64,000 bases of DNA from Flavobacteriales bacterium (GTDB taxonomy: Bacteria > Bacteroidota > Bacteroidia > Flavobacteriales_D > Crocinitomicaceae). Shown here piece by piece: positions 1 to 64,000 of this stretch. The stretch is from the NCBI GenBank assembly GCA_947470515.1, contig CANITF010000002.1:1-64000 (forward strand). Reading direction: 5' to 3'. The notes beneath the pieces were generated by a model, which did no database searches, was not told where the DNA came from, and saw only the letters and a program-made list of their open reading frames with translations. A program made the translations under genes and the position numbers. Each line of letters opens with the position of its first letter. The first letter of the stretch is position 1.

Positions 1-785
1 CCATCACCAGGAATATTGGAGTTTAATGGATTTGAAGGCGAGGTATCTGGAGCAATGAATCCAGGATTATTAACTGAATTATCTGTCCAGTTTCCATTAA
101 TGTCCGCATAGAAAGTATCAGTTGGCCAAGCTCCTGTATGATTGGTGTGCCCGTCTGGGTTATTTAATCCAGAATACGGTACAGGAACATTCCCTAATAA
201 AACAAGCAGTTTTGTAGCGTTTGGGTTTTCATTATAGGTAGAAACAATTGCGCTCTTTACTGTTGTTACTAAATCTGTTTTACTGACATAAAGTGTTTTT
301 GGAAACCAACCATCTGCCTCGAGATCAATCAAAAATAAATCGAGACTTGCTTGAAAAACAGGATTCGCAATAAATGAATTTTCAATAACGACAATGGCAA
401 TTCCTCTATCACTATTAGCACTAATATTTATCCCAGATGAAAGGTATCCAAATTTAACTAGGGTTGAAGGGGAATTCATTTGGATCTTATAATCATAAAG
501 AACTCCTGTACTCACTGTAGCATCAATATATTGGCTTGCGCTTGATGGTAAAGTTGCTAATATGCTTCCCCAAGTTGTAGCTGTTTTTAATTTGCGGTAT
601 ACTATAAAATTTGTAGCATCAGTATCAGGCAGCCAGGAAATAGTAATTGAAGCTGGACTGTTTACTATTGTAGCTTCAGCTTGTATGGAAAGTGAGTCCC
701 CAAAGGTGGTTTGTGCATAAGAAATTGTAGCATCCAATAAGAATATTAGAGGCAATAGGAATAGGCTTAAAGTAACTATTTTCAT
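1..785 (-). CDS. Secreted Fn3 / peptidase-C25-like protein (N-terminal part)
   Basis: The open frame starts at an ATG (785) and runs off the left edge of the window, so only about 261 N-terminal residues are present. Residues 1-24 form a signal peptide ending in SYAQ. A fibronectin-III-like stretch follows (about 35-110, with ITISWLPDTDATNFIVYRK). The next region, LLVLLGNVPVPYSG then DGHTNHTGAWPTDTFYADI, matches the style of large secreted Bacteroidota proteins whose core resembles the gingipain (C25) fold. No catalytic His/Cys pair can be judged in this fragment. A T9SS sorting domain is expected at the missing C-terminus, but that is inference. The gene stands alone; the gap to the next gene is 336 bp. 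Confidence 0.75.
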   Translation of the reverse strand, partial: MKIVTLSLFLLPLIFLLDATISYAQTTFGDSLSIQAEATIVNSPASITISWLPDTDATNFIVYRKLKTATTWGSILATLPSSASQYIDATVSTGVLYDYKIQMNSPSTLVKFGYLSSGINISANSDRGIAIVVIENSFIANPVFQASLDLFLIDLEADGWFPKTLYVSKTDLVTTVKSAIVSTYNENPNATKLLVLLGNVPVPYSGLNNPDGHTNHTGAWPTDTFYADINGNWTDNSVNNPGFIAPDTSPSNPLNSNIPGD

Positions 786-932
786 ATTTTATTATTTCTA
801 TTTCAAAGTTATATTAAAAGTAGTATTCTCAATTTTAAAAATTTTTATGAAATTACATTTTATAAAACAAATTAATACACATAAGTTATTAATATACTGA
901 TATTTATATATTAATAACATTACACTTCACAT

Positions 933-1022
933 ATGATAAAAGATCAATTTTGGGAACTTATTCATCACCTTAGTCCTTCTGAAAAAGAAAACTATTTCAA
1001 AGTAGATATTCAGAGCAAATAA
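933..1022 (+). pseudogene. Remnant of a hypothetical-protein N-terminus
   Basis: This 29-codon ATG frame reads MIKDQFWELIHHLSPSEKEN and then KVDIQSK and stop. It resembles the opening of a family of large Bacteroidota hypothetical proteins that begin with a short helix followed by an SxSEKRYFKL-type motif (recalled, not searched). Nothing further downstream continues the family, so I read it as a decayed remnant. The rest of the gap 786-1121 is AT-rich and I see no other gene in it. Confidence 0.3.
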
Positions 1023-1121
1023 ATGTTTTGAATAACTTAATTGAGCTTTCAATTGAATTAAACAAATAGGGTTACCCTTTTAAAAAAATATGTTTTGAAT
1101 AAGAAAGATTTAATATAATCT

Positions 1122-2159
1122 TTAAATCCGAGCTCTATATCCTTTTGCAAATGGATTCGGTGTAACAAAGCGCAGTGCAATTTCAAAACCACCTCTAGAA
1201 TTACTTGAAGTCATCAACGAAGACATGTTAAAATCATAACTAAAACCTACAGAATAATTTGCATACTCCAACATGACACTTGTAATTAATGCATCTTTAA
1301 CTCTGTAGTTAATCCCTAAATAAATTGCTGAGGATTGAGAAAAACCAGTAAAATGAGAACCTTCATTAATCAAGTATCTAAAAACATTTCCTACTAAAAT
1401 TTCTCTTTGAGAACCCTGTTGAACAAAATAAAATTCAGGAATAAAGGTTAGATTGGTATTCTCTTTGCCTAACTCAAGTGATCCGTGAGCAATGAATTTT
1501 GTGTTCATTTTCTCGGTTGAACTGCCAAAGTATGAGGTCGACGGTAAACCAAAGTGATAAACCGATGCACCAAAATTTACTTTAACACCATTGTTTTGAG
1601 TAATATATCCAGGATCTTTTCCATACTGCCAGACAAATCCGGCTCCAGCATCCATATAAGTTGTACTGTTTGAACCCAAATTTTCGCCTGTTGTATTATT
1701 TGCATCAAAAGCCCCATTTTGGTACTGATTTTCCCATCTAAGGGCAGCATAATTAATTGTTCGTTGACCAAATCCACCCATTAATCCGACACTTAACTTA
1801 CTTTTTTCATCTAATTGCAAGATGCCTGAAACGTTTATGTTCCCCTGAGTCATTCCCATTTTTGCGTCACCTGCCTTATCATTTAAGAATTGTAAACCAA
1901 CACCAATTGAACCTCTATTGTTTTTCTTTTTTGAAGTATTCATATCAAATGAAAAAGCTGAAGTACTAAACGGTGTTGCTACACTTTTCCATTGCTGTCT
2001 ATAGTTTGCAGTGGCTCTCAAATTATAATTGAATCCGGCGTTACCTGGATTAACCATTAACGGCGTCATTCTGTATTGAGAGAAATGTGGGTCTTGCGCT
2101 TTTGAATGCAACGAAACCAAACCAAAAGCAACTATTATTATGAATTTTATATTTTTCAT
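1122..2159 (-). CDS. PorP/SprF-like outer membrane protein
   Basis: A 345-residue protein with a signal peptide (residues 1-22, ending SKAQ) followed by DPHFSQYRMTPLMVNPG, the hallmark opening of the PorP/SprF family. The rest is alternating beta-strand sequence typical of an outer membrane barrel, including GVGLQFLNDKAGD and a final aromatic-rich strand region. Family members are usually 300-350 residues. Members of this family are known to be needed for surface attachment or secretion of partner proteins with type B (gliding-motility-associated) C-termini. Its gene lies only 11 bp downstream of such a partner and on the same strand, so the two are almost certainly one operon and a cognate pair. 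Confidence 0.92.
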   Translation of the reverse strand: MKNIKFIIIVAFGLVSLHSKAQDPHFSQYRMTPLMVNPGNAGFNYNLRATANYRQQWKSVATPFSTSAFSFDMNTSKKKNNRGSIGVGLQFLNDKAGDAKMGMTQGNINVSGILQLDEKSKLSVGLMGGFGQRTINYAALRWENQYQNGAFDANNTTGENLGSNSTTYMDAGAGFVWQYGKDPGYITQNNGVKVNFGASVYHFGLPSTSYFGSSTEKMNTKFIAHGSLELGKENTNLTFIPEFYFVQQGSQREILVGNVFRYLINEGSHFTGFSQSSAIYLGINYRVKDALITSVMLEYANYSVGFSYDFNMSSLMTSSNSRGGFEIALRFVTPNPFAKGYRARI

Positions 2160-2170
2160 CCTTCTAAATA

Positions 2171-5100
2171 TTATTTAATTAACGTAAGGTTGCCTTTGAA
2201 TTTTTGAGTTTCTACATCTGTATCAAGCATGATTTCAAGGACATATACAAAAACGCCACTATCCAATTCTTTCCCTTTGAATTTCCCATCCCATGAGCCA
2301 TCAGGTGATGTCGTTTCAAATACAACCTCTCCCCAGCGATCAAATACCTTTAAATTCAATTCTTTTACACAATCCGGCTTTATTTTTATCCTAAACGAAC
2401 TATTAACAGCATCTCCATTCGGTGAAAATGCAGTTGGAATAAACAATTCCCCACAGTCAATCTCAATTGTAACGATTGCATCATCAGTGTCAATACAGCC
2501 ATTTACATCTGTCATTGTTGCTGTATAGGTGGTGGTTGTAACTGGGCTAACATTAGTTGAAACTGCATCTCCAGTATTCCATACGATTGTTCCATTTCCT
2601 GACGCCGTTAACGTGACAGTTTCTCCAGCCTGAATTAAATAATCTGGTCCTGCATTTACAATTTCAGCTGTTGGAATAGCATTTAGATTCACATCAAATG
2701 GAGCTGAACCACATCCTGTTGTTAAATCAACTACCGTAACACTATATGTTTGTGAGGGTGTTAAACTTGAGAAAACATATGTGCCAACTGTCATTGGTAC
2801 GCCATCAATATAAATTTGAAAATTAGATCCAATTGGAGAAACGATTTCAATGGTCCCACTTTGAACCAAACATGTGGGTTGAGCATTAATGTTCACAACA
2901 GGCGCTGCTGTACCTGGAGGCAGAGGATTGACAAATAGCGAAGTACTTAATGAAACGCAACCAGTCGATAAATCTTGTACATAAACATCATACGATGAAT
3001 TTGGGGATAATCCTGCAAAATTAGTTCCTGATTGGAAAATAACACCATCAATGCTGTAAGTGTAATTCGTTCCACTTGGCGCTGTAATATCAATCGTAGC
3101 TGTTCCAATAATGCAAGAAGGCTGAACAGTTACTGATGCGGTAGGAGCAGTTGGTGCTACTGGAAGTGCCGCAATATTCACACTTGTTGACATGGAAGAT
3201 GCACATCCATTGGCGTCTGTTACTGTGAAAGTATAACTCGTATTTGCTGCAAGTTCTCCAAAAACAACTGAAGATCCATTTCCACTGACTGTTGCAGATA
3301 ATGGAGTAGATGTGATTGTCCAATTCCCTGCAGGAAGGCCACTTAAAGAAACAGAACCATCAGCTAATATACAAGTAGGATCAACAACTAAACCTAAAAC
3401 CGGTGCAGTTGGATTCGTCGGTATCGCTGAGATTGATACAGATGCTGAAACTACCGAAGTACAACCTTGGTCATTTGTAACAGTATAAGTATAACTGGTT
3501 GAAGGAATCAATCCACTAATTAATGTAGTTATTCCAGTTCCAGTTGTTAACGATCCTGGAGTTGAATTTAATATCCATGTTCCAGAAGTTGGCAAACCAT
3601 TTATAACAACTGAACCAGTATTAATCAAGCAATTTGGTTGTGTGATAGTTCCAATAATTGGAGTTGAAGGTGTTATTGGCTGAGCAGCGATTATTGCCGA
3701 AGTTGAAGAAGATGACAAACAACCACTTCCATCGGTTACAATAAATGTGTATGTTGAACCAGCCGTTAAACCCGAAAATGTTGTATTCAAACCTGAACTA
3801 ATTAAAGGTGTTCCACTAGGAGAAGGAGTTATTGTCCACGAACCTGATGGCAATCCACTCAAAGCTACAGAACCAGTGCTAATTGTACAAGTTGGTTGAG
3901 TAATAACTCCAACTATTGGAGGGGTTGGTGTATACAAACTTATTATTGCATTTGAAGATACAACTGAAGCACAAAGTGTCGCTGTATTCGTTACCATGAA
4001 CGTATATGTTGCATTCGACGGTAAACCTGTGAAGGTGGCAGTTGTGCCAGACCCTGATTGCGTTAATCCACCAGGTGACGCTGTGATTGTCCATGCCGTT
4101 GCAGGTAAACCACTTAACGCTACACTTCCTGTAGGCGTTAAACAAGACGGTTGCGCAACTAAGCCAACAATTGGGGCTGATGGTTCAGTTGGAATTGCAT
4201 TTATTACAGCAGAAGTAGAACTTATCGAAGTACAACCAGAAGAATTTGTAATTGTAAAGGTATAACTCGCAGCGGCAGGTAATGAGCTGATTGTTGTAGT
4301 TGTGCCAGTTCCAGTAATAGTACCACCTGGAATTGTAGTTAAAGTCCATGTTCCGGCGGATGGTAATCCTGATAATGCAACACTACCAAAAGTAACCGCG
4401 CATGTCGGTTGAGTAATTAATCCAATGATAGGTGCACTAGGCGTTAACGGTTGTGCATTTATTATTGCAGCAGTCGATGTTCCAGACAAACATCCACTTG
4501 AATTTGTCACAACAAACGTGTAACTTGAGCCAGCAGCTAATGTAGAGAATGAACCTGTAGTTCCAGTTCCAGTTATAGTGCTTCCGCCCGGACTAGCAGT
4601 AACAGTCCAAGTTCCAGTAGCCGGCAAACCACTGAGAGAAATATTACCAGTAGAGACTAGGCAAGTTGGTTGCGTAATTACACCAATAATAGGTGTGGTT
4701 GGTGTATATAAACTAACAACGGCGTTTAAAGATACTGCAGATATACATCCAACAGAATTTGTAACTGTAAAAGTATAAGTAGTGTTTGATGTCAATCCCG
4801 TAAATGAGACAGAAGTTCCAGTGCCAGTTTGAGTAAGTCCACCAGGTGAAGCAGTAATTGTCCAAGTTCCACTGTTTGGCAATCCACTTAATGTAACAGT
4901 GCCATTTGGAGATAAGCAAGAAGGCTGTGTAATTGCTCCAATTATTGGGGCAGTTGGCGGTGCAGGAATTGCATTAACCACTGCATTTGCAGAAGCCAGT
5001 GACATGCATCCAGCAGCATTGGTTACGATAAAAGCATAACTAGTATTAGCTAATAATCCTGTAAAACTACATGTTGACCCAGTTCCAGATAGAGTCGCTC

Positions 5101-6169
5101 CGCCCGGATTAGCTGTAATAGTCCAAGTACCTGTTGTTGGAAGACCGCTTAATGCAACAGTTGCGGTTGGTGTTGCACAAGTTGGTTGGGTTATTGTTCC
5201 AATTGTTGGAGCCGTTGGATCAATACATGACAAGGTTGTAAAACTACCTGCTTCTATGTACACAACTGCATCGTAGGCAGCGTCACCAACATCCGTTATT
5301 AATAATTTTATGTGATACGTTTGCCCTGGAGTTAATCCTGTTTGTTGAGCTGTAAGAATTACAGTGTTACCGTTAAGTTCAGTTCCATCTATTGTTCCTA
5401 AATATTCTGGAGTTGATACATTTTGAGTCCAGGCTGGGTTTGCTGATTGACAATTTGAAGCTGAAGGAGCCCCACCACTTGACCCAACTGTTCCGCCGTT
5501 TACGGAATTAATTGAAACTTGAGAACCATTTGCCAAACGCGCAATATTTCTTGCATTATTAGTAAATCCTTGACCTCCAGCTATTCCTGGTCCACTTATA
5601 AGAAAGCCAAATTTATCATTATAAGATGAACATTGGTAATTTATAAAACCACTATTGTCAGTATATTCTTCTGAACCGAAAAGATAACGAAATTGAACGT
5701 TATCCGAAACTGGCACAAAATCAAATTCCAAGATTGCCCCATTGAAATAATTTGTTGTTCCAGCCAATACATTTAAATCATTTATTATTGTAGGACACGT
5801 TCCCGTTTCCCTTAATTCACCCGCTGTACAAGATGTAAATCCTGTGGTCATTTGCGCTGCAGCTTGAGGGTTGGCGCCCAATGTTAAAGGAATATCAGAA
5901 GTATTTCCAGTAGACAAAACGATTCCAGAAGTAAATCCCATCTGCGCTAAAGTTGTTGTTGCGGTAGTGAAATATCCTACTTGGTATCTATTTGAACTAT
6001 TATATACACCTGAGAAATTGATATTTGACACAGTTGTTCCACTGCCTGAAGGAACCAAAACTCCATTGACTAATTGGTTCGTTGTATAGAGCGTATTATT
6101 TATTGTTATTTGAGAAAATGTAGTTCCCGCAATAACAAGCAGCAATGCGACTAAAAGATTTTTTTTCAT
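2171..6169 (-). CDS. Giant secreted adhesin-like protein: choice-of-anchor L, Ig-like repeats, T9SS type B C-terminus
   Basis: A 1332-residue protein with a signal peptide (1-20, ending TFSQ). Residues about 35-308 form a choice-of-anchor L domain (FVPVSDNVQFRYLFGSEEY then FGFLISGPG). About 317-1145 hold ten tandem Ig-like repeats of about 83-86 residues, each with a QPTC/QPSC opening, an LSGLP turn, a YTFTVT strand and a GC motif. Another Ig-like unit follows at about 1150-1225. The last 90 residues are a type B sorting domain (FIPTAFSPNGD, FDRWGEVVFE, GSWDGKFKGKELDSGVFVY). It should be exported by T9SS and kept at the surface; adhesion is inference. The downstream PorP/SprF-like gene is probably its dedicated partner. 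The Cys in each repeat suggests disulfide bonds. Confidence 0.93.
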   Translation of the reverse strand: MKKNLLVALLLVIAGTTFSQITINNTLYTTNQLVNGVLVPSGSGTTVSNINFSGVYNSSNRYQVGYFTTATTTLAQMGFTSGIVLSTGNTSDIPLTLGANPQAAAQMTTGFTSCTAGELRETGTCPTIINDLNVLAGTTNYFNGAILEFDFVPVSDNVQFRYLFGSEEYTDNSGFINYQCSSYNDKFGFLISGPGIAGGQGFTNNARNIARLANGSQVSINSVNGGTVGSSGGAPSASNCQSANPAWTQNVSTPEYLGTIDGTELNGNTVILTAQQTGLTPGQTYHIKLLITDVGDAAYDAVVYIEAGSFTTLSCIDPTAPTIGTITQPTCATPTATVALSGLPTTGTWTITANPGGATLSGTGSTCSFTGLLANTSYAFIVTNAAGCMSLASANAVVNAIPAPPTAPIIGAITQPSCLSPNGTVTLSGLPNSGTWTITASPGGLTQTGTGTSVSFTGLTSNTTYTFTVTNSVGCISAVSLNAVVSLYTPTTPIIGVITQPTCLVSTGNISLSGLPATGTWTVTASPGGSTITGTGTTGSFSTLAAGSSYTFVVTNSSGCLSGTSTAAIINAQPLTPSAPIIGLITQPTCAVTFGSVALSGLPSAGTWTLTTIPGGTITGTGTTTTISSLPAAASYTFTITNSSGCTSISSTSAVINAIPTEPSAPIVGLVAQPSCLTPTGSVALSGLPATAWTITASPGGLTQSGSGTTATFTGLPSNATYTFMVTNTATLCASVVSSNAIISLYTPTPPIVGVITQPTCTISTGSVALSGLPSGSWTITPSPSGTPLISSGLNTTFSGLTAGSTYTFIVTDGSGCLSSSSTSAIIAAQPITPSTPIIGTITQPNCLINTGSVVINGLPTSGTWILNSTPGSLTTGTGITTLISGLIPSTSYTYTVTNDQGCTSVVSASVSISAIPTNPTAPVLGLVVDPTCILADGSVSLSGLPAGNWTITSTPLSATVSGNGSSVVFGELAANTSYTFTVTDANGCASSMSTSVNIAALPVAPTAPTASVTVQPSCIIGTATIDITAPSGTNYTYSIDGVIFQSGTNFAGLSPNSSYDVYVQDLSTGCVSLSTSLFVNPLPPGTAAPVVNINAQPTCLVQSGTIEIVSPIGSNFQIYIDGVPMTVGTYVFSSLTPSQTYSVTVVDLTTGCGSAPFDVNLNAIPTAEIVNAGPDYLIQAGETVTLTASGNGTIVWNTGDAVSTNVSPVTTTTYTATMTDVNGCIDTDDAIVTIEIDCGELFIPTAFSPNGDAVNSSFRIKIKPDCVKELNLKVFDRWGEVVFETTSPDGSWDGKFKGKELDSGVFVYVLEIMLDTDVETQKFKGNLTLIK
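2650..5225 (-). repeat. Tandem Ig-like coding repeats with a three-repeat super-unit
   Basis: Ten tandem coding repeats of about 250-258 bp lie inside the giant gene. The linkers closing repeats 1-7 cycle AIP, SLYT, AQP, AIP, SLYT, AQP, AIP. Repeats 2 and 5 also share GGLTQ where the others differ. The DNA encoding the two SLYT linkers lies about 773 bp apart (near 3925 and 4698). The array therefore grew at least once by duplicating a block of three repeats. Repeats 9 and 10 are more divergent. Confidence 0.85.
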
Positions 6170-6356
6170 AGTTTAAGCAATTCATTGTAACAAGACTATT
6201 TAAAAACCTTAACATGTCAAAACATGAAAAAGTTCTTCAACGAATTTAATGAATGCTTAATCCGATATTAATACAATGATTTGAAATGCTAAAAAAGGAG
6301 GTGAAAGGATACTTTATGAAGTAAATGGTTAGAATTAATTAGGCGAACAGTTTCAC

Positions 6357-7442
6357 TTAATTCCCATACATCATCAGAAATGCTTTTAAGAAACCATTTA
6401 TATCACCATCCATTACAGCGTCTACATTTCCAGTTTCATATCCTGTTCGAACATCTTTTACTAATTTGTATGGTTGCATGACATAGTTACGAATTTGAGA
6501 ACCCCATTCTATTTTTTTCTTCCCAGCTTCAATTTCGTTTCGTTTTTCAAGACGTTCGCGAAGAACCAACTCATATAATTGAGAACGGAGTAATTGCATT
6601 GCTTTTTCTTTGTTCCCTAATTGAGATCTAGATTCAGAATTTTCAATAATAATTCCAGAAGGAGCGTGACGTAAACGAACCGCAGTTTCTACCTTATTTA
6701 CGTTTTGCCCACCAGCACCACCCGATCTAAAAGTATCCCAAGTAATATCGGCTGGATTGATATTTATTTCAATATTGTCGTCTACTAAGGGATAAACGTA
6801 AACTGAAACGAAAGAAGTATGTCTTTTTGCATTTGAATCGAATGGTGAAATACGCACTAAACGATGCACCCCATTTTCTCCTTTTAAATAACCGAAAGCA
6901 AATTCACCATCAAATTCTAATGTTACTGTTTTAATTCCAGCAACATCTCCTTCTTGGTAATTGAGTTCTTTTATTTTGAAGCCATTTTTTTGACCCCACA
7001 TCATGTACATACGCATCAACATAGAAGCCCAGTCGCAGCTTTCCGTTCCACCGGCGCCAGATGTAATTTGTAAAACAGCACTTAAAGAATCTTCTTCGCC
7101 TGAAAGCATGTTTTTCAATTCAATTTCTTCTACTTTATCCGCAAGAATAGTAAATTGTTCATCCGCTTCTTTCGGCTCGGCCATTCCTTCTTTGACAAAT
7201 TCAATCAAAACCTCTAAGTCATCAAATGAGGATTTCAATTGGTCAAAAGCGTCTATCCAAAATTTCAATAATCGAATTGCTTTCATTTGAATTTCTGCAG
7301 CTTTTGGATCATCCCAAAAAGTAGGATCTTGAGATTTCAATTCCTCTTCTTGCAGTTGCAAGCGCTTTTCATCTATTTTTAGATAAGCTCCAATAGCAAC
7401 AATTCTTGCTAAAACTTCTTTAATTTGATCTGAATTTACCAT
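6357..7442 (-). CDS. prfB: Peptide chain release factor 2
   Basis: A 361-residue class I release factor that recognises UGA/UAA and triggers peptidyl-tRNA hydrolysis on the ribosome. The codon-recognition motif SPF is at 199-201 (RLVRISPFD). The catalytic GGQ is at 244-246 within [20 protein letters not shown]. Length is normal for the family. Many bacteria interrupt this gene early with an in-frame UGA and a +1 frameshift (E. coli: TAT CTT TGA C). Here the equivalent point reads TAT CTA AAA ATA GAT (Tyr-Leu-Lys-Ile-Asp) with no stop, so the frame is continuous and that autoregulation is absent. It is divergent from gcvH, with the two starts about 100 bp apart. Confidence 0.97.
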
Positions 7443-7459
7443 GACAGTGCGAAAGTAAT

Positions 7460-7467
7460 CAAAAATA
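7460..7467 (-). promoter_or_regulatory. Candidate -7 promoter element for prfB
   Basis: On the minus strand this reads TATTTTTG, a match to the Bacteroidota -7 consensus TAnnTTTG, 17 nt before the prfB ATG. I see no well-spaced TTG -33 box. Confidence 0.4.
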
Positions 7468-7492
7468 TGTTGAACAAATTCGATATTTCGCT

Positions 7493-7521
7493 TTGTAGAC
7501 GCAAGAAAAATTATACTTTTG
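7493..7521 (+). promoter_or_regulatory. Bacteroidota-type promoter of gcvH
   Basis: TTG (7493-7495), an 18-nt spacer and TACTTTTG (7514-7521) match TTG-N19-TAnnTTTG. The -7 element ends 18 nt before the gcvH ATG, giving a very short leader. A TTG at 7519 in frame with gcvH lies inside the promoter and cannot be the start. Confidence 0.65.
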
Positions 7522-7539
7522 CCTCAAAACTTTTATAAA

Positions 7540-7917
7540 ATGAGCGTTCCACAAAATTTGAAATACACAAAAGACCACGAATGGGTGAGTGTTGAAGGCG
7601 ATATCGCAACAATTGGTATTACTGCATTTGCCCAAAGCGAATTGGGTGATATCGTTTATGTTGAAATTGAAACTGAAGGAGAGAGTTTAGATCAAGAAGA
7701 AGTGTTTGGTTCTGTTGAGGCAGTTAAAACTGTTTCTGACCTTTTTATGCCAGTTAGTGGAGAAGTGCTTGAATTCAACTCAAACTTAGAAGCAAATCCA
7801 GAATTAGTAAACTCTGATCCTTACGGTGAAGGTTGGATGGTTAAAGTAAAACTTAGCAATCCTTCTGAAGTTGATGGTCTATTAGATGCTGCAGGATATT
7901 CTGCTTTGATCGGATAA
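7540..7917 (+). CDS. gcvH: Glycine cleavage system H protein
   Basis: A 125-residue lipoyl carrier that shuttles the aminomethyl group between the P, T and L proteins of the glycine cleavage system in the cytoplasm. The lipoylation Lys is K63 in [12 protein letters not shown]. The N-terminal KYTKDHEWV and C-terminal GEGWMVKVK are typical of GcvH, and the length is normal. The start is the ATG at 7540; an upstream in-frame TTG falls in the promoter. It is a single-gene unit closed by a hairpin terminator. gcvP and gcvT are not in the window. The tdh and kbl genes elsewhere in the window produce glycine, a plausible substrate source. Confidence 0.97.
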
Positions 7918-7937
7918 TTAACACCTAACATATTTTA

Positions 7938-7970
7938 AATCCCTTGATCATTTGATTGAGGGATTTTTTT
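7938..7970 (+). terminator. Rho-independent terminator after gcvH
   Basis: AAATCCCTTGATC, loop ATTT, GATTGAGGGATTT form a 13-bp stem with two G-U pairs, running into a T tract. Confidence 0.75.
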
Positions 7971-7981
7971 ATGCTCAAAAA

Positions 7982-8016
7982 ATTCGTGATTCGTGATTCG
8001 TGATTCGTGATTCGTG
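7982..8016. repeat. Heptanucleotide array ATTCGTG x5
   Basis: Five perfect 7-bp units follow the gcvH terminator. It is one of several period-7 arrays in intergenic DNA of this window. Confidence 0.9.
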
Positions 8017-8036
8017 GTTAACAACATTAAATTTTT

Positions 8037-8097
8037 ACCACATAGCGGTGCGCTGAGTTTATCGAAGTGACACATAGATCACATAGGTCACATAGAT
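8037..8097. repeat. Dispersed intergenic element with CACATAG units
   Basis: It contains CTGAGTTTATCGAA (8055-8068), the reverse complement of TTCGATAAACTCAG found near 56228. Several CACATAG-type units of about 9 bp flank it. The same pairing of a TTCGA word with CACATAGG units recurs at 35.9-36.2 kb. Confidence 0.6.
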
Positions 8098-8147
8098 TTG
8101 ATAATCGTAAATTCCTCCTCATCCTGTTGTTTAATTCAACAACCAGC

Positions 8148-8182
8148 AATTTGTAATTTGTAATTTGTAATTTGTAATTTGC
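8148..8182. repeat. Heptanucleotide array AATTTGT x5
   Basis: Four AATTTGT units and one AATTTGC, ending 13 bp before the stop codon of the next gene (minus strand). Rotated, the unit is ATTTGTA, similar to ATTCGTG and ATTCGTA at other loci. Confidence 0.9.
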
Positions 8183-8194
8183 AACTATTAACTT

Positions 8195-9076
8195 TTAATA
8201 ACTAGAAGAAGATCCTCCGATATTCTCAATCGGATGCCACGTCGTTTTAATTTCTTGTGTATCAGAAATCATATATAAATCTTGAGAATCAGCCTTGTTC
8301 CAATCTTTAGAATAAGAAAAAACACGTTTTACATTTAAGACTGAATTTTCCTGAATTTGTTTGAGCGCTTCCAAATCATCTCCACCATAAACAATAGCAT
8401 TCACATCCATGTGAGTTGATAACGTTTCATTCAGTTCTTTGTTTGTACCTGTAAGGATATTCACAACACCACCTGGAACATCAGAAGAATTCAAAACCTC
8501 TGCGAATGTCACTGCACACAATGGTAAATTTTCAGAGGCGATTACAACGCATGTATTTCCACCACAAATAACTGGGAGCATTATTGACACCAAACCTATT
8601 AAAGACGTATTTTGCGGTGCTAAAATTCCTACAACACCTGTTGGTTCTAATACTGAAAAATTGAAGTGCGATGAAGCAACAGGATTGACAGAACTCAATA
8701 CTTGTTGATATTTATCGCACCAACCAGCGTAATATACTGTGCGCTCAATCGATAGATTCACTTCCTCTTCAGCGTTCTTTTTAGTTGAACCTTGTTGAAT
8801 TAGTTCTGCAATGAATTGCTCTTTTCTTCCTTCCAGCATTTCTGCAATTCGATACAGGATTTGACCTCTGTTGAAAGCTGCACGTTCGGACCATGATCCA
8901 AACGCTTTTCGAGCTGCAACGATGGCATTTCGAACATCTTTTCTTGATGACAAACAAATATTACCCAACGGTTTCCCTTTTTTGTCTAACGGTGAATAAA
9001 ACCGCCCAGATTCAGTTCGAGGAAATTGTCCTCCGATATAAATCTTATATGTTTTTAGTATTTCCAATCTGCTCAT
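8195..9076 (-). CDS. Non-catalytic aldehyde dehydrogenase-like protein (ALDH16 second domain)
   Basis: A 293-residue protein that aligns with the N-terminal (coenzyme-binding) half of aldehyde dehydrogenases: YIGGQFPRTESG, AARKAFGSWSERAAFNRGQI, PTGVVGILAPQ, GGNTCVVIASENLPL, PGGVVNILTG. It stops before the catalytic domain, so the nucleophilic Cys and general-base Glu are absent, and it ends in a Ser-rich GGSSSSY tail. This is not random truncation. Bacterial ALDH16 proteins carry exactly such a second, inactive half-domain fused after an active one. Here it is a separate gene, 106 bp downstream of a full ALDH gene. Likely role: structural partner of that enzyme. The function is inferred from ALDH16; the absence of the active-site region is seen directly. 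Confidence 0.8.
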   Translation of the reverse strand: MSRLEILKTYKIYIGGQFPRTESGRFYSPLDKKGKPLGNICLSSRKDVRNAIVAARKAFGSWSERAAFNRGQILYRIAEMLEGRKEQFIAELIQQGSTKKNAEEEVNLSIERTVYYAGWCDKYQQVLSSVNPVASSHFNFSVLEPTGVVGILAPQNTSLIGLVSIMLPVICGGNTCVVIASENLPLCAVTFAEVLNSSDVPGGVVNILTGTNKELNETLSTHMDVNAIVYGGDDLEALKQIQENSVLNVKRVFSYSKDWNKADSQDLYMISDTQEIKTTWHPIENIGGSSSSY

Positions 9077-9182
9077 CTTATAGCATTTTATCTTTGATAA
9101 TTTACTTGTTCTTTTTTGGCTATAATGCCGAATTAGCTTTTGTTATTCTGGATTTTCCAGTGTTAAAAAAGCTTAATCGGTA

Positions 9183-10652
9183 TTAACTTAATTTTACGTA
9201 AGAATTCAATCCATGTAAACCGCCTTCTCTTCCAAAACCACTTTCCTTGTACCCACCAAAAGGTGAAGTTGGATCAAATTTATTATAGGTGTTCGCCCAA
9301 ATAACTCCGGCTCTCAATTTTGAGGAGAGGTTAAATATACGTGATCCTTTATCGGTCCAAACACCTGCAGCTAAACCAAAAGGGGAATTATTTGCTTTTT
9401 GAATTACCTCATCGACCGTTCTAAAGGTTTGGATTGTCAAAACAGGTCCGAAAATTTCTTCTTGAGCAATTACACTCGATTGTGCTACGTTGATGAACAA
9501 CGTTGGTGCACAATAGAATCCTTTTGTAGGAATCGAACACTTAGGTTGATACATTTCTGCACCTTCCTGTTTTCCAATTTTGATGTATTTATGAATCGTT
9601 TCTAATTGTTCTTTCGAATTTATAGCTCCAATATCTGTGTTTTTATCCAGTGGATTGCCAAGATATAGCGAATCCATTCGACTCTTCAATTTTTGAATCA
9701 CCAAATCCGCAACTGATTCTTGCACATATAAACGTGACCCTGCGCAACAAACGTGACCTTGGTTAAAAAAGATTCCATTGACAATTCCTTCAACGGCTTG
9801 ATCAATTGGCGCATCATCAAAAATAATATTAGCTGATTTGCCACCCAATTCTAGTGTCAATTTTTTAGAAGTTCCAGCAAGTGCTTTTTGAATAATCTTT
9901 CCAACATTTGTTGAACCTGTAAACGCAATTTTATCAATATCAGGATGATTCACAATTGCCGCCCCTGTGTCTCCATGACCGGTTACAATATTTACAACTC
10001 CAGCCGGTAATCCAGATTCTTCAATAATCTCTGCTAAGATTAATGCTGTTAAAGGGGTTGTTTCCGCAGGTTTTAAAACCACGGTATTTCCAGTAGCTAA
10101 TGCAGGTGCAATTTTCCAAGCGGCCATTAATAATGGGAAATTCCAAGGAATAATTTGTCCGGCGACACCTAACGATTCAACTTTCCTATTTGGAAAAGCA
10201 TATTCTAATTTGTCGGCCCAACCAGCATAATAAAAGAAGTAATTACATGCTAAAGGAACATCAATATCTCTTGATTCACGAATTGTTTTTCCTGCATCTA
10301 ATGTCTCAGCAACAGCCAATTCTCTTGCGCGTTCTTGCATCAATCGTGCTATTCGAAAAATATATTTTGCTCTTTCTGCTGGCGGCATAATTGACCAAAC
10401 ATCGGTATATGCTTTGCGAGCAGCTTTAACAGCTTTATCAACATCATCTTGATTTCCATGAGCAACTTCAGCAAGTATCTCTTCATTTGCCGGATTAATC
10501 GTTTTGAAATATACCCCAGAGGAAGGCTTCACCCATTTCCCATCGATGAACAAGTCATATCTCTTTTTAAGATTGAGATGAGACGTACTTTCAAGTGATG
10601 GAGAATAATTCCAGTCACTTACATGTTCAGTATTTTTTTTCTTTGTCGCCAT
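9183..10652 (-). CDS. Aldehyde dehydrogenase (catalytic subunit, ALDH16-like)
   Basis: A 489-residue NAD(P)-dependent aldehyde dehydrogenase. Substrate-binding motif PWNFPLLMAAWKIAPALATG at 169-188; FTGSTNVG at 244-251; general base E268 in LELGGKSAN; nucleophile C302 (with C303) in FFNQGHVCCAGSR; and C-terminal PFGGYKESGFGREGG. The start is taken as MATKKK, whose ATG lies one base after the deoC stop codon. Longer starts would overlap deoC. The close coupling to deoC suggests that it oxidises the acetaldehyde released by deoxyribose-phosphate aldolase (inference). The next gene downstream supplies an inactive ALDH half-domain. Confidence 0.93.
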   Translation of the reverse strand: MATKKKNTEHVSDWNYSPSLESTSHLNLKKRYDLFIDGKWVKPSSGVYFKTINPANEEILAEVAHGNQDDVDKAVKAARKAYTDVWSIMPPAERAKYIFRIARLMQERARELAVAETLDAGKTIRESRDIDVPLACNYFFYYAGWADKLEYAFPNRKVESLGVAGQIIPWNFPLLMAAWKIAPALATGNTVVLKPAETTPLTALILAEIIEESGLPAGVVNIVTGHGDTGAAIVNHPDIDKIAFTGSTNVGKIIQKALAGTSKKLTLELGGKSANIIFDDAPIDQAVEGIVNGIFFNQGHVCCAGSRLYVQESVADLVIQKLKSRMDSLYLGNPLDKNTDIGAINSKEQLETIHKYIKIGKQEGAEMYQPKCSIPTKGFYCAPTLFINVAQSSVIAQEEIFGPVLTIQTFRTVDEVIQKANNSPFGLAAGVWTDKGSRIFNLSSKLRAGVIWANTYNKFDPTSPFGGYKESGFGREGGLHGLNSYVKLS

Positions 10653-10653
10653 T

Positions 10654-11580
10654 TTAATCAATTGAAAAATAATCGGAAGATTGGTAGACACCAGTTTCCA
10701 TCTTCATGATTTGCATTAATATATCATTTGCTAAACTGCTTGCACCGAATCGAAACCATTCATTCGTTAACCAAGCATTACCTAGAATTTCTTTAACCAT
10801 AACGAGATTATGCAGGGCTAATTTTGATGTTGATATTCCACCCGCAGGTTTCATACCTATCATTATTCCGGTTTTATCATAATAGTCTTTTACTGCCATC
10901 AACATGGTATACGTCACTTGCATTGTTGCAGCAGGTTGAATTTTCCCAGTAGATGTTTTAATAAAATCTGCACCTGCATAAATAGCAATATCACTCGCTT
11001 TCCGAACATTATCTAAAGTTGCTAATTCACCTGTTTCCAGAATGACTTTCAATCTGGCTTTGCCGCACGTTTCTTTTATTTTTGCAATTTCATCAAACAC
11101 AAAATTATATTCACCTGACAGAAATTTCCCTCTAGAAATAACCATATCGATTTCATCAGCACCTTCATCCAAAGCAAATTGCGTATCGCGAATTTTAACA
11201 TCTAATGGTGCTTGTCCACTTGGGAAAGCCGTTGAAACAGATGCTACTTTCACTCCAGTTCCTTTAACTTCATTTTTTGCTATGCGAACCATGCTCGGAT
11301 AAACACATACAGCCGCGACGGAAGGTAAATTTGGGTGAACATCATGCAAATGAAGCGCTTTATAACACATTTGTTTTACTTTTCCAGGAGTATCTTTCCC
11401 TTCTAAGGTTGTTAAATCAATCATATTCAAGGCTATTTTCAAACCTTGTAATTTTGATTCATTTTTAATACTTCTAGATTGAAATCTTGCAACACGTTCT
11501 TCCACTCCCACTTTATCAATACTAGGAGAATAAATATTATCTGGATGAATGATTTCCTTTTTTACTAGTTTGTTTTTCAT
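10654..11580 (-). CDS. deoC: Deoxyribose-phosphate aldolase
   Basis: Cleaves 2-deoxyribose-5-phosphate to glyceraldehyde-3-phosphate and acetaldehyde in deoxynucleoside catabolism. The 308-residue protein has the Schiff-base Lys208 in ADFIKTSTGK and the second active-site Lys244 in MKPAGG. Its length fits the longer DeoC subgroup (E. coli about 259), with extra N-terminal residues. It is the first gene of the deoC-ALDH-ALDH-like run. A -7-like TATCTTTG (minus strand, 11604-11611) lies 23 nt before the ATG, without an obvious -33 box. Confidence 0.95.
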   Translation of the reverse strand: MKNKLVKKEIIHPDNIYSPSIDKVGVEERVARFQSRSIKNESKLQGLKIALNMIDLTTLEGKDTPGKVKQMCYKALHLHDVHPNLPSVAAVCVYPSMVRIAKNEVKGTGVKVASVSTAFPSGQAPLDVKIRDTQFALDEGADEIDMVISRGKFLSGEYNFVFDEIAKIKETCGKARLKVILETGELATLDNVRKASDIAIYAGADFIKTSTGKIQPAATMQVTYTMLMAVKDYYDKTGIMIGMKPAGGISTSKLALHNLVMVKEILGNAWLTNEWFRFGASSLANDILMQIMKMETGVYQSSDYFSID

Positions 11581-11603
11581 TAAGGTTTTATTTACTAGAA
11601 ATT

Positions 11604-11611
11604 CAAAGATA
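11604..11611 (-). promoter_or_regulatory. Candidate -7 promoter element of the deoC-ALDH operon
   Basis: Minus strand TATCTTTG matches TAnnTTTG at a typical distance from the deoC start. No TTG box is seen at the right spacing. Confidence 0.45.
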
Positions 11612-11633
11612 CAGTTTCAGAATGGAAGTGAAT

Positions 11634-11664
11634 AAAAAAGCCCCGATTAAAAATTAATCAGGGC
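11634..11664 (-). terminator. Terminator of the MORN-type gene
   Basis: Minus strand AGCCCTGATTAA, loop of about 3 nt, TTAATCGGGGCT (one mismatch) followed by TTTTTTATT. Confidence 0.75.
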
Positions 11665-11687
11665 TCTAATATCAATAAAAGTTCATT

Positions 11688-12557
11688 TTACAATTGACCA
11701 TCAGAGTGGTAAACACCATTCTTAAATACTTTTACTTTAAGAAGAATACCATCATGATCATATTCATAAACCTTACCATCAGATAATTGTCCATTTTTAA
11801 AGGTTCCATCTTGCCAAATTTCGTCGTTAGCATTGTAAACTTTATTATATCCATTTGCTAAAAATTTCACACCTTTAGTTCTAGGTGTAGCAATCTTAGG
11901 AGCAGGTTCTTTAGAAGCACTAGGATTTGCTACTTTGACAACTGCATTAACCATTTCTTTTTGCTCGCTCTTTTCAACTGATCCATCAACTCCATATACC
12001 AATGTTTCTTTCACATCACCGTTTTCATAATAACGAGTAGCTTTTCCCGTAGCTTTTCCATCCTGTGCTGAATATTCAAATTCTAATTGACCATTTGGAT
12101 AAAAGTACTTCACTGTTCCTTGCTCATTGCCAGCACCGTTATATTTTGCTTCGTATTTCAACTTCCCATTTTCATGGTATCTCTTTAACGAATCTTGGTA
12201 TAAATTTCGTTCAAAAGTTCCTACTTCCATCACTTTCCCATTAGGATATAACTTAGTGTAGAATCCTTGTGGACGATTATTCACGTATGATCCTTTTAAT
12301 TTTGGTGTAGCACCATCATTGTGATATTTTATCCAAACACCTTCTTTACGATCATCCTTGTAAGCACCCTCTTCAATTTTTCCTTCGGTAGGAAACCCTT
12401 CAGCAGGTCTATCTTTTCCAAAATAAATCCATTTACCTTGTTTCTTTCCTTGTGCATCTTTCTGATTGAGCTTTTCATCCTGATTGTATTCAGCATGAAC
12501 AATAGGACTTATTAAAAATCCTATGAAAATTAAGCTAAGAAATAATTTTCCGACCAT
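11688..12557 (-). CDS. Secreted MORN/YwqK-type repeat protein
   Basis: A 289-residue exported protein with a signal peptide (MVGKLFLSLIFIGFLISPIVHA). The body is made of repeats of about 20-24 residues of the type YYENGDVKETLVY, FYPNGQLEFEY, YHENGKLKYEAKY and LYPNGKVMEVGTF, the pattern of MORN-variant (YwqK-like antitoxin-type) repeats common in Bacteroidota. Such repeats build an elongated beta structure; no enzymatic motif is visible. A lower-complexity stretch (ANPSASKEPAPKIATPRT) divides the main repeat block from two C-terminal repeats. The start is the ATG before the signal peptide; eight upstream residues would weaken it. It is a single-gene unit. The specific function is unknown. Confidence 0.8.
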   Translation of the reverse strand: MVGKLFLSLIFIGFLISPIVHAEYNQDEKLNQKDAQGKKQGKWIYFGKDRPAEGFPTEGKIEEGAYKDDRKEGVWIKYHNDGATPKLKGSYVNNRPQGFYTKLYPNGKVMEVGTFERNLYQDSLKRYHENGKLKYEAKYNGAGNEQGTVKYFYPNGQLEFEYSAQDGKATGKATRYYENGDVKETLVYGVDGSVEKSEQKEMVNAVVKVANPSASKEPAPKIATPRTKGVKFLANGYNKVYNANDEIWQDGTFKNGQLSDGKVYEYDHDGILLKVKVFKNGVYHSDGQL

Positions 12558-12685
12558 AATCTTGGTTTTTAGAAATAGCAAGTATATTCTCTCGCAATAT
12601 AGTAATTAAGTTTAACAAAAATATGTTTATCTGTTTTTTTCGTCAGAACAAAAATTTTTAACGACTAAATAAACAAAATATCATA

Positions 12686-13639
12686 TTAATTACTAAGTAA
12701 TTTTACATCAACATGTTCAATCATTGTTGCAACTACTTTTTCTTTATTATATTTCTCTTTCCAATCCCAATCTTTACGGGCATTTGAATCATCAATTGAC
12801 ATAGGCCAACTATCAGCAATTGCTTGTCTAAAATCTGGGTTATAAACAATTTCAAATGTTGGAATATGGCGCTTAATTTCTTCAGAAAGTTCTTTTGGTG
12901 TAAAACTACAGCCAGATAAATTATAGGCAGAACGAATTTTTATGTTTTCTTTTGGAGCCTCCATTAATTCTATTGTTCCCCGAATTGCATCTTCCATAAA
13001 CATCATTGGTAAGGCCGTATTTTCTTTCAAAAAGCAAGAAAATGGCTTGTGTAATTTAGCTTGATAAAAAATATCTACAGCATAATCTGTAGTTCCTCCT
13101 CCAGGTAGGCTTGTATAAGAAATCAAACCAGGGTATCTAATACTTCTCACATCAACATCAAATTTATTGAAATAATATTCACACCACCTTTCGCCTGCTT
13201 GTTTAGATATTCCATAAACAGTTGAAGGTTCCATAACAGTATACTGAGGAGTATTTTCTCTTGGGGTTGTTGGTCCGAAAACAGCAATTGAACTTGGCCA
13301 AAATATTTTATCAATATGTTTTTCTTTCGCTAAATCAAGGATTGTAAAAAGCCCTTCCATGTTCAATTTCCATGCGAAATCAGGATTTTTTTCTGCTGTT
13401 GCTGATAATAAAGCAGCCAAAAGATAAACTACCTTAATTTCATTCTTGATAATAAAGTCTCTAACAAATTCTCTGTCTAAAATATCCATTTTTTGATATG
13501 GCCCATTTTCTAGAACTTTTGGACATTCATCTTTTAAATCCGCAGCAATAACATTTTCAATTCCAAACTTTTTTCTTAATTCAAGAACAAGCTCAGTTCC
13601 AATTTGTCCGCAAGCTCCAATAATGATTGTTTTTGCCAT
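12686..13639 (-). CDS. L-threonine 3-dehydrogenase (SDR type)
   Basis: Oxidises threonine to 2-amino-3-oxobutyrate with NAD+. The 317-residue protein is of the extended short-chain dehydrogenase / epimerase-like class. It has the Rossmann motif GACGQIG at 8-14, LLAALLSATAEKNP, the Ser/Tyr-x3-Lys catalytic set (WPSSIAVFG, STVYGISKQAGE), and PGLISYTSLPGGGTTDYAV. These are features of the epimerase-like threonine dehydrogenase known from Flavobacterium rather than the zinc enzyme of E. coli. The start at MAKTII is set by the promoter: the -7 element ends at 13661, so an upstream in-frame ATG at 13663 would precede transcription. Its partner enzyme, Kbl, is encoded at 60.2-61.4 kb. Confidence 0.9.
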   Translation of the reverse strand: MAKTIIIGACGQIGTELVLELRKKFGIENVIAADLKDECPKVLENGPYQKMDILDREFVRDFIIKNEIKVVYLLAALLSATAEKNPDFAWKLNMEGLFTILDLAKEKHIDKIFWPSSIAVFGPTTPRENTPQYTVMEPSTVYGISKQAGERWCEYYFNKFDVDVRSIRYPGLISYTSLPGGGTTDYAVDIFYQAKLHKPFSCFLKENTALPMMFMEDAIRGTIELMEAPKENIKIRSAYNLSGCSFTPKELSEEIKRHIPTFEIVYNPDFRQAIADSWPMSIDDSNARKDWDWKEKYNKEKVVATMIEHVDVKLLSN

Positions 13640-13660
13640 AATTATTTTGTTTTCTATAAA

Positions 13661-13689
13661 CAAAGTTAAAAATAGCTTTAGTTGAACAA
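13661..13689 (-). promoter_or_regulatory. Bacteroidota-type promoter of the threonine dehydrogenase gene
   Basis: On the minus strand, TTG (13687-13689), an 18-nt spacer and TAACTTTG (13661-13668) match the consensus, leaving a leader of about 15 nt. It decides the start codon. Confidence 0.65.
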
Positions 13690-13895
13690 CCTAATTTTTT
13701 GAAAAATAAAATAGCATTTATTAAATTATGATAATTGTCATATTTTTGTTGTTACAACAAACTTATTTTTGCTTTCTCATTAAAATAATATGTGGATTGA
13801 ATTAACCATTTTTCTTAAATTTATGATCAAACGAAATCCCGAGTGATTTAAATTTTGTCAAGATTAAATTTATCAAATTTTAAAAATAAAATAGT

Positions 13896-15062
13896 ATGCC
13901 ATTTTATCATAAATTAGGGTCAATCCCACATAAACGCCATACAGTTTTCAGACAGCCAAATGGGAAATTATACCATGAGCAATTGTTTGGGACAGCAGGA
14001 TTCGAAGGAATGTCTGCATTGATGTATCATTTGAATCCTCCTACAATAGTTAAGGATTTCAAAGGTCAAAAGAATATAGCTCCAGAAATTGCATCTGACA
14101 CTAATCTGACGATGCGCAGTTTGATGGGCTTCAAGGTTGAACCAAAAGATGACTATTTAGAAAGTCGTGTTCCAATGCTTGTTAATTCAGATTGTTATAT
14201 AGAATTAGCAGCACCTAAGAAATCAATGACTGAATATTTCTACAAAAATGCAGATGCAGATGAAATAATTTTCATTCATAAAGGAGAAGGAAAACTAAGG
14301 ACACAATTGGGTAATATAGATTTCAGTTATGGAGATTACCTCGTTATCCCAAGAGGAATGATTTATCAATTTCAATTCAATAGTGAAGATAACCGACTAT
14401 TTATTGTTCAAGCTTTTAGCCCTGTTTTCACTCCAAAACGTTATAGAAATTGGTTTGGACAACTTTTAGAACATTCTCCATATTGTGAAAGAGATATCCG
14501 TCCACCACATGAATTAGAAACACATACTGAATTGGGTGATTTTTTAGTTCGTATTAAAAAACAAGATGTTTTATATGACTACGTATACGCAACTCATCCT
14601 TTTGACATAGCAGGATGGGATGGTTATAATTATCCGTATGCGTTTTCGATTCACAATTTCGAGCCGATAACTGGACGTGTGCATTTACCACCTCCAATTC
14701 ACCAAACTTTTGAAACAGCTGGTTTTGTTGTTTGTTCTTTTGTTCCGCGGATGTACGACTATCATCCAGATGCAATTCCTTCACCTTACAATCACAGTAA
14801 TATTGATTCTGATGAAGTTTTGTATTATGTAGATGGTGATTTTATGAGTAGAAATAACATCGAACATGGCCAAATCACTTTGCACCCAGCTGGATTAGTT
14901 CATGGTCCTCACCCTGGAGCTTATGAAAGAAGTATTGGAAAGAAAGAAACACAGGAGCTAGCCGTTATGGTTGATACGTTTAAGCCACTAAAAATGACAA
15001 AAGCTGCATTAGGAATTGAATTTCAAGACTATTACAAAAGTTGGTTAGAAAGCGAGCATTAA
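13896..15062 (+). CDS. hmgA: Homogentisate 1,2-dioxygenase
   Basis: Opens the ring of homogentisate to maleylacetoacetate, the key step of tyrosine and phenylalanine catabolism; Fe(II)-dependent and cytoplasmic. The 388-residue protein shows the family's cupin core, with GEGKLRTQLG, YGDYLVIPRGMIYQ and, near the C-terminus, LHPAGLVHGPHPGAYE. The last holds iron-ligand histidines. The start MPFYHKLGSIPHKRHTVFR is typical of the bacterial short form (human enzyme about 445). It is 70 bp upstream of the hydroxyphenylpyruvate dioxygenase gene, which makes its substrate. The 256-bp upstream gap holds TATTTTTG boxes at 13741 and 13764, but I cannot choose one as the promoter. Confidence 0.95.
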   Translation: MPFYHKLGSIPHKRHTVFRQPNGKLYHEQLFGTAGFEGMSALMYHLNPPTIVKDFKGQKNIAPEIASDTNLTMRSLMGFKVEPKDDYLESRVPMLVNSDCYIELAAPKKSMTEYFYKNADADEIIFIHKGEGKLRTQLGNIDFSYGDYLVIPRGMIYQFQFNSEDNRLFIVQAFSPVFTPKRYRNWFGQLLEHSPYCERDIRPPHELETHTELGDFLVRIKKQDVLYDYVYATHPFDIAGWDGYNYPYAFSIHNFEPITGRVHLPPPIHQTFETAGFVVCSFVPRMYDYHPDAIPSPYNHSNIDSDEVLYYVDGDFMSRNNIEHGQITLHPAGLVHGPHPGAYERSIGKKETQELAVMVDTFKPLKMTKAALGIEFQDYYKSWLESEH

Positions 15063-15132
15063 TTTCGTTTAAAGGAAAAAATAATTAAATTTAAAGACGT
15101 TCGACGTGCTTGTCGATACAAAAAATAAAAAT

Positions 15133-16293
15133 ATGAGTAAAGAAATAAAAAACGTAGAATACGGTTTAGAAAAAATATTTGAAGGAGCTCAAGATTTTTT
15201 GCCATTATTAGGGACAGATTATGTAGAGTTTTATGTTGGTAACGCGAAACAAGCAGCACACTTTTACAAAACAGCATTTGGTTTCCAATCGCATGCGTAT
15301 GCCGGATTAGAAACAGGAATGAAAGATCGCGTTTCGTATGTTCTAAAACAAGATAAAATTCGATTGGTTTTAACAACTGCATTGAACAGCTCATCTCCAA
15401 TTGGAGAGCATGTGAAAAAGCATGGTGATGGTGTGAAAGTTATTGCATTATGGGTTGAAGACGCAAAGAAATCTTGGGAAGAAACAACACAAAGAGGAGC
15501 AAAATCATACCAAGAACCAACTACGACAAGCGATGAAAATGGTGAAGTTGTAACTGCTGGAATCTATACATATGGAGAAACAGTTCATATGTTTGTTGAG
15601 CGAAAAAATTACAAAGGTGAATTCCTTCCAGGATTTGTGAAGTGGGAATCTGATTACAATCCAACATCAATAGGACTTAAATTTATTGATCACATGGTTG
15701 GAAATGTTGGTTGGGGAGAGATGAATACATGGGTAAAATGGTATGAAGATGTGATGGGATTTGTAAATTTCTTATCATTTGATGACAAACAAATTCATAC
15801 TGAATATTCTGCTTTGATGTCGAAAGTTATGTCAAATGGAAATGGTCGTATCAAATTCCCTATCAACGAGCCAGCTAAAGGAAAAAAACGCTCTCAGATA
15901 GAAGAATATTTAGATTTTTATGAAGGTCCTGGTGCTCAACACATCGCTATTGCCACAGATGATATTATTGAAACTGTTAAACAATTAAGAGCACGAGGAA
16001 TCGAATTCTTATCAGCTCCACCACAAGCATATTATGATGAAATTCCTGCTCGTTTAGGAGTTCATATGGATATGATGAAGGAAGATTTGAAAGTTTTGCA
16101 AAGTCTTGCGATTATGATTGACGCTGATGAGGAAGGATATTTATTACAAATATTCACAAAGCCCGTTGAAGACCGCCCTACCCTGTTTTTCGAAGTTATT
16201 CAACGCATGGGAGCAAGAGGATTTGGCGCTGGAAACTTTAAAGCACTTTTTGAATCTATTGAAAGAGAGCAAGAGAAAAGAGGGACTCTTTAA
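15133..16293 (+). CDS. hppD: 4-Hydroxyphenylpyruvate dioxygenase
   Basis: Converts 4-hydroxyphenylpyruvate to homogentisate, feeding the enzyme encoded just upstream. The 386-residue protein has two vicinal-oxygen-chelate halves. The iron ligands are visible: H187 in KFIDHMVGNV, H270 in GPGAQHIAIATDD and E354 in LFFEVIQRMG. The C-terminus GAGNFKALFESIEREQ is typical. The start is the ATG at 15133; an in-frame GTG nine codons earlier lies in the spacer and has less family support. A perfect 11-bp hairpin terminator follows. The fumarylacetoacetase and maleylacetoacetate isomerase genes are not in the window. Confidence 0.96.
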   Translation: MSKEIKNVEYGLEKIFEGAQDFLPLLGTDYVEFYVGNAKQAAHFYKTAFGFQSHAYAGLETGMKDRVSYVLKQDKIRLVLTTALNSSSPIGEHVKKHGDGVKVIALWVEDAKKSWEETTQRGAKSYQEPTTTSDENGEVVTAGIYTYGETVHMFVERKNYKGEFLPGFVKWESDYNPTSIGLKFIDHMVGNVGWGEMNTWVKWYEDVMGFVNFLSFDDKQIHTEYSALMSKVMSNGNGRIKFPINEPAKGKKRSQIEEYLDFYEGPGAQHIAIATDDIIETVKQLRARGIEFLSAPPQAYYDEIPARLGVHMDMMKEDLKVLQSLAIMIDADEEGYLLQIFTKPVEDRPTLFFEVIQRMGARGFGAGNFKALFESIEREQEKRGTL

Positions 16294-16313
16294 TTAACGC
16301 ATAAAATAGCTAT

Positions 16314-16351
16314 AATATATCCTATCGAACTCAGGTTTGTTAGGATATATT
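16314..16351 (+). terminator. Hairpin after hppD
   Basis: AATATATCCTA and TAGGATATATT form a perfect 11-bp stem around a 16-nt loop. The T tract is short. The hairpin overlaps the -33 box of the purE promoter. Confidence 0.6.
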
Positions 16352-16367
16352 TGTTTCTGTATCTTTG
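16337..16367 (+). promoter_or_regulatory. Bacteroidota-type promoter of purE
   Basis: TTG (16337-16339), a 20-nt spacer and TATCTTTG (16360-16367), 17 nt before the purE ATG. It is embedded in the terminator of the upstream gene. Confidence 0.6.
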
Positions 16368-16384
16368 ACAAAAAATAAACGACC

Positions 16385-16867
16385 ATGGCAGAAGTAGGAA
16401 TCATTATGGGGAGCATTTCGGATCTTCCGATTATGCAAGATGCAGCAGACATTTTAAAAGAATTTGGAATTTCCTATGAAATGAATATCGTTTCAGCTCA
16501 TAGAACACCTGAGTTAATGTTTGATTATGCTAAAAATGCTCATACAAGAGGATTAAAAGTGATTATTGCTGGAGCTGGTGGCGCTGCTCATCTACCAGGA
16601 ATGACGGCTTCTTTAACACCTTTGCCTGTAATTGGGGTTCCTGTTAAATCTTCCAATTCAATTGATGGTTGGGACAGTATTTTATCCATTCTTCAAATGC
16701 CAAATGGAATTCCCGTTGCTACAGTCGCGCTCAATGCAGCAAAAAATGCTGGAATTCTTGCTGCAAAAATTATTGGTTCATCCAATCCAGAAGTGTTAAT
16801 CAAGTTAATGGATTACATGGAAGAAATGAAATCTAAAGTTTTAGAAAGCGCCGAGAAATTGAAATAA
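16385..16867 (+). CDS. purE: N5-carboxyaminoimidazole ribonucleotide mutase
   Basis: Class I PurE: moves the carboxyl group of N5-CAIR to give CAIR in purine synthesis. It is 160 residues, the usual length. Motifs are [13 protein letters not shown] (phosphate binding), SAHRTPELM (catalytic His region), [17 protein letters not shown] and [19 protein letters not shown]. It has its own promoter. Its stop codon directly abuts the stop codon of the convergent NamZ-like gene, with no bases between. purK is not in the window. Confidence 0.97.
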
Positions 16868-18175
16868 TCATTCGTATAACAAATACTTTTGTCGAATTTT
16901 CCTGAATTCTTGTAAACCAGGTTGCCAAGTTGCTCTTATTTCTTTGGCTGTCCAACCTGCATAAATTTGCTCCCGTAATTTTGACGTACCAGCTAAGCGA
17001 TTAAAAAATCCCATTTGATCTACAAACATTACCGAATCGCCTAATAATTCCTTTGCTTGAATCAAATAATTTAAATTTATCTCATACTTGCGTTTAGAAA
17101 TACTTGAATGCAAATCAATTCCATTGCAATTTTTATTTTCATATAAAGGACTTTTTGCTCCAATCGTTGATACGGGAGTAAATTGAAATTCATCTTTAGG
17201 AAATTTTGGATGTCCAAACATTTCAAATGGACGATCTGTTCCTCTTCCAACACTGACAGTTGTTGCTTCAAACAAACACAAACTCGGATAAAGAGCAATT
17301 GCAGCTTCGGATTTTAAATTAGGTGATGGAGCTACTGGAATTACATATTTGGTTTTATGTGTATAATTTCGGCAAGGAATCACCCATAATTTACATTCCA
17401 AACTATCTCTTAACCAACGTTGACCGTTGATCATCATAGCATATTCTCCGATTGTCATTCCATATACAATTGGAACGGGATGCATTCCAACAAACGAACG
17501 TTGAGCCGGCTCTCTTACTGGTCCATCGATATAATGTCCATTTGGATTTGGTCTATCTAAAACCACCAATTGCTTTCCATTTTCAGCGCAAGCCTCCATC
17601 ACATAATGCAATGTTGAAATGTACGTGTAAAAGCGAACTCCGACGTCTTGAATATCATAAATAACAATATCAATATCAGATAATTGAGCTGAAGTTGGTT
17701 TCTTATTCTGTCCATACAACGAAATTAAAGGCAATCCTGTTTTTTCGTCTAACGAACTATACACCTTTTCACCTGCATCTGCTTGACCTCTAAATCCATG
17801 TTCGGGAGCAAAAACTTTAATTACTTTTAGATTTAGCGCAAGTAATGTATCCACTAAATGAACGTTTCCGACCATCGAAGTTTGATTACTTACAACAGCA
17901 ATGTTCTTGTTTTGCAATGAATCCATGAACAAATGGAGTCTGTCAATTCCTAATATTGGGTGATGTATTGAATTTGTTATAATACTTTCTTCCTTGATAC
18001 AATCTACATCATCAATAAGGCATTCCTCAATAATTTGAGTTTGATTTGTTCCAATATCTCTTTTGTTCTGAATACCACACGATGCAATCAAAACCAATAA
18101 AATACTTTTCAGGCCCAAAAGCTTTATGTACTTTAGTGCTCCAAAAGAGAGATTATTGTCATTCGAGTATTTCAT
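16868..18175 (-). CDS. NamZ-like exo-beta-N-acetylmuramidase lipoprotein (DUF1343)
   Basis: The DUF1343 family, now known as exo-acting N-acetylmuramidases that release MurNAc from the non-reducing end of peptidoglycan fragments. Family motifs: FAPEHGFRGQADAGEKV, DIQDVGVRFYTYISTLHYVM, VLDRPNPNGHYIDGPV, SVGRGTDRPFEMFGHP and, near the end, LREQIYAGWTAKEIRATWQP. The N-terminus carries a lipobox (LVLIASC), so it is probably a periplasmic or outer-membrane lipoprotein. The start is uncertain. The ATG at 18175 overlaps the 5' end of the divergent permease gene. A TTG at 18118 would give a short lipoprotein signal and no overlap. I give the ATG version. Confidence 0.88.
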   Translation of the reverse strand: MKYSNDNNLSFGALKYIKLLGLKSILLVLIASCGIQNKRDIGTNQTQIIEECLIDDVDCIKEESIITNSIHHPILGIDRLHLFMDSLQNKNIAVVSNQTSMVGNVHLVDTLLALNLKVIKVFAPEHGFRGQADAGEKVYSSLDEKTGLPLISLYGQNKKPTSAQLSDIDIVIYDIQDVGVRFYTYISTLHYVMEACAENGKQLVVLDRPNPNGHYIDGPVREPAQRSFVGMHPVPIVYGMTIGEYAMMINGQRWLRDSLECKLWVIPCRNYTHKTKYVIPVAPSPNLKSEAAIALYPSLCLFEATTVSVGRGTDRPFEMFGHPKFPKDEFQFTPVSTIGAKSPLYENKNCNGIDLHSSISKRKYEINLNYLIQAKELLGDSVMFVDQMGFFNRLAGTSKLREQIYAGWTAKEIRATWQPGLQEFRKIRQKYLLYE

Positions 18176-19853
18176 ATCAAAAAAGGTACTAAAAAGCGAG
18201 GTACAAGGTAAGAAAGTTTCTAGACCAATTGTACGTATATCTATTATAAGTATTGCACTAGCAGTTGTTGTTAACTTAATTACCATTGCCGTAGTTACTG
18301 GTTTTCAACATGAAGTTCGAGAAAAAGTCTCAGGATTTGGTTCTCATATTTTTATTATGAGCTCCGGTGAAAATAGTATCTACGAGAGTGAACCCATTCT
18401 CAAAAATCAAGCCTTTTTCTCAATTTTGAAAAAAGATAATGAAATAAAAACCATTCATTACATCGCCTACAAACCCGTACTTTTTCAATCCAATAATAAA
18501 GACCGGCAGTTTAAATTAAAATCTGGAAAAGACACATCTTATGTGCAACAAGAGATTCAAGGTGCTATTTTAAAAGGTATTGACTACAACTATGATCTTT
18601 CCTTTTTTAAGCAACATTTAAAATCAGGCCGATTACCTAAATTTTCAAAAGATTCGATCAGTTCTGAAATAATTATATCAAAACGAATTGCTCGAGATTT
18701 AAATCTTGAAATTGGAGAAGAGGTTAAGGCTTTTTTTGTCAAGAATCAGCCAGTAAAGCGAATATTTAAATTAGTCGGTATCTACGAAACAGGTTTAGAA
18801 GAATTCGATAAGAAAATGGCAATTGGGGACATACGGATTGTTCAAGAATTAAACGATTGGGGAATAAAAACCTCAATTATTATTGCTGATACACTTTCAA
18901 ATGGTCAATTAATAGTTAAAGCTGATGTAATTGGCGGTAATGGGAATTATCGATACGATTGGGGGAAAGGGTATGAAAATTACTCTGGTTTTACTATTTG
19001 TCCAGTTAAAGACACCCTAATAAAATTAATTGTCTCAGATTATTGGATGAAAATAAATGGAGAAAATGAAAAAACGAGTATTCCTGACACTGCCTATTTA
19101 GACATTAAAATTAAAGGAAATGATTACAGTGCTTGTGACTTTAAAACAAACAGTGATGAAGAACTAATTAGAACATATTTGAATGAGGATGGAAGTAATT
19201 ATTCTTTAAGTGCATCAAATAAAATTTTGGTTTTTAAACAAATTAATGGAAAAGGAAGTAGTTCAAATTATGTTGGTGGATTTGAAGTTTCGGTAAAGGA
19301 TTGGAATAAACTGCCAGAAATAGTTAATCGTTTAAAAAAGCAATTAGAGCTTATCCCTACAAAAAACAATGAATCATTGAGTGTTAAAAGTATCATTGAT
19401 ACGCAAAGTGATATTTTTGTTTGGTTAGGATTTTTAGATTTAAATGTGGTTATTATTTTAACTCTTATGATTCTTATTGGCATCATCAATATGGGGTCTG
19501 CCCTTTTGGTTTTAATATTAGTAAGAACAAATTTCATAGGTATAATGAAATCTATGGGCGCATCGAATTGGAGTATTCGGAAAATATTCTTAATTCAAGC
19601 AGCTTTCTTAATCTTGAGAGGAATGCTTTGGGGAAATATTATTGGCTTGTCATTATGTGCTTTGCAATATTTCTTTGGGATTATAACACTCAATCCTGAA
19701 GTTTATTATTTGAGTCAAGTACCTGTAGAAATTTCTTTTTCTTCTTTGGCAGCGCTGAATATCGGAACAATATTAGTCTGTTTAAGCGCATTGATTATTC
19801 CAAGTGTTGTCATTACGCGAATTAACCCTGCCAAGGCGATTAGGTTTAATTAA
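18126..19853 (+). CDS. LolC/FtsX-type ABC transporter permease with extra periplasmic domain
   Basis: The architecture is one N-terminal membrane segment (about 36-58, RISIISIALAVVVNLITIAV), a large periplasmic domain, then three C-terminal membrane segments (about 430-570). The cytoplasmic coupling motif SMGASNWSIRKIF and the terminal PAKAIRF are typical of LolC/E and FtsX permeases. These work with an ABC ATPase, usually in lipoprotein release. Family members are about 400-420 residues; this one is 575. The excess lies at about 248-383 and includes an Ig/PKD-like stretch (IGGNGNYRYDWGKGYENY then TLIKLIVSDYW) resembling SprB-type repeats. The start could be the ATG at 18126 or the TTG at 18156 (giving MSFEYFISKKVL). 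No ATPase gene is adjacent. Confidence 0.85.
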   Translation: MYFSAPKERLLSFEYFISKKVLKSEVQGKKVSRPIVRISIISIALAVVVNLITIAVVTGFQHEVREKVSGFGSHIFIMSSGENSIYESEPILKNQAFFSILKKDNEIKTIHYIAYKPVLFQSNNKDRQFKLKSGKDTSYVQQEIQGAILKGIDYNYDLSFFKQHLKSGRLPKFSKDSISSEIIISKRIARDLNLEIGEEVKAFFVKNQPVKRIFKLVGIYETGLEEFDKKMAIGDIRIVQELNDWGIKTSIIIADTLSNGQLIVKADVIGGNGNYRYDWGKGYENYSGFTICPVKDTLIKLIVSDYWMKINGENEKTSIPDTAYLDIKIKGNDYSACDFKTNSDEELIRTYLNEDGSNYSLSASNKILVFKQINGKGSSSNYVGGFEVSVKDWNKLPEIVNRLKKQLELIPTKNNESLSVKSIIDTQSDIFVWLGFLDLNVVIILTLMILIGIINMGSALLVLILVRTNFIGIMKSMGASNWSIRKIFLIQAAFLILRGMLWGNIIGLSLCALQYFFGIITLNPEVYYLSQVPVEISFSSLAALNIGTILVCLSALIIPSVVITRINPAKAIRFN

Positions 19854-19891
19854 CTGACGGTTCATAAACTTTTTGCAATACTCATTCAACG

Positions 19892-19920
19892 AAAAAGCCT
19901 CAAATAAATTGAGGCTTTTT
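19892..19920. terminator. Bidirectional terminator between convergent genes
   Basis: AAAAAGCCTCAA, loop ATAAA, TTGAGGCTTTTT: a perfect 12-bp stem with A and T tracts on both sides, serving the permease and the minus-strand giant gene. Confidence 0.85.
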
Positions 19921-19938
19921 GGTGTAACTGTTTTTTGT

Positions 19939-22900
19939 TTATCTAATAATATTCACATGACCAACTCTCATTACACGCTCGTCATTTCTTGTGGTTTTAA
20001 ATTCAATTTTCCAGGTATAAGTTCCATCTTGTACTAAATCAATTTCATCGTTACTGCCATACGTTCCGTCCCATCCGATTTCAGTATTGTGAGATTCAAA
20101 TACAATTTCTCCCCAACGATTGAATATCAATAAAGTATAATCATACGGATCATAGCCGGCAGTAAAGATTGGTTGAAACGTTGGATTATAATCATCATTA
20201 TCTGGTGTAAATGTATTTGGAATATAGAATATCAAATCTTCATAAATCTGAATTGTTGAATATGCTGTATCAACACACCCAGCTGGTGAATATGCTATAA
20301 GCGTTACAATATAGTTGCCAATTGCATCACCTGTATAATCATGTGTTGGATTTACAAGTGTTGATGTAGGTGTATTGTCGCCAAAGTTCCAAAGATAATT
20401 TATAGCTCCTGTTGTTGTGTTAATGAAATTTACAATTGGATTCATTTCTGAAATAATTGAAGCAGAAGGTATGAATGAAGCAATCGGTGCAGCCTCAGCA
20501 CAAACTAAATCTATTGCAGTGAAAGTTCCAACGCATCCATTTGTGGAAGTTGTGGTAAGTGTTATGTCATAACATCCAGCTTGTGTAAATGTATTTGTCA
20601 CTGTTGTGCATCCGGTTAAAACCGTTCCGTCACTCATTGTCCAAACACAATCCACAGAATTGGGAGTTGTATTTGTGAAATTCACTATTAGAGGCACACA
20701 TCCAAATGTAACATCCGGAGTAAAAGTCACAACTGGTATTGCATCCAATGTGACATTTACTTGATCTGTATTAATACAACCCGCAGCTGAAGTTCCTGTT
20801 ACAGTGTAGGTTGTCGTTCCCGCAGGTGGATTGAACGCTAGTCCATTTGTTATTCCATTGTTCCATGAATATGTTGCAGCTCCTGTCCCTGTAAGGGTAA
20901 CTGTTTGATTAGCACATACTCCCACGTCATTTCCTGCAAAAACAACTGGAATTGGATTAACTGTTACAATTACTTGGTCAGTCGAAGTGCAACCAGCAGC
21001 AGATGTTCCTGTCACTGTGTACGTTGTTGTTGAAACAGGTGTAAATACTTGTCCATCTGTAACACCATTATTCCACGTATAGACAGAAGCTCCTGAACCA
21101 GATAACGTTACCGGTGTTCCAGCGCAAATTGATTGGTCCGGGCCCGCACCAACTATTGGCAAAGGATTAATTGTGATATTTACCTGATCTGTTGAACTAC
21201 AGCCTGCAGCTGATGTTCCTGTTACAGTATACGTCAATGTTCCAACTGCTTGTGAAAATGATACGCCATTTGTTACGCCATTATTCCATGTATATGTTGC
21301 AGCACCTGACCCATTTAAAGTAGTATTTGTTGCACCACAGTAAACTTGATCTAATCCTGCATTCACTATTGGCAATGGGTTAACGACCAACGTTACATTA
21401 GAAATACTATCACAGCCAGCAACCAGCAATGTTGTTTGAGAATAAACTCCTGCTACTGTCTCGTTTATTCCATGAATTAGTGATGATTGTCCCTGACATA
21501 TTGTTACAGTTGAATTAACAGTAACACTATTATTTTCTGAAACAAGAAAAACAGGTGTTGTTGTTTGACAGCCAAAAGCGTTGGTAACAGTTACAGTTAC
21601 TGGACTATCTACTTGCGTGGCATTGATTGTAGGAGTTACAGCACCAGTAGACCACGCATAGGTTGTGAAAGGTGTTGTTGTTGCTAACAAAGAAAAACTA
21701 CCTGGGCAATAAGTTGATGCACCAGTTATAACTGGTGCCGGATTTGGATTTACTATCACTGTTATTGCATCTGTCCCAACACATCCAGCTGCATTTGTTC
21801 CAACAACGTTATAAGTTGTAGTTAAAGCTGGAGAAACAACAAAATTATTTCCTAATAACAGTCCATTATCCCAAGTATAACTTACACCACCTGTTGCAGT
21901 TAAAGTAGTTGAGGCACCTAAACATATTGGAACATCTAAACCTGCGTTAATAGACGCGTTTGGCAATATTGTAACAGTCACAGCATCTGAAGCTGAACAA
22001 CCTAGTGAGGTTCCAGTTACTGTGTAGGTTGCCGTTGCAACCGGTGAAACTGTAATTGAGGCGGTTATTTGTCCACCTGGCGCCCAAGAATAAGACGTGG
22101 CTCCGTTAGCAGTCAATGTTGTTGAACCACCCGTACAAATAGATGCATCAGGACCAGCACTTAGAACAGGTAAGGGATTAACTGTTACAGTTACTTGATC
22201 TGTATTAATGCATCCTAAAGCTGAAGTTCCAGTCACAGTATAAGTTGTTGAAGCAGTAGGTGTGAATGCTAAACCATTCGTTACCCCATTGTTCCAAGTA
22301 TAGGTCGAAGCACCAGAACCAGATAAGGTTACTGCTACACCAGCACAAACCGTTTGGTCAGCACCAGCACCAACAATTGGAAGTGGGTTGACGGTAACAA
22401 TCATAATATCCGTAACGGCAGGACATGGTCCAGCTGGATCGTTCGAAGTTAATGTTAGCGTTACAGTTCCAGTAGCTATTGAAGGTGTATAAGTCGAACT
22501 TAAATTTGTTGCAAGAGAAAATGTTCCAGATGGAGCAGACCATGTACCTGTAGCAGCTCCACCACTAATAACACCGGCAAGTGTAACAAATCCTCCGACA
22601 CAAACTACCTGATCAATATTTGCATTAGCAATTGCAACTGGATTAATAACAACAGTTGTAGTCGCAATGTTCGTGCAAGTTCCAACAGTTATTGTAAGTG
22701 TATAAACACCCGCTGCAGCTGCTGTTGCCGCAACAGTCGGGTTTTGAAGAGTTGAAGTAAAACCATTTGGTCCAGACCAACTATATGTTCCGCCACCTGT
22801 TCCATTTAATTGAACAGTTCCACCAACACAATAAGGTCCAGTATTCGTTGCAGTTACAGGACAAGAAACAAGGCATAATGGGTTATTAGCCGCTAATACA

Positions 22901-24093
22901 GTTACGGTTGAAATAGCTGTTCCTGTTCCACAAGGACCAACACCCGTTACAGTGTAATTGGTCGTTACAGCAGGAGAAACAGTAATTGAAGCACCGGTCA
23001 TTCCACCAGGACTCCAGGTATAAGTTGTTGCTCCAGAAGCCGTTATTGTAGCAGGAAAACCAGGGCATATAGTTGCAGAAGTAACTGTAACTGGGGTAAA
23101 TGTTGAACAGCTTATTGAAGCAGTACCTGAAAAATTTAAAGGTAATGGTGTACTTGCCGAGCTATAATTTGATAAACATATTAGAAATCTTTGCCCACAT
23201 GTTACATTTAATTCTGGTTCAAAATTACCCGCTTCTCCTCCAACTGGCAAAGGTGTTCCTATTCCAGTAAAACTTTCACAAGGGAAATTCCAATTACACC
23301 TAACAGGAGCAAGCGTATTGTTAATAATATTATTACACGCAATTGGACCTGCATAAGGCCACATAATCCAATCCAAACAATTAATTCCGCCATTAGCTCC
23401 AAATGAAAATTCAAGGGTGCCAGACGAGGCTATATTAACAATCATCCAAGTGCTGTTAAGTTCACCTGATAACATACAACCATCATTGGCAGAGCCGGGA
23501 TTTATTTGGGGATTAGAAATTGATGACCCGGCACCAGTTGTAAATTCTACGACAGCTCCTGATCCACTAGGGTCAATTTGAAAAGATGCATTCGTACAAA
23601 TATTCACTGCTCCAGAGCAATCACTCGCTACAATTGGCCCTGGAGGTGGCGGTGGTGGTGAACCACATGGTGCACAAATAACATTCGCATTCCAACCTGT
23701 TGACGTAACACTTCCATCTGAAGTAAATGCTAATGTTAAACAACCAGAAGTAGATGTAACATTACCTGTAAATGTTGTTCCAGTAATTGTAGCTAATAAA
23801 GTCCCACCGACAGTTAATCCATCATAAATTCTTAAGTAATCAAAAGAATTTTCTAAATTCACAGAAGTAAATTGCAATGTAACACATTGTCCTGGAGTAT
23901 TTGAACAGATAGTCTCCGTGCAAATTGAATTATCTAAATAATTCCCAGCTCCACCTGGGTCAACAAAAGTTCCACCACATTGCGTCAAGGTAGTGGCAAC
24001 ACCATTACAACCAACCATTGCAGTTTGTGAATGAATAAAATTCGAGAAAAAGATTGTAAAAATAACTGTACAACAGAGTATAATTCGTAGCAT
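19939..24093 (-). CDS. Giant secreted protein: CUB-like domain, Ig/PKD repeats, T9SS type B C-terminus
   Basis: A 1384-residue protein from the ATG at 24093 (a TTG 22 codons earlier would spoil the signal). Signal peptide MLRIILCCTVIFTIFFSNFIHSQ. A CUB-like domain follows (CVTLQFTSVNLENSFDYLRIYDG), then a proline hinge and a region around CLDWIMWPYAG and GQRFLICLSNYS. That region resembles an N-terminal module of other Bacteroidota secreted proteins. Then come about ten Ig-like repeats of 65-80 residues (AGPDQSICAGTPVTLSGSGA, YTWNNGVT, TYTVTGTSAAGC). A PKD domain (NYLWNFGDNTPTSTLVNPTHDY) and a type B sorting domain (FYIPNTFTPDNDD, FNRWGEIVFESHN, GWDGTYG) end the protein. T9SS export is well supported; ligand unknown. 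No PorP/SprF gene adjoins. Confidence 0.92.
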   Translation of the reverse strand: MLRIILCCTVIFTIFFSNFIHSQTAMVGCNGVATTLTQCGGTFVDPGGAGNYLDNSICTETICSNTPGQCVTLQFTSVNLENSFDYLRIYDGLTVGGTLLATITGTTFTGNVTSTSGCLTLAFTSDGSVTSTGWNANVICAPCGSPPPPPPGPIVASDCSGAVNICTNASFQIDPSGSGAVVEFTTGAGSSISNPQINPGSANDGCMLSGELNSTWMIVNIASSGTLEFSFGANGGINCLDWIMWPYAGPIACNNIINNTLAPVRCNWNFPCESFTGIGTPLPVGGEAGNFEPELNVTCGQRFLICLSNYSSASTPLPLNFSGTASISCSTFTPVTVTSATICPGFPATITASGATTYTWSPGGMTGASITVSPAVTTNYTVTGVGPCGTGTAISTVTVLAANNPLCLVSCPVTATNTGPYCVGGTVQLNGTGGGTYSWSGPNGFTSTLQNPTVAATAAAAGVYTLTITVGTCTNIATTTVVINPVAIANANIDQVVCVGGFVTLAGVISGGAATGTWSAPSGTFSLATNLSSTYTPSIATGTVTLTLTSNDPAGPCPAVTDIMIVTVNPLPIVGAGADQTVCAGVAVTLSGSGASTYTWNNGVTNGLAFTPTASTTYTVTGTSALGCINTDQVTVTVNPLPVLSAGPDASICTGGSTTLTANGATSYSWAPGGQITASITVSPVATATYTVTGTSLGCSASDAVTVTILPNASINAGLDVPICLGASTTLTATGGVSYTWDNGLLLGNNFVVSPALTTTYNVVGTNAAGCVGTDAITVIVNPNPAPVITGASTYCPGSFSLLATTTPFTTYAWSTGAVTPTINATQVDSPVTVTVTNAFGCQTTTPVFLVSENNSVTVNSTVTICQGQSSLIHGINETVAGVYSQTTLLVAGCDSISNVTLVVNPLPIVNAGLDQVYCGATNTTLNGSGAATYTWNNGVTNGVSFSQAVGTLTYTVTGTSAAGCSSTDQVNITINPLPIVGAGPDQSICAGTPVTLSGSGASVYTWNNGVTDGQVFTPVSTTTYTVTGTSAAGCTSTDQVIVTVNPIPVVFAGNDVGVCANQTVTLTGTGAATYSWNNGITNGLAFNPPAGTTTYTVTGTSAAGCINTDQVNVTLDAIPVVTFTPDVTFGCVPLIVNFTNTTPNSVDCVWTMSDGTVLTGCTTVTNTFTQAGCYDITLTTTSTNGCVGTFTAIDLVCAEAAPIASFIPSASIISEMNPIVNFINTTTGAINYLWNFGDNTPTSTLVNPTHDYTGDAIGNYIVTLIAYSPAGCVDTAYSTIQIYEDLIFYIPNTFTPDNDDYNPTFQPIFTAGYDPYDYTLLIFNRWGEIVFESHNTEIGWDGTYGSNDEIDLVQDGTYTWKIEFKTTRNDERVMRVGHVNIIR

Positions 24094-24308
24094 AAGTGGA
24101 TAGTTTTGTTTCTTTTTGTAGTAACTTGACGAAAATTCTTCTAAATGGTTGCCCTTCAAATATTAATTACTAAAGTACAAGATAAAAAGAAAACTTGTAT
24201 CCTTTTGAAAAAACATTCTCTAAAAAAAATAAAACTGCATTCGAAAATTGTGTTATAAATTAAAAAGATGAATTCCTTTCTAAAGTGTATCTTTTGATAC
24301 AAGTATTT

Positions 24309-24899
24309 TTAATCACCACTTGATTCCATGCAATTACAAGGTGGGTCAAATTTGATTACAACCCAAGAAAGAGATTGTTGAAATTCTTTTTGAAAAGTAG
24401 GACCATATTTAATACCTTGCAAATCGAGATTTTGCAATTTCTTAAGATTTAAAAAAGATTTTGGAAATGACCCTACTGGTGTATCCCAAAGGTCAATAAA
24501 TTCCAAATTAGTGCAGTATCCGATGCATTCCGGGATTTTATCAAAGAAATTACGATTGGCAATTAATACTTTTAAATTAGATAGTTTACATATTTCAATT
24601 GGAAAAATTTGTAATTCATTTTTTGAAATATCCAATTTTTCCAGTAAAGTGAAATCACTAATAAAATCTGGCAAATTCGAAAGTTTGTTTTTTCCTAAAT
24701 TCAAGTATTTCAAATTATGAAAATCAGCCAATTCGATAGGAAGTTCTGTTAATTTCATTTTTTCAAATGAAATAGAATAAATAGTATCCGGATTAACAGA
24801 AATTAATTCATTCCATTTATATTCTATTATTGAATCTGTTTGAGACAAACAATTGAATTCAGACGAAATCAGCAACAATATGACGAATAATTTCCTCAT
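24309..24899 (-). CDS. Secreted leucine-rich repeat protein
   Basis: A 196-residue protein with a signal peptide (1-20, MRKLFVILLLISSEFNCLSQ). About five tandem 23-residue leucine-rich repeats of the plain LxxLPxxIxxLxxLxxLxLxxN type follow (for example LKYLNLGKNKLSNLPDFI and LEKLDISKNELQIFPIEI). A Cys-containing tail (FDPPCNCMESSGD) closes the protein. LRRs mediate protein binding; no enzyme domain is present and the partner is unknown. The first 41 bp overlap the end of ribF on the same strand in another frame, so translation is probably coupled to ribF. It is shorter than most LRR proteins but looks complete. Confidence 0.75.
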   Translation of the reverse strand: MRKLFVILLLISSEFNCLSQTDSIIEYKWNELISVNPDTIYSISFEKMKLTELPIELADFHNLKYLNLGKNKLSNLPDFISDFTLLEKLDISKNELQIFPIEICKLSNLKVLIANRNFFDKIPECIGYCTNLEFIDLWDTPVGSFPKSFLNLKKLQNLDLQGIKYGPTFQKEFQQSLSWVVIKFDPPCNCMESSGD

Positions 24900-25797
24900 C
24901 CTTTTTCAATTGGTTTTTTAATTCTTCAACACCATTAAATTTCATTTCATCGCGCCATTTTGACAAAAACTGTACAGTTATATTTTCACCATATATGTTA
25001 TCAGCAAAATCAAATATATGTACTTCGATTGTTTGGTTACTTTCTTCACTAATTGTTGGTCTAAAACCAATATTCAGCATTCCAACATACCATCTTCCTT
25101 TAACAAAAACTTTAATCGCATAAACACCTTTAGCTGGTATCAATTTTAAATCACTATTCATTTCAATGTTTGCCGTAGGAAAACCTATTGTTCTTCCTAA
25201 TGCTTTTCCTTCTACTACTTTTCCATTTAATTGAAAAGGCGCACCTAAAAACTCATTTGCCAATTCGATTTCTCCTTTTAAAATTGCATCTCTAATTTTA
25301 GTTGAGCTTACATTTACCTCATCAATTTCTTGGGCTGGAATTTCAATTACATCAAAATTAAATTCTTTCGAAACAGTCTTCAAATAAGAAATCGACCCTT
25401 CTCTATTTTTACCAAATTGATGATCATAGCCAATAACAAGTTTTTTCACCTTTAATTGTTTTACCAAGAAATCTCTAACAAATTCTAAAGCTGTCAATTG
25501 AGAAAATTCTTCTGTAAAAGGATAAACAATACAATTTTGCAAGCCAATATGTTCCAATTTTTCTAATTTTTCTTCTTGAGATTGTATCAATTTTAAACCA
25601 TGATTTTCTGGAGACAAAACCATTCGTGGATGGGGAAAGAAGGTAAATAAAACTGATTCTCCTCCAATTTTATTGGCTTCTTCGTTGAGTTGTTTAATGA
25701 TCTTCTGATGACCGATATGCACACCATCAAAAGTTCCAATTGTCAATACAGGATTCGGAATATTCGCAATTAATCTAAAATCATTAAAAATTTTCAC
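24859..25797 (-). CDS. ribF: Bifunctional riboflavin kinase / FAD synthetase
   Basis: Makes FMN and FAD from riboflavin. The 312-residue protein has the N-terminal FAD synthetase nucleotidyltransferase domain: TIGTFDGVHIGHQKII at 19-34 with the HIGH-type signature, and later SSTKIRDAILKGEIELANEFLG. The C-terminal riboflavin kinase domain has GKALGRTIGFPTANIE and MLNIGFRPTI. The length is normal. The start codon is GTG (25797), 19 nt after a good TACTTTTG box, so the leader is short. The next gene overlaps its 3' end by 41 bp. Confidence 0.96.
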   Translation of the reverse strand: MKIFNDFRLIANIPNPVLTIGTFDGVHIGHQKIIKQLNEEANKIGGESVLFTFFPHPRMVLSPENHGLKLIQSQEEKLEKLEHIGLQNCIVYPFTEEFSQLTALEFVRDFLVKQLKVKKLVIGYDHQFGKNREGSISYLKTVSKEFNFDVIEIPAQEIDEVNVSSTKIRDAILKGEIELANEFLGAPFQLNGKVVEGKALGRTIGFPTANIEMNSDLKLIPAKGVYAIKVFVKGRWYVGMLNIGFRPTISEESNQTIEVHIFDFADNIYGENITVQFLSKWRDEMKFNGVEELKNQLKKDEEIIRHIVADFV

Positions 25798-25815
25798 AGT
25801 TCATCAATTATCGAA

Positions 25816-25848
25816 CAAAAGTAAGCATTCTTTAAGGGATGTTTACAA
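25816..25848 (-). promoter_or_regulatory. Promoter of ribF
   Basis: On the minus strand, TTG (25846-25848), a 22-nt spacer and TACTTTTG (25816-25823). It fits the GTG start of ribF. Confidence 0.5.
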
Positions 25849-25852
25849 AAGA

Positions 25853-25881
25853 AAAGCGAGGAAAAAAAATTCCCTCGCTTT
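25853..25881 (-). terminator. Terminator of the giant gene at 25.9-29.7 kb
   Basis: Minus strand AAAGCGAGG, 11-nt loop, CCTCGCTTT and a T-rich tail: a perfect 9-bp stem 23 bp after the stop codon. Confidence 0.75.
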
Positions 25882-25903
25882 CAATCTTTTAAATTAGATT
25901 TTA

Positions 25904-28900
25904 TTATCGGATCAATGTTATATTTCCATGACCTGTTAATACATCACCATTTATACCTACTACTTCATACTTGTAGAAATAAACACCTTCTGATGCTTCT
26001 TTACCATTGATTTCACCATTCCATTTTGATGTTAAGTCTGTGATTTCATGAACTACATTACCCCATCGATTTAAGATAATTAATTTCAGTGATGCTGCCA
26101 AGTATGTATCAATAAAGAATTCATCATTTGCATTATCATGATTTGGAGTAAATACATTTGGAACATGAACAATTGGAGGTGGGAAAGGCATTACAACAAT
26201 TTGTATAGTAGCGACATCGTCACAAATTCCATTTGAAGCAGTCAACAAAACAGTATATGTTCCGGGATCAGAATAAGTAATTGTCTGCGTTGTTAAAGTA
26301 GTAAGATTCATATTTCCTCCATTTCCAAACACCCAGTTGTAAGAAGTTCCATTCATAGAATTGTTACCAAAATTGACAACTAAACCCGGGTAACCATTAG
26401 TTACGTCAGGAAGAATAGATGCAACTGGAACTAAAATCACATTCGTTGAAACATTATCTGTATTAACACAACCGTTTGCATCAGTTCCTGTAACAGTATA
26501 TACAGTATTCCCGATTAAAGATGGGAATGATTGACCATTTGTTACACCATTATCCCATGTATATGTTGCACCTCCGGAACCAGATAAAATAATACTTGTA
26601 CCTAAGCAAACTGATTGATCAGCTCCGGCAGAAATAGTTGGCAATGGATTAACTGTAATGGTAAATGTCTGATTTGAACCAACACAAGTTCCTAAGCTCG
26701 GTGTTACTGTAATTGTTGCTACTATAGGAGTATTTCCATTATTTATTGCTGAAAACATTCCAATATTTCCTGAGCCATTTGCAACAAGGCCAATATTTGT
26801 AGATGTATTAACCCAATTATAAACTGTTGAACCACTGCCTCCGACAAAATTAATGGCTGTTGTAGATGCATTAGCACATAAAACTTGGTTAGCTGGATCT
26901 GCAATTGTTGGAACTGGATTTACTGTTATTGTAAATGATTGCGGAGTCCCAATGCACGCTCCTACTGATGGAGTAACAGTTATAGTTGAAACGCTTGCTA
27001 CTGTTCCTCCATTCACGGCATTAAAAGCTGCAATATTTCCAGAACCTGTCGCTAATAAACCAATTGAAGGATTATTGTTTGTCCAATTATAAACATTCGA
27101 CGGACTTGCTCCACTATAGTTAACAGCATTTATCAATGTGTTTCCGCACAATACTTGATCTAATGGATCATTCATAGTTGGCAATGGTGTTATACTAACA
27201 ACCACCAATTCAATATCAGTGCAACCAGCATTAGTTGCCTGAATATAATATGTTCCACTTGAAGTTATTGCTGAAGGTGTAGCCAAAGGAATCGTTGTTG
27301 CTAAATCAGTCCAATAGGTTAAGACTCCTGTATTTGTGCTTCCAACAGTTACTGCGGGTGCAATAATATTAACAGTGGATGGTGCACAAACAGGAAGAGG
27401 ATTTGTTATAACTAAGTTTGGTGATAAAGGATCTACTAAAGTAATTGTCGAAGCAAGAGTATAAGAACAAGAACCATTGAAAATAGTAAAATTGCTGTAA
27501 TTTCCTGCGTTTAATCCAAATAGAGCATAAGTTCCTCCAGCATTTGAAGTAATGGATAAAGGACCAATTGGTATTCCGTCATCGGTATATGCAAAAGTAT
27601 ATGAGCTTGATGGATTTAATCCTGAAATGAGACCAATTGATCCATCTGACAATAGGCAAGCAGATGGATTTGATGATAATGCAGCTGTAAAAATAGGAAT
27701 CTCATTTACAGTTATTGTGAAAGTTTGAGGAGATCCAACGCAAGATCCTAGAGTAGGTGTGACAGTTATTGTTGAAATAACTGGAGTTGAACCACTATTT
27801 GTAGCAGTGAATGGTGCAATATTTCCTGTACCGGATGCAACTAGACCTATTGAAGGTGAAGAGTTTGTCCAATTATAAACTGTGGAAACACTATTTCCAG
27901 AGAAATTAACCGCAGATATACTTGTATTTGAACAAAGAGTTTGATCTAGAGGATCAACAACAGTTGGAATAGGGTTAACTGTAATCGTAAAAGATTGAGC
28001 TATTCCAGTACAACTATTCAATGTGGGTGTGACTGTGATAGTAGCAATAACTGGAGATGATCCTGCATTTAATGCTGTAAAGGAAGCAATATTACTTGTG
28101 CCAGAACCAACTAATCCAATGGATGGTGTCGAATTTGTCCAATTGTAAATTGTTGACAAATTGTTGCCAGAAAAATTAATTGCAGTTACTGAAGTATTAG
28201 CGCACAATGATTGATCAGTTGGATCTATAACGGTTGGGTTTGGGTTTACTGTTACATCAACTGCATCATTAGCGGTGCAACCACCTGCGGTATTTGTTGC
28301 TGTTAATGTATAAGTTGAAATAGCTGCTGCTGTTCCTCCATTTGTTAAAGTAACAATCGGTTGTGCAATAGTAGGATCGCTTAGCCCAGTTGCTGGACTC
28401 CATAAATAAGTCATTCCAGCTACTGCAGGTGTTCCAATTTGACTATTTGCTCCCGGACAGAAATTAACATCTGGTCCAGCATCAGCAATTGCAGTGCAAC
28501 ATGTATTGATAAAAGGAACAATGTCTGAATTTGTACAATTAGCAGTGCCGTATGCAATAGTTGCTGTCAACGTAAAGGTTGTTGTTCCCATTGGAATGGA
28601 AGAAACGGAAGGAGATAAACTAGAGGATGCATTAGGAATAGTAACAACCGGTAATGCAGTCCATAAATAGGACACTGCAGCATTAACAGTAATAGGAGAA
28701 GTTAAATTGGTACTAACTGGTACTTGAAAGATCGAAGCCGATGCAGCTGTGCATGAATTATCATTGATAGCAGAATTGATTGATCCCGAATTATAGGTAA
28801 TTGATGCTGGTGACCCACATATAGAGGTTAAATTCGAAAAAGTTATAACTGCGTTCGTTAAAGCACCAACATCCAGACCAATGCAATCATAAATCTGAAC

Positions 28901-29722
28901 TCTCCAACCTCCTTCTGCTGCATTACAGCCATAAATTGAACTCCAATTAATAGGAGTATTAAATGGGCCATAACTGCTATACGTTCCAGAAAGAGTGGCT
29001 GGAGCAGGTGAACAAATATTTAAATTTCCGGCAGGTGAAGATGTAAAACAAAGATTATTAACATTATCTCCCGAATTGCATACTGATCCTTGCCCAATAG
29101 CGCCTGGATTAGGTGACAGCAAAATTGTCGGACTGCCGCATGCAGCTGGCCCTACTAAATAAAAAGCTAAATCGGAAACCCACGTATGATTAGCAGTAAA
29201 ACAAACATTAATTTGAGTTGCTGAAGTAATTAAAGATTCAGCAGGTGGCGGATTATAATAGGTGAAACTGCTATTTGCACTAACTGTTCCCGCTAAATTT
29301 GAAGCATTACAAGCAGTTGGACTTTGTGAGGCAGTTACATCACTATTCATATTCCAAACCCAGGCGATTGAACAACCAACTAAAGTTGAAGATGCATCAT
29401 AAATTTCAACACGGTATCCATCACTTAATAAATTATTAATAGTTGATGTAGCACCTGTTTGAGAAATATAAGGAGACCATGAAAAATTAGTTTGATCATG
29501 ATAGTACCAGTTAAAAGTAAAAGGTCCTGAACCTGAAGAAGGTGTAGCAGTTAATGAGGCGGTATTGTTTAACAATCCATCTGCACACCATATATAAATT
29601 GGATCATTCGTTGCACCGTTTGTATATGTAGTGGTTGAAGAACCTGAATTACCGTTTGGAGTAATTTGTGCATAACAATTCAACAACAAAGTTGATACAA
29701 AAAGTAGTATTAAGTATTTCAT
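25904..29722 (-). CDS. Giant secreted protein: P-domain-like module, Ig-like repeats, T9SS type B C-terminus
   Basis: A 1272-residue protein with a signal peptide (1-18, ending CYAQ). The N-terminal half has an Ig-like unit and then a module resembling the proprotein-convertase P domain (VCFTANHTWVSDLAFYLVG, GGWRVQIYDCIGLDVGALTN). It also carries four copies of a repeat of about 91 residues (DPLDQTLCSNTSISAVNFSG, YNWTNSSPSIGL, STITVTPTLGSC, SFTITVNP). These come as two pairs separated by two other Ig-like units. One AGADQSVC-type unit, one PKD unit (YNWVFGNGGNM) and a type B sorting domain (HVPNVFTPNHDNANDEF, LNRWGNVVHEI, GEINGKEASEGVYFYKY) complete it. Surface adhesin or filament is inference. 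It follows a small secreted-protein gene by 6 bp. Confidence 0.92.
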   Translation of the reverse strand: MKYLILLFVSTLLLNCYAQITPNGNSGSSTTTYTNGATNDPIYIWCADGLLNNTASLTATPSSGSGPFTFNWYYHDQTNFSWSPYISQTGATSTINNLLSDGYRVEIYDASSTLVGCSIAWVWNMNSDVTASQSPTACNASNLAGTVSANSSFTYYNPPPAESLITSATQINVCFTANHTWVSDLAFYLVGPAACGSPTILLSPNPGAIGQGSVCNSGDNVNNLCFTSSPAGNLNICSPAPATLSGTYSSYGPFNTPINWSSIYGCNAAEGGWRVQIYDCIGLDVGALTNAVITFSNLTSICGSPASITYNSGSINSAINDNSCTAASASIFQVPVSTNLTSPITVNAAVSYLWTALPVVTIPNASSSLSPSVSSIPMGTTTFTLTATIAYGTANCTNSDIVPFINTCCTAIADAGPDVNFCPGANSQIGTPAVAGMTYLWSPATGLSDPTIAQPIVTLTNGGTAAAISTYTLTATNTAGGCTANDAVDVTVNPNPTVIDPTDQSLCANTSVTAINFSGNNLSTIYNWTNSTPSIGLVGSGTSNIASFTALNAGSSPVIATITVTPTLNSCTGIAQSFTITVNPIPTVVDPLDQTLCSNTSISAVNFSGNSVSTVYNWTNSSPSIGLVASGTGNIAPFTATNSGSTPVISTITVTPTLGSCVGSPQTFTITVNEIPIFTAALSSNPSACLLSDGSIGLISGLNPSSSYTFAYTDDGIPIGPLSITSNAGGTYALFGLNAGNYSNFTIFNGSCSYTLASTITLVDPLSPNLVITNPLPVCAPSTVNIIAPAVTVGSTNTGVLTYWTDLATTIPLATPSAITSSGTYYIQATNAGCTDIELVVVSITPLPTMNDPLDQVLCGNTLINAVNYSGASPSNVYNWTNNNPSIGLLATGSGNIAAFNAVNGGTVASVSTITVTPSVGACIGTPQSFTITVNPVPTIADPANQVLCANASTTAINFVGGSGSTVYNWVNTSTNIGLVANGSGNIGMFSAINNGNTPIVATITVTPSLGTCVGSNQTFTITVNPLPTISAGADQSVCLGTSIILSGSGGATYTWDNGVTNGQSFPSLIGNTVYTVTGTDANGCVNTDNVSTNVILVPVASILPDVTNGYPGLVVNFGNNSMNGTSYNWVFGNGGNMNLTTLTTQTITYSDPGTYTVLLTASNGICDDVATIQIVVMPFPPPIVHVPNVFTPNHDNANDEFFIDTYLAASLKLIILNRWGNVVHEITDLTSKWNGEINGKEASEGVYFYKYEVVGINGDVLTGHGNITLIR

Positions 29723-29728
29723 AGCCTA

Positions 29729-30064
29729 TTATTTTGACATTAAAAATTGCTTGCGCTCGTTAATTAGATTTTTTTGTTGCTCGTAAAAAGCCATTTGATC
29801 CAAATCCACTCCACTCTCCTTTAATAGTTGAATTTTTAAATCAATATAATATAATGCATCTTGGCATTCAACTAGATTCCAATCGTTAATTGTTTTTGAA
29901 ACAACTGCTAATGGTTCATTAGTTATGATAGGATTTTCATTACCAATAGCTTCAAAAACCTGTACTCCATTCGATTCGATTCTAACTGGTTGGTTTTGAG
30001 ACGCAGTCTGTGATGAAACCGCAAAACATCCTGAGGTAAATAGTAATAGTAGTAATTGTTTCAT
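29729..30064 (-). CDS. Small secreted protein of unknown function
   Basis: A 111-residue protein with a signal peptide (1-19, MKQLLLLLFTSGCFAVSSQ). The mature part has a short beta-rich segment (PVRIESNGVQVFEAI) and a helical, charged C-terminal half (WNLVECQDALYYIDLKIQLL, YEQQKNLINERKQFLMSK). No family is recognised. It lies 6 bp upstream of a giant T9SS type B gene on the same strand, so it is very probably co-transcribed with it. A helper or periplasmic partner role is a guess from position only. Confidence 0.65.
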   Translation of the reverse strand: MKQLLLLLFTSGCFAVSSQTASQNQPVRIESNGVQVFEAIGNENPIITNEPLAVVSKTINDWNLVECQDALYYIDLKIQLLKESGVDLDQMAFYEQQKNLINERKQFLMSK

Positions 30065-30219
30065 AAAAAATAAAAAAAAATTATTAACACTAACTTAGAC
30101 GATTAGTTTAAAAGAAAGTTGCACTAATATAAAAAATTATCTAAAATACTGTGAGAATAGAGAATGTTTTGATGAAAATCAGCTGTTTTTATGCTCAAAA
30201 AAGGACTTTTAACTCGTTT

Positions 30220-30249
30220 TTGCATCGTCATATATTTGGATTATATTTG
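30220..30249 (+). promoter_or_regulatory. Promoter of the type A secreted-protein gene
   Basis: TTG (30220-30222), a 19-nt spacer and TATATTTG (30242-30249), 18 nt before the ATG. Confidence 0.6.
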
Positions 30250-30267
30250 CTAATAAATACACGATAG

Positions 30268-31767
30268 ATGAAATCACTTGCCATAGCTATACTCTTTTCT
30301 TTTCTTCAGCTTTATACATTTGCCCAATGCCCAGGCGGACAAGTCACTGTAAATGTAGCTGTAGCGACCGATTCTTGGGGATATGAAAGTTTTTGGGATT
30401 TAACACCGGCAGGTGCAGGTTGCGGAAATGGAACTCTTTTTTCTTTTGGGAATATTTCACAAATAGGATGTTCTGGAGCTGGAAATCAAACAGCAAATGC
30501 GGGCGGTTATGGAAATAATATGACGACTTATGAAACATTAGGATGTTTAACAATCGACAATTGCTACGATATAAATTTCGTTGATGACTGGGGAGATGGA
30601 GGATCAACTTTTACAGTGACAATAATGGGAATCGATCAGGGACCTTTTGTTGGAACTGGAACTGGAAATGTTTTTAATTTCTGTGTAACAGTTCCTTTTA
30701 TTAACAATGTTGATATGGCAACTGCTGATTATGAATACACAAAAATTCCATTATCCCAAGTAGGTAACATAGTGCAGGATGGAGTTATTTCATCAAATGG
30801 CGCAGGGAATGTCACTGGAGCAACAATGAACATTGAAGTTTTAAAAGGTTTAACCTCCGTTTACAACATTACTTCATCTCCACAAAATATTAATGCTGGA
30901 GCATCAGCCAATTATTCTCTCACCAGTTACACCCCTGCTGCAACAGGAATTTATACGATCATTTATACTTCTGATATCATTGAGTCAGATGAAGATTTGG
31001 CGGACAATTCAATATCATATATTTTGGAAGTAACAGATTCTGTTTATGCAAGAGATAATGGAATTAATGATTTTGGTGGAGTTGGCATTGGTGGAGGACT
31101 TGAAGGCCATATGGGAAATCTATTTGAAATTACAAATAGCCAATTTTTGACATCTATTTCCGCGTTAATAGATAATTCCATCACTAATATTTCAGGAAAA
31201 AACTTCGAAGTTGAAGTATATTCTACTGATGTATCAGGAATGCCAATAATGTTATTGGCTACTTCAGAATCGAAAATAATAAATGGGATGAATCAATGGT
31301 ATGATTTAAAACTAATTCCTTCTCTTAATTTACCCTCAGGCACTTATTTATTGGCAATAAAACAAGACACAAACTACCAGCAACAGATAGGAGCATCAAG
31401 TTCCATTTCAACTTCAGGAACATGCTGGGTAAGTTGGACAAATCAGCCATGGACATTAGCTGAAACTTTTGGATTTGATATCGCTTTGATGATAAGAGCA
31501 AATTTAAATTCTATTGCAGAAATTGATGCTATTTTGAATAAATCATTAAAAATTTACCCAAATCCAGCACAAAACATATTAAACATTTCAGATTTAAAAA
31601 TTGGTTCCCAAATTGAAATAATAAATAATTTAGGTCAAATTGTATTGAAAAAAGACATTTTTAGTAGTGAACAATCTATCGATATAACATCATTGAAATG
31701 TGGTTTTTACACATTGAAAAGCAATTCAGATTTACGAATTCAAACTACAAAGTTTGTAAAGAATTAA
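30268..31767 (+). CDS. Secreted protein with T9SS type A sorting domain
   Basis: A 499-residue protein with a signal peptide (1-19, ending TFAQ). The first domain (about 20-145) is Cys/Gly-rich and contains CYDINFVDDWGDGGSTFTVTI, a motif of the D(S/D)WGDG type seen in many secreted Bacteroidota proteins. A middle region of CARDB-like beta sandwiches (about 150-250, TGIYTIIYTSDI) and another beta domain follow. The last 75 residues are a type A sorting domain (LKIYPNPAQNILNIS, SQIEIINNLGQIVLKK, CGFYTLKSN). It is exported by T9SS, with C-terminal cleavage and surface anchoring expected. The substrate or role is unknown. It has its own promoter and terminator. Confidence 0.88.
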   Translation: MKSLAIAILFSFLQLYTFAQCPGGQVTVNVAVATDSWGYESFWDLTPAGAGCGNGTLFSFGNISQIGCSGAGNQTANAGGYGNNMTTYETLGCLTIDNCYDINFVDDWGDGGSTFTVTIMGIDQGPFVGTGTGNVFNFCVTVPFINNVDMATADYEYTKIPLSQVGNIVQDGVISSNGAGNVTGATMNIEVLKGLTSVYNITSSPQNINAGASANYSLTSYTPAATGIYTIIYTSDIIESDEDLADNSISYILEVTDSVYARDNGINDFGGVGIGGGLEGHMGNLFEITNSQFLTSISALIDNSITNISGKNFEVEVYSTDVSGMPIMLLATSESKIINGMNQWYDLKLIPSLNLPSGTYLLAIKQDTNYQQQIGASSSISTSGTCWVSWTNQPWTLAETFGFDIALMIRANLNSIAEIDAILNKSLKIYPNPAQNILNISDLKIGSQIEIINNLGQIVLKKDIFSSEQSIDITSLKCGFYTLKSNSDLRIQTTKFVKN

Positions 31768-31785
31768 TTATTTTTTCAACTTTTT

Positions 31786-31816
31786 AAAAAGCTACTTTGT
31801 TGAGTAGCTTTTTTTT
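31786..31816 (+). terminator. Rho-independent terminator
   Basis: AAAAAGCTACT, loop TTGTTG, AGTAGCTTTTT then more T: a perfect 11-bp stem ending the transcript of the type A gene. Confidence 0.85.
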
Positions 31817-31850
31817 GTGCCCAATTTAAAGAATAAATAATTGAAAGATG

Positions 31851-31881
31851 TTGTTTCAATAACACAAAAGTGGTATTTTTG
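31851..31881 (+). promoter_or_regulatory. Promoter of the suf operon
   Basis: TTG (31851-31853), a 20-nt spacer and TATTTTTG (31874-31881), 46 nt before the sufA ATG. No IscR- or Fur-like operator was recognised. Confidence 0.6.
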
Positions 31882-31927
31882 CATATAATTTGGCTTTTAT
31901 TTATAATTAGTCTAAATAAACAAGAAA

Positions 31928-32251
31928 ATGGTTACAGTTACAGATGCCGCAAAAAAGCAAGCACTTCGTTTAATGGAGGACGAAGGTAAAGACGGTTATT
32001 TTATTAGAGTTGGGGTTGAAGGTGGAGGTTGTTCTGGATTAATGTATCAATTGACATTTGACAATGCTGAGAGCGAGGGTGATAAGGAATTCATGGATAA
32101 TGGAATCAAAGTCGTAGTAGACAAAAAAAGTTTTTTATATCTCATAGGAACAATCTTAGATTTTTCCGGGGGATTAAATGGCAAAGGTTTTGTCTTCAAC
32201 AACCCAAATGCAGGAAGAACATGCGGATGTGGTGAATCATTCTCTTTATAA
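31928..32251 (+). CDS. sufA: A-type iron-sulfur carrier (HesB/IscA/SufA)
   Basis: A 107-residue A-type carrier that accepts Fe-S clusters from the SUF scaffold and passes them to apo-proteins. The three conserved cysteines are visible: GGGCSGLMYQL at about 37-46 and TCGCGESF at the C-terminus. The length is standard. It is the first gene of sufABCD and lies 27 bp before sufB. Confidence 0.93.
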   Translation: MVTVTDAAKKQALRLMEDEGKDGYFIRVGVEGGGCSGLMYQLTFDNAESEGDKEFMDNGIKVVVDKKSFLYLIGTILDFSGGLNGKGFVFNNPNAGRTCGCGESFSL

Positions 32252-32278
32252 ACAAACCAACTTTCTCGCTTCTTTAAA

Positions 32279-33724
32279 ATGGCATATACAGAAAACGAAT
32301 TAGCAAAAGATTTAGAAAATCAAGAATATAAATTTGGTTTCGTAACGGATATTGAGTCAGATAAAGCACCAAATGGATTAAGTGAAGACATTATTCGTTT
32401 CATTTCTGCAAAGAAAAAAGAACCAGAATGGCTATTAGACCATCGATTACAAGCTTTTGCAACATGGAAAACAATGACAGAACCTTCATGGGCTCATGTG
32501 CATTACACAAAACCAAACATGCAAGAAATCTGTTTTTATTCTGCACCGAAACAAACTAAAAAATACGAATCTTGGGACGATGTTGATCCAGAAATGAAAG
32601 AAACCATGAAAAAATTGGGTATTTCAATGGAAGAACAAAAAAGATTAACTGGCGTAGCTGTCGATTTCGTAATGGATTCCGTTTCTGTTGCTACTTCATT
32701 TAAGTCCAAACTGAACGAATTAGGAATAATTTTTTGTTCTTTTTCTGAAGCTGTTCAAGAACATCCAGAACTCGTTAGAAAACACATGGGTACTGTTGTT
32801 CCAACAAGTGATAATTTTTATGCAGCTTTAAATTCTGCAGTTTTTACTGATGGTTCTTTTTGCTACATTCCTAAAGGGGTGAGATGTCCAATGGAATTAT
32901 CAACTTATTTCAGAATTAACGAAGGTGGAACTGGTCAATTCGAACGCACATTAGTTGTTGCTGACGAAGGTTCTTTTGTTTCCTATTTGGAAGGTTGTAC
33001 TGCTCCTCAAAGAGATGAAAACCAATTGCACGCGGCAGTTGTTGAGTTGATTGCACTAGAAAATGCAGAAATTAAATATTCGACAGTACAAAATTGGTAT
33101 CCAGGAAATAAAGAAGGAATTGGTGGTATATTTAATTTTGTAACAAAACGAGGTATTTGTGAACGAAATGCAAAAATATCTTGGACTCAAGTAGAAACTG
33201 GATCAGCAGTAACATGGAAATATCCATCTTGTATTTTAAAAGGTGATAATTCTGTAGGTGAATTCTATTCTGTTGCTGTAACGAATAATTATCAGCAAGC
33301 AGATACTGGAACCAAGATGATTCATTTAGGGAAAAACACAAAGAGCACTATTATTTCTAAAGGTATCTCTGCTGGAAAATCGCAAAACTCGTATCGTGGT
33401 TTAGTTCAAATTCATAAGAATGCCACGAATGCTCGAAATTTTTCACAATGTGATTCACTTTTGATGTCTGATGAATGTGGTGCTCATACATTCCCTTATA
33501 TCGAATGTAAAAACAGTTCTGCAAAAATAGAACACGAAGCAACAACCTCCAAAATTGGTGAAGATCAAATTTTTTATTGCCAACAAAGAGGAATCAATAT
33601 TGAAAAAGCCATTTCATTAATCGTTAATGGTTATTGTAAAGAAGTTTTAAATCAATTGCCAATGGAATTTGCAGTTGAAGCACAAAAACTCTTAGAGATA
33701 AGTTTAGAAGGATCAGTAGGATAA
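32279..33724 (+). CDS. sufB: Fe-S assembly scaffold subunit SufB
   Basis: Core scaffold of the SufBC2D complex, on which clusters are built. The 481-residue protein has the family motifs [79 protein letters not shown] and, near the end, [20 protein letters not shown]. Length and sequence are typical of Bacteroidota SufB. It is separated from sufC by a 117-bp spacer that carries a 41-bp tandem repeat. Confidence 0.97.
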
Positions 33725-33735
33725 CAAATAATTCG

Positions 33736-33826
33736 AAATTCGGCACTTAGATGGACTCAGTGAACAAATTTATTAGGAATTCGGCACTTCGATAGACTCA
33801 GTGACCAAATTTATTGGGAATTCGGA
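33736..33826. repeat. 41-bp tandem repeat of a dispersed element inside the suf operon
   Basis: Two 41-bp units start at 33736 and 33777, and a third partial unit starts at 33818. Each begins RAATTCGG and contains a word like TTCGATAGACTCAGTGA (33788-33804), then CAAATTTATT. A relative lies at 56209-56300 (TTCGATAAACTCAG, GTGACCAAACTAATTTGGGA). Confidence 0.85.
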
Positions 33827-33841
33827 AAAAAAAATAATAGT

Positions 33842-34597
33842 ATGATTAAGATTTCAAATTTACACGCCTCAATTGATGGCAAAGAAATACTAAAAGGATT
33901 AAACCTTGAAGTTAAAGCAGGAGAAATCCATGCAATAATGGGACCTAATGGTGCAGGAAAAAGCACTTTAGCTTCAGTTTTAGCTGGACGCGAAGAGTAT
34001 GAGATAACGGAAGGAACTGTTGATTTTGATGGTCAAGATTTGTTAGAATTATCTACAGAAGATCGAGCGAGAGAAGGATTATTCTTAGCTTTTCAATATC
34101 CAATAGAGATTCCAGGTGTTTCAAACATAAATTTTCTAAGAACTTCATTGAATGAGATTCGCGACTATAAGGGTGAAGAACAAATTTCAGCGAAAGATTT
34201 CTTAGCGAGAGTAAAAGAAAAATCAGCTTTAGTTGAGTTGGATTCAAAACTTGCTTCCCGTTCGGTTAATGAAGGTTTTTCTGGAGGAGAAAAAAAACGC
34301 AACGAGATTTTTCAAATGGCCATGCTCGAGCCGAAGTTGGCAATTTTAGATGAAACAGACTCAGGTTTAGATATTGATGCTTTGAGAATTGTTGCCAATG
34401 GTGTCAATAAATTAAAATCTGACAAAAATGCCACTATTGTAATCACACATTATCAAAGACTTTTAGATCACATTATTCCTGATTTCGTGCATGTACTTTA
34501 TGATGGTAGAATTGTAAAATCTGGGACAAAAGAATTGGCTTTAGAATTAGAAGAAAAAGGCTATGATTGGATCAAAGCTGAAGTTGAAACTCATTAA
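33842..34597 (+). CDS. sufC: Fe-S assembly ATPase SufC
   Basis: The ABC-type ATPase of the SufBC2D scaffold. The 251-residue protein has Walker A GPNGAGKST, Q-loop LAFQYPIEIPGV, signature FSGGEKKRNEIFQMAM (SGGEKKR as in SufC rather than SGGQ), Walker B LAILDETDSGLDIDAL and switch His in IVITHYQRLL. It sits between sufB and sufD with a 10-bp gap to sufD. Confidence 0.97.
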   Translation: MIKISNLHASIDGKEILKGLNLEVKAGEIHAIMGPNGAGKSTLASVLAGREEYEITEGTVDFDGQDLLELSTEDRAREGLFLAFQYPIEIPGVSNINFLRTSLNEIRDYKGEEQISAKDFLARVKEKSALVELDSKLASRSVNEGFSGGEKKRNEIFQMAMLEPKLAILDETDSGLDIDALRIVANGVNKLKSDKNATIVITHYQRLLDHIIPDFVHVLYDGRIVKSGTKELALELEEKGYDWIKAEVETH

Positions 34598-34607
34598 AAA
34601 ACTAAGT

Positions 34608-35897
34608 ATGAACGATATATTACAAGATTCAAAACTTAGTGCTTTTGTAGATAAATTATCAAAAACATTATTACCACTTGATCAAAAAATCACACATAAG
34701 GCTCAAGAGGTAATTGAATCAATGGATTTTCCGACGACAAGAAACGAAGCCTGGAAATACACTCGTCTAGGAAAAATTACAGGAATCAAATTAGAAAATA
34801 AAATAGACAGAGTTGGAAATCTTTCTAGAGAAAAAATAAATAGTCTATTTCAAGTTTCGAAAAATGGGCTGACTTTTGTCTATGAAAATGGGCTTTTTAG
34901 AAGTGACTTATCTTCTGGCGAATTTCCAAAAGGAGCTACAATTAAACCTTTAACCGGATGTTCTAAGGAAGAATTGAAGAATTTAGGTGCCAATATAAAA
35001 CTCGAAAATGAAGTTTTCAATGCAATAAATACTCTTTTTGCTGTCGATGGGATGTTTATTTCAATTGATAAAAATGTTGTAATTAACGAACCTATTCAAT
35101 TTATACATTTGTTAAGTGGTTCAAATACCATCGCTAATACAAGAAATTATATTCAATTAGCACCTTTTTCAAAAGCAGAAATTATTCAAAGTTATTACTC
35201 TTTAGAAGCTGAAAAGGCTTTTACAAACGTAATAAACGAAATTAATATTGCTGAAAATGCAATGCTCACGATTAATAAATTACAATGTGAAACAGAAAAT
35301 AGTTTTCACATCTCCACTGATCAAGTTGCGCAAGAAAAAAATTCTAATTTTTCAATAAATACGATTACTTTGAATGGTACTTTGGTTAGAAATAACCTAA
35401 ACATAGAAGTAAATGGCACAAATTGCGAAACACATTTGAATGGTATATACCTATTAAAAGAAAATCAACATGTCGATAACCATACTGTGGTTGATCATAA
35501 AGCAGCACATTGCGAATCCCACGAATTGTATAAAGGTGTTATTGATGATAAAGCAACTGCGGTTTTTAACGGGAAAGTATTTGTAAGAAAAGATTCACAA
35601 AAAATCAATGCGTTTCAGTCAAATGCAAATGTATTATTGAGTGATGACGCTACTGTCAACTCGAAGCCAGAATTAGAAATTTATGCAGATGATGTAAAAT
35701 GTTCTCATGGTTCCACAACAGGTCAATTGAATGAGGAAGCTGTATTTTATCTGAGAGCTCGTGGTATTTCAGAAAAATCAGCGCGACACTTAATGATCTC
35801 AGCCTTTATTGAAGATGTGATTTCTAAGATTGAAAATGAGGACGTAAAAAACTTTACGCATTCGATTATAAAAGAACGATTTGGTTGGGAATTCTAG
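34608..35897 (+). CDS. sufD: Fe-S assembly protein SufD
   Basis: Partner of SufB in the scaffold, thought to help iron delivery. The 429-residue protein begins at the ATG at 34608; an earlier in-frame start would overlap sufC. Typical motifs: TTRNEAWKYTRLGKI near the N-terminus, then HVDNHTVVDHKAAHCESHELYKG split across strands of the beta-helix, and the C-terminal CSHGSTTGQLNEEAVFYLRARG and SARHLMISAFIEDV. sufS and sufE, which often follow in this phylum, are absent downstream. The operon ends here, in a repeat-rich spacer. Confidence 0.96.
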   Translation: MNDILQDSKLSAFVDKLSKTLLPLDQKITHKAQEVIESMDFPTTRNEAWKYTRLGKITGIKLENKIDRVGNLSREKINSLFQVSKNGLTFVYENGLFRSDLSSGEFPKGATIKPLTGCSKEELKNLGANIKLENEVFNAINTLFAVDGMFISIDKNVVINEPIQFIHLLSGSNTIANTRNYIQLAPFSKAEIIQSYYSLEAEKAFTNVINEINIAENAMLTINKLQCETENSFHISTDQVAQEKNSNFSINTITLNGTLVRNNLNIEVNGTNCETHLNGIYLLKENQHVDNHTVVDHKAAHCESHELYKGVIDDKATAVFNGKVFVRKDSQKINAFQSNANVLLSDDATVNSKPELEIYADDVKCSHGSTTGQLNEEAVFYLRARGISEKSARHLMISAFIEDVISKIENEDVKNFTHSIIKERFGWEF

Positions 35898-35924
35898 CTT
35901 TAAAAAAAGTGGGGATTTAGGAAA

Positions 35925-36230
35925 AAGGACCTTCGACTCTAGCTCAGGTACCTTTTTACTTGTTACTTTTTACTTTTTCACCACATAGGCACATAGGACA
36001 CATAGGAAATCAACTTTAAATCTTCCGGTAATTGCTCCTCACAATTCGACAAGCTCATTGCATCGCTACTCACTCCAAACTTTTTACTTTTTACTTTTTT
36101 CACCACATAGGCACATAGGCACATAGGAAATCAACTTTAAATCTTCCGGTAATTGCTCCTCACAATTCGACAAGCTCATTGCATCGCCCAACACTCCCCA
36201 CTTTTTACTTTTTACTTTTTACTTTTTTAG
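35925..36230. repeat. Tandem duplication of a dispersed intergenic element (about 121 bp, two copies)
   Basis: The 335-bp gap after sufD holds no gene. Two copies of a unit of about 121 bp start near 35958 and 36080. Each contains ACTTTTT heptamers, then CACCACATAGG repeats, and an identical 66-bp core (36001-36066 and 36122-36187) containing TTCGACAAGCTCA. A third run of ACTTTTT heptamers closes the region at about 36200-36229. The first flank has a degenerate TTCGACTCTAGCTCAGG (about 35932). Confidence 0.9.
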
Positions 36231-36232
36231 AA

Positions 36233-36805
36233 TCAATCATTGTAAAAATCAATATCGTCGGCATCCATGTTGTCAAAATCTTTGATTAATAGAGCAATTT
36301 CACTCATTATTTGAGCCTTTTGTGGGTCTTTTGGATCTGTATCTTTCACATAATCACTCAAATGCAATTGACTTTCCAAAATGTGTCTTTCTTCGAATGT
36401 TCCTTCTAGATTTTCAATAATCGTCAAGCATTCTAATGCTTCCATGAAGTTTCCATCAACTGCGATTTCAACAAATTCAGGCAAGAAATAGCTGTAATCC
36501 AATTTACTATTCCAAAGCGTAGATAAGAGAACTTGACGTAAACTCAAATAGTTTGTATCGGCAATTATTCGCATCATTTCGTCAACCGCTCTGCTATCTT
36601 TCAAACTACAAAGGAATTCAACAATTTCCGTACGATTTTTTGAAGATAGTTCAGTTAGTAAAAGCCTCACTAAAGGCTCAAGAATTGATGGGTCACCATT
36701 TGTTTGAAGCGTGCTAATTGCACTACTTATTTTTAATTCATTTCCAGAATTTAGTGTCTCAATAATTTGCTTGACTTTTATTGTCATTTTTTTTCCAGAA
36801 TCCAT
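36233..36805 (-). CDS. HEAT-like repeat protein, probably cytoplasmic
   Basis: A 190-residue all-helical protein with HEAT-like units (LEPLVRLLLTELS, SRAVDEMMRIIADTNYLSL, FLPEFVEIAVDGNFMEALEC) and an acidic tail (DFDNMDADDIDFYND). No signal peptide. HEAT repeats usually mediate protein binding; the partner is unknown. The start is the ATG at 36805. A TTG nine codons earlier lies within a TATCTTTG promoter box (36830-36837) and can be excluded. It is divergent from the solute-binding lipoprotein gene. Confidence 0.7.
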   Translation of the reverse strand: MDSGKKMTIKVKQIIETLNSGNELKISSAISTLQTNGDPSILEPLVRLLLTELSSKNRTEIVEFLCSLKDSRAVDEMMRIIADTNYLSLRQVLLSTLWNSKLDYSYFLPEFVEIAVDGNFMEALECLTIIENLEGTFEERHILESQLHLSDYVKDTDPKDPQKAQIMSEIALLIKDFDNMDADDIDFYND

Positions 36806-36829
36806 TGCTATCTCCACGTTTTTTTCTTG

Positions 36830-36837
36830 CAAAGATA
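36830..36837 (-). promoter_or_regulatory. -7 element for the HEAT-like gene
   Basis: Minus strand TATCTTTG, 24 nt before the ATG at 36805. The -33 region is weak. It decides the start codon. Confidence 0.5.
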
Positions 36838-36851
36838 ATTATTTCAAACCA

Positions 36852-36886
36852 TTGAAACTATGAACTGAGAATGTTGAATATCTTTG
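36852..36886 (+). promoter_or_regulatory. Promoter abutting the solute-binding lipoprotein start
   Basis: TATCTTTG (36879-36886) ends only 4 nt before the ATG at 36891. A TTG lies 24 nt upstream of it (36852-36854), a longer spacer than usual. Transcription would begin at or within a few bases of the ATG, suggesting a leaderless mRNA. Confidence 0.4.
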
Positions 36887-36890
36887 TACC

Positions 36891-37886
36891 ATGATTAAAT
36901 TAGCGCATTTTCTATTAAGTACCTTGATGCTTGCATGTTTGATAGCCTGCAACCTTGAAAAAGCACATCCAAATAAAAATCAATATTTAATTATTGCTTC
37001 TGATTGTCTTAAATCAAAAGACGCGAAACTTTTTAAAAATTTCAAAAAATCAGCTGGAATAAAAGTTCGAATTATCCATTTATCGGCTGATAGTATCAAA
37101 CATAAATTACGAACTGAAGGTCTAAACAGTGATATTGATGCAGTTATTCTTGCCTCTATTTATGATATGAATAATCTTGATAAAGCTCAATTATTACAAA
37201 CTTTACCATTAGAAAGTTTCCCTGAGCAACTTCCAACTAAGCACATTTCAAAATCCAAAAGTTGGGCGGGAATTGGCATTGACCCTTATGTTTTCTATTC
37301 TATTGATGATACACTTCAGAAAATTAAAACCTATAGAAATTTATTGAAAGAAAATCGTTGGTCTTCAGATTTGACTAACGAAACAAATTGGTTTCCTTTT
37401 TATTCATTTATTGCGAGAAAAATTGATCCGAAATCAACCTTCAATGCCCAATCCTGGATCACGCAATTTGAAAGCAATAAGCAAAATCGGCAATCATTTT
37501 CAGATAGTTTAGGTCCTTGCAAAATTCATCTAACTACCTATTCAAATTATAGAGAAAGCCAAGCTGATAAAAAGTCAATCTACAAAAAAGGAAGGCTTAT
37601 TTTTCCAAATCAACATATTGGTGGAAGTTATTATAACATGGTTTGTTTTGGTATAGTTAAACAAGCGCCAAACTTCACAAACAGCCTTAAGTTTTTTCAA
37701 TTAATTCTAACAAAAGCTGTCAACGATCGTTTAAACAATGTATTTTATAAATTTCCGATTAATGCAGATGAGGCGAGTATTTATAGTTATCAGCAGAATT
37801 TAAGGTTCAAGAAGTATCCTGTTTCTCCTCTGCAACTTGTTAGTAATTACGATAGATTAAAAACCATTCTATCAACTTTAAATTGA
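36891..37886 (+). CDS. Periplasmic-binding-protein-like lipoprotein (Fe3+/extracellular solute-binding type)
   Basis: A 331-residue lipoprotein: membrane segment then lipobox LIACN at about 17-21. The mature region opens like class II solute-binding proteins of iron and polyamine transporters (YLIIASDCLKSKDAKLFKNF, KSAGIKVRIIHLSADSI, LRTEGLNSDIDAVILASIYD). It ends with a helical TPR-free lobe (SLKFFQLILTKAVNDRLNN, FPINADEASIY). The Tyr-rich iron-binding set of FutA/AfuA proteins cannot be confirmed. No permease or ATPase gene is adjacent, so the transport role is uncertain. It might act as a stand-alone binding lipoprotein. RNase P RNA follows on the other strand. Confidence 0.6.
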   Translation: MIKLAHFLLSTLMLACLIACNLEKAHPNKNQYLIIASDCLKSKDAKLFKNFKKSAGIKVRIIHLSADSIKHKLRTEGLNSDIDAVILASIYDMNNLDKAQLLQTLPLESFPEQLPTKHISKSKSWAGIGIDPYVFYSIDDTLQKIKTYRNLLKENRWSSDLTNETNWFPFYSFIARKIDPKSTFNAQSWITQFESNKQNRQSFSDSLGPCKIHLTTYSNYRESQADKKSIYKKGRLIFPNQHIGGSYYNMVCFGIVKQAPNFTNSLKFFQLILTKAVNDRLNNVFYKFPINADEASIYSYQQNLRFKKYPVSPLQLVSNYDRLKTILSTLN

Positions 37887-37903
37887 ATCGAGAATAAAAA
37901 ATA

Positions 37904-38284
37904 AAAGGCAAATCTATAAGCCGGGTTCTGTTTTCTGACACGAGGTCAAAAAGTCTATCATTTCTCTACCCTTGCCATCACTGACAAGATCTATCGATCT
38001 ACCCTCTGGGATTAGGCGAGCAACCCTCAAGCCCCAGTATACATGATCTTTCAGTCCGTAAGGTTTACCTTGCTTCCGACATCACTGCCTGAACGGTGAG
38101 CTCTTACCCCACCTTTTCACCTTTTCCCCAATGAGATACATCCCATCGAGGTAGTTTTCCTTTCTGTGGCACTTTCTGTCCCCAACATAGTTGAAGCCTT
38201 CCCGTTAAGAAGTACGGCGCTCTGTACTGCCCGGACTTTCCTCTCTCCCGATGAATCGGAACAGCGATAGACCGATTTGCCTTT
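37904..38284 (-). ncRNA. rnpB: RNase P RNA (class A)
   Basis: The catalytic RNA that removes 5' leaders from pre-tRNAs. On the minus strand it starts AAAGGCAAATCGGTC, soon reaches the conserved P4-region string GAGGAAAGTCCGGGC, and ends AACCCGGCTTATAGATTTGCC. The first and last 11 bases (AAAGGCAAATC / GATTTGCCTTT) pair to form P1. The mid-molecule string GGGTAAGAGCTCACCG is also typical. Length is about 381 nt. The 3' end runs into TTTTATTTTTT, a likely termination tract. The ends are estimated from P1. Confidence 0.95.
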
Positions 38285-38287
38285 GAG

Positions 38288-38295
38288 CAAAGATA
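38288..38295 (-). promoter_or_regulatory. -7 promoter element of rnpB
   Basis: Minus strand TATCTTTG, 4 nt before the inferred RNA 5' end, as expected for a mature-end start. I see no clear TTG -33 box. The box lies 16 bp past the stop codon of the upstream minus-strand gene. Confidence 0.6.
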
Positions 38296-38310
38296 CGAAT
38301 AGAAAATGGG

Positions 38311-39405
38311 TTATCGTTTAACGAAAGTTTTTACTGTACTATTCGTTCCAGAAATAAGTTGAATTTGATATACTCCAACTGCATAATTAGCAACATCAAT
38401 TTGAGTTTCCATTTGCATATCAAGAACTTTCGATTCAATAAGAATTCCTTTAGAATCAAACACTTTAAATCCTGAAAATCCTTGCTTAGCTGAAATATTA
38501 ACTTCAGTTGTTGCTGGATTTGGGTAAACTTTGAATTCACTTGTTAAATCAGAGATTCCAGCATCTAAATACCGATCTATATCACGATATTCGATAGCTG
38601 TGACAGCTTCATTTCCTAGAATTTCATTACTAGTAATTCTCAAAATAGGTTCTTTTTCGCCATTTGTCCACCATTCATATTCATGAGTCGTTGGAATTGG
38701 AAGTGGAATCCAAAGAGCTCCAACAAACGGGAAGGTATAATAAATAGAATCTACTTCTACAATATCATGCTTCACTCTTAAAACATCAAAGGTTCCATAA
38801 GGCGTAATTATTGTGCCGAAACCGTCAACAGTTGTTGTGCGTTCCCTGTGTTGATTCCATTTAGCATCTAAAACAGGATTGAAATCTATCAAAGTATATC
38901 CTCGAGAATAATGAGAATTTCCGAAATCAAGCGGTAAATCATAATGAGTTTCAATTGTATCTGATTGAAAAGGAATTTCAGTTCCGCTAATATTCATTGA
39001 AAGCCCAACGGTTGTTAAAGAATCAGCTGTACTTCTTGTAAATTGGTATATATTTTCAATAGTTACTGGTAAAAAAGAGGTGATTTGAGCAACAGGAATC
39101 GCAGTAGATTCGAGATAATAAGTTGAATTATAACTAGTAGGAGCAAATGATCCCAAAAGGAATTGAACAAAAAATGGTGCAGAAGATGTAGCTTTGAAAT
39201 CTTTTATAATTTGTGAATTGGGCGTCAATGCTGAAAAATCCCACACGGAAGCAGGTCCAGTTGATATGTAATCATACCCATTATCTGAAGCCTGACTCAT
39301 TCTTACTGTGTCTGCTGCTGTTGCAAAATCAGCTTGTGTAAGTTGAATTTGAGCATTTATTGATAAACTAATTGTTGCGGTAATAATGAGTAGAACTATT
39401 TTCAT
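38311..39405 (-). CDS. Secreted protein with T9SS type A sorting domain
   Basis: A 364-residue protein with a signal peptide (1-18, ending INAQ). Residues about 20-280 are a beta-rich domain without a recognised family (FATAADTVRMSQASDNGYDY, GPASVWDFSALTPN, YGTFDVLRVKHDI, YEWWTNGEKEPILRI). Proteins of this form are common in Bacteroidota as unnamed T9SS cargo. The last 75 residues are a type A sorting domain (EFKVYPNPATTEVNIS, FKVFDSKGILIESK, AVGVYQIQL). It is directly upstream of rnpB on the same strand. It does not appear to belong to the sigma-factor operon, from which it is 46 bp away. Confidence 0.82.
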   Translation of the reverse strand: MKIVLLIITATISLSINAQIQLTQADFATAADTVRMSQASDNGYDYISTGPASVWDFSALTPNSQIIKDFKATSSAPFFVQFLLGSFAPTSYNSTYYLESTAIPVAQITSFLPVTIENIYQFTRSTADSLTTVGLSMNISGTEIPFQSDTIETHYDLPLDFGNSHYSRGYTLIDFNPVLDAKWNQHRERTTTVDGFGTIITPYGTFDVLRVKHDIVEVDSIYYTFPFVGALWIPLPIPTTHEYEWWTNGEKEPILRITSNEILGNEAVTAIEYRDIDRYLDAGISDLTSEFKVYPNPATTEVNISAKQGFSGFKVFDSKGILIESKVLDMQMETQIDVANYAVGVYQIQLISGTNSTVKTFVKR

Positions 39406-39451
39406 TCAAGTGATTTTTTTACAAAAGTAGAATAAAGTTTGAGATTTTCTA

Positions 39452-40522
39452 TTAATCAATTTCAATTCCGAAAACCGTAGAACATTGAAATGGGAAAACA
39501 ACATTGCTACCTGCTTCTCTCAAGTTACAGGTGACATCGGCAGAAATTTTGAATACTGCTTTACCAGCGCCATTTATTCCATAATAATTTATCTCATTAA
39601 TTTCAACTATTGAAAGTTGATTTGGTGCGTTTTTAGAATCGTATTGTTTTCCATTTATCTTCAGTGAAATTGCAGTTTTAAAATCCCAATAAAAACTACT
39701 TAAATAGCTTTCAAAAAAAGAAAAATCATCAATAAAAAATCCGTTATTAGTGCCGTCAATCAACACAGATTTCTTCCTTTTAACACCATTTGTGAAAATT
39801 ATTTCGGCCGTTATTAAATGATTCTCTTCGCTGATATATTGATCCAATTTGACAGCGTTTGTTGCATAAACTCCATCAATAAACCATTTTACAGATTGCA
39901 CAGGCACAAGATCCTCTTCTATCCAAGTTTGAAGTTCTCCATTTGAGGTTAATAAATGTCTTATTTGTCCAGTAGCATGTTTTGCAAATCCAACAATCAT
40001 CTCATTACAAAGAGAACTAACAGAACCATCATTGAACGTAACAACAGCGCATACATTAAACTTGCCTGGTTCATTCAATGTAATTGAATTTACACCAACA
40101 AACGCATCATCGACAAACCATTTTACTTCTTGAATTAACATATTATTCGGAAAACAATCCTTTGTTAAATATGCTAAAGGCTGCATAGGATTCATCGCTA
40201 CTGAGGTGAAGTTCGGTAAGCTTTGAGAAAAAACATTTGCAGGAATATCATTGTTTCCTTGATAAATACCCATTTCTAATTCAGAAACACCATCGCTTAA
40301 TCGTCCCGAGTAAAAATCTATACCATTAAACGTTTCACTCATCGTATTCATAAAGAAATTATCTTTTCCTGCAACAAATGAAAAATCATCATCTCCAATT
40401 GTTCCATCTGCACGAAAAACGGGTTCAGTTTCAGATAATGGTTTTTCAACAACTTCTTTTTTGCAAGAAGAAACTAGCGTTATAAACGTGAGAAGTAATA
40501 GTGTTAAAAATCTTTTTTTCAT
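39452..40522 (-). CDS. Lipoprotein of unknown function, last gene of the sigma-factor operon
   Basis: A 356-residue protein with a lipoprotein signal (MKKRFLTLLLLTFITLVSSC, lipobox LVSSC). The mature part has two or three Ig/PKD-like beta units with internal similarity: VKWFVDDAFVGVNSITLNEP and VKWFIDGVYATNAVKLDQYI are clearly related, each followed by a strand ending VVTFNDG or IIFTNG. So it is a duplicated domain that keeps Trp-Phe. The ligand is unknown. It starts one base after the stop of the membrane/barrel protein gene, so the two are translationally coupled. Confidence 0.75.
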   Translation of the reverse strand: MKKRFLTLLLLTFITLVSSCKKEVVEKPLSETEPVFRADGTIGDDDFSFVAGKDNFFMNTMSETFNGIDFYSGRLSDGVSELEMGIYQGNNDIPANVFSQSLPNFTSVAMNPMQPLAYLTKDCFPNNMLIQEVKWFVDDAFVGVNSITLNEPGKFNVCAVVTFNDGSVSSLCNEMIVGFAKHATGQIRHLLTSNGELQTWIEEDLVPVQSVKWFIDGVYATNAVKLDQYISEENHLITAEIIFTNGVKRKKSVLIDGTNNGFFIDDFSFFESYLSSFYWDFKTAISLKINGKQYDSKNAPNQLSIVEINEINYYGINGAGKAVFKISADVTCNLREAGSNVVFPFQCSTVFGIEID

Positions 40523-40523
40523 T

Positions 40524-41816
40524 TTAAAAATCTAAAGTTCGCTTTAAATAAATTTGTCCGTCAATTGGAAAATTCAAAGGTGCGCCAATAAAACGTTTTG
40601 ATTGAATTTGTTGCAATAATTGAATATTCATTCGAATACCGATTTGGGTTTTTTCATTGATGTGGAAGGAATATCCTAATGATGGGAGCAATCCAAATCG
40701 ATTGAAGAAACTCACATCTGAAAAACCTACATTATACGATTTGAAATCACCATCCAATGTTTGACGGTGCTTCAATTGCGTCATTAAATTGATATTACTT
40801 GTAATACCTAAATTCATTGAATGGCGTCCAATAGTATATGTTGCTGAAAGAGGAATTGTCAATGAGTAAATAGAACTAAATTCATATGAATTCTCTAATA
40901 TTTCTGACCCTAAACCATAAATTTTAGTTCTTTCTAAAATATTTAATTGATCAAATTTAGTCCCTTGTAAGCCAAGACCAGCAGAAATATTGAATCGTTT
41001 TACAGGAAAAGAAAGTCCTACAACACCACCAATTGTAGCATTAACCACATTCTGATTCGTTTCATTCTTAATATAAGACTGCCCTACTCCACCAAATACT
41101 TCAACATACATTTTTCTCAACTTGTCTTTCTTATAAGGAAACAATACTGGTTCCAAATTCGAAACATTTTCTGAAATAAACACTGCTTTTGTATTCAATT
41201 CCAGCTTATCATTTTCAATCAATTCATCTTGTAACTCAGCTTTCAATTCAATAATCTCACTTGAATTATTACTATTTACTTGTCCTATCAAAATTGAAGC
41301 TTCCGATTCTAAATCAACAATCTGATTTTCAGGAATAGTCTCAATTTCAACTTTTCTATTTTGATTTAAATCAACTTTATCTAATTCACTTTTTACTGGT
41401 GTAATAGGAGCGAAATTTTCATGATTAATCAAAGTAGTATTGCTACTACTCTTTAAATTCGCCGTTTTTTCAATAACCTGATTTTCTTCTATTTCTAATT
41501 TTGTTTTTTGAATTGTATTAGTTTTATTCGTTAATAATGTGTTTTCTGTTCCTGATGCTCTTGAAATAGGATTCGTCTTTGATATAGTATTATTTTGAAT
41601 AGCAACATCCGTTTCTTTACTTGCGTCAAATGCTAGAAATCCTAGAAATCCTAAGAAAAATATATTTACGGTCCACCACCAATATGCTCGTTTACTTTGC
41701 TTTTGAATAGGCAATTGTTTTTCAATATCATTCCAATATTCAGAGCGATATTCAAAAACCTGCTTATCAGCAGCCTCCCCAAATATTTTATCTATTTCCT
41801 CGTCCGTCCAACTCAT
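40524..41816 (-). CDS. Anti-sigma-like single-pass membrane protein with beta-barrel-like C-terminus
   Basis: A 430-residue protein. Residues 1-42 are cytoplasmic and charged (MSWTDEEIDKIFGEAADKQ, YWNDIEKQLPIQKQ), resembling the short N-termini of Bacteroidota anti-sigma proteins. One membrane segment follows (about 45-64, WWWTVNIFFLGFLGFLAF), then about 150 residues of Asn/Glu/Lys-rich linker. The last 190 residues are alternating beta strands (YVEVFGGVGQSYI, RFNISAGLGLQGTKFD, FGLLPSLGYSFHI) ending in an aromatic C-terminal residue, like an outer membrane barrel. The gene overlaps the sigma factor gene by ATGA, the usual sign of a sigma/anti-sigma pair. Anti-sigma activity is inferred from position. 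Confidence 0.7.
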   Translation of the reverse strand: MSWTDEEIDKIFGEAADKQVFEYRSEYWNDIEKQLPIQKQSKRAYWWWTVNIFFLGFLGFLAFDASKETDVAIQNNTISKTNPISRASGTENTLLTNKTNTIQKTKLEIEENQVIEKTANLKSSSNTTLINHENFAPITPVKSELDKVDLNQNRKVEIETIPENQIVDLESEASILIGQVNSNNSSEIIELKAELQDELIENDKLELNTKAVFISENVSNLEPVLFPYKKDKLRKMYVEVFGGVGQSYIKNETNQNVVNATIGGVVGLSFPVKRFNISAGLGLQGTKFDQLNILERTKIYGLGSEILENSYEFSSIYSLTIPLSATYTIGRHSMNLGITSNINLMTQLKHRQTLDGDFKSYNVGFSDVSFFNRFGLLPSLGYSFHINEKTQIGIRMNIQLLQQIQSKRFIGAPLNFPIDGQIYLKRTLDF

Positions 41817-42382
41817 ATTACCATCCTTTGGTTATGATTTTCAATTTTATCTAATTTCTCTCTCAATATTTTTCTAGCAGTTGACAAATGCCATTTAGAT
41901 GTCCCTTCTGAAATACCCAATAAATTACCTATTTCCTTGTGGTTAAAGCCATCAATGATGTATAAATTGAAAACTTTTCCACTAATTTCTGGAAGTTGTT
42001 TTATTAGTTTTAGTAGTGTTTCATATCCCAAATCACTTTCAGCCTCATTCGCTGTCGATTCTGCGTGAAAATCCAATTCTCGCTCAGTTTCTTTGGCCGA
42101 AATATGACTTAAATAATTTTTTTTCTTTCGGTATTCATCAATTAACGTATTCACCATTATTCGTTTAGACCAAGCTGGAAAATTCACATTTTCCCCAACT
42201 GTTTCTATCCCTTTTAATATTTTCATAAAGCCAATGTTGAGTGAAGCATGCGCATCCTCTTCATTTTTATGATAACGAAAACATATAGGCATAAGTTTTT
42301 TAAAGCAGCACTCATACAAGAACTGTATAGCTCTTCGGTCATCACGTTTACATGCATTTAATATATCAGGCGTGACATCCAT
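41813..42382 (-). CDS. ECF-family RNA polymerase sigma factor
   Basis: A 189-residue sigma-70-family factor. Region 2 is at about 10-80 (AIQFLYECCFKKLMPICFRY, WSKRIMVNTLIDEYRKKK). Region 4 is at about 125-180 (IKQLPEISGKVFNLYIIDGF, HKEIGNLLGISEGTSKWHL), a clear helix-turn-helix. The start is the ATG at 42382; a TTG 13 codons earlier is less likely. It is the first gene of a three-gene operon with the barrel-tailed membrane protein (4-bp overlap) and a lipoprotein. It probably responds to an envelope signal and controls its own operon (inference). Confidence 0.88.
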   Translation of the reverse strand: MDVTPDILNACKRDDRRAIQFLYECCFKKLMPICFRYHKNEEDAHASLNIGFMKILKGIETVGENVNFPAWSKRIMVNTLIDEYRKKKNYLSHISAKETERELDFHAESTANEAESDLGYETLLKLIKQLPEISGKVFNLYIIDGFNHKEIGNLLGISEGTSKWHLSTARKILREKLDKIENHNQRMVI

Positions 42383-42548
42383 AATTTGTACTAAGCGCTT
42401 TATTTTGAAGTTACTATGCAATATACCTCTTATTTTTCAAAATCAAACACAACTTATCCCCTATTTAAAACTCAATCACTAAATGATTCGTTTTCATTAC
42501 TTTTGAACGAACATCCTATTCAATTGGTTGGGTAAAAAAAATGAAAAA

Positions 42549-43034
42549 ATGAAAATTCACCTTATTCGACATGCGAAAACGAGTCCTTCAACACTTTATG
42601 TCAACGATTTCGATCGAAAATTACTTCCAAAAGGAGTTGTTCAAGCTAATGTTTTGGGCTCTTATTTAAATACAAAAGAAATAAAACCTTTACTAACTTG
42701 GTGTTCAACTGCAATTAGAACAAAAGAAACATTATCAATACTTCAACATTTAAATTCCATGGGAGAAATTTCTCTTTTAAACGATTTATATTTGTGTGAT
42801 CGAGAGGTTTATTTAAAGAAAATATGGGAACTCAACCACGGAAAAGAATTAATGATTATTGGGCACAATGATGGGATTTCTGAGTTTGCTTCTTATATAG
42901 CGGATGATTCAATAGCAATGAGAACCAGTGATTATTATTGCATTGAATTTGAATCAAAAGCTTGGAATGAAGTTTCAATCGGCACTGGCAGAATTATAGA
43001 TCATTTTCACCCTTCGGTTTATCTTCTGGATTAG
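42549..43034 (+). CDS. sixA: SixA-type histidine phosphatase
   Basis: A 161-residue branch-2 histidine phosphatase. The catalytic motif is LIRHAKTS near the N-terminus (phospho-acceptor His), the second motif is CSTAIRTKETLSIL, and the second His is in LMIIGHNDGI. SixA in E. coli dephosphorylates phosphohistidine on phosphocarrier proteins. The target here is unknown. The ATG at 42549 is chosen over an in-frame TTG at 42528. A TACTTTTG box at 42498-42505 is a fair -7 element. Its last 41 bp overlap the end of the convergent rhomboid gene. Confidence 0.85.
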   Translation: MKIHLIRHAKTSPSTLYVNDFDRKLLPKGVVQANVLGSYLNTKEIKPLLTWCSTAIRTKETLSILQHLNSMGEISLLNDLYLCDREVYLKKIWELNHGKELMIIGHNDGISEFASYIADDSIAMRTSDYYCIEFESKAWNEVSIGTGRIIDHFHPSVYLLD

Positions 43035-43782
43035 TTGGGACATAATGGTAAACAATATTATGATTATGATCTTGTTCATGTCTTAATCTTTCCTCTTTTT
43101 CTGCTAATTCAGCTAAGCGAACTTTTTCAACCCAAATAGCTTCAAAATCGATTGGTTCTATTCCCATTTCCTTTTCAATTTCATATTGAAATTTTGGTCG
43201 TTGAGGGCCATTTTCCCTGAATAAAAATGCTAGTACAACACCTACACTTAAACCCATCAAATGACCTTCCCAAGAAACACGTTCTTTCATAGGAAATACT
43301 CCCCAAATCATGCTGCCATAAAGAAAAACAATGAAAAGTGAAATCGCTTGTAATGGTAGGAATTTTCTCAAAACACCAGAAACAAATAAAAACCCTACAA
43401 GCATATAAATCAATCCGCTCATTCCAATGTGATACGAACCTTTATTTTGAGCGTAAATCCATAGTAATAAACCAGTAAATAACCAACCATAAAAAAACAC
43501 TTTCAACGCGATTTCTCTGTAGAAATAGATCAATGCAGCTAAAAGGAAAAAGGTTGGAATTGAATTGTTTACAATATGCTGAATTTCTTCCTTTGAATGA
43601 ATTAAGGGCATAAATAAAATCCCTTTTAAACCTTCAATGGATCTTGGCAACACCCCCAACTTATGAAATTCAAATCTAAATAAGTGTTCCGCCCAATATA
43701 TCAACCACATGGCAATAAGTACCAAAGTTGGATAAAGGAAAGCTTCAAAAGAAGAACCAAAAGGATGATTTCGTTGTTTCAC
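42994..43782 (-). CDS. Rhomboid-family intramembrane serine protease
   Basis: A 262-residue membrane protein with about six membrane segments. The catalytic Ser is S122 in HIGMSGLIYML (GxSG) and the catalytic His is H174 in WEGHLMGLSVG, as in rhomboids. The oxyanion-region Asn is probably in the HIVNNSIPTFFLLAAL segment. A hydrophilic C-terminal tail of about 65 residues (EIEKEMGIEPIDFEAIWVEK, then Glu/His-rich) is cytoplasmic. The substrate is unknown. Its 3' end overlaps sixA by 41 bp in convergent orientation. Confidence 0.9.
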   Translation of the reverse strand: MKQRNHPFGSSFEAFLYPTLVLIAMWLIYWAEHLFRFEFHKLGVLPRSIEGLKGILFMPLIHSKEEIQHIVNNSIPTFFLLAALIYFYREIALKVFFYGWLFTGLLLWIYAQNKGSYHIGMSGLIYMLVGFLFVSGVLRKFLPLQAISLFIVFLYGSMIWGVFPMKERVSWEGHLMGLSVGVVLAFLFRENGPQRPKFQYEIEKEMGIEPIDFEAIWVEKVRLAELAEKEERLRHEQDHNHNIVYHYVPTNPEDKPKGENDL

Positions 43783-43867
43783 GACGCCAAATTGTCAAAA
43801 GCCATGCCTATTGCTTTTCGCTGACAAGTTGTCTTGTTTGGTGTTTGGAATAGAGGTTAGAGATGTT

Positions 43868-44290
43868 CTATAAATCGATTTTGGAGAAACTTAGAATTCT
43901 TTTTGGTGATTCGTCGGTAGACAAAACTAATTTGTTCACTGTCAATGTCTTTATTTTATAATGCTCTTCGCCATCTAAATCAAAAATAACTGAATCTTTG
44001 GCATTATTAAAGTTCCATTTCCCATGAAAAGGGACAATTATATTTTCAAAATTAGGGGATTCCAAACGCATTGAATTATCTTTCTTAAATTCAAAAAAAG
44101 TTTTTCCCATCATTCTTTTTGTTTGAGCTTCCATTTTTTCTTGAAACATCGTTTTAACTTCTTCTGATACTTCAGCGAAATATGGGGAATAGTCAATGGA
44201 TTCTAATTTCCATTTACCAATAAGGTTATTAGTTGGACTTGAACATGCTACGAAAAGAAAAAACAACGAAATAAAGGTGAAAATTTTCAT
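43868..44290 (-). CDS. Small lipocalin-like lipoprotein
   Basis: A 140-residue protein with a lipoprotein signal (MKIFTFISLFFLFVAC). The mature part starts SSPTNNLIGKWKLESIDYSP, the GxW opening of small lipocalin-like (DUF4923/DUF5004-style) domains. Beta strands follow (FFEFKKDNSMRLESP, IIVPFHGKWNFNNAKDSVIF). The ligand is unknown. A good promoter lies immediately upstream. Confidence 0.72.
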   Translation of the reverse strand: MKIFTFISLFFLFVACSSPTNNLIGKWKLESIDYSPYFAEVSEEVKTMFQEKMEAQTKRMMGKTFFEFKKDNSMRLESPNFENIIVPFHGKWNFNNAKDSVIFDLDGEEHYKIKTLTVNKLVLSTDESPKRILSFSKIDL

Positions 44291-44306
44291 GTTACTATAT
44301 TTTCAT

Positions 44307-44336
44307 CAAAGATAATGCTTGAAGTGTTAGTATCAA
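44307..44336 (-). promoter_or_regulatory. Promoter of the lipocalin-like gene
   Basis: On the minus strand, TTG (44334-44336), a 19-nt spacer and TATCTTTG (44307-44314), 17 nt before the ATG. Confidence 0.65.
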
Positions 44337-44344
44337 TGTAAAAT

Positions 44345-44466
44345 GATTTGAGGATTTGAGGATTTGAAGATTTGAAGATTGGCAGGATTTGAGGATTTGA
44401 GGATTTGATTTGAAGATTGGAAGGATTTGAAGATTTTATTTGAGGATTTGATTTGATTGATTTGAA
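44345..44466. repeat. Octanucleotide-based minisatellite (GATTTGAG)n
   Basis: About 15 imperfect units of GATTTGAG/GATTTGAA, with variants such as GATTGGCAG and GATTTGAT. They fill the space between two divergent genes, from 9 bp upstream of one -33 box to 24 bp before the other ATG. A minus-strand open frame across it is an artefact of the repeat. Confidence 0.9.
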
Positions 44467-44489
44467 TATAGAATGTTTAAATTTACGGT

Positions 44490-44996
44490 ATGGAAGAAAT
44501 TGTAAATCGTGTTCAGGATAGTGGCTTAATTCCAATGGATTTAGCCGATTTCAAACCAAAAAATGAATTAATAGGAATTGACATTGCTGATCAATTGTGG
44601 CAAGGCTTAATATTAAAAGAAAAAGATTTCAGACTTTGGATAAAGGAAAATGATTGGACTGTTTATCAAAATAAAGCTGTATTTATTCATTGTTCGGCAG
44701 ATGCAATTGTTCCAACATGGGCTTTTATGCTAGTTGCTTCGCACATAAATGAATTTGCTTCAGAATATTTAGTAGGATCAAAACTCGATCTCGAAAAACA
44801 GTTAATAAAGACAGCAATTCATGATTTAAATTCAGAAGAATTTAAGGATGGAAAAATCATAATAAAAGGTTGTTCGGATGTCTCTTGTCCAGATTTTGCC
44901 ATGGTTGAATTAATTCATTTCCTTCAGCCAGTTGCCAAAAGTATTATGTACGGTGAACCATGCTCAACCGTTCCAATTTACAAACGTAAAAAGTAA
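44490..44996 (+). CDS. DUF2480 family protein
   Basis: A 168-residue cytoplasmic protein of the Bacteroidota-restricted DUF2480 family: VQDSGLIPMDLADFKP at the start, DIADQLWQGLILKEKDFRLW, CSADAIVPTWAFMLVASHI in the middle and CSDVSCPDFAMVELIHFLQP near the end. The conserved CSDVSCP pair of cysteines suggests metal or thiol chemistry, but no function is established. It is divergent from the lipocalin-like gene across a minisatellite. Promoter elements are not clear. Confidence 0.85.
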   Translation: MEEIVNRVQDSGLIPMDLADFKPKNELIGIDIADQLWQGLILKEKDFRLWIKENDWTVYQNKAVFIHCSADAIVPTWAFMLVASHINEFASEYLVGSKLDLEKQLIKTAIHDLNSEEFKDGKIIIKGCSDVSCPDFAMVELIHFLQPVAKSIMYGEPCSTVPIYKRKK

Positions 44997-45012
44997 CGAA
45001 TTTGGGTTAAAT

Positions 45013-47295
45013 CTATCTTACTTTCAAGATTTCTGCATTCTTTTTATGCCTTCCAATATATGTTATTTTATATGCATAGTCAGGATTAGCATCATTTAAA
45101 TTCGGAACATGTGGTTTTAAATCACCATCAAGTTCAGTGTGAATTATTTGTGTAAACTCGTTAACCACATTCAGATTTGAGCCATGCGTATAGAAAAATT
45201 CTATTTTGTACCAATTCTTCTTTGAACCGGAACTTTTCTTAAGGGACCTAACTGTAAATGTCGGGTTATTTAAAAATCCACCTTGCTCCTCAATTGGCCT
45301 TGTTCCTCCCTTATCTGTATAACTATCTTTATAGCGGCTATTTTTAAAATCGGAATGGTTCTCCTTGCTGATATCATGGTATTCAGATATAGGGGCGCCA
45401 TTTATTTCATTCTTATTTTTAGGATTATAATAGTTGTTTTTAGCAACAATACAGGGCTCACTTAATTTGTTTGAATTAATCAACTCTTGTAAACACGGTA
45501 AATCGTTGGCCATATTTCTCCAATAATAACTTGCATTGTGAACCCATCCTAAAACACGTTCATCATTATCGCTTTTCAGTGCAAAATTTTCTATCAATCT
45601 ATTTCTAACGGCAATATCTTGGATAACGAATGAAGAAATATCATCCCATTTTTGTGGCTCGAAATTTCCTTTTTTCAAATCTTCTACGCTGAAAAAATTT
45701 TGGATATTCAAAAGATCTACTTGGTAATCAAAATCGTGAATCCCTCTGTCCCACCACCATTCCATGCCAGTTCCAAAATCCCCCATAAATGCTGTAGACC
45801 AAATACTATTGTGATACTCAATTCCTGTACAACACAAAACTGGGATCTTATTCATTCCCATTTCTTCCAAAATAACTGGTTTATGATATACTTTCCACCA
45901 ATGATCTAGTTCATCATATCTCCTTTTGAAATTCACATTTTTAACTTCCTCATAGTCATGTACACCAATAACATCGCTTAGAGCATAAAGGCCTTTAAAT
46001 TTAATTGAATTCTCTTTTTTAGAAGTCCTTGCGTATGAGTGACAAAATAGAATCGAATTATTTAAATTTTCAGTAATATAAATCTGTTGGTTTTCTATCC
46101 AATTGCTTAACATTCCAATCGCTTCAGTTTCACTTAATGTTCCGCCACCTTCAATATTATGTCCAAGAACTTTAGCTTGTTTATTATCTTCAAAAATCTT
46201 CGAATACCAGCGATCTACTTCTGAATAGCTGTAAAAAGCCATATTTGGGCTATAACCCCATCTTGAAAAAACATATCTTAATGAGTGGTTTTGCCAATTT
46301 ATTATTCCTTCTTTCGAAAAATAATCTTCCATTTTATCTATATTGAATGCTTGGCGATAAGGGTTTTCATACCAACTTACCCCATCCCAGTTTGGTTGAC
46401 CTGGGTGACCGCCATCTAAGACTTCAACATGGTGTCGAAACAGCGTAAAATATACATCATTGTCTTCACAAACATTTACCAATTGGTCGAAGGCATACAT
46501 CTCATCAAACTTATTTTGGTAATTATTGTAAATTGGCCAATCTGGCAATGGTCCTTGTGCACTTAATTCAAAGCGTGTGAAATTTCCTTTGGCATCTATT
46601 AACTCTTTTACACCATTTATTTGACGGCGATTTTGAGATGGTAAATACCCATAAAATCCACCACTTGAAATATTATTTGTAACAGCGAAAAAGGGATCAT
46701 TTGTCTCACTGAATTTCAACCAACGATCTGAGTTTTCACCCGTATTGGTAACTTGCAATGTCCCTTTTTGACTTGAATCCTCTGTTTCAAAAGTAAGACC
46801 TTCTTGATTAGTTTTAGAACCAGCTAGAATTAACTCCACATCCAATTTCCATTGACCCACGGTTGGGGGTGCAAACCTAAATCGCCAATTAAAATCAGTT
46901 GTATCTTCAATGAACACATCTTTCTCAATGTCTTCAATAAAAGGAACATAATAAAAAGCAAAACGCGTTATTTTTTTACCATAAGGGTCCGTCAAAATTA
47001 TTCTAAAATCGATTTGATTAGGATCAAATGGATTGATTCCTGTTCCATTTTTTAGGAAACTTTTTATTTCTACATTTATGCTTTCAGGGAGTTTAAATCC
47101 GACTTCCATCCTATTATATTTTCCAACTGTATTTTTAATATTTGGAATATTTTTAGATTGATATATCGGTTCAAACCAAGCAATACTAATTTGATTTTCA
47201 TCTTCGGTCATTATTAATGATTCATTCCCTTGCGAAAACAAGTGAAGGTTTGAACAAAAAAGAGTAATAATCAGAAACAAGAATTGCTTTTTCAT
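45013..47295 (-). CDS. Secreted glycoside-hydrolase-like protein (DUF5060-type N-terminus, clan A barrel)
   Basis: A 760-residue protein with a signal peptide (1-21, ending LFSQ). Residues about 30-185 are a beta-sandwich like DUF5060 (FRIILTDPYGKKITRFAFY, WRFRFAPPTVGQWKLDVEL). Residues about 195-560 look like a TIM barrel (FFAVTNNISSGGFYGYLP, FTRFELSAQGPLPDWPIYNN, YVFSRWGYSPNMAFYSYSEV, VIGVHDYEEV, HKPVILEEMGM). E359 fits the acid/base position and E478 the nucleophile of clan A enzymes. The Asn normally before the acid/base Glu is Ser358. The last 180 residues are beta-rich; I cannot identify a T9SS sorting domain. The substrate is unknown. Confidence 0.7.
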   Translation of the reverse strand: MKKQFLFLIITLFCSNLHLFSQGNESLIMTEDENQISIAWFEPIYQSKNIPNIKNTVGKYNRMEVGFKLPESINVEIKSFLKNGTGINPFDPNQIDFRIILTDPYGKKITRFAFYYVPFIEDIEKDVFIEDTTDFNWRFRFAPPTVGQWKLDVELILAGSKTNQEGLTFETEDSSQKGTLQVTNTGENSDRWLKFSETNDPFFAVTNNISSGGFYGYLPSQNRRQINGVKELIDAKGNFTRFELSAQGPLPDWPIYNNYQNKFDEMYAFDQLVNVCEDNDVYFTLFRHHVEVLDGGHPGQPNWDGVSWYENPYRQAFNIDKMEDYFSKEGIINWQNHSLRYVFSRWGYSPNMAFYSYSEVDRWYSKIFEDNKQAKVLGHNIEGGGTLSETEAIGMLSNWIENQQIYITENLNNSILFCHSYARTSKKENSIKFKGLYALSDVIGVHDYEEVKNVNFKRRYDELDHWWKVYHKPVILEEMGMNKIPVLCCTGIEYHNSIWSTAFMGDFGTGMEWWWDRGIHDFDYQVDLLNIQNFFSVEDLKKGNFEPQKWDDISSFVIQDIAVRNRLIENFALKSDNDERVLGWVHNASYYWRNMANDLPCLQELINSNKLSEPCIVAKNNYYNPKNKNEINGAPISEYHDISKENHSDFKNSRYKDSYTDKGGTRPIEEQGGFLNNPTFTVRSLKKSSGSKKNWYKIEFFYTHGSNLNVVNEFTQIIHTELDGDLKPHVPNLNDANPDYAYKITYIGRHKKNAEILKVR

Positions 47296-47334
47296 GAGGT
47301 TTATTTTAAGACAATTTTAATCAATTAATTTATT

Positions 47335-47949
47335 TTAGACAGTGATTTTCTTAAACTCCATTCCTTTTACCGTTAAGCTATTAATAAGCTGGGGTAATAA
47401 GATTTTTAGTCGATCAAACGTCTTCGGATTATCATGTAGAACAAGAATGTCACCATTTTTGATTTGCTTTTTTGCTTTTTTCAAAATAGTTTCGATTGTT
47501 ACCCTTTTATCAAAATCATACGAAAGCCATGACCACATAATAATTTCATATTTTTTTCGAAGTGCTTTAGTTTGATAAAAAGTCATTCTGCCATATGGCG
47601 GTCGGAATAAGTTAGAATCAATAAACCGAGCTGCCTCTTCCACGGATTGCAAATAAAGTGGTGTTTCTGTTTTAGTTCCGCGCTCATGTTTCATGGCATG
47701 ATTCCCCACAGAATGGCCTTCTCGCACTATTCTTTCAAAGATTTCTGGGTGCTTTTGCACATTTGTTCCAACACAAAAGAAGGTTGCTGAAATACCGTTT
47801 TCTTTTAATATATCCAATACCCATGGCGTAACTTCTTCATCGGGACCATCATCAAAAGTGAGGTAAACGAAATTTTCATGACGTGAAAAACCCCACGTTT
47901 TATTCGGAAATAACAATCTGAAAAAACGTGGGGTTTTGAAAAGTCTCAT
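47335..47949 (-). CDS. Polysaccharide deacetylase (NodB fold)
   Basis: A 204-residue carbohydrate esterase family 4 protein that removes N- or O-acetyl groups from a glycan. Motif 1 is TFDDGPDEEV (catalytic Asp and metal-binding Asp). Motif 2 is GHSVGNHAMKHERG (metal-binding histidines). Motif 3 is FRPPYGRM. A later LVLHDNPK holds the second catalytic His. There is no signal peptide, only a short N-terminal basic segment. It lies 9 bp after the DUF2723 gene, implying a shared envelope-glycan role (inference). Confidence 0.93.
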   Translation of the reverse strand: MRLFKTPRFFRLLFPNKTWGFSRHENFVYLTFDDGPDEEVTPWVLDILKENGISATFFCVGTNVQKHPEIFERIVREGHSVGNHAMKHERGTKTETPLYLQSVEEAARFIDSNLFRPPYGRMTFYQTKALRKKYEIIMWSWLSYDFDKRVTIETILKKAKKQIKNGDILVLHDNPKTFDRLKILLPQLINSLTVKGMEFKKITV

Positions 47950-47958
47950 TTTTAATGT

Positions 47959-50900
47959 TTATTCATTCACAGAATCTGCAATTGGCATTTGTTCCATCAT
48001 TTGCTCCAGACTCATTTCACCATTTCCAGTTGGCGCTGGTGGAGCTTGTTGTCCTTCTAGATATCCATAATGTACTCCAATTGCCTCTAAATAATCTTGC
48101 AAATTAAATAACATGTTTGCATATCTACCAGCTTTAGATCCACGTCGAATACTTTCTCCGTTATCATTTGCTTTTTCAGATAAACCGCTGTAAATATCTG
48201 GGAACACTTTTTTGTAGAGGTTATCAATTTTAGCTTGCGTACGCGCTGCAAAAGCACCTTTTGGATTCCCATAAGCAGGATCAATTGCGGCCAAATGCAA
48301 TTTAAAGTAAGCATCTAAAGCAGCGAATAAATCACTTGAATTCTCCGGATTTCCCGCGAAGTAGGCATCACTTTTTTCGAAATAGGTGAAAATAGATTCC
48401 AATTGCTTTGCTACAATTTCTCCCAATTCTTCAGCCGCTTTTTTATCGCCTGCCTTGTATAACATGCGCACATAATCATGTAATACTCCATCAGAATGAG
48501 AATTCAAAGAAACTCCACCATTGGTATATTTTTCACGACCATTTGCTGTAGGTTCGCCATAATCAATAACGATACTTGCCGGCATAACTTCCAAAGAACG
48601 GTTCAATAAATTAGCAGCTTTCTTCTTGTATCCAGCAATTTTTGCATCAACACCTTTTAAACTCGCTTCTAAGCCATCCGCTTTAGCATTTTCTCCATTT
48701 TGACGAAGCATTTTAATGTTCATCTTTTTGTTTTCGCGTATTTGATTTTCTTGGTCTGCTCTCATTAAATAATCATCGGCTAAAGAAGCGAAATGCAAAC
48801 GGTATTGAGATGTGTGACGACGTGTATAATAATCAGTCAACACATCTGCATTATTCATTGCGCCGAATGTATACAGACTCATCATATTGTCATACATTTT
48901 GTCAGAATAACGCATGTTTACATCTTTTAATGGACTCAATTCAAAGCACATTCCATTTTGTTTCACATATCTACCTTCATAAAGAGCAATAGAAACATCT
49001 GATCCACCAGGGCTTGAGAAATAAATGCCTCGTTTCCAGTCATTATTTGCGAGAATGTCCATCATCATCACTTGCTCACGTGTTAAACCACGCGCTTGAA
49101 ATTTGAAACGCAATTCTTTGAAACACTCATCTTTTTGATCTGCACGAATAACGCCAGATTTCACAGCATTAGCTGTATTTACTGGAAGTATAAATCCTGA
49201 ACTTGGGAAAACACGAACCATTCTTTGTTCACTATATGCAACCAAATTTTTGTCATCTCTTACAAATTCCATTGCATCTTTCAAGTTAGTTGAATCCCAA
49301 GGTTTTTCAAACTCCATCATCATGTTTTGGAATGCTTGAGCCTGGCCTTCTGGCAACGTAATTAATCCACTTTGCATTCCAGAAAGAATCTCAAATGCTG
49401 CACGGTATTTCGCGTAAATACCCTCCGAAATTGATTTTCCTGAATTCGTTGATAAGTCTAATTTCAAAACTTCAATTCTAGCAGAAACAGATGGGTCTGT
49501 CGCTGTAACGCCTCCTAAAAATGCACCAATTTGGGTATGGAACATATCTATTGCTTGAACCACTTGCTGCGCATTATCTTTAATTCGCATGTCAATTACT
49601 TTTCTCAAGACATCTTCGCTTGCATTCAAGTAGAACATTTCAAATAAATTTGAGAAAATTACTTGATCCGTATTACCAGCGTACATCAAAATTTGATCTT
49701 CTCTAAATTTAATTGGAAGAGGGTCAGACTTATATGCTCTCATTTTCATTTGATCTGTATACCAGTCAGTTTGCATCAAAGAAAGGTTACAAACACGAAC
49801 ATCAGTGCGTTTTCCTTCAACTTCTTGCATATACCAAAGTGGGAACGTATCATTATCGCCATTTGTGAATAAGATTCCGTTTTGCTCACAAGAATTCAAG
49901 TAGTTCAGAGCTAAGTCATCAGCTGAAGTTTTTAAACTTCTATCATGATCATCAAACCCTTGCATTCCCATAATTATTGGGACAAACAACCCTAATAAAC
50001 TAACAACTATGGCTCCTTGAGAATCCTTTTTTAGTACTTTTCTAAGTCCCATCATCACGGCTAATAAGCCTATTCCTACTCCAGCAATAAACAACCATGA
50101 AAGTGTATTCGGCATGGAAACCTCACTTCCGCCATCGATAATAGCAAAAAGTACTAAACCACCGCCACCAATGGCCAATGCTTTAATTAAATCTTTTTGC
50201 TTGAAGCGAATAAATGCATCATACATGGCGTAAATACCTATACCAATCCAGAGTGCGAAGAAGTAGAATGAACCTGCATATGCATAATCTCGTTCTCTCG
50301 GTTCCATTGGTTTTTGATTCAAATAAACTACAATTGCTAAACCAGTAAATAAAAAGGCTAAGAAAACTACAAATGCATCTTTTGGTGCTCTGTAAAAATG
50401 GAAGAAGAATCCAACCAATCCTAGAATTAGGGGTAAGAAGAAGAATTTATTATTCGCAGGGTTTTCAGATGTGAAATAGGGTGCATTTTCATCTTGATTT
50501 CCTAAACGGGCATTATCAATTGCACCAAAACCTGAAATCCAGTTTCCACGCATGTTGTCGCCATCACCTTGGATGTCATTTTGACGACCAGCAAAATTCC
50601 ACATAAAATAACGCCAGTACATCCAATTAACTTGGTAACGCATAAAATAGGTCATATTTTCTCCAAAAGTTGGAAGGCGTTTCCCATCTTTTCCTTTTTC
50701 AGTTACACTATCATCATTAGCGTCATATCCAGACCATTTCGCATACCCTTCAATTCTAGCAGCTTCTTGCGACCAGTACATTCTTGGGAAGAAGGTTGTT
50801 TGGGCATAAGTTGCAACACTGTTTAATCGTTCTGTTGCATTTGATTCAAAATATTTTTCTTCAACAGAACCACCATTATCTTTCGCATATTTATTTGCAG

Positions 50901-52083
50901 CCTTTTCATCTTTATACGCTTTAAGAACTACATCTCCTTTTGTTACAACAAATCGACGCAGATAAAATGGCGAACGGCTATCATAAAGCGATGGATCATT
51001 TTCGGTTGAATTCCACATAGGTCCAAACAAAATAGGAGCAGAACCATATTGTTCACGTTTCAAATACGAGTGAAGCGTTACCAAATTTTCTGGATCGTTT
51101 TCATCTAATGGTGTATTTGCGTTTGAACGAATAACGATTACCGCAAAAGATCCGTATCCAATTAACAATAGAATTAAACCCATTGTTGCGTTATAAATAA
51201 TGGCATTCCCTTTCTTTCTCGCATAACGGATCAGCCATACACATCCGATAACTAGAAGTGCAAAGAAGAAAAGAGTTCCTGAAAAGAATGGTAAACCGAA
51301 AGAGTTCACAAAAGCTACTTCAAAAGCAGAAGCCATTGAAATTGAACCTGGAATAATTGCTTCTTGAATAAACCCAAGAATAAAAACGGAAAGAATTCCT
51401 GTGAGGAAAATCCCTTTGAAATCAGCCACTTTTTTGTGACGGAAATACATTACAAAACTAATTGCTGGAACAACAAGGATTCCTAATAAATGGACTCCAA
51501 TTGCCAATCCAAGCAGGAACATAATTAACAAAATCCAACGATTTGGAGCATATTCATTTGATAAAGTACCGTTTTGTAATTCAGCCATTTCTTCATCCCA
51601 CTTCAAGATTGCCCAGAAAATAGCTGCTGTAAACAAAGATGCCATTGCATATACTTCACCTTCTACAGCTGAGAACCAGAATGAATCTGAAAAAGTATAT
51701 GCCAATGAACCAACCAACGCACTTCCGAAAATTGCAATTGTATCAGCACTTGAAAGTTCATTTTTATCCTTTAATGCGATTTTTTTTAACAGCATTGTAA
51801 TGGACCAAAACATAAACAGAATCGTCAAAGAACTTGAAATTGCTGATAATCTATTGATCCAAACAGCTACGTTTTCTGTATCAGCAAAGAAAGTGAACAA
51901 TCTACCAATCACCATAAACAATGGAGCACCTGGTGGGTGACCAACTTCCAATTTATATGCTGCAGTAATATATTCTCCGCAATCCCATAAACTAACAGTA
52001 TCTTCAATCGTAATGAAGTAAACAACTGTTGCCATTAGAAAAACCAACCAACCCAGGTATGCATTTGCTTTTTTGTAACTCAT
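47959..52083 (-). CDS. DUF2723 multi-pass membrane protein (TMEM260/O-mannosyltransferase-like)
   Basis: A 1374-residue protein. The N-terminal 350 residues hold many membrane segments and the family signature SLWDCGEYITAAYKLEVGHP followed by PGAPLFMVIGRLF. Further membrane segments lie at about 530-730. The C-terminal 600 residues are soluble and helical. DUF2723 proteins are distant relatives of GT-C glycosyltransferases; the animal homologue TMEM260 is a protein O-mannosyltransferase, and Bacteroidota members are suspected to glycosylate exported proteins. The motif NGDNDTFPLWYMQEVEGKRT is typical of the phylum's versions. Co-transcription with the deacetylase gene is likely. The first Asp/Glu of the signature would be the catalytic acids. 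Confidence 0.9.
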   Translation of the reverse strand: MSYKKANAYLGWLVFLMATVVYFITIEDTVSLWDCGEYITAAYKLEVGHPPGAPLFMVIGRLFTFFADTENVAVWINRLSAISSSLTILFMFWSITMLLKKIALKDKNELSSADTIAIFGSALVGSLAYTFSDSFWFSAVEGEVYAMASLFTAAIFWAILKWDEEMAELQNGTLSNEYAPNRWILLIMFLLGLAIGVHLLGILVVPAISFVMYFRHKKVADFKGIFLTGILSVFILGFIQEAIIPGSISMASAFEVAFVNSFGLPFFSGTLFFFALLVIGCVWLIRYARKKGNAIIYNATMGLILLLIGYGSFAVIVIRSNANTPLDENDPENLVTLHSYLKREQYGSAPILFGPMWNSTENDPSLYDSRSPFYLRRFVVTKGDVVLKAYKDEKAANKYAKDNGGSVEEKYFESNATERLNSVATYAQTTFFPRMYWSQEAARIEGYAKWSGYDANDDSVTEKGKDGKRLPTFGENMTYFMRYQVNWMYWRYFMWNFAGRQNDIQGDGDNMRGNWISGFGAIDNARLGNQDENAPYFTSENPANNKFFFLPLILGLVGFFFHFYRAPKDAFVVFLAFLFTGLAIVVYLNQKPMEPRERDYAYAGSFYFFALWIGIGIYAMYDAFIRFKQKDLIKALAIGGGGLVLFAIIDGGSEVSMPNTLSWLFIAGVGIGLLAVMMGLRKVLKKDSQGAIVVSLLGLFVPIIMGMQGFDDHDRSLKTSADDLALNYLNSCEQNGILFTNGDNDTFPLWYMQEVEGKRTDVRVCNLSLMQTDWYTDQMKMRAYKSDPLPIKFREDQILMYAGNTDQVIFSNLFEMFYLNASEDVLRKVIDMRIKDNAQQVVQAIDMFHTQIGAFLGGVTATDPSVSARIEVLKLDLSTNSGKSISEGIYAKYRAAFEILSGMQSGLITLPEGQAQAFQNMMMEFEKPWDSTNLKDAMEFVRDDKNLVAYSEQRMVRVFPSSGFILPVNTANAVKSGVIRADQKDECFKELRFKFQARGLTREQVMMMDILANNDWKRGIYFSSPGGSDVSIALYEGRYVKQNGMCFELSPLKDVNMRYSDKMYDNMMSLYTFGAMNNADVLTDYYTRRHTSQYRLHFASLADDYLMRADQENQIRENKKMNIKMLRQNGENAKADGLEASLKGVDAKIAGYKKKAANLLNRSLEVMPASIVIDYGEPTANGREKYTNGGVSLNSHSDGVLHDYVRMLYKAGDKKAAEELGEIVAKQLESIFTYFEKSDAYFAGNPENSSDLFAALDAYFKLHLAAIDPAYGNPKGAFAARTQAKIDNLYKKVFPDIYSGLSEKANDNGESIRRGSKAGRYANMLFNLQDYLEAIGVHYGYLEGQQAPPAPTGNGEMSLEQMMEQMPIADSVNE

Positions 52084-52264
52084 TTGTTTTCTTTTAGTCT
52101 AAATATAGGCCATTAGTGGCAAAACAATCCATTTTATAGATTGAGCGTTGCGAATTTAAAAATATATACCTAGATTCTTACTGTTGAAAAGTGAAAAAAT
52201 GCCAAAATCTTCATAAAAGAGGTGTTCAGAATAAAATTTTCTTGATTTTTTTTAATTTTTTTCG

Positions 52265-52293
52265 TTTGAAATTAAATTTTGTTACTAAATTTG
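52265..52293 (+). promoter_or_regulatory. Promoter of tRNA-Gln
   Basis: TTTG (52265-52268), a 17-nt spacer and TAAATTTG (52286-52293): a near-perfect Bacteroidota promoter 34 nt before the tRNA. Confidence 0.75.
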
Positions 52294-52327
52294 CCCTCGC
52301 ATTGCTAGCCAGTAGTAGTGTTTTAAT

Positions 52328-52400
52328 TGGCCCATGGTGTAACTGGCAACACGTCGGTTTTTGGTACCGAAGAGTCCAGGTTCGAGCCCTGGTGGGCCAA
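52328..52400 (+). tRNA. tRNA-Gln (anticodon UUG)
   Basis: A 73-nt cloverleaf. Acceptor arms TGGCCCA / TGGGCCA with discriminator A; D stem GTGT/ACAC; anticodon stem TCGGT/ACCGA around loop TTTTGGT, giving anticodon TTG; T arm CCAGG-TTCGAGC-CCTGG. CCA is not encoded (the next bases are CAGAAA). A terminator follows. Confidence 0.96.
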
Positions 52401-52403
52401 CAG

Positions 52404-52433
52404 AAAGGAATTACGAGAGTAATTCCTTTTTTT
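52404..52433 (+). terminator. Terminator of tRNA-Gln
   Basis: AAAGGAATTAC, loop GAGA, GTAATTCCTTT and further T: a perfect 11-bp stem. Confidence 0.88.
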
Positions 52434-52441
52434 GTGGCTTC

Positions 52442-52570
52442 GACAAGCTCAGCCACCGAAAAAGATAAGCTCAGCCACCGAAAAAGACACCTCAGCCACC
52501 GAAAAAGACAAGCTCAGCCATTGAAAAAGACAAGTTCAGCCATTGAAAAAGACAAGCTCAGCCACCACAC
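52442..52570. repeat. 22-bp tandem array built on the dispersed TTCGACAAGCTCAG word
   Basis: Six units of GACAAGCTCAGCCACCGAAAAA or close variants (one of 21 bp, two with CATTG for CACCG), directly after the tRNA terminator. The unit contains the dispersed intergenic word of this genome, here expanded in tandem. Confidence 0.9.
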
Positions 52571-52800
52571 CCCATAAAATCAAGGAAATCTGTGCGGCTT
52601 TGCAATCTGTCTTTCACGTTCAAGTTGAAGATCCGCATAGAATTTTTATTGATCTGACTAATAGAAAAACGGCTCTAATGAAATTTATTTCAAAAATTGG
52701 AGGAAGGATTTTTAAGGAAAGTAGGCGAGTTAGATCAGTTGAGTTAAAATTCAATCGCACTGGTTTGTCAACTAGGGCGATTGATACTATTTCTTTTTAG
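52543..52800 (+). CDS. Possible small hypothetical protein or gene fragment
   Basis: An 85-codon frame whose first codons are repeat sequence. From about 52570 it has protein-like composition (FHVQVEDPHRIFIDLTNRKT, KFISKIGGRIFKESRRVRSV). No family is recognised and no promoter is visible. It could be the decayed 3' end of a lost gene. It overlaps the DUF1801 gene by 14 bp in convergent orientation. Confidence 0.25.
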   Translation: MKKTSSATTPHKIKEICAALQSVFHVQVEDPHRIFIDLTNRKTALMKFISKIGGRIFKESRRVRSVELKFNRTGLSTRAIDTISF

Positions 52801-53263
52801 TTCTTGTCTTTGGGTTGTATGCTGATTCATACTTATCAATCCAATCTTGAGCAGTCATCTTTTTCATCAATTCCCCAATAAGTTCATAGGGAATAGCATC
52901 CAATTTTTTAAAGCGGATACAACTTTTACCCATGTCCAGTTTTTGTTTGCTTTGCTTTGGGTATTCGGAAACAAACCAATCCAATAATTGAGGATCTGCG
53001 TAAATTCCCATGTGATAAAAGTTAATTGATCCTTTTTGTGATGCAATTCCAGCGAAAGGTAATGGCTCACTTGGTTTGCAATGATAACCATTTGGATAAA
53101 GCGAATGTGGAATTACATAACCTAAACCTCCATAGCTGATTCCTGGTTCAAATCCTGAAGGGAGATTTTTCACAATGATTTCATGTAGTTTATTGAATGG
53201 TTCAATCCTTTCTTCTGATAGATTTGCAAGAATTTCTTCAACAGTTGTTCCGTTTGCTTTCAT
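52787..53263 (-). CDS. DUF1801 (YdhG-like) domain protein
   Basis: A 158-residue cytoplasmic protein of the DUF1801/YdhG fold: VEEILANLSEERIEPFNKLH, GISYGGLGYVIPHSLYPNG, FAGIASQKGSINFYHMGIY, QKLDMGKSCIRFKKLDAIPY, LIGELMKKM. The function is unknown; family members resemble frataxin-like or iron-chaperone-type folds. The start is taken as ATG (MKANGTTVEE). A TTG further upstream would overlap the hipA stop codon. It follows hipA by 38 bp on the same strand and may share its transcript. Confidence 0.82.
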   Translation of the reverse strand: MKANGTTVEEILANLSEERIEPFNKLHEIIVKNLPSGFEPGISYGGLGYVIPHSLYPNGYHCKPSEPLPFAGIASQKGSINFYHMGIYADPQLLDWFVSEYPKQSKQKLDMGKSCIRFKKLDAIPYELIGELMKKMTAQDWIDKYESAYNPKTRTKKK

Positions 53264-53301
53264 GGTTGTTGATTTAGTCAAAGAATTATTTTTGCAATTT
53301 A

Positions 53302-54573
53302 TCAAATCAATCGCACAAAATCGTTATTGATACTTTGAATAATATTTGTTGGGATTTCTAATTCACTTGCTTGGATATTCCAAAAGTCAATTGCATCCTG
53401 TAATTCTAAAATCACATTTTTAGCATTTTTAATCGTGAATTTTTCTGCAATGGTTAAAACATCTTTGAGTGAAAGGTCAACCCTTTTGCCGTTTACAGAT
53501 AATGCTCTACTCGTTCTTGTATAGTTCATCAATGGATTCAGCGAATAGGTAAGGTCGTATGCTGGAGAGATATTCCATTTATCTTCCACTTCATTATAAA
53601 TAAAGGAGTGATTTTTTAAATGATCATCCGTATTACTAAAGATAATATTGAATACCATACGTTTGAACAACTCTTCTATTTCGCGATGAGGGACTTTTAA
53701 GAATAAGGCCAATTCAAAGAGATTTTCATAACTAGAATCTTTCGGACTCTGAAAATCCCAACCTGTTAAACCACTTGCGGTGAGAATATGTTTTTTTATT
53801 CCATTAATTCGGTCGAATCGTTCAGTCGCAAAATGTTTTTGTTCAATGAGTTTAGACGACATCATCGTTATTTCCAGATACGTTGCAGTGAGATAATAAC
53901 AATATTCGATTACTTCACGGTTATAACCCAATTCGTCGTCTAAATTCAGTTTGACTAAATAATGACGATAGTCCGAAGAATGATTCAAATCTCCAGGAAT
54001 GATTTCACCCGTTTCTGTGTTTTCTGAAATCAAGATTTTTGGTCTTGCACCTCCTGCAGAAGATCCAATCTTAAAAATATTCAACAAGGCCTCATGATTT
54101 AAACGCGATTCATGCAGATCCTCTTTAGTGTGAAGTACTGCTTTTAAGACAGTGATAATTTCTGTGAGATCAATGCTTGATGTTTGCGGTAGTTCCTTAC
54201 TCGGTCGATATTCCAATGCTCCCATTCCGCGATCTGCCACATACGCCAATTGTTCAATCACAGAAATTTGACTGAACTGTTGATCACTCGATTCTAACCA
54301 TTTCTTGAAAATAATATTTCCGAATACATCGGGTAATGAATCGGCAATCATAGGCGGCAATCCACGAAACGTTTCAGAATTAAATTGGCTGAACAGCTGC
54401 ACTTTTGGTGCTCTTTTTAGCACACCTGTTAGCGGGAACAAGCTCGAATACTGATTGCTTTGAAGGAATTCCGGATTGTATTGAAAAGACGATCTATGTT
54501 GGTCTTCATCCAAACCAATTCGTCCGATCTCCTGACCGAAACAAAAAACACTGATGATATCATTCTTTGCCAT
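53302..54573 (-). CDS. hipA: HipA-family serine/threonine kinase toxin
   Basis: A full-length 423-residue HipA. E. coli HipA phosphorylates glutamyl-tRNA synthetase to induce dormancy. The ATP-binding loop is GSSAGGARPK at 170-179; the catalytic segment is NTDDHLKN at 314-321 (D316 as catalytic base); the metal-binding Asp is D340 in ISPAYDL. The N-terminal couple-HipA region is at 1-110 (LPPMIADSLPDVFGN). All key residues are present, so it looks active. Some Bacteroidota split this gene in two; here it is whole. It lies 4 bp downstream of the antitoxin gene. The target in this organism is not known. Confidence 0.92.
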   Translation of the reverse strand: MAKNDIISVFCFGQEIGRIGLDEDQHRSSFQYNPEFLQSNQYSSLFPLTGVLKRAPKVQLFSQFNSETFRGLPPMIADSLPDVFGNIIFKKWLESSDQQFSQISVIEQLAYVADRGMGALEYRPSKELPQTSSIDLTEIITVLKAVLHTKEDLHESRLNHEALLNIFKIGSSAGGARPKILISENTETGEIIPGDLNHSSDYRHYLVKLNLDDELGYNREVIEYCYYLTATYLEITMMSSKLIEQKHFATERFDRINGIKKHILTASGLTGWDFQSPKDSSYENLFELALFLKVPHREIEELFKRMVFNIIFSNTDDHLKNHSFIYNEVEDKWNISPAYDLTYSLNPLMNYTRTSRALSVNGKRVDLSLKDVLTIAEKFTIKNAKNVILELQDAIDFWNIQASELEIPTNIIQSINNDFVRLI

Positions 54574-54577
54574 CTAC

Positions 54578-54847
54578 TTAGTATAAAGATTCAACATCTT
54601 CGTTTTCGCTTCTTTTTCCTTTCACAAAGTCATTGAAAGCACTCAACTTATCAAAATATTGTAAGGCTTTCAGTAAGGTGTCAATCGTGAAATTCTTTCC
54701 CGATTCTAAATTCTGAATAGTGATGCGCGAAAGTTCCAGTTTATCGGCAAGTTCTTGCATTGAAAGCTTTTCACCTTTTCGATACGACTTCACCAGTAGA
54801 CCAATTTCTGATTTAACGTCCTTTATTTTGATACTACTTGTAAACAT
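54578..54847 (-). CDS. hipB: HipB-type antitoxin, XRE helix-turn-helix
   Basis: An 89-residue Cro/CI-type repressor and antitoxin. The HTH is at about 25-60 (KLSMQELADKLELSRITIQN then LESGKNFTIDTLLKAL). The tail FVKGKRSENEDVESLY is charged. Order antitoxin-then-toxin, with a 4-bp gap to hipA, is standard for autoregulated hipBA operons. Confidence 0.92.
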   Translation of the reverse strand: MFTSSIKIKDVKSEIGLLVKSYRKGEKLSMQELADKLELSRITIQNLESGKNFTIDTLLKALQYFDKLSAFNDFVKGKRSENEDVESLY

Positions 54848-54852
54848 ATTTG

Positions 54853-54874
54853 TATAGTATATTATTCAAATGTA
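54853..54874 (-). promoter_or_regulatory. hipBA promoter with candidate operator
   Basis: Minus strand TACATTTG (54867-54874) matches the -7 consensus, 20 nt before the hipB ATG. The palindrome TATACTATA (54853-54861) lies between it and the ATG and could be the HipB operator. No second copy is obvious. The rest of 54875-55099 is AT-rich with no gene that I can support. Confidence 0.4.
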
Positions 54875-55099
54875 GTAAAAAAATATCAAAATGATAATTA
54901 TAATATGTAAAAATTTAAATCAATTTAAAATATATCTTACATTCATTAATGGTCCAAAAAAAAATAATCATCAATATTGTTTTCAGTTAATTTATCCTTC
55001 TTACTTAGCTTGACATAAGTTTTCTTTAATAATTCGAATGCATCCAAATAAAAACCCGCTAGGTACTATTTCATTTTAGGAGTTAGTATGGCAAAGATA

Positions 55100-55134
55100 A
55101 TTCAGGATTCGTAATTCGTAATTCAGGATTGGCA
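55100..55134. repeat. Heptanucleotide array with ATTCGTA/ATTCAGG units
   Basis: Five consecutive 7-bp units: ATTCAGG, ATTCGTA, ATTCGTA, ATTCAGG, ATTGGCA. The array ends 12 bp before the thiL -7 box (TACCTTTG, 55147-55154). Confidence 0.8.
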
Positions 55135-55168
55135 AATTAGATTGCTTACCTTTGTCAAAAAAATCAAC

Positions 55169-56203
55169 ATGAGCGACAAAACAACCAACATAAGCGAACT
55201 AGGAGAATTCGGGTTAATTGATCATTTAACAAAGAATTTTGAACTTAAAAATGCTACTTCATTGGTTGGTGTTGGCGATGATGCTGCAGTAATTTCGATT
55301 TCTGAAGAGGATGCTTTATTGATTTCAACAGACATGTTAATTGAGGGAATTCACTTCAATTTGATGTATATGCCTTTGAAACATTTGGGCTATAAAGCAG
55401 TTGCAACAAATGTTTCTGATATCTGCGCCATGAATGGTGTAGCGGAACAAATTACAGTTTCCCTTGCGGTATCGAGTCGTTTTCCGTTGGAAGCATTAGA
55501 AGAATTATATGAAGGAATTCACATTGCTTGTGAGAAATTCAATGTTGATTTAGTTGGTGGTGATACTACCTCATCAGTTTCTGGATTGACAATTAATATT
55601 TCTGTCGTTGGTCGTGCAAAAAAGAAAGATATTGCTTATAGAAATGGGGCGAAGGAATTTGATTTATTGGTTGTAACTGGCGATTTAGGAGCTGCCTACA
55701 TCGGATTACAAGTTTTGGAGCGCGAAAAGAATGTTTTCAATGCGAATCCCAATATTCAACCTGATTTGGATGGACATGATTATATCATTGAACGTCAATT
55801 GAAGCCAGAAGCACGTGTTGATATCATCGGATATTTGAAAGAATTGGATGTTGTTCCAACTTCAATGATTGATATTTCGGATGGTTTGGCCTCAGAGATT
55901 TTACACTTGTGCAAAGCAAGTAAAGTTGGCTGTCATATTTACGATGAAAAGATTCCTATTGATTCAAAAACCTCTCTAACTGCAATAGAATTCAATTTGG
56001 ATCCAAGCACGTGTGCATTAAATGGTGGAGAAGATTATGAATTATTGTTTACAATTGCTCAAGCTGATTTTGACAAAGTAAAAGGCAATCCACACATGAC
56101 TTTCATCGGACATATGACAAATGAAAAAGATGGAACTTATTTTATCGATAAAAATGGTTCTGCTATAGGTTTAAAAGCGCAGGGTTGGAATCACTTTCAA
56201 TGA
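55169..56203 (+). CDS. thiL: Thiamine-monophosphate kinase
   Basis: Phosphorylates thiamine phosphate to thiamine diphosphate. The 344-residue protein has the AIR-synthase/ThiL motifs: GVGDDAAVI, ISTDMLIEGIHFNL, YKAVATNVSDICAMNG, LVGGDTTSS, SMIDISDGLASEILHLC and LNGGEDYELLFT. The ATG at 55169 is used, 15 nt after a TACCTTTG box; an upstream in-frame start at 55142 would precede transcription. It is a single gene. No other thi gene is in the window. Confidence 0.96.
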   Translation: MSDKTTNISELGEFGLIDHLTKNFELKNATSLVGVGDDAAVISISEEDALLISTDMLIEGIHFNLMYMPLKHLGYKAVATNVSDICAMNGVAEQITVSLAVSSRFPLEALEELYEGIHIACEKFNVDLVGGDTTSSVSGLTINISVVGRAKKKDIAYRNGAKEFDLLVVTGDLGAAYIGLQVLEREKNVFNANPNIQPDLDGHDYIIERQLKPEARVDIIGYLKELDVVPTSMIDISDGLASEILHLCKASKVGCHIYDEKIPIDSKTSLTAIEFNLDPSTCALNGGEDYELLFTIAQADFDKVKGNPHMTFIGHMTNEKDGTYFIDKNGSAIGLKAQGWNHFQ

Positions 56204-56208
56204 AAATG

Positions 56209-56300
56209 AAATTCGGGATTCGGCCCTTCGATAAACTCAGGGGGTCCAGCTTACTGCGACAAGCTCAGTACAACGCAGTGACCAAACTAATTTGGGATTA
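56209..56300. repeat. Dispersed intergenic element after thiL
   Basis: It contains TTCGATAAACTCAG (about 56228), GCGACAAGCTCAGT (about 56259) and GTGACCAAACTAATTTGGGA. These words are shared with the sufB-sufC spacer, the 8.05-kb gap and the post-tRNA array. Confidence 0.7.
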
Positions 56301-56810
56301 TTTGAACCAGCTTGCGTATTTGATATAATTATCCGCGATTCGTTGTACTTCTCCTTTGAATAATTCTGGTGAAAGTGTTTTTACTTTTTTAGCAGGAACT
56401 CCCGCATAAATACTCCACGATTCAACTCTCGTTCCTTCAAGTAATACTGCTCCGGCAGCGATGATACAATTCGATTCAATATAACAGTTGTCCATCACGA
56501 TTGCCCCCATTCCAATCAAGACATTGTCTTCAACAGTGCAACCGTGCACTAAGGCATTGTGTCCAACAGAAACATTATTTCCTAGAACAACTTTGGTCTT
56601 TTCAAAGGTACAATGCAGTACTGCTCCATCTTGGATATTCACTTTATTCCCCATTCGAATGGAATTTACATCCCCACGAACAACGGCGCTGTACCAAACT
56701 GAACATTGATCGCCCATTATTACATCTCCAATAATCGTTGAATTTTCTGCAAACCAACAGTCCTCACCAAATTGCGGGTTAAATCCTCTACATTCTTTTA
56801 TTAAAGCCAT
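56298..56810 (-). CDS. Gamma-carbonic-anhydrase-like hexapeptide protein
   Basis: A 170-residue left-handed beta-helix protein of the YrdA/PaaY/CaiE group. Hexapeptide turns run through STIIGDVIMGDQCSVWYSAV, RGDVNSIRMGNKVNIQDGAV and ALVHGCTVEDNVLIGMGAIV. The three zinc-ligand histidines are present: H66 (VLHCT), H84 and H89 (VGHNALVHGC). Some members are gamma carbonic anhydrases; many have no proven activity. It is the last gene of a five-gene minus-strand run that also contains a beta carbonic anhydrase and a SulP transporter, which makes a bicarbonate-related role more plausible. Confidence 0.88.
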   Translation of the reverse strand: MALIKECRGFNPQFGEDCWFAENSTIIGDVIMGDQCSVWYSAVVRGDVNSIRMGNKVNIQDGAVLHCTFEKTKVVLGNNVSVGHNALVHGCTVEDNVLIGMGAIVMDNCYIESNCIIAAGAVLLEGTRVESWSIYAGVPAKKVKTLSPELFKGEVQRIADNYIKYASWFK

Positions 56811-56820
56811 ATTCTTTGAA

Positions 56821-56848
56821 ATTATGAATTATGAATTATGAATTATGA
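56821..56848. repeat. Heptanucleotide array ATTATGA x4
   Basis: Four perfect 7-bp units between the AlkD-like and gamma-CA-like genes. The array supplies the last codons and the stop codon of the AlkD-like gene. Confidence 0.88.
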
Positions 56849-57529
56849 ATATTTACTTGCTTCTCGTTTTGCTAGTCCCTGAAGATTGATTTCAATAACA
56901 AATTCTCTTACCGCGTCAGGATTGAATTTAGAATATTGCCTAAGTGACCAACCAATTGCTTTTTGAATAAAGAATTCTTTTACTGGCTGATATTGCTTAA
57001 TCAAGCTTTTTAAAAGTTCAAAATCCACATCATTTCCGTATTTTAATTGGAAGATTAGGCAAGATCTATTTAGCCACATATTGTCAGAATATCTCCAATC
57101 TTCAATTAATTCTTTTGCTGCCTTTGGGAATAATTTACAATACTTCCCCAAATAATTTGCCGCAATTGAATCGACGGTGTCCCACCAAGAATTATTCGAA
57201 ATTAACCACTTCAATTTCTTATTATCGGTTTCTAACATGAATTTTTTATTCCAACAATTCAAATAATCGAAAGCGACATGGTGATACTCCCGTTCTTCCC
57301 TGCCCCAAAGTTCCTCAACAAATTTCCAACGCGATTCATTGTCTAAATCCTTTGGAAGCTCATTCATCCATTTTATTTGAATTTGTTTCCGGAGTGGTGC
57401 ATTAATTCCATAAAAAGGAAAACGGCCTTTCATGTATTTCGACATAGAAAGACCGTTTTCATAATTGGCATGTTTAAGAAATTCAGATTCTAAATGCACT
57501 ATTTTCTGAACGACATGTTCATTATTCAT
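56843..57529 (-). CDS. DNA alkylation repair protein (AlkD-like HEAT glycosylase)
   Basis: A 228-residue all-helical protein of the AlkC/AlkD superfamily, which excises alkylated purines. Motifs: MSKYMKGRFPFYGINAPLRK (the family's YMKNxFPFxGI opening), WGREEREYHHVAFDYL, SNNSWWDTVDSIAANYLGKY, NMWLNRSCLIFQLKYG, FIQKAIGWSLRQYSK. The Trp-Asp of NSWWDTVD matches the catalytic Asp region of AlkD. It lies between the beta carbonic anhydrase gene (16 bp) and the gamma-CA-like gene. Its stop codon lies in a heptamer array, so the C-terminus may vary between strains. Confidence 0.9.
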   Translation of the reverse strand: MNNEHVVQKIVHLESEFLKHANYENGLSMSKYMKGRFPFYGINAPLRKQIQIKWMNELPKDLDNESRWKFVEELWGREEREYHHVAFDYLNCWNKKFMLETDNKKLKWLISNNSWWDTVDSIAANYLGKYCKLFPKAAKELIEDWRYSDNMWLNRSCLIFQLKYGNDVDFELLKSLIKQYQPVKEFFIQKAIGWSLRQYSKFNPDAVREFVIEINLQGLAKREASKYS

Positions 57530-57545
57530 TTTTACAGATTTGTTC

Positions 57546-58181
57546 TCACAAATCTAATTGATAAACTTCAGATAATGAACTATTGTTTTTTAGTGTAATA
57601 TTGAGATCCTCTATTATTCCGTCCTTAATATCATAAACCCAGCCATGTAAATGAATTTCTTGACCATTTGACCATGCATTTTGGATAATTGATGTTTTTG
57701 CTACATCCAACACCTGTTCTTTGACATTTACTTGTACAAAGCGATTAAATCTTTCATCTTCATTTGAAATTGAATTTAATTCATCTTGATGTAAACGATA
57801 AACATCCTTAATGTGACGAATCCAATTATCAATAAGTCCAATTTGTTTGTTGGACATTGCTGCTTTAACTCCACCACAACCGTAATGACCACAAACTATA
57901 ACATGCTTAACTTTTAACACATTCACGGCAAAGTCTAATACACTCAACATACTCATATCAGAATGAATTACCATATTCGCAATATTCCGGTGTACAAATA
58001 CTTCACCTGGAGGCGCACCTATAATTTCATTAGCTGGGACACGGCTATCTGAGCAACCGATCCATAAAATAGGCGGTTGTTGACCTTGTGAAAGTCGGTT
58101 AAAAAAATCAGGGTCCTTTTCCAAACTAGTTGATACCCATTCTTTGTTCTTGTCTAATAAAGACTTATAATACTTTTCCAT
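57546..58181 (-). CDS. Beta-class carbonic anhydrase
   Basis: Interconverts CO2 and bicarbonate. The 211-residue protein has the zinc ligands C43 (in CSDSRVPANEI, with the Asp45-Arg47 dyad), H99 and C102 (VCGHYGCGGVKAA). HRNIANMV and LHGWVYDIKDG are further family motifs. It starts 12 bp after the SulP gene on the same strand. A SulP transporter paired with carbonic anhydrase is a recurrent bicarbonate-uptake arrangement. Confidence 0.96.
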   Translation of the reverse strand: MEKYYKSLLDKNKEWVSTSLEKDPDFFNRLSQGQQPPILWIGCSDSRVPANEIIGAPPGEVFVHRNIANMVIHSDMSMLSVLDFAVNVLKVKHVIVCGHYGCGGVKAAMSNKQIGLIDNWIRHIKDVYRLHQDELNSISNEDERFNRFVQVNVKEQVLDVAKTSIIQNAWSNGQEIHLHGWVYDIKDGIIEDLNITLKNNSSLSEVYQLDL

Positions 58182-58193
58182 TTTTTTTGTTTT

Positions 58194-59774
58194 TTAATGA
58201 CCGCCCAAAGATTCAACCTCAGGGATATTGATTGTTATTAATTGTATATTTCTTTCTTTTGAACCAATTAATTTGAATTCTTGAATTAATTCCAAGACAT
58301 CAAAATCTATTGATTCACAATTACTTCCATCAATGGTAACAAATGAATCGTTCGGTAAAGAATCAAGTGATTCTTTAATTCTACCTTTATTCAAAAAAGT
58401 CACTTCTTCTGAAAGAACTATTTTAATATGCTTGTTATTTTCTTTATCCTTTTCGGAAATTGAATAATTATTTCTGAAATTTTTTCGTAGAATATAAAAG
58501 ATGGAGAAAGCCATTCCTATCCCAATTCCTCTCAACAAATCTGTAAAAAGTATTCCTACAATTGTTGCTAAAAAAGGGATAAATTGATCATATCCATTGT
58601 GATATAGTTGCTTATACAATTGAACTTTAGATAATTTATATCCAACTAAAATTAAGACAGCTGCTAAACATGATAATGGTATCAGGTTGATCACTTTTGG
58701 TAGAAATAAAACTGCTATCAACAACAGTAATCCATGTAAAATCGTTGAAGATTTCGTTTTTGCGCCAGCATTTATATTTGCGGAGCTTCTAACAATAACT
58801 TGCGTTACGGGCAATCCTCCTATCAATCCTGAAACAATGTTCCCGACACCCTGCGCTTTTAATTCTCTATTGGTTGGTGTATGGTGTTTTTCTGGGTCTA
58901 GCTTATCCGTTGCATCGACGCTTAACAATGTTTCCAAGCTACCTACAAATGCTAATGTTAATGCAACAATGTACACATTTGGATTTGTCAAGAAAGAAAA
59001 ATCAGGGTAAGACAAAACGGAACTAATTTCGCTAAGTGATTTTAAGACTGGCAATTCAACTAAATGTTTTCCTCCAACGGCAAAAGATGGGAGAAATTGC
59101 TGAAAAACAGTATTCAAAACAATTGCTATAACAACTGCAAACAACGCACCTGGTAGAATTTTAAATAATGCTATTTTTTTGAAATAAGGCCGTTCAAATA
59201 GAAATAGAATTCCAATTGAAACGATGCTAATTACAATTGCCCCTGGTTGCAATGAATTCAGTGCATACATCATTTCTGAAAAAGTATTGTGCCCATCCAA
59301 TTGAAAAAAGGCATCATCACCAATGAAATCCTTGTCATACCCCAATGCGTGAGGGATTTCCTTTAAAATCAGTGTCAAACCAATCGCCGCAAGCATTCCT
59401 TTGATTACTGATGAAGGAAAATAATTTGCTAAAACTCCCAATCCTGCAAAACCTGCAATTAGTTGAATTATTCCAGACAAAACTATTGCAACAAGCAATC
59501 CTTCGAAACTGCCGAGTGTTGTTAATGCAGCAATAAGTATTGTTATTAATCCTGCAGCTGGGCCAGAAACTCCAATTCTACTCCCGCTTAAGAATCCAAC
59601 TACAACACCACCAATGATTCCAGCAATGATCCCAGAAAACACATTGGGTAATCCATTTATTGATTCAACATTTGTAGAGGCTAATCCCACTCCTAAACAA
59701 AGTGGTAATGCCACCAAAAATGTGACTAGACCCGACGGCGTATCTCGCCTCAAAGCCTTAAAAATTTCTTTCAT
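58194..59774 (-). CDS. SulP-family anion (probably bicarbonate) transporter
   Basis: A 526-residue SLC26/SulP transporter. About 12-14 membrane segments occupy 1-430, starting with GLVTFLVALPLCLGVGLAST and containing SGSRIGVSGPAAGLITILIA and DKLDPEKHHTPTNRELKAQG followed by VGNIVSGLIGGLPVTQVIVR. A cytoplasmic STAS-like domain (about 440-526, VTIDGSNCESIDFDVLELIQ) ends the protein. Substrate assignment to bicarbonate rests on the adjacent carbonic anhydrase. The ATG is preceded by a real Shine-Dalgarno sequence, unlike most genes here. It follows a small secreted-protein gene by 43 bp. Confidence 0.94.
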   Translation of the reverse strand: MKEIFKALRRDTPSGLVTFLVALPLCLGVGLASTNVESINGLPNVFSGIIAGIIGGVVVGFLSGSRIGVSGPAAGLITILIAALTTLGSFEGLLVAIVLSGIIQLIAGFAGLGVLANYFPSSVIKGMLAAIGLTLILKEIPHALGYDKDFIGDDAFFQLDGHNTFSEMMYALNSLQPGAIVISIVSIGILFLFERPYFKKIALFKILPGALFAVVIAIVLNTVFQQFLPSFAVGGKHLVELPVLKSLSEISSVLSYPDFSFLTNPNVYIVALTLAFVGSLETLLSVDATDKLDPEKHHTPTNRELKAQGVGNIVSGLIGGLPVTQVIVRSSANINAGAKTKSSTILHGLLLLIAVLFLPKVINLIPLSCLAAVLILVGYKLSKVQLYKQLYHNGYDQFIPFLATIVGILFTDLLRGIGIGMAFSIFYILRKNFRNNYSISEKDKENNKHIKIVLSEEVTFLNKGRIKESLDSLPNDSFVTIDGSNCESIDFDVLELIQEFKLIGSKERNIQLITINIPEVESLGGH

Positions 59775-59780
59775 TTTATA

Positions 59781-59786
59781 CTCCTT
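59781..59786 (-). promoter_or_regulatory. Shine-Dalgarno site of the SulP gene
   Basis: Minus strand AAGGAG, with 6 nt between it and the ATG. Such sites are rare in Bacteroidota, where most genes in this window have none, so this message may be translated unusually well. Confidence 0.6.
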
Positions 59787-59817
59787 TAAATACTTTTAAT
59801 TAATTTTTTACTAAAAA

Positions 59818-60114
59818 CTAAACAGTAAATTCAGGAGGGGAAAAAAGATTTTTTGAATAATTGTAGGTGTAAAATTCTTTTGAATAATTCAAAAGAGGTT
59901 TTTCAAGATCGAAATTAACTGGTGCAAAGATATTTGGGAAGATTTCATGAGAAAGTAAATCTTCTGAATCAACATTTTCTTCTTCTGTGTCATCTTCACT
60001 ATCATCCACTGATATTTCAGTAAGATCATCTTTATCCAATGACAGATTCATTACACTTTTAACAAGTGTATTTGCGAAAAAGCAACAAACAAAGATGTAT
60101 ATAATGAATTTCAT
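59818..60114 (-). CDS. Small acidic secreted or membrane-anchored protein of unknown function
   Basis: A 98-residue protein. An N-terminal hydrophobic segment (MKFIIYIFVCCFFANTLVKS) is followed by a very acidic stretch (ISVDDSEDDTEEENVDSEDL) and a C-terminal part with aromatic residues ending PPEFTV. No family is recognised. The ATG at 60114 is chosen because a promoter sits at 60129-60155 and the kbl terminator at 60187-60215, which rules out longer forms. It is the first gene of the run leading to SulP and carbonic anhydrase (43-bp gap), so it may be a helper or sensor for that system (inference). Confidence 0.6.
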   Translation of the reverse strand: MKFIIYIFVCCFFANTLVKSVMNLSLDKDDLTEISVDDSEDDTEEENVDSEDLLSHEIFPNIFAPVNFDLEKPLLNYSKEFYTYNYSKNLFSPPEFTV

Positions 60115-60128
60115 AAAAATGTCTTGCT

Positions 60129-60155
60129 CAAAAATAATAAAACAATTGGAACCAA
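60129..60155 (-). promoter_or_regulatory. Promoter of the small-protein/SulP/carbonic anhydrase run
   Basis: On the minus strand, TTG (60153-60155), a 16-nt spacer and TATTTTTG (60129-60136), 14 nt before the ATG at 60114. Confidence 0.6.
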
Positions 60156-60186
60156 CTTTTGTTTTCAGATACAATTTTTCACAAAA

Positions 60187-60215
60187 AAGCCTATAAACGA
60201 TCAATTTATAGGCTT
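60187..60215 (-). terminator. Terminator of kbl
   Basis: Minus strand AAGCCTATAAA, 7-nt loop, TTTATAGGCTT then TTTTTGT: a perfect 11-bp stem 18 bp past the kbl stop. Confidence 0.85.
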
Positions 60216-60233
60216 AATTAAAAAACTTAAAAA

Positions 60234-61424
60234 TCAATTTATTACGTTCAATTCCTTTCCAACTTTAATAAATGCTGCTATTGCCTTGTCCAAATCTGCA
60301 ATTGAATGCGCAGCGGAAATCTGAGTTCTAATTCTCGCTGCGCCTTTAGCTACAACAGGGAAAAAGAAACCAATTGCGTATACACCTTCCTTCAATAAGG
60401 CATCAGCAAATTGTTGAGAAAGTGCAGCATCATATAACATAATTGGAACAATTGGAGAATCTCCCGGTTTAATATCAAAACCAGCTGCTACAATTCTTTC
60501 TTTAAAATATTTCGTGTTTGATTCTAACTTATCGCGCAATTCTGTTGTAGAACTAAGGATGTCAAAAACCTTATTAGAAGCACCAACTATGGCTGGAGCT
60601 AATGAATTTGAAAATAAATATGGTCGAGAACGTTGACGAAGTAATTCGATAATTTCTTTTTTACCTGTTGTATAACCACCCATCGCTCCACCAAGTGCTT
60701 TACCAAGAGTTCCTGTGATGATGTCTACTCGATCCATAACATTGCAATATTCAGGAACACCACGACCAGTTTTCCCAATAAATCCAGCTGAGTGACATTC
60801 ATCTGTCATAACCAACGCATCATATTTATCTGCTAAATCACAAATTTTATCCATTAAAGCGATATCTCCATCCATGGAAAAAACACCATCAGTAACAATT
60901 ACCCTAAAACGTTGAGCTTGTGCTTTTTTCAATTGTTCTTCCAAATCATTCATATCAGAATGTTTGTATCGGTATCTATTCGCTTTACACAAGCGCACTC
61001 CATCAATAATAGAAGCATGATTCAATTCATCTGAAATAATCGCATCTTCTTCGCCAAAAAGTGGTTCAAAAACACCACCGTTCGCATCAAATGCCGCAGC
61101 ATATAAAATTGTATCTTCAGTACCGTAAAATTTCGCAATTTTCGCTTCTAATTCTTTGTGAATATCTTGAGTTCCACAAATGAACCGAACAGATGACATT
61201 CCAAAACCGTGGGTATCTAGTGTATCTTTTGCTGCTTGAATTACTTCTGGATGGGAAGAAAGACCGAGGTAATTATTAGCACACATGATGACAACTTCAT
61301 CGCCATTATTAACCGTTACTTTTGCTCCTTGCGGACTTGTAATAATTCGTTCTCTTTTATATATTCCACCTTCTTGAATTGCTTTTATTTCAGCTTGAAG
61401 ATGGTCTTTCATTTTTCCGTACAT
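60234..61424 (-). CDS. kbl: Glycine C-acetyltransferase (2-amino-3-ketobutyrate CoA ligase)
   Basis: Cleaves 2-amino-3-oxobutyrate with CoA to glycine and acetyl-CoA, completing threonine breakdown begun by threonine dehydrogenase. The 396-residue PLP enzyme of the alpha-oxoamine synthase family has [23 protein letters not shown], the PLP-stacking region [17 protein letters not shown] and the PLP Lys K242 in [16 protein letters not shown]. The length matches E. coli Kbl (398). TATCTTTG (minus strand, 61442-61449) is a -7 element. It is monocistronic, with its own terminator. Related 8-amino-7-oxononanoate synthases differ; the [20 protein letters not shown] signature favours Kbl. Confidence 0.93.
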
Positions 61425-61481
61425 AACCAGCTTATTTTGCTCAAAGATAAGAAAAGAGACAATAAAATTATAGAAGTGGAA

Positions 61482-63974
61482 TTAGAAATTCCATTTCATA
61501 TTTCTATCATCTAAAATAGCAAATGAAATTTTGTAATTGGCCCTAGGTGCAATCTGATTACCATCAGACAAAACACCGTATAATCCTATTCTTAATCGCC
61601 TTTTAGAAAACTTGAAATTACGTTCTAGACCAGCAAATATTTCATAATGCTGCCAATTATATTCTTTAACATACAATGCTCCTATTCCCATCGCTAAACT
61701 TATACCTGTCTTTTTCATAAACGGTATTTTATTTATTATTGCACCATTATCGTGATGAACGAAGTGTGCTTCATAAAAAATATCTTCTGAAGGCAATGAT
61801 GAATCTAATCCTTGAAATGAATATAAAGGATTTGAAAACCAAATTGGGTCGCTTCTTCTTTGGAATTTAAAATCTGCAGCATAAAGGTTTTTCGAGCTTA
61901 AAAATTTACCGGATAAAATATGATATGATGATGTTCCTATTGTACCAATTTTAAAAGTCTGCATTACTCCTACTCTTAAATATTCATGATCAACATCGCT
62001 GCCAAATAATTTGGGGATTCCTCTTTCGTATGTTGTATAAAACGTTGGAAAACTTGATCCTAAAAGAACTTTCCTATTTGGCTCGCGCATATACTTTTGT
62101 TTAGGTGTATATCTTAACGTCATTTCACCTATTAATGCTTGATATTTTTCAAATTCTGTTGGGTCAGAGTTAGGAATTGCATTGTCAAAAATATTTAAGA
62201 ATTTATATCCTTCCAGACTTTTTCTTTGAGCATAAGATAGATCAACTTCACAATAAAAACCATTGAATAATTCATAATCATGATTGATTGAACCTTGTGT
62301 GGTTTCAATAAAGTTTTCTCTTTTATAAATCTGAGTTATTGCATCATAACTTCTAATTACATCAAAATCATGCGATAAATCGATACTTACTCTACCAAAA
62401 TGAAAGGGATCATAGAGATATCTCCAATAAGTTTGACCTTTAATATCGCTGTTTAATAATCCAATCGACATTTCAGTGTAAGAATCGAGTGTCCGTTGGT
62501 CATCCCATTTTTTAAAATAATAAAAACTAGGTGCAATTCTAGGTCCTGCAATATATAGCGGTCTCGATGTTGCAGCGATAGAACTTATTGTCCATTGAGA
62601 TTTTTTTGCCCTATTTCTATGATCAACTCCAAACCAAAGTACCTTCAATGCGGTTACTTTATTAAATATTAAATCAATTGAATCAGTATATTCTTTTCTG
62701 TTTTGGTAATCACGAATACTGTCTTTTGCTATAATAAAAGCTTTCTCTTTTTCCGTTAATTTAATTGTTCTTGTTTGACTCCAAAAAGTTGAATCTTTAT
62801 CATATGCTTCTTTTTCGGTCACAGACAATTCATTTCCGAAAAATTTATTTGAAAATCCTGAATTAAATTTGTAGTTGGAAAAATCTGCGGTCGTTTTACA
62901 AGAGGATGTTTGGTCTTTGTATTTCACTCCATAATCTAATTCTTGTTTAACAAGAACACAAAGGCTGTCGCCGGGATGCTCAAAAGTTTGACGAATAGTA
63001 AAATAATCATACATCAACAAATTACCCTTGTTCATTGTCAACTCTAATTTTTGAATGAGCCAAAGAGAATCAACGACCCAGATATAGCCTTCTAAGGTTG
63101 AAGTTGAAGTGCTTCGAGGGATAATTTTTATTCGATTTATGATTTGTCCATTTTCTTCATATTGTTCTTCCAAACGATATTTATAAGATAATATTCCAGG
63201 TCCAGATATGGGTGAACTCACTGGTGATTGATGCAAATCATTTAGTTGCAATAAATTTTCAAAAAAATTAAAATTAGATTTTACTGTTGTTGTGTAATAC
63301 AAATTTTGGTCATTACCTCTTTTTTCGTATGCATTACGCACTTCTTTTACATCATTTGGTGGGGAAAAATAACGTGTGAATTGCACCTCTACAAGATTCA
63401 TACTTTCGGCAAATGCAGCTTGTTTTTTGCGCTCTTCGTCAAATGGATCTTCTATACTGTTTACATCTGTATTTTCTTTCTTATCATCTTTTTTCTTACC
63501 TTCTTTTTCTTTTTTATCAAGAGTTTCTGTTGCTTTTATGTATCCTTCAACACTATGAGGATAATTCCAAGGGTTAATTTGATCTCGTTTCTTAACAACT
63601 TTCAGCATTATTTCACGACCAGGATTTGATTTTTTAGCAGAAACTTCAATGTCTTCTAAATCTTTAACTGCGGCAGGAAACAATTGCACGTCTCGAATGA
63701 TATCTTGGTCATTAATCATCACATATGTTTCTCTTTCAAGATAACCAGTAGAGTTAATTACTAAGAAATATTCCCCAACAAAAAGTCTAAGTTCATAATA
63801 GCCTTTTGCATCAGCAACCGTTCTTAATTCAGCATTATTTTTAGCATAGACCTTGGCGAAGGGTATTGGTATGTTACGTTCATCTAAAATTGTTCCGCTC
63901 AATAATTTTTGACCAAAACTTGCAGTGCAAATAATGGAAATAAAACAAATCATTAAAAACGAACTTAACCTCAT
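61482..63974 (-). CDS. DUF5686 family outer membrane protein with carboxypeptidase-like N-terminal domain
   Basis: An 830-residue protein with a signal peptide (1-21, ending SFGQ). Residues about 22-105 form a CarboxypepD_reg-like beta-sandwich (SGTILDERNIPIPFAKVYAK, ADAKGYYELRLFVGEYFL). A Lys/Glu-rich linker follows (about 155-190). The remainder is the DUF5686 region: a periplasmic part (YKYRLEEQYEENGQIINRIK, GYIWVVDSLWLIQKLELTMN) and a C-terminal half rich in beta strands, ending in the aromatic DDRNMKWNF typical of outer membrane barrels. The function of DUF5686 is not established; members are frequent in Bacteroidota. The gene is complete, with the start 26 bp from the window edge. Confidence 0.88.
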   Translation of the reverse strand: MRLSSFLMICFISIICTASFGQKLLSGTILDERNIPIPFAKVYAKNNAELRTVADAKGYYELRLFVGEYFLVINSTGYLERETYVMINDQDIIRDVQLFPAAVKDLEDIEVSAKKSNPGREIMLKVVKKRDQINPWNYPHSVEGYIKATETLDKKEKEGKKKDDKKENTDVNSIEDPFDEERKKQAAFAESMNLVEVQFTRYFSPPNDVKEVRNAYEKRGNDQNLYYTTTVKSNFNFFENLLQLNDLHQSPVSSPISGPGILSYKYRLEEQYEENGQIINRIKIIPRSTSTSTLEGYIWVVDSLWLIQKLELTMNKGNLLMYDYFTIRQTFEHPGDSLCVLVKQELDYGVKYKDQTSSCKTTADFSNYKFNSGFSNKFFGNELSVTEKEAYDKDSTFWSQTRTIKLTEKEKAFIIAKDSIRDYQNRKEYTDSIDLIFNKVTALKVLWFGVDHRNRAKKSQWTISSIAATSRPLYIAGPRIAPSFYYFKKWDDQRTLDSYTEMSIGLLNSDIKGQTYWRYLYDPFHFGRVSIDLSHDFDVIRSYDAITQIYKRENFIETTQGSINHDYELFNGFYCEVDLSYAQRKSLEGYKFLNIFDNAIPNSDPTEFEKYQALIGEMTLRYTPKQKYMREPNRKVLLGSSFPTFYTTYERGIPKLFGSDVDHEYLRVGVMQTFKIGTIGTSSYHILSGKFLSSKNLYAADFKFQRRSDPIWFSNPLYSFQGLDSSLPSEDIFYEAHFVHHDNGAIINKIPFMKKTGISLAMGIGALYVKEYNWQHYEIFAGLERNFKFSKRRLRIGLYGVLSDGNQIAPRANYKISFAILDDRNMKWNF

Positions 63975-64000
63975 ATAATTATATTGGACAATTTGACCTC

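Follow-up and report, generated by a model that had tools for sequence, protein, structure and literature searches.

A gene encoding only half of an aldehyde dehydrogenase (ALDH) directly beside a complete one raises the question of what the half protein is for. The two genes lie in a tandem on the minus strand of the 64,000-nucleotide window, i.e. the whole stretch of DNA analysed here, and the arrangement recalls ALDH16, in which two such units form one chain.

Gene organisation of the locus

The tandem is led by deoC (11580–10654, minus strand), which encodes a deoxyribose-5-phosphate aldolase of 308 aa and passes the curated cut-off of the NCBIfam equivalog TIGR00126 (176.6 vs 117.3 bits). 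It is followed by the gene of a catalytically complete ALDH of 489 aa (9183–10652, minus strand) and by that of a half-ALDH of 293 aa (8195–9076, minus strand). The adjacency of the two ALDH genes directly behind deoC, as described in the initial annotation, is confirmed. A single nucleotide separates the deoC stop codon from the ATG of the ALDH at 10652; the list of open reading frames opens this gene at an upstream GTG, and most queries began at 10655, i.e. with one extra residue. Between the ALDH stop and the half gene lies an intergenic spacer of 106 nt (9077–9182, minus strand), compared with a median of 13 nt in 112 linked relatives. With a stop codon and this gap between two ORFs, the units of ALDH16 are not located on one polypeptide here, and two separate ORFs are likewise present in all 112 linked relatives measured.

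Identity of the two ALDH proteins

The best solved relatives of both proteins are the two parts of one chain, the ALDH16 of Loktanella, in line with the earlier statement that ALDH16 combines this domain pair. The ALDH corresponds to domain 1, matching residues 13–476 of PDB entry 6mvr with 560 bits (next protein: 443.5 bits), and covers the Pfam Aldedh profile nearly over its full length (positions 1–457 of 461). The half protein is the counterpart of domain 2. It matches the C-terminal domain of the same chain (residues 501–764) with 161 bits, against 58 bits for domain 1, and aligns with profile positions 14–232 of 461 only. No family of its own was found for the half-ALDH in Pfam or NCBIfam profile searches. 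Its half size is no peculiarity of the present genome, since domain 2 of 6mvr is similarly long.

The motifs surrounding the catalytic Cys, Glu and Asn occur in 113/113 long-protein relatives and in 0/127 short-protein relatives, counted after filtering the rows by score and length. The NAD-site sequence motifs are also absent from all 127 half proteins. In the ALDH, the predicted catalytic cysteine, Cys302, lies in the motif GHVCCAGSR (codon at 9747–9749, minus strand).

In silico modelling of the half protein with AF2 (pLDDT 91, pTM 0.88) indicates an NAD-domain fold with oligomerisation strands, including one at residues 274–282, and no catalytic domain. The model superimposes on ordinary ALDH chains such as 4qf6 with 1.5 Å over 270 residues. 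In the structure alignment with the ALDH2 chain 1o01_C, residues 6–283 correspond to 16–495, with a C-terminal offset of 212. 6mvr was outside the 50 entries shown for this comparison, an absence that carries no weight, as many ALDH rows were tied. The half protein is an ALDH minus its catalytic domain.

Complementary loss at the inter-subunit contact

In ALDH2, Glu487 interacts with Arg264 and with Arg475 of the partner subunit. The ALDH of the tandem lacks both the C-terminal oligomerisation strand and a residue matching Glu487; its shortened C-terminus ends in Y485-V-K-L-S (9183–9200, minus strand), and the KTVWV-type strand of ordinary ALDHs is missing. It has an arginine (codon at 9228–9230, minus strand; R in 164/166 paired relatives) that we take, in ALDH2 numbering, to be the equivalent of Arg475. 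The half protein is without the catalytic domain that carries the Arg475 loop and retains the strand (residues 274–282, 8231–8257, minus strand), with E275 at the Glu487 position according to the alignment with 1o01_C. A role of Arg475 in the inter-subunit contact of ALDH2 is described in PMC8160307.

The C-terminal strand motif is found in 8/8 ordinary ALDHs (of 11 taken, the other three could not be scored for want of the anchor motif), in 0/113 long proteins, and in 137/137 short proteins and fused second domains. R475 of the long protein occurs together with R251 and E275 of the short protein in 160 of the 166 pairs. All 10 second domains seen in fused chains have Q or D at the Glu487 position, so a glutamate there is not universal in ALDH16. 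Within the two-gene form, the ALDH and the half protein each retain the half of the contact that is missing from the other. These complementary halves are the strongest indication of an obligate heteromer, in which the half protein would replace the second protomer.

Proposed function

The tandem is likely to encode a two-gene ALDH16 coupled to deoxyribose breakdown, with the half protein as a required non-catalytic subunit. DeoC cleaves deoxyribose 5-phosphate, which gives acetaldehyde along with glyceraldehyde 3-phosphate, and the ALDH would turn the acetaldehyde (or an aldehyde related to it) into the acid. Gene order and established enzymology are the basis for linking DeoC and acetaldehyde to the ALDH. 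Like domain 2 within single-chain ALDH16, the half protein would occupy the place that the second protomer has in ordinary ALDH dimers, and it would supply the C-terminal strand and the Glu487-equivalent glutamate to the ALDH. The probable assembly is (ALDH + half)2, mimicking a tetramer. The homology, the missing catalytic motifs, the co-retention and the complementary loss are observed directly, while we infer that the two proteins form a complex, in which ratio they do so, that the half protein is needed and which substrate is oxidised. There is a somewhat better than even chance that the pair represents a widespread obligate heteromeric ALDH, whose ALDH2-type contact is shared out over one active and one dead subunit, so that neither protein can make the usual homodimer contact and only the pair can form it.

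Co-occurrence and distribution

Of the 296 genomes sampled from the phylum, one and the same set of 54 contains the half gene, the ALDH and deoC, and in none of the 296 does the half gene or the ALDH occur alone. Four further genomes of this sample contain a single-chain ALDH16. Three genomes without either ALDH gene (G238, G288 and G296) harbour deoC-like genes with 44–49% identity. Among 60 nearer relatives, a sample that partly overlaps with the first, the ALDH is present in 39, all of which contain the half gene, whole or in part. In two of the 60, the half gene is accompanied by no more than a fragment of the ALDH, and contig ends cut both: the C-terminal 78 aa of the ALDH lie at a contig edge in G013, and a 52-aa N-terminal ALDH piece adjoins deoC in G048. 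Three have deoC without a full ALDH. In G023 the contig ends 34 bases past deoC, and in G059 a 200-aa ALDH piece lies at the contig end; in G055, a deoC of the same type is present and neither ALDH gene was found, which speaks against the proposed function. The pattern named in the initial annotation as refuting, many relatives that have one ALDH gene and lack the other, is not seen in these samples, and the co-occurrence with deoC that it proposed to check is present in the 54 genomes.

The ALDH was recovered at an identity of at least 65% in 14/14 further genomes checked. Eight named loci lack the ALDH in the stretch examined; seven of their genomes were checked (L136 not among them), and 7/7 carry it elsewhere. 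In G072 and G093 the three genes are clearly unlinked: they sit on separate contigs, the stretches around them contain no partner, and all are retained. G189 also has the genes on different contigs and was left out of this count, with its ALDH 0.9 kb from a contig end. Unlinked retention speaks for a joint need, not for contact. Streptomyces and its relatives likewise have the two-gene form, and the samples taken contain well over a hundred genomes with it.

The strict co-retention bears on the view that the ALDH is active alone as a homo-oligomer, and that the half protein is a dispensable stabiliser or regulator, bound to it under some conditions only. This view is in line with the presence of every catalytic motif in the ALDH, and the loss of the C-terminal strand is no proof against dimer formation; the failed docking attempt described below also fits. 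It is nonetheless unlikely, as such an ALDH was never found without the half gene (54/54 and, counting pieces, 39/39, in partly overlapping samples) and has lost both the strand and the residue at the Glu487 position.

Covariation and complex prediction

Covariation was analysed in 166 two-gene pairs (about 90 effective), repeating an earlier run that had contained fused rows. Pairs between the ALDH catalytic domain and the oligomerisation strands of the half protein account for 9 of the 40 highest-ranked inter-protein pairs, with 1.97 expected (p about 0.009, circular shifts), for a catalytic-domain cell that was defined after the earlier ranking had been seen. A narrow helix region (435–448), also chosen post hoc, is not quoted. 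The two strongest couplings, N137–F68 and N441–C120, fall outside the tested cell. Overall, covariation weakly favours docking of the ALDH with the half protein.

For the complex, a read-through single chain was modelled from the relative L129, in which the genes are in frame and the TAG was read as Gln. The alignment comprised L129, 13 more read-through rows and 15 ALDH-only rows, with no fused ALDH16 row; an alignment with half-only rows was dropped, since MAFFT aligned the half proteins with the ALDH. AF2 folded both parts (pTM 0.59), and ALDH16-like docking was absent from this read-through model (rmsd of 15–16 Å to 6mvs). The earlier suggestion that the pseudo-domain acts in trans, for example in oligomerisation, draws on anatomy, covariation and co-retention, but did not gain support from the docking attempt.

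The half protein could also act elsewhere in the pathway without replacing a protomer, for instance as a DeoC–ALDH tether that permits channelling, or as a binding protein for a nucleotide or sugar phosphate. A deoC of the same type does occur in the same 54 genomes, and ligand binding is conceivable for a Rossmann-type domain. This role is improbable, given that the NAD-site motifs are missing in 127/127, that fused ALDH16 joins the domain to ALDH and not to DeoC, and that covariation, in an analysis from which DeoC was left out, points to the ALDH catalytic domain.

Conservation of the half gene

With 98% identity to its counterpart in a congener and a reading frame that is open across the phylum sample and beyond, the half gene is clearly no chance product. 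Among 166 half-protein sequences, 42 positions reach a conservation of at least 98.5%, and E275, K277, T278, W280 and H281 are each present in 166/166. The initial annotation thus rightly described a 293-residue protein that lacks the catalytic domain and is preserved nevertheless. An internal stop was reported in the half-gene match of four genomes (G205, G253, G257 and G348). At the corresponding loci L066, L089, L090 and L067, the half ORF is open over 285–296 aa, so that these stops presumably lie past the true C-terminus. Despite the loss of the whole catalytic domain, there is next to no chance that the gene is a functionless decaying duplicate, as this conservation and its retention even when unlinked rule out decay for practical purposes. 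Conservation likewise rules out an assembly artefact as its origin.

Relationship of the two-gene and fused forms

In the tree that had been named beforehand as a refutation test, the half protein groups with the ALDH16 second domains with a support of 100/100, apart from other ALDHs. The second domains of fused chains make up a separate clade (100/99), while the two-gene clade reaches only 94/85 in this second-domain tree. In full-length mixture trees, the catalytic units of the fused form are sister to those of the two-gene form, with 99/98 in one tree. These trees replace two candidate topologies from half-length alignments: the fused ALDH16 nested inside the two-gene clade under a simple model, and the fused form joined to an Actinomycete row in a mixture tree. 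A grouping of the fused form with three Actinomycete rows, named only after the half-length mixture tree had been seen, is disfavoured (p-AU 0.019). The trees suggest one switch between the two forms, which sister clades allow in either direction, fission or fusion. Of the original description as a "split" ALDH16, the two-gene form is therefore real, while fission of a fused gene is one of the two possible routes to it.

Comparison with known systems

To our knowledge, the function of the ALDH16 extra domain is not settled. A possible regulating role is all that is mentioned in the review passages considered. Among the matches listed in the open-licence PMC literature, no title deals with a two-gene ALDH16, which may be described elsewhere, and the titles found there for ALDH16 with deoxyribose or with Streptomyces concern other subjects. 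The present analysis offers a likely function for the half-ALDH and places ALDH16 beside deoC in both its fused and its two-gene form. The natural cut at the domain boundary means that the dead half can be removed, restored and mutated without engineering, and the hosts include culturable Streptomyces and Fluviicola. The glutamate position of the half protein is the site altered in the human ALDH2*2 variant and thus permits a precise mutational test.

The bacterial ALDH16 of Loktanella sp. is reportedly represented by the structures of Liu and Tanner from 2019 (PDB 6mvr, 6mvs, 6mvt and 6mvu). Each gene of the tandem is homologous to one part of this enzyme, which is one chain with a linker, whereas here two proteins are encoded. 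Four fused second domains share 33–37% identity with the half protein. Like the two-gene form, the single-chain ALDH16 of other bacteria adjoins deoC (10/10 fused loci). In single-chain ALDH16, tertiary contacts mimic quaternary ones, according to PMC8160307. If the proposed heteromer is correct, the two-gene and one-chain forms would be a natural experiment on the interchangeability of tertiary and quaternary contacts.

Human ALDH16A1, which shares the family name, also contains two ALDH-type parts in one chain. It is a pseudoenzyme, reported in PMC10650815 to be without the catalytic triad. In contrast, the ALDH described here has the catalytic motifs. Ordinary homo-oligomers of the ALDH1/2 type have the same catalytic motifs as this ALDH (11 from the phylum are 37–48% identical to it), but bear their own C-terminal strand, which it lacks. 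Pseudoenzyme partner subunits are a known principle, in which a dead paralogue is retained beside its active relative. Here the dead partner has lost a whole domain and not just residues of the active site, and it retains the oligomerisation strand that its active partner has lost.

Gene organisation

In the window, deoC (deoxyribose-5-phosphate aldolase) occupies 11580-10654 on the minus strand. It is followed on the same strand by an ALDH gene (489 aa), whose ATG at 10652 lies 1 nt past the deoC stop and whose stop is at 9183, and by a half gene at 9076-8195 encoding a 293-aa ALDH without the catalytic domain (half protein); all three come from ORF reading. Most searches used an ALDH query starting at 10655, one residue longer than the ATG form.

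The surrounding ORFs resemble what we take to be ordinary housekeeping and catabolic genes. A 1332-aa protein (2171-6169) consists, by translation, of many similar repeated modules, and its C-terminal part resembles gliding-motility secretion domains. A prfB-like ORF (6357-7442) runs unbroken from its ATG for 361 aa, with no sign of a programmed frameshift; the prfB of E. coli has one. The sequence GCTGAGTTTATCGAAGTG at 8052-8069 belongs to an interspersed repeat with 44 sites in its own genome at up to 2 mismatches (reversed control 0), and 7-bp tandem repeats lie on both sides of it, at 7982-8016 and 8148-8181.

Assignment of the two proteins

Bacterial ALDH16 enzymes combine an active ALDH unit and a catalytically dead second domain in a single chain. 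The Loktanella ALDH16 (PDB 6mvr/6mvs) is an active ALDH. In a profile search, the ALDH of the tandem covers positions 1-457 of 461, and the half protein positions 14-232 only. Loktanella ALDH16 is by far the top PDB match of the half protein (E 7.8e-65; next protein 2.2e-35), which fits its C-terminal residues 501-764 (161 bits) better than its N-terminal part (58 bits). The top match of the ALDH is that N-terminal part (560 bits; next protein 443.5 bits). As each gene matches a different part of one chain, the two genes represent two parts of one known enzyme. The tandem is a real and conserved two-gene form of ALDH16 that occurs widely, with the half protein as its dead, putative partner subunit. 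The initial annotation, which had described an ALDH16 domain pair encoded by two adjacent genes behind deoC, is supported by homology, tree and co-retention, except for the direction of the split and the complex.

Complementary architecture

Modelled with confidence by AlphaFold (pLDDT 91.0, pTM 0.88), the half protein superimposes on ordinary ALDHs at 1.5 Å over 270 residues, e.g., residues 7-284 onto 17-494 of 4qf6. According to this model, the half protein is an ALDH with the catalytic domain cut out and the last strand retained. Counted by a simple motif expression over rows pre-filtered by score and length, in which some genomes occur twice, a KTVWV-like terminal strand is present in 8/8 ordinary ALDHs of the phylum having the anchor motif, which is absent from 3 of the 11 ordinary ALDHs. 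Two-gene ALDHs stop just short of this strand (0/113), and it closes the half proteins and fused second domains (137/137). The C-terminal tail of the half protein (8198-8230) has low model confidence and ends in GGSSSSY. Such Tyr-ending tails are shared by some relatives, including an Actinomycete (L190); others end right after the strand, in HPVGF. The tail is a possible contact arm.

Distribution and co-retention

A search for the half sequence (E 1e-35 or better) in 296 genomes sampled across the phylum (Bacteroidota) gives 58 carriers: in 54 it forms its own gene, and in four it lies within a fused open frame (813-1061 aa) together with the ALDH part. An ALDH at ≥64% identity and a deoC at ≥56% identity each occur in exactly the 54 genomes carrying the separate half gene. 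In a partly overlapping sample of 60 nearer relatives, which includes less complete genomes, the ALDH is found in 39, each of which also carries the half gene, whole or as a piece; of the 41 with the half gene, the two without a full ALDH are cut off at contig ends. Retention of one gene alone is thus absent from the ALDH carriers of both samples, pieces counted. ALDH and half gene are both missing from nine genomes of the family to which the window belongs.

In two genomes (G072, G093) the three genes lie on separate contigs, with no partner in the stretches fetched for half gene and ALDH in both and for deoC in G093; a third (G189) resembles them less clearly, and in a fourth (G329) 6.6 kb separate half gene and ALDH. 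A 96% complete genome carries a deoC 77% identical to that of the window (G055:C147:800-1675, L218); neither ALDH nor half gene was found in this genome, including the 799 bp from deoC downstream to the contig end.

In the best 80 of at least 592 related candidate loci from named genomes, the fetched stretch contains the ALDH, whole or cut, in 72 and deoC in 63. Named isolates among them include Fluviicola chungangensis, Ferruginibacter, Streptomyces, Saccharopolyspora, Nocardioides and Labedaea; further names, taken from MAG titles, are Balneola, Neomarinimicrobiota, Planctomycetes and Verrucomicrobia. Four loci with MAG titles Chitinophaga pinensis, Streptomyces griseus, Spirochaetia and Woeseiaceae (L100, L116, L122, L132) have half genes 64-77% identical to that of the window; some titles may be mislabelled, so MAG taxon names should not be taken as transfers. 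In the Actinomycete phylum, a half gene of ≥55% identity occurs in 28/149 genomes, counting that of the query itself, and the ALDH adjoins it in nine of ten loci inspected. Fused genes were read in plasmid records of Sinorhizobium, Marivivens, Nitratireductor, Phyllobacterium, Caballeronia and Pacificitalea. deoC adjoins the fused gene in all six records and in the four fused loci of the phylum sample.

Phylogeny

In an NAD-domain tree (mixture model, 47 rows), one branch with 100/100 support parts all included half proteins and fused second domains from ordinary ALDHs and first domains, placing the short protein with the ALDH16 second domains. In full-length trees of the catalytic unit, the two-gene clade is sister to the fused clade (support 99/98 and 100/99). 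One switch between them is enough, and either state may have come first; the "split" of the initial annotation implies fission, one of the two possible directions. Nesting of fused among two-gene forms, seen in half-length trees, is disfavoured by the full-length test (p-AU 0.019).

A putative heteromer

According to a review (PMC8160307), ALDH2 Glu487 bonds both to Arg264, where helix G ends, and to a loop residue of the opposing subunit, Arg475; the E487K variant destabilises the dimer. Alignments of the half protein to ALDH2 (6..283/16..495 and 6..287/16..499) place E275 at Glu487, with an offset of 212 at the C-terminus assuming no intervening gap; it is conserved in 166/166. R251 occupies the Arg264 position by motif (161/166), and the Arg475 loop is absent. 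The ALDH has R475 (164/166) and mostly Lys at 264 (138/166); at 487, glutamate is not conserved (K in 90/166, E in 10/166). R475, R251 and E275 occur jointly in 160/166 pairs. An ALDH homodimer would lack the glutamate and a half-protein homodimer the arginine loop, so only a mixed dimer would have one full set. Mainly because of this division, we favour an obligate heteromer, with the caveat that in the ten fused second domains seen, Q or D stands where the half protein has E275.

Exploratory covariation over the 166 pairs (about 90 effective; p from circular shifts) places 9 of the top 40 inter-protein couplings between the ALDH catalytic domain and the oligomerisation strands of the half protein (expected 1.97, p 0.009), and 16 of the top 100 (expected 4.85, p 0.015); the two strongest fall elsewhere. 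The divided contact and, weakly, this enrichment speak for the oligomerisation in trans raised as a possibility by the initial annotation. The model of a read-through ALDH-half chain (L129; pLDDT 82, pTM 0.59) points the other way, its placement being unlike 6mvs (15-16 Å rmsd over both parts); given a 14-residue linker and only 14 rows for the half part, we read it as saying little about the complex, not as refuting it.

Function and relation to ALDH16

DeoC yields acetaldehyde and glyceraldehyde 3-phosphate, as stated in PMC6365646. Because deoC adjoins both two-gene and fused forms, this neighbourhood supports acetaldehyde as the probable ALDH substrate.

In Loktanella ALDH16, too, the second part is short, at about 265 residues. 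As ALDH16 is a single chain and the tandem encodes two, we class the two-gene form as a variant of ALDH16 rather than a plain member.
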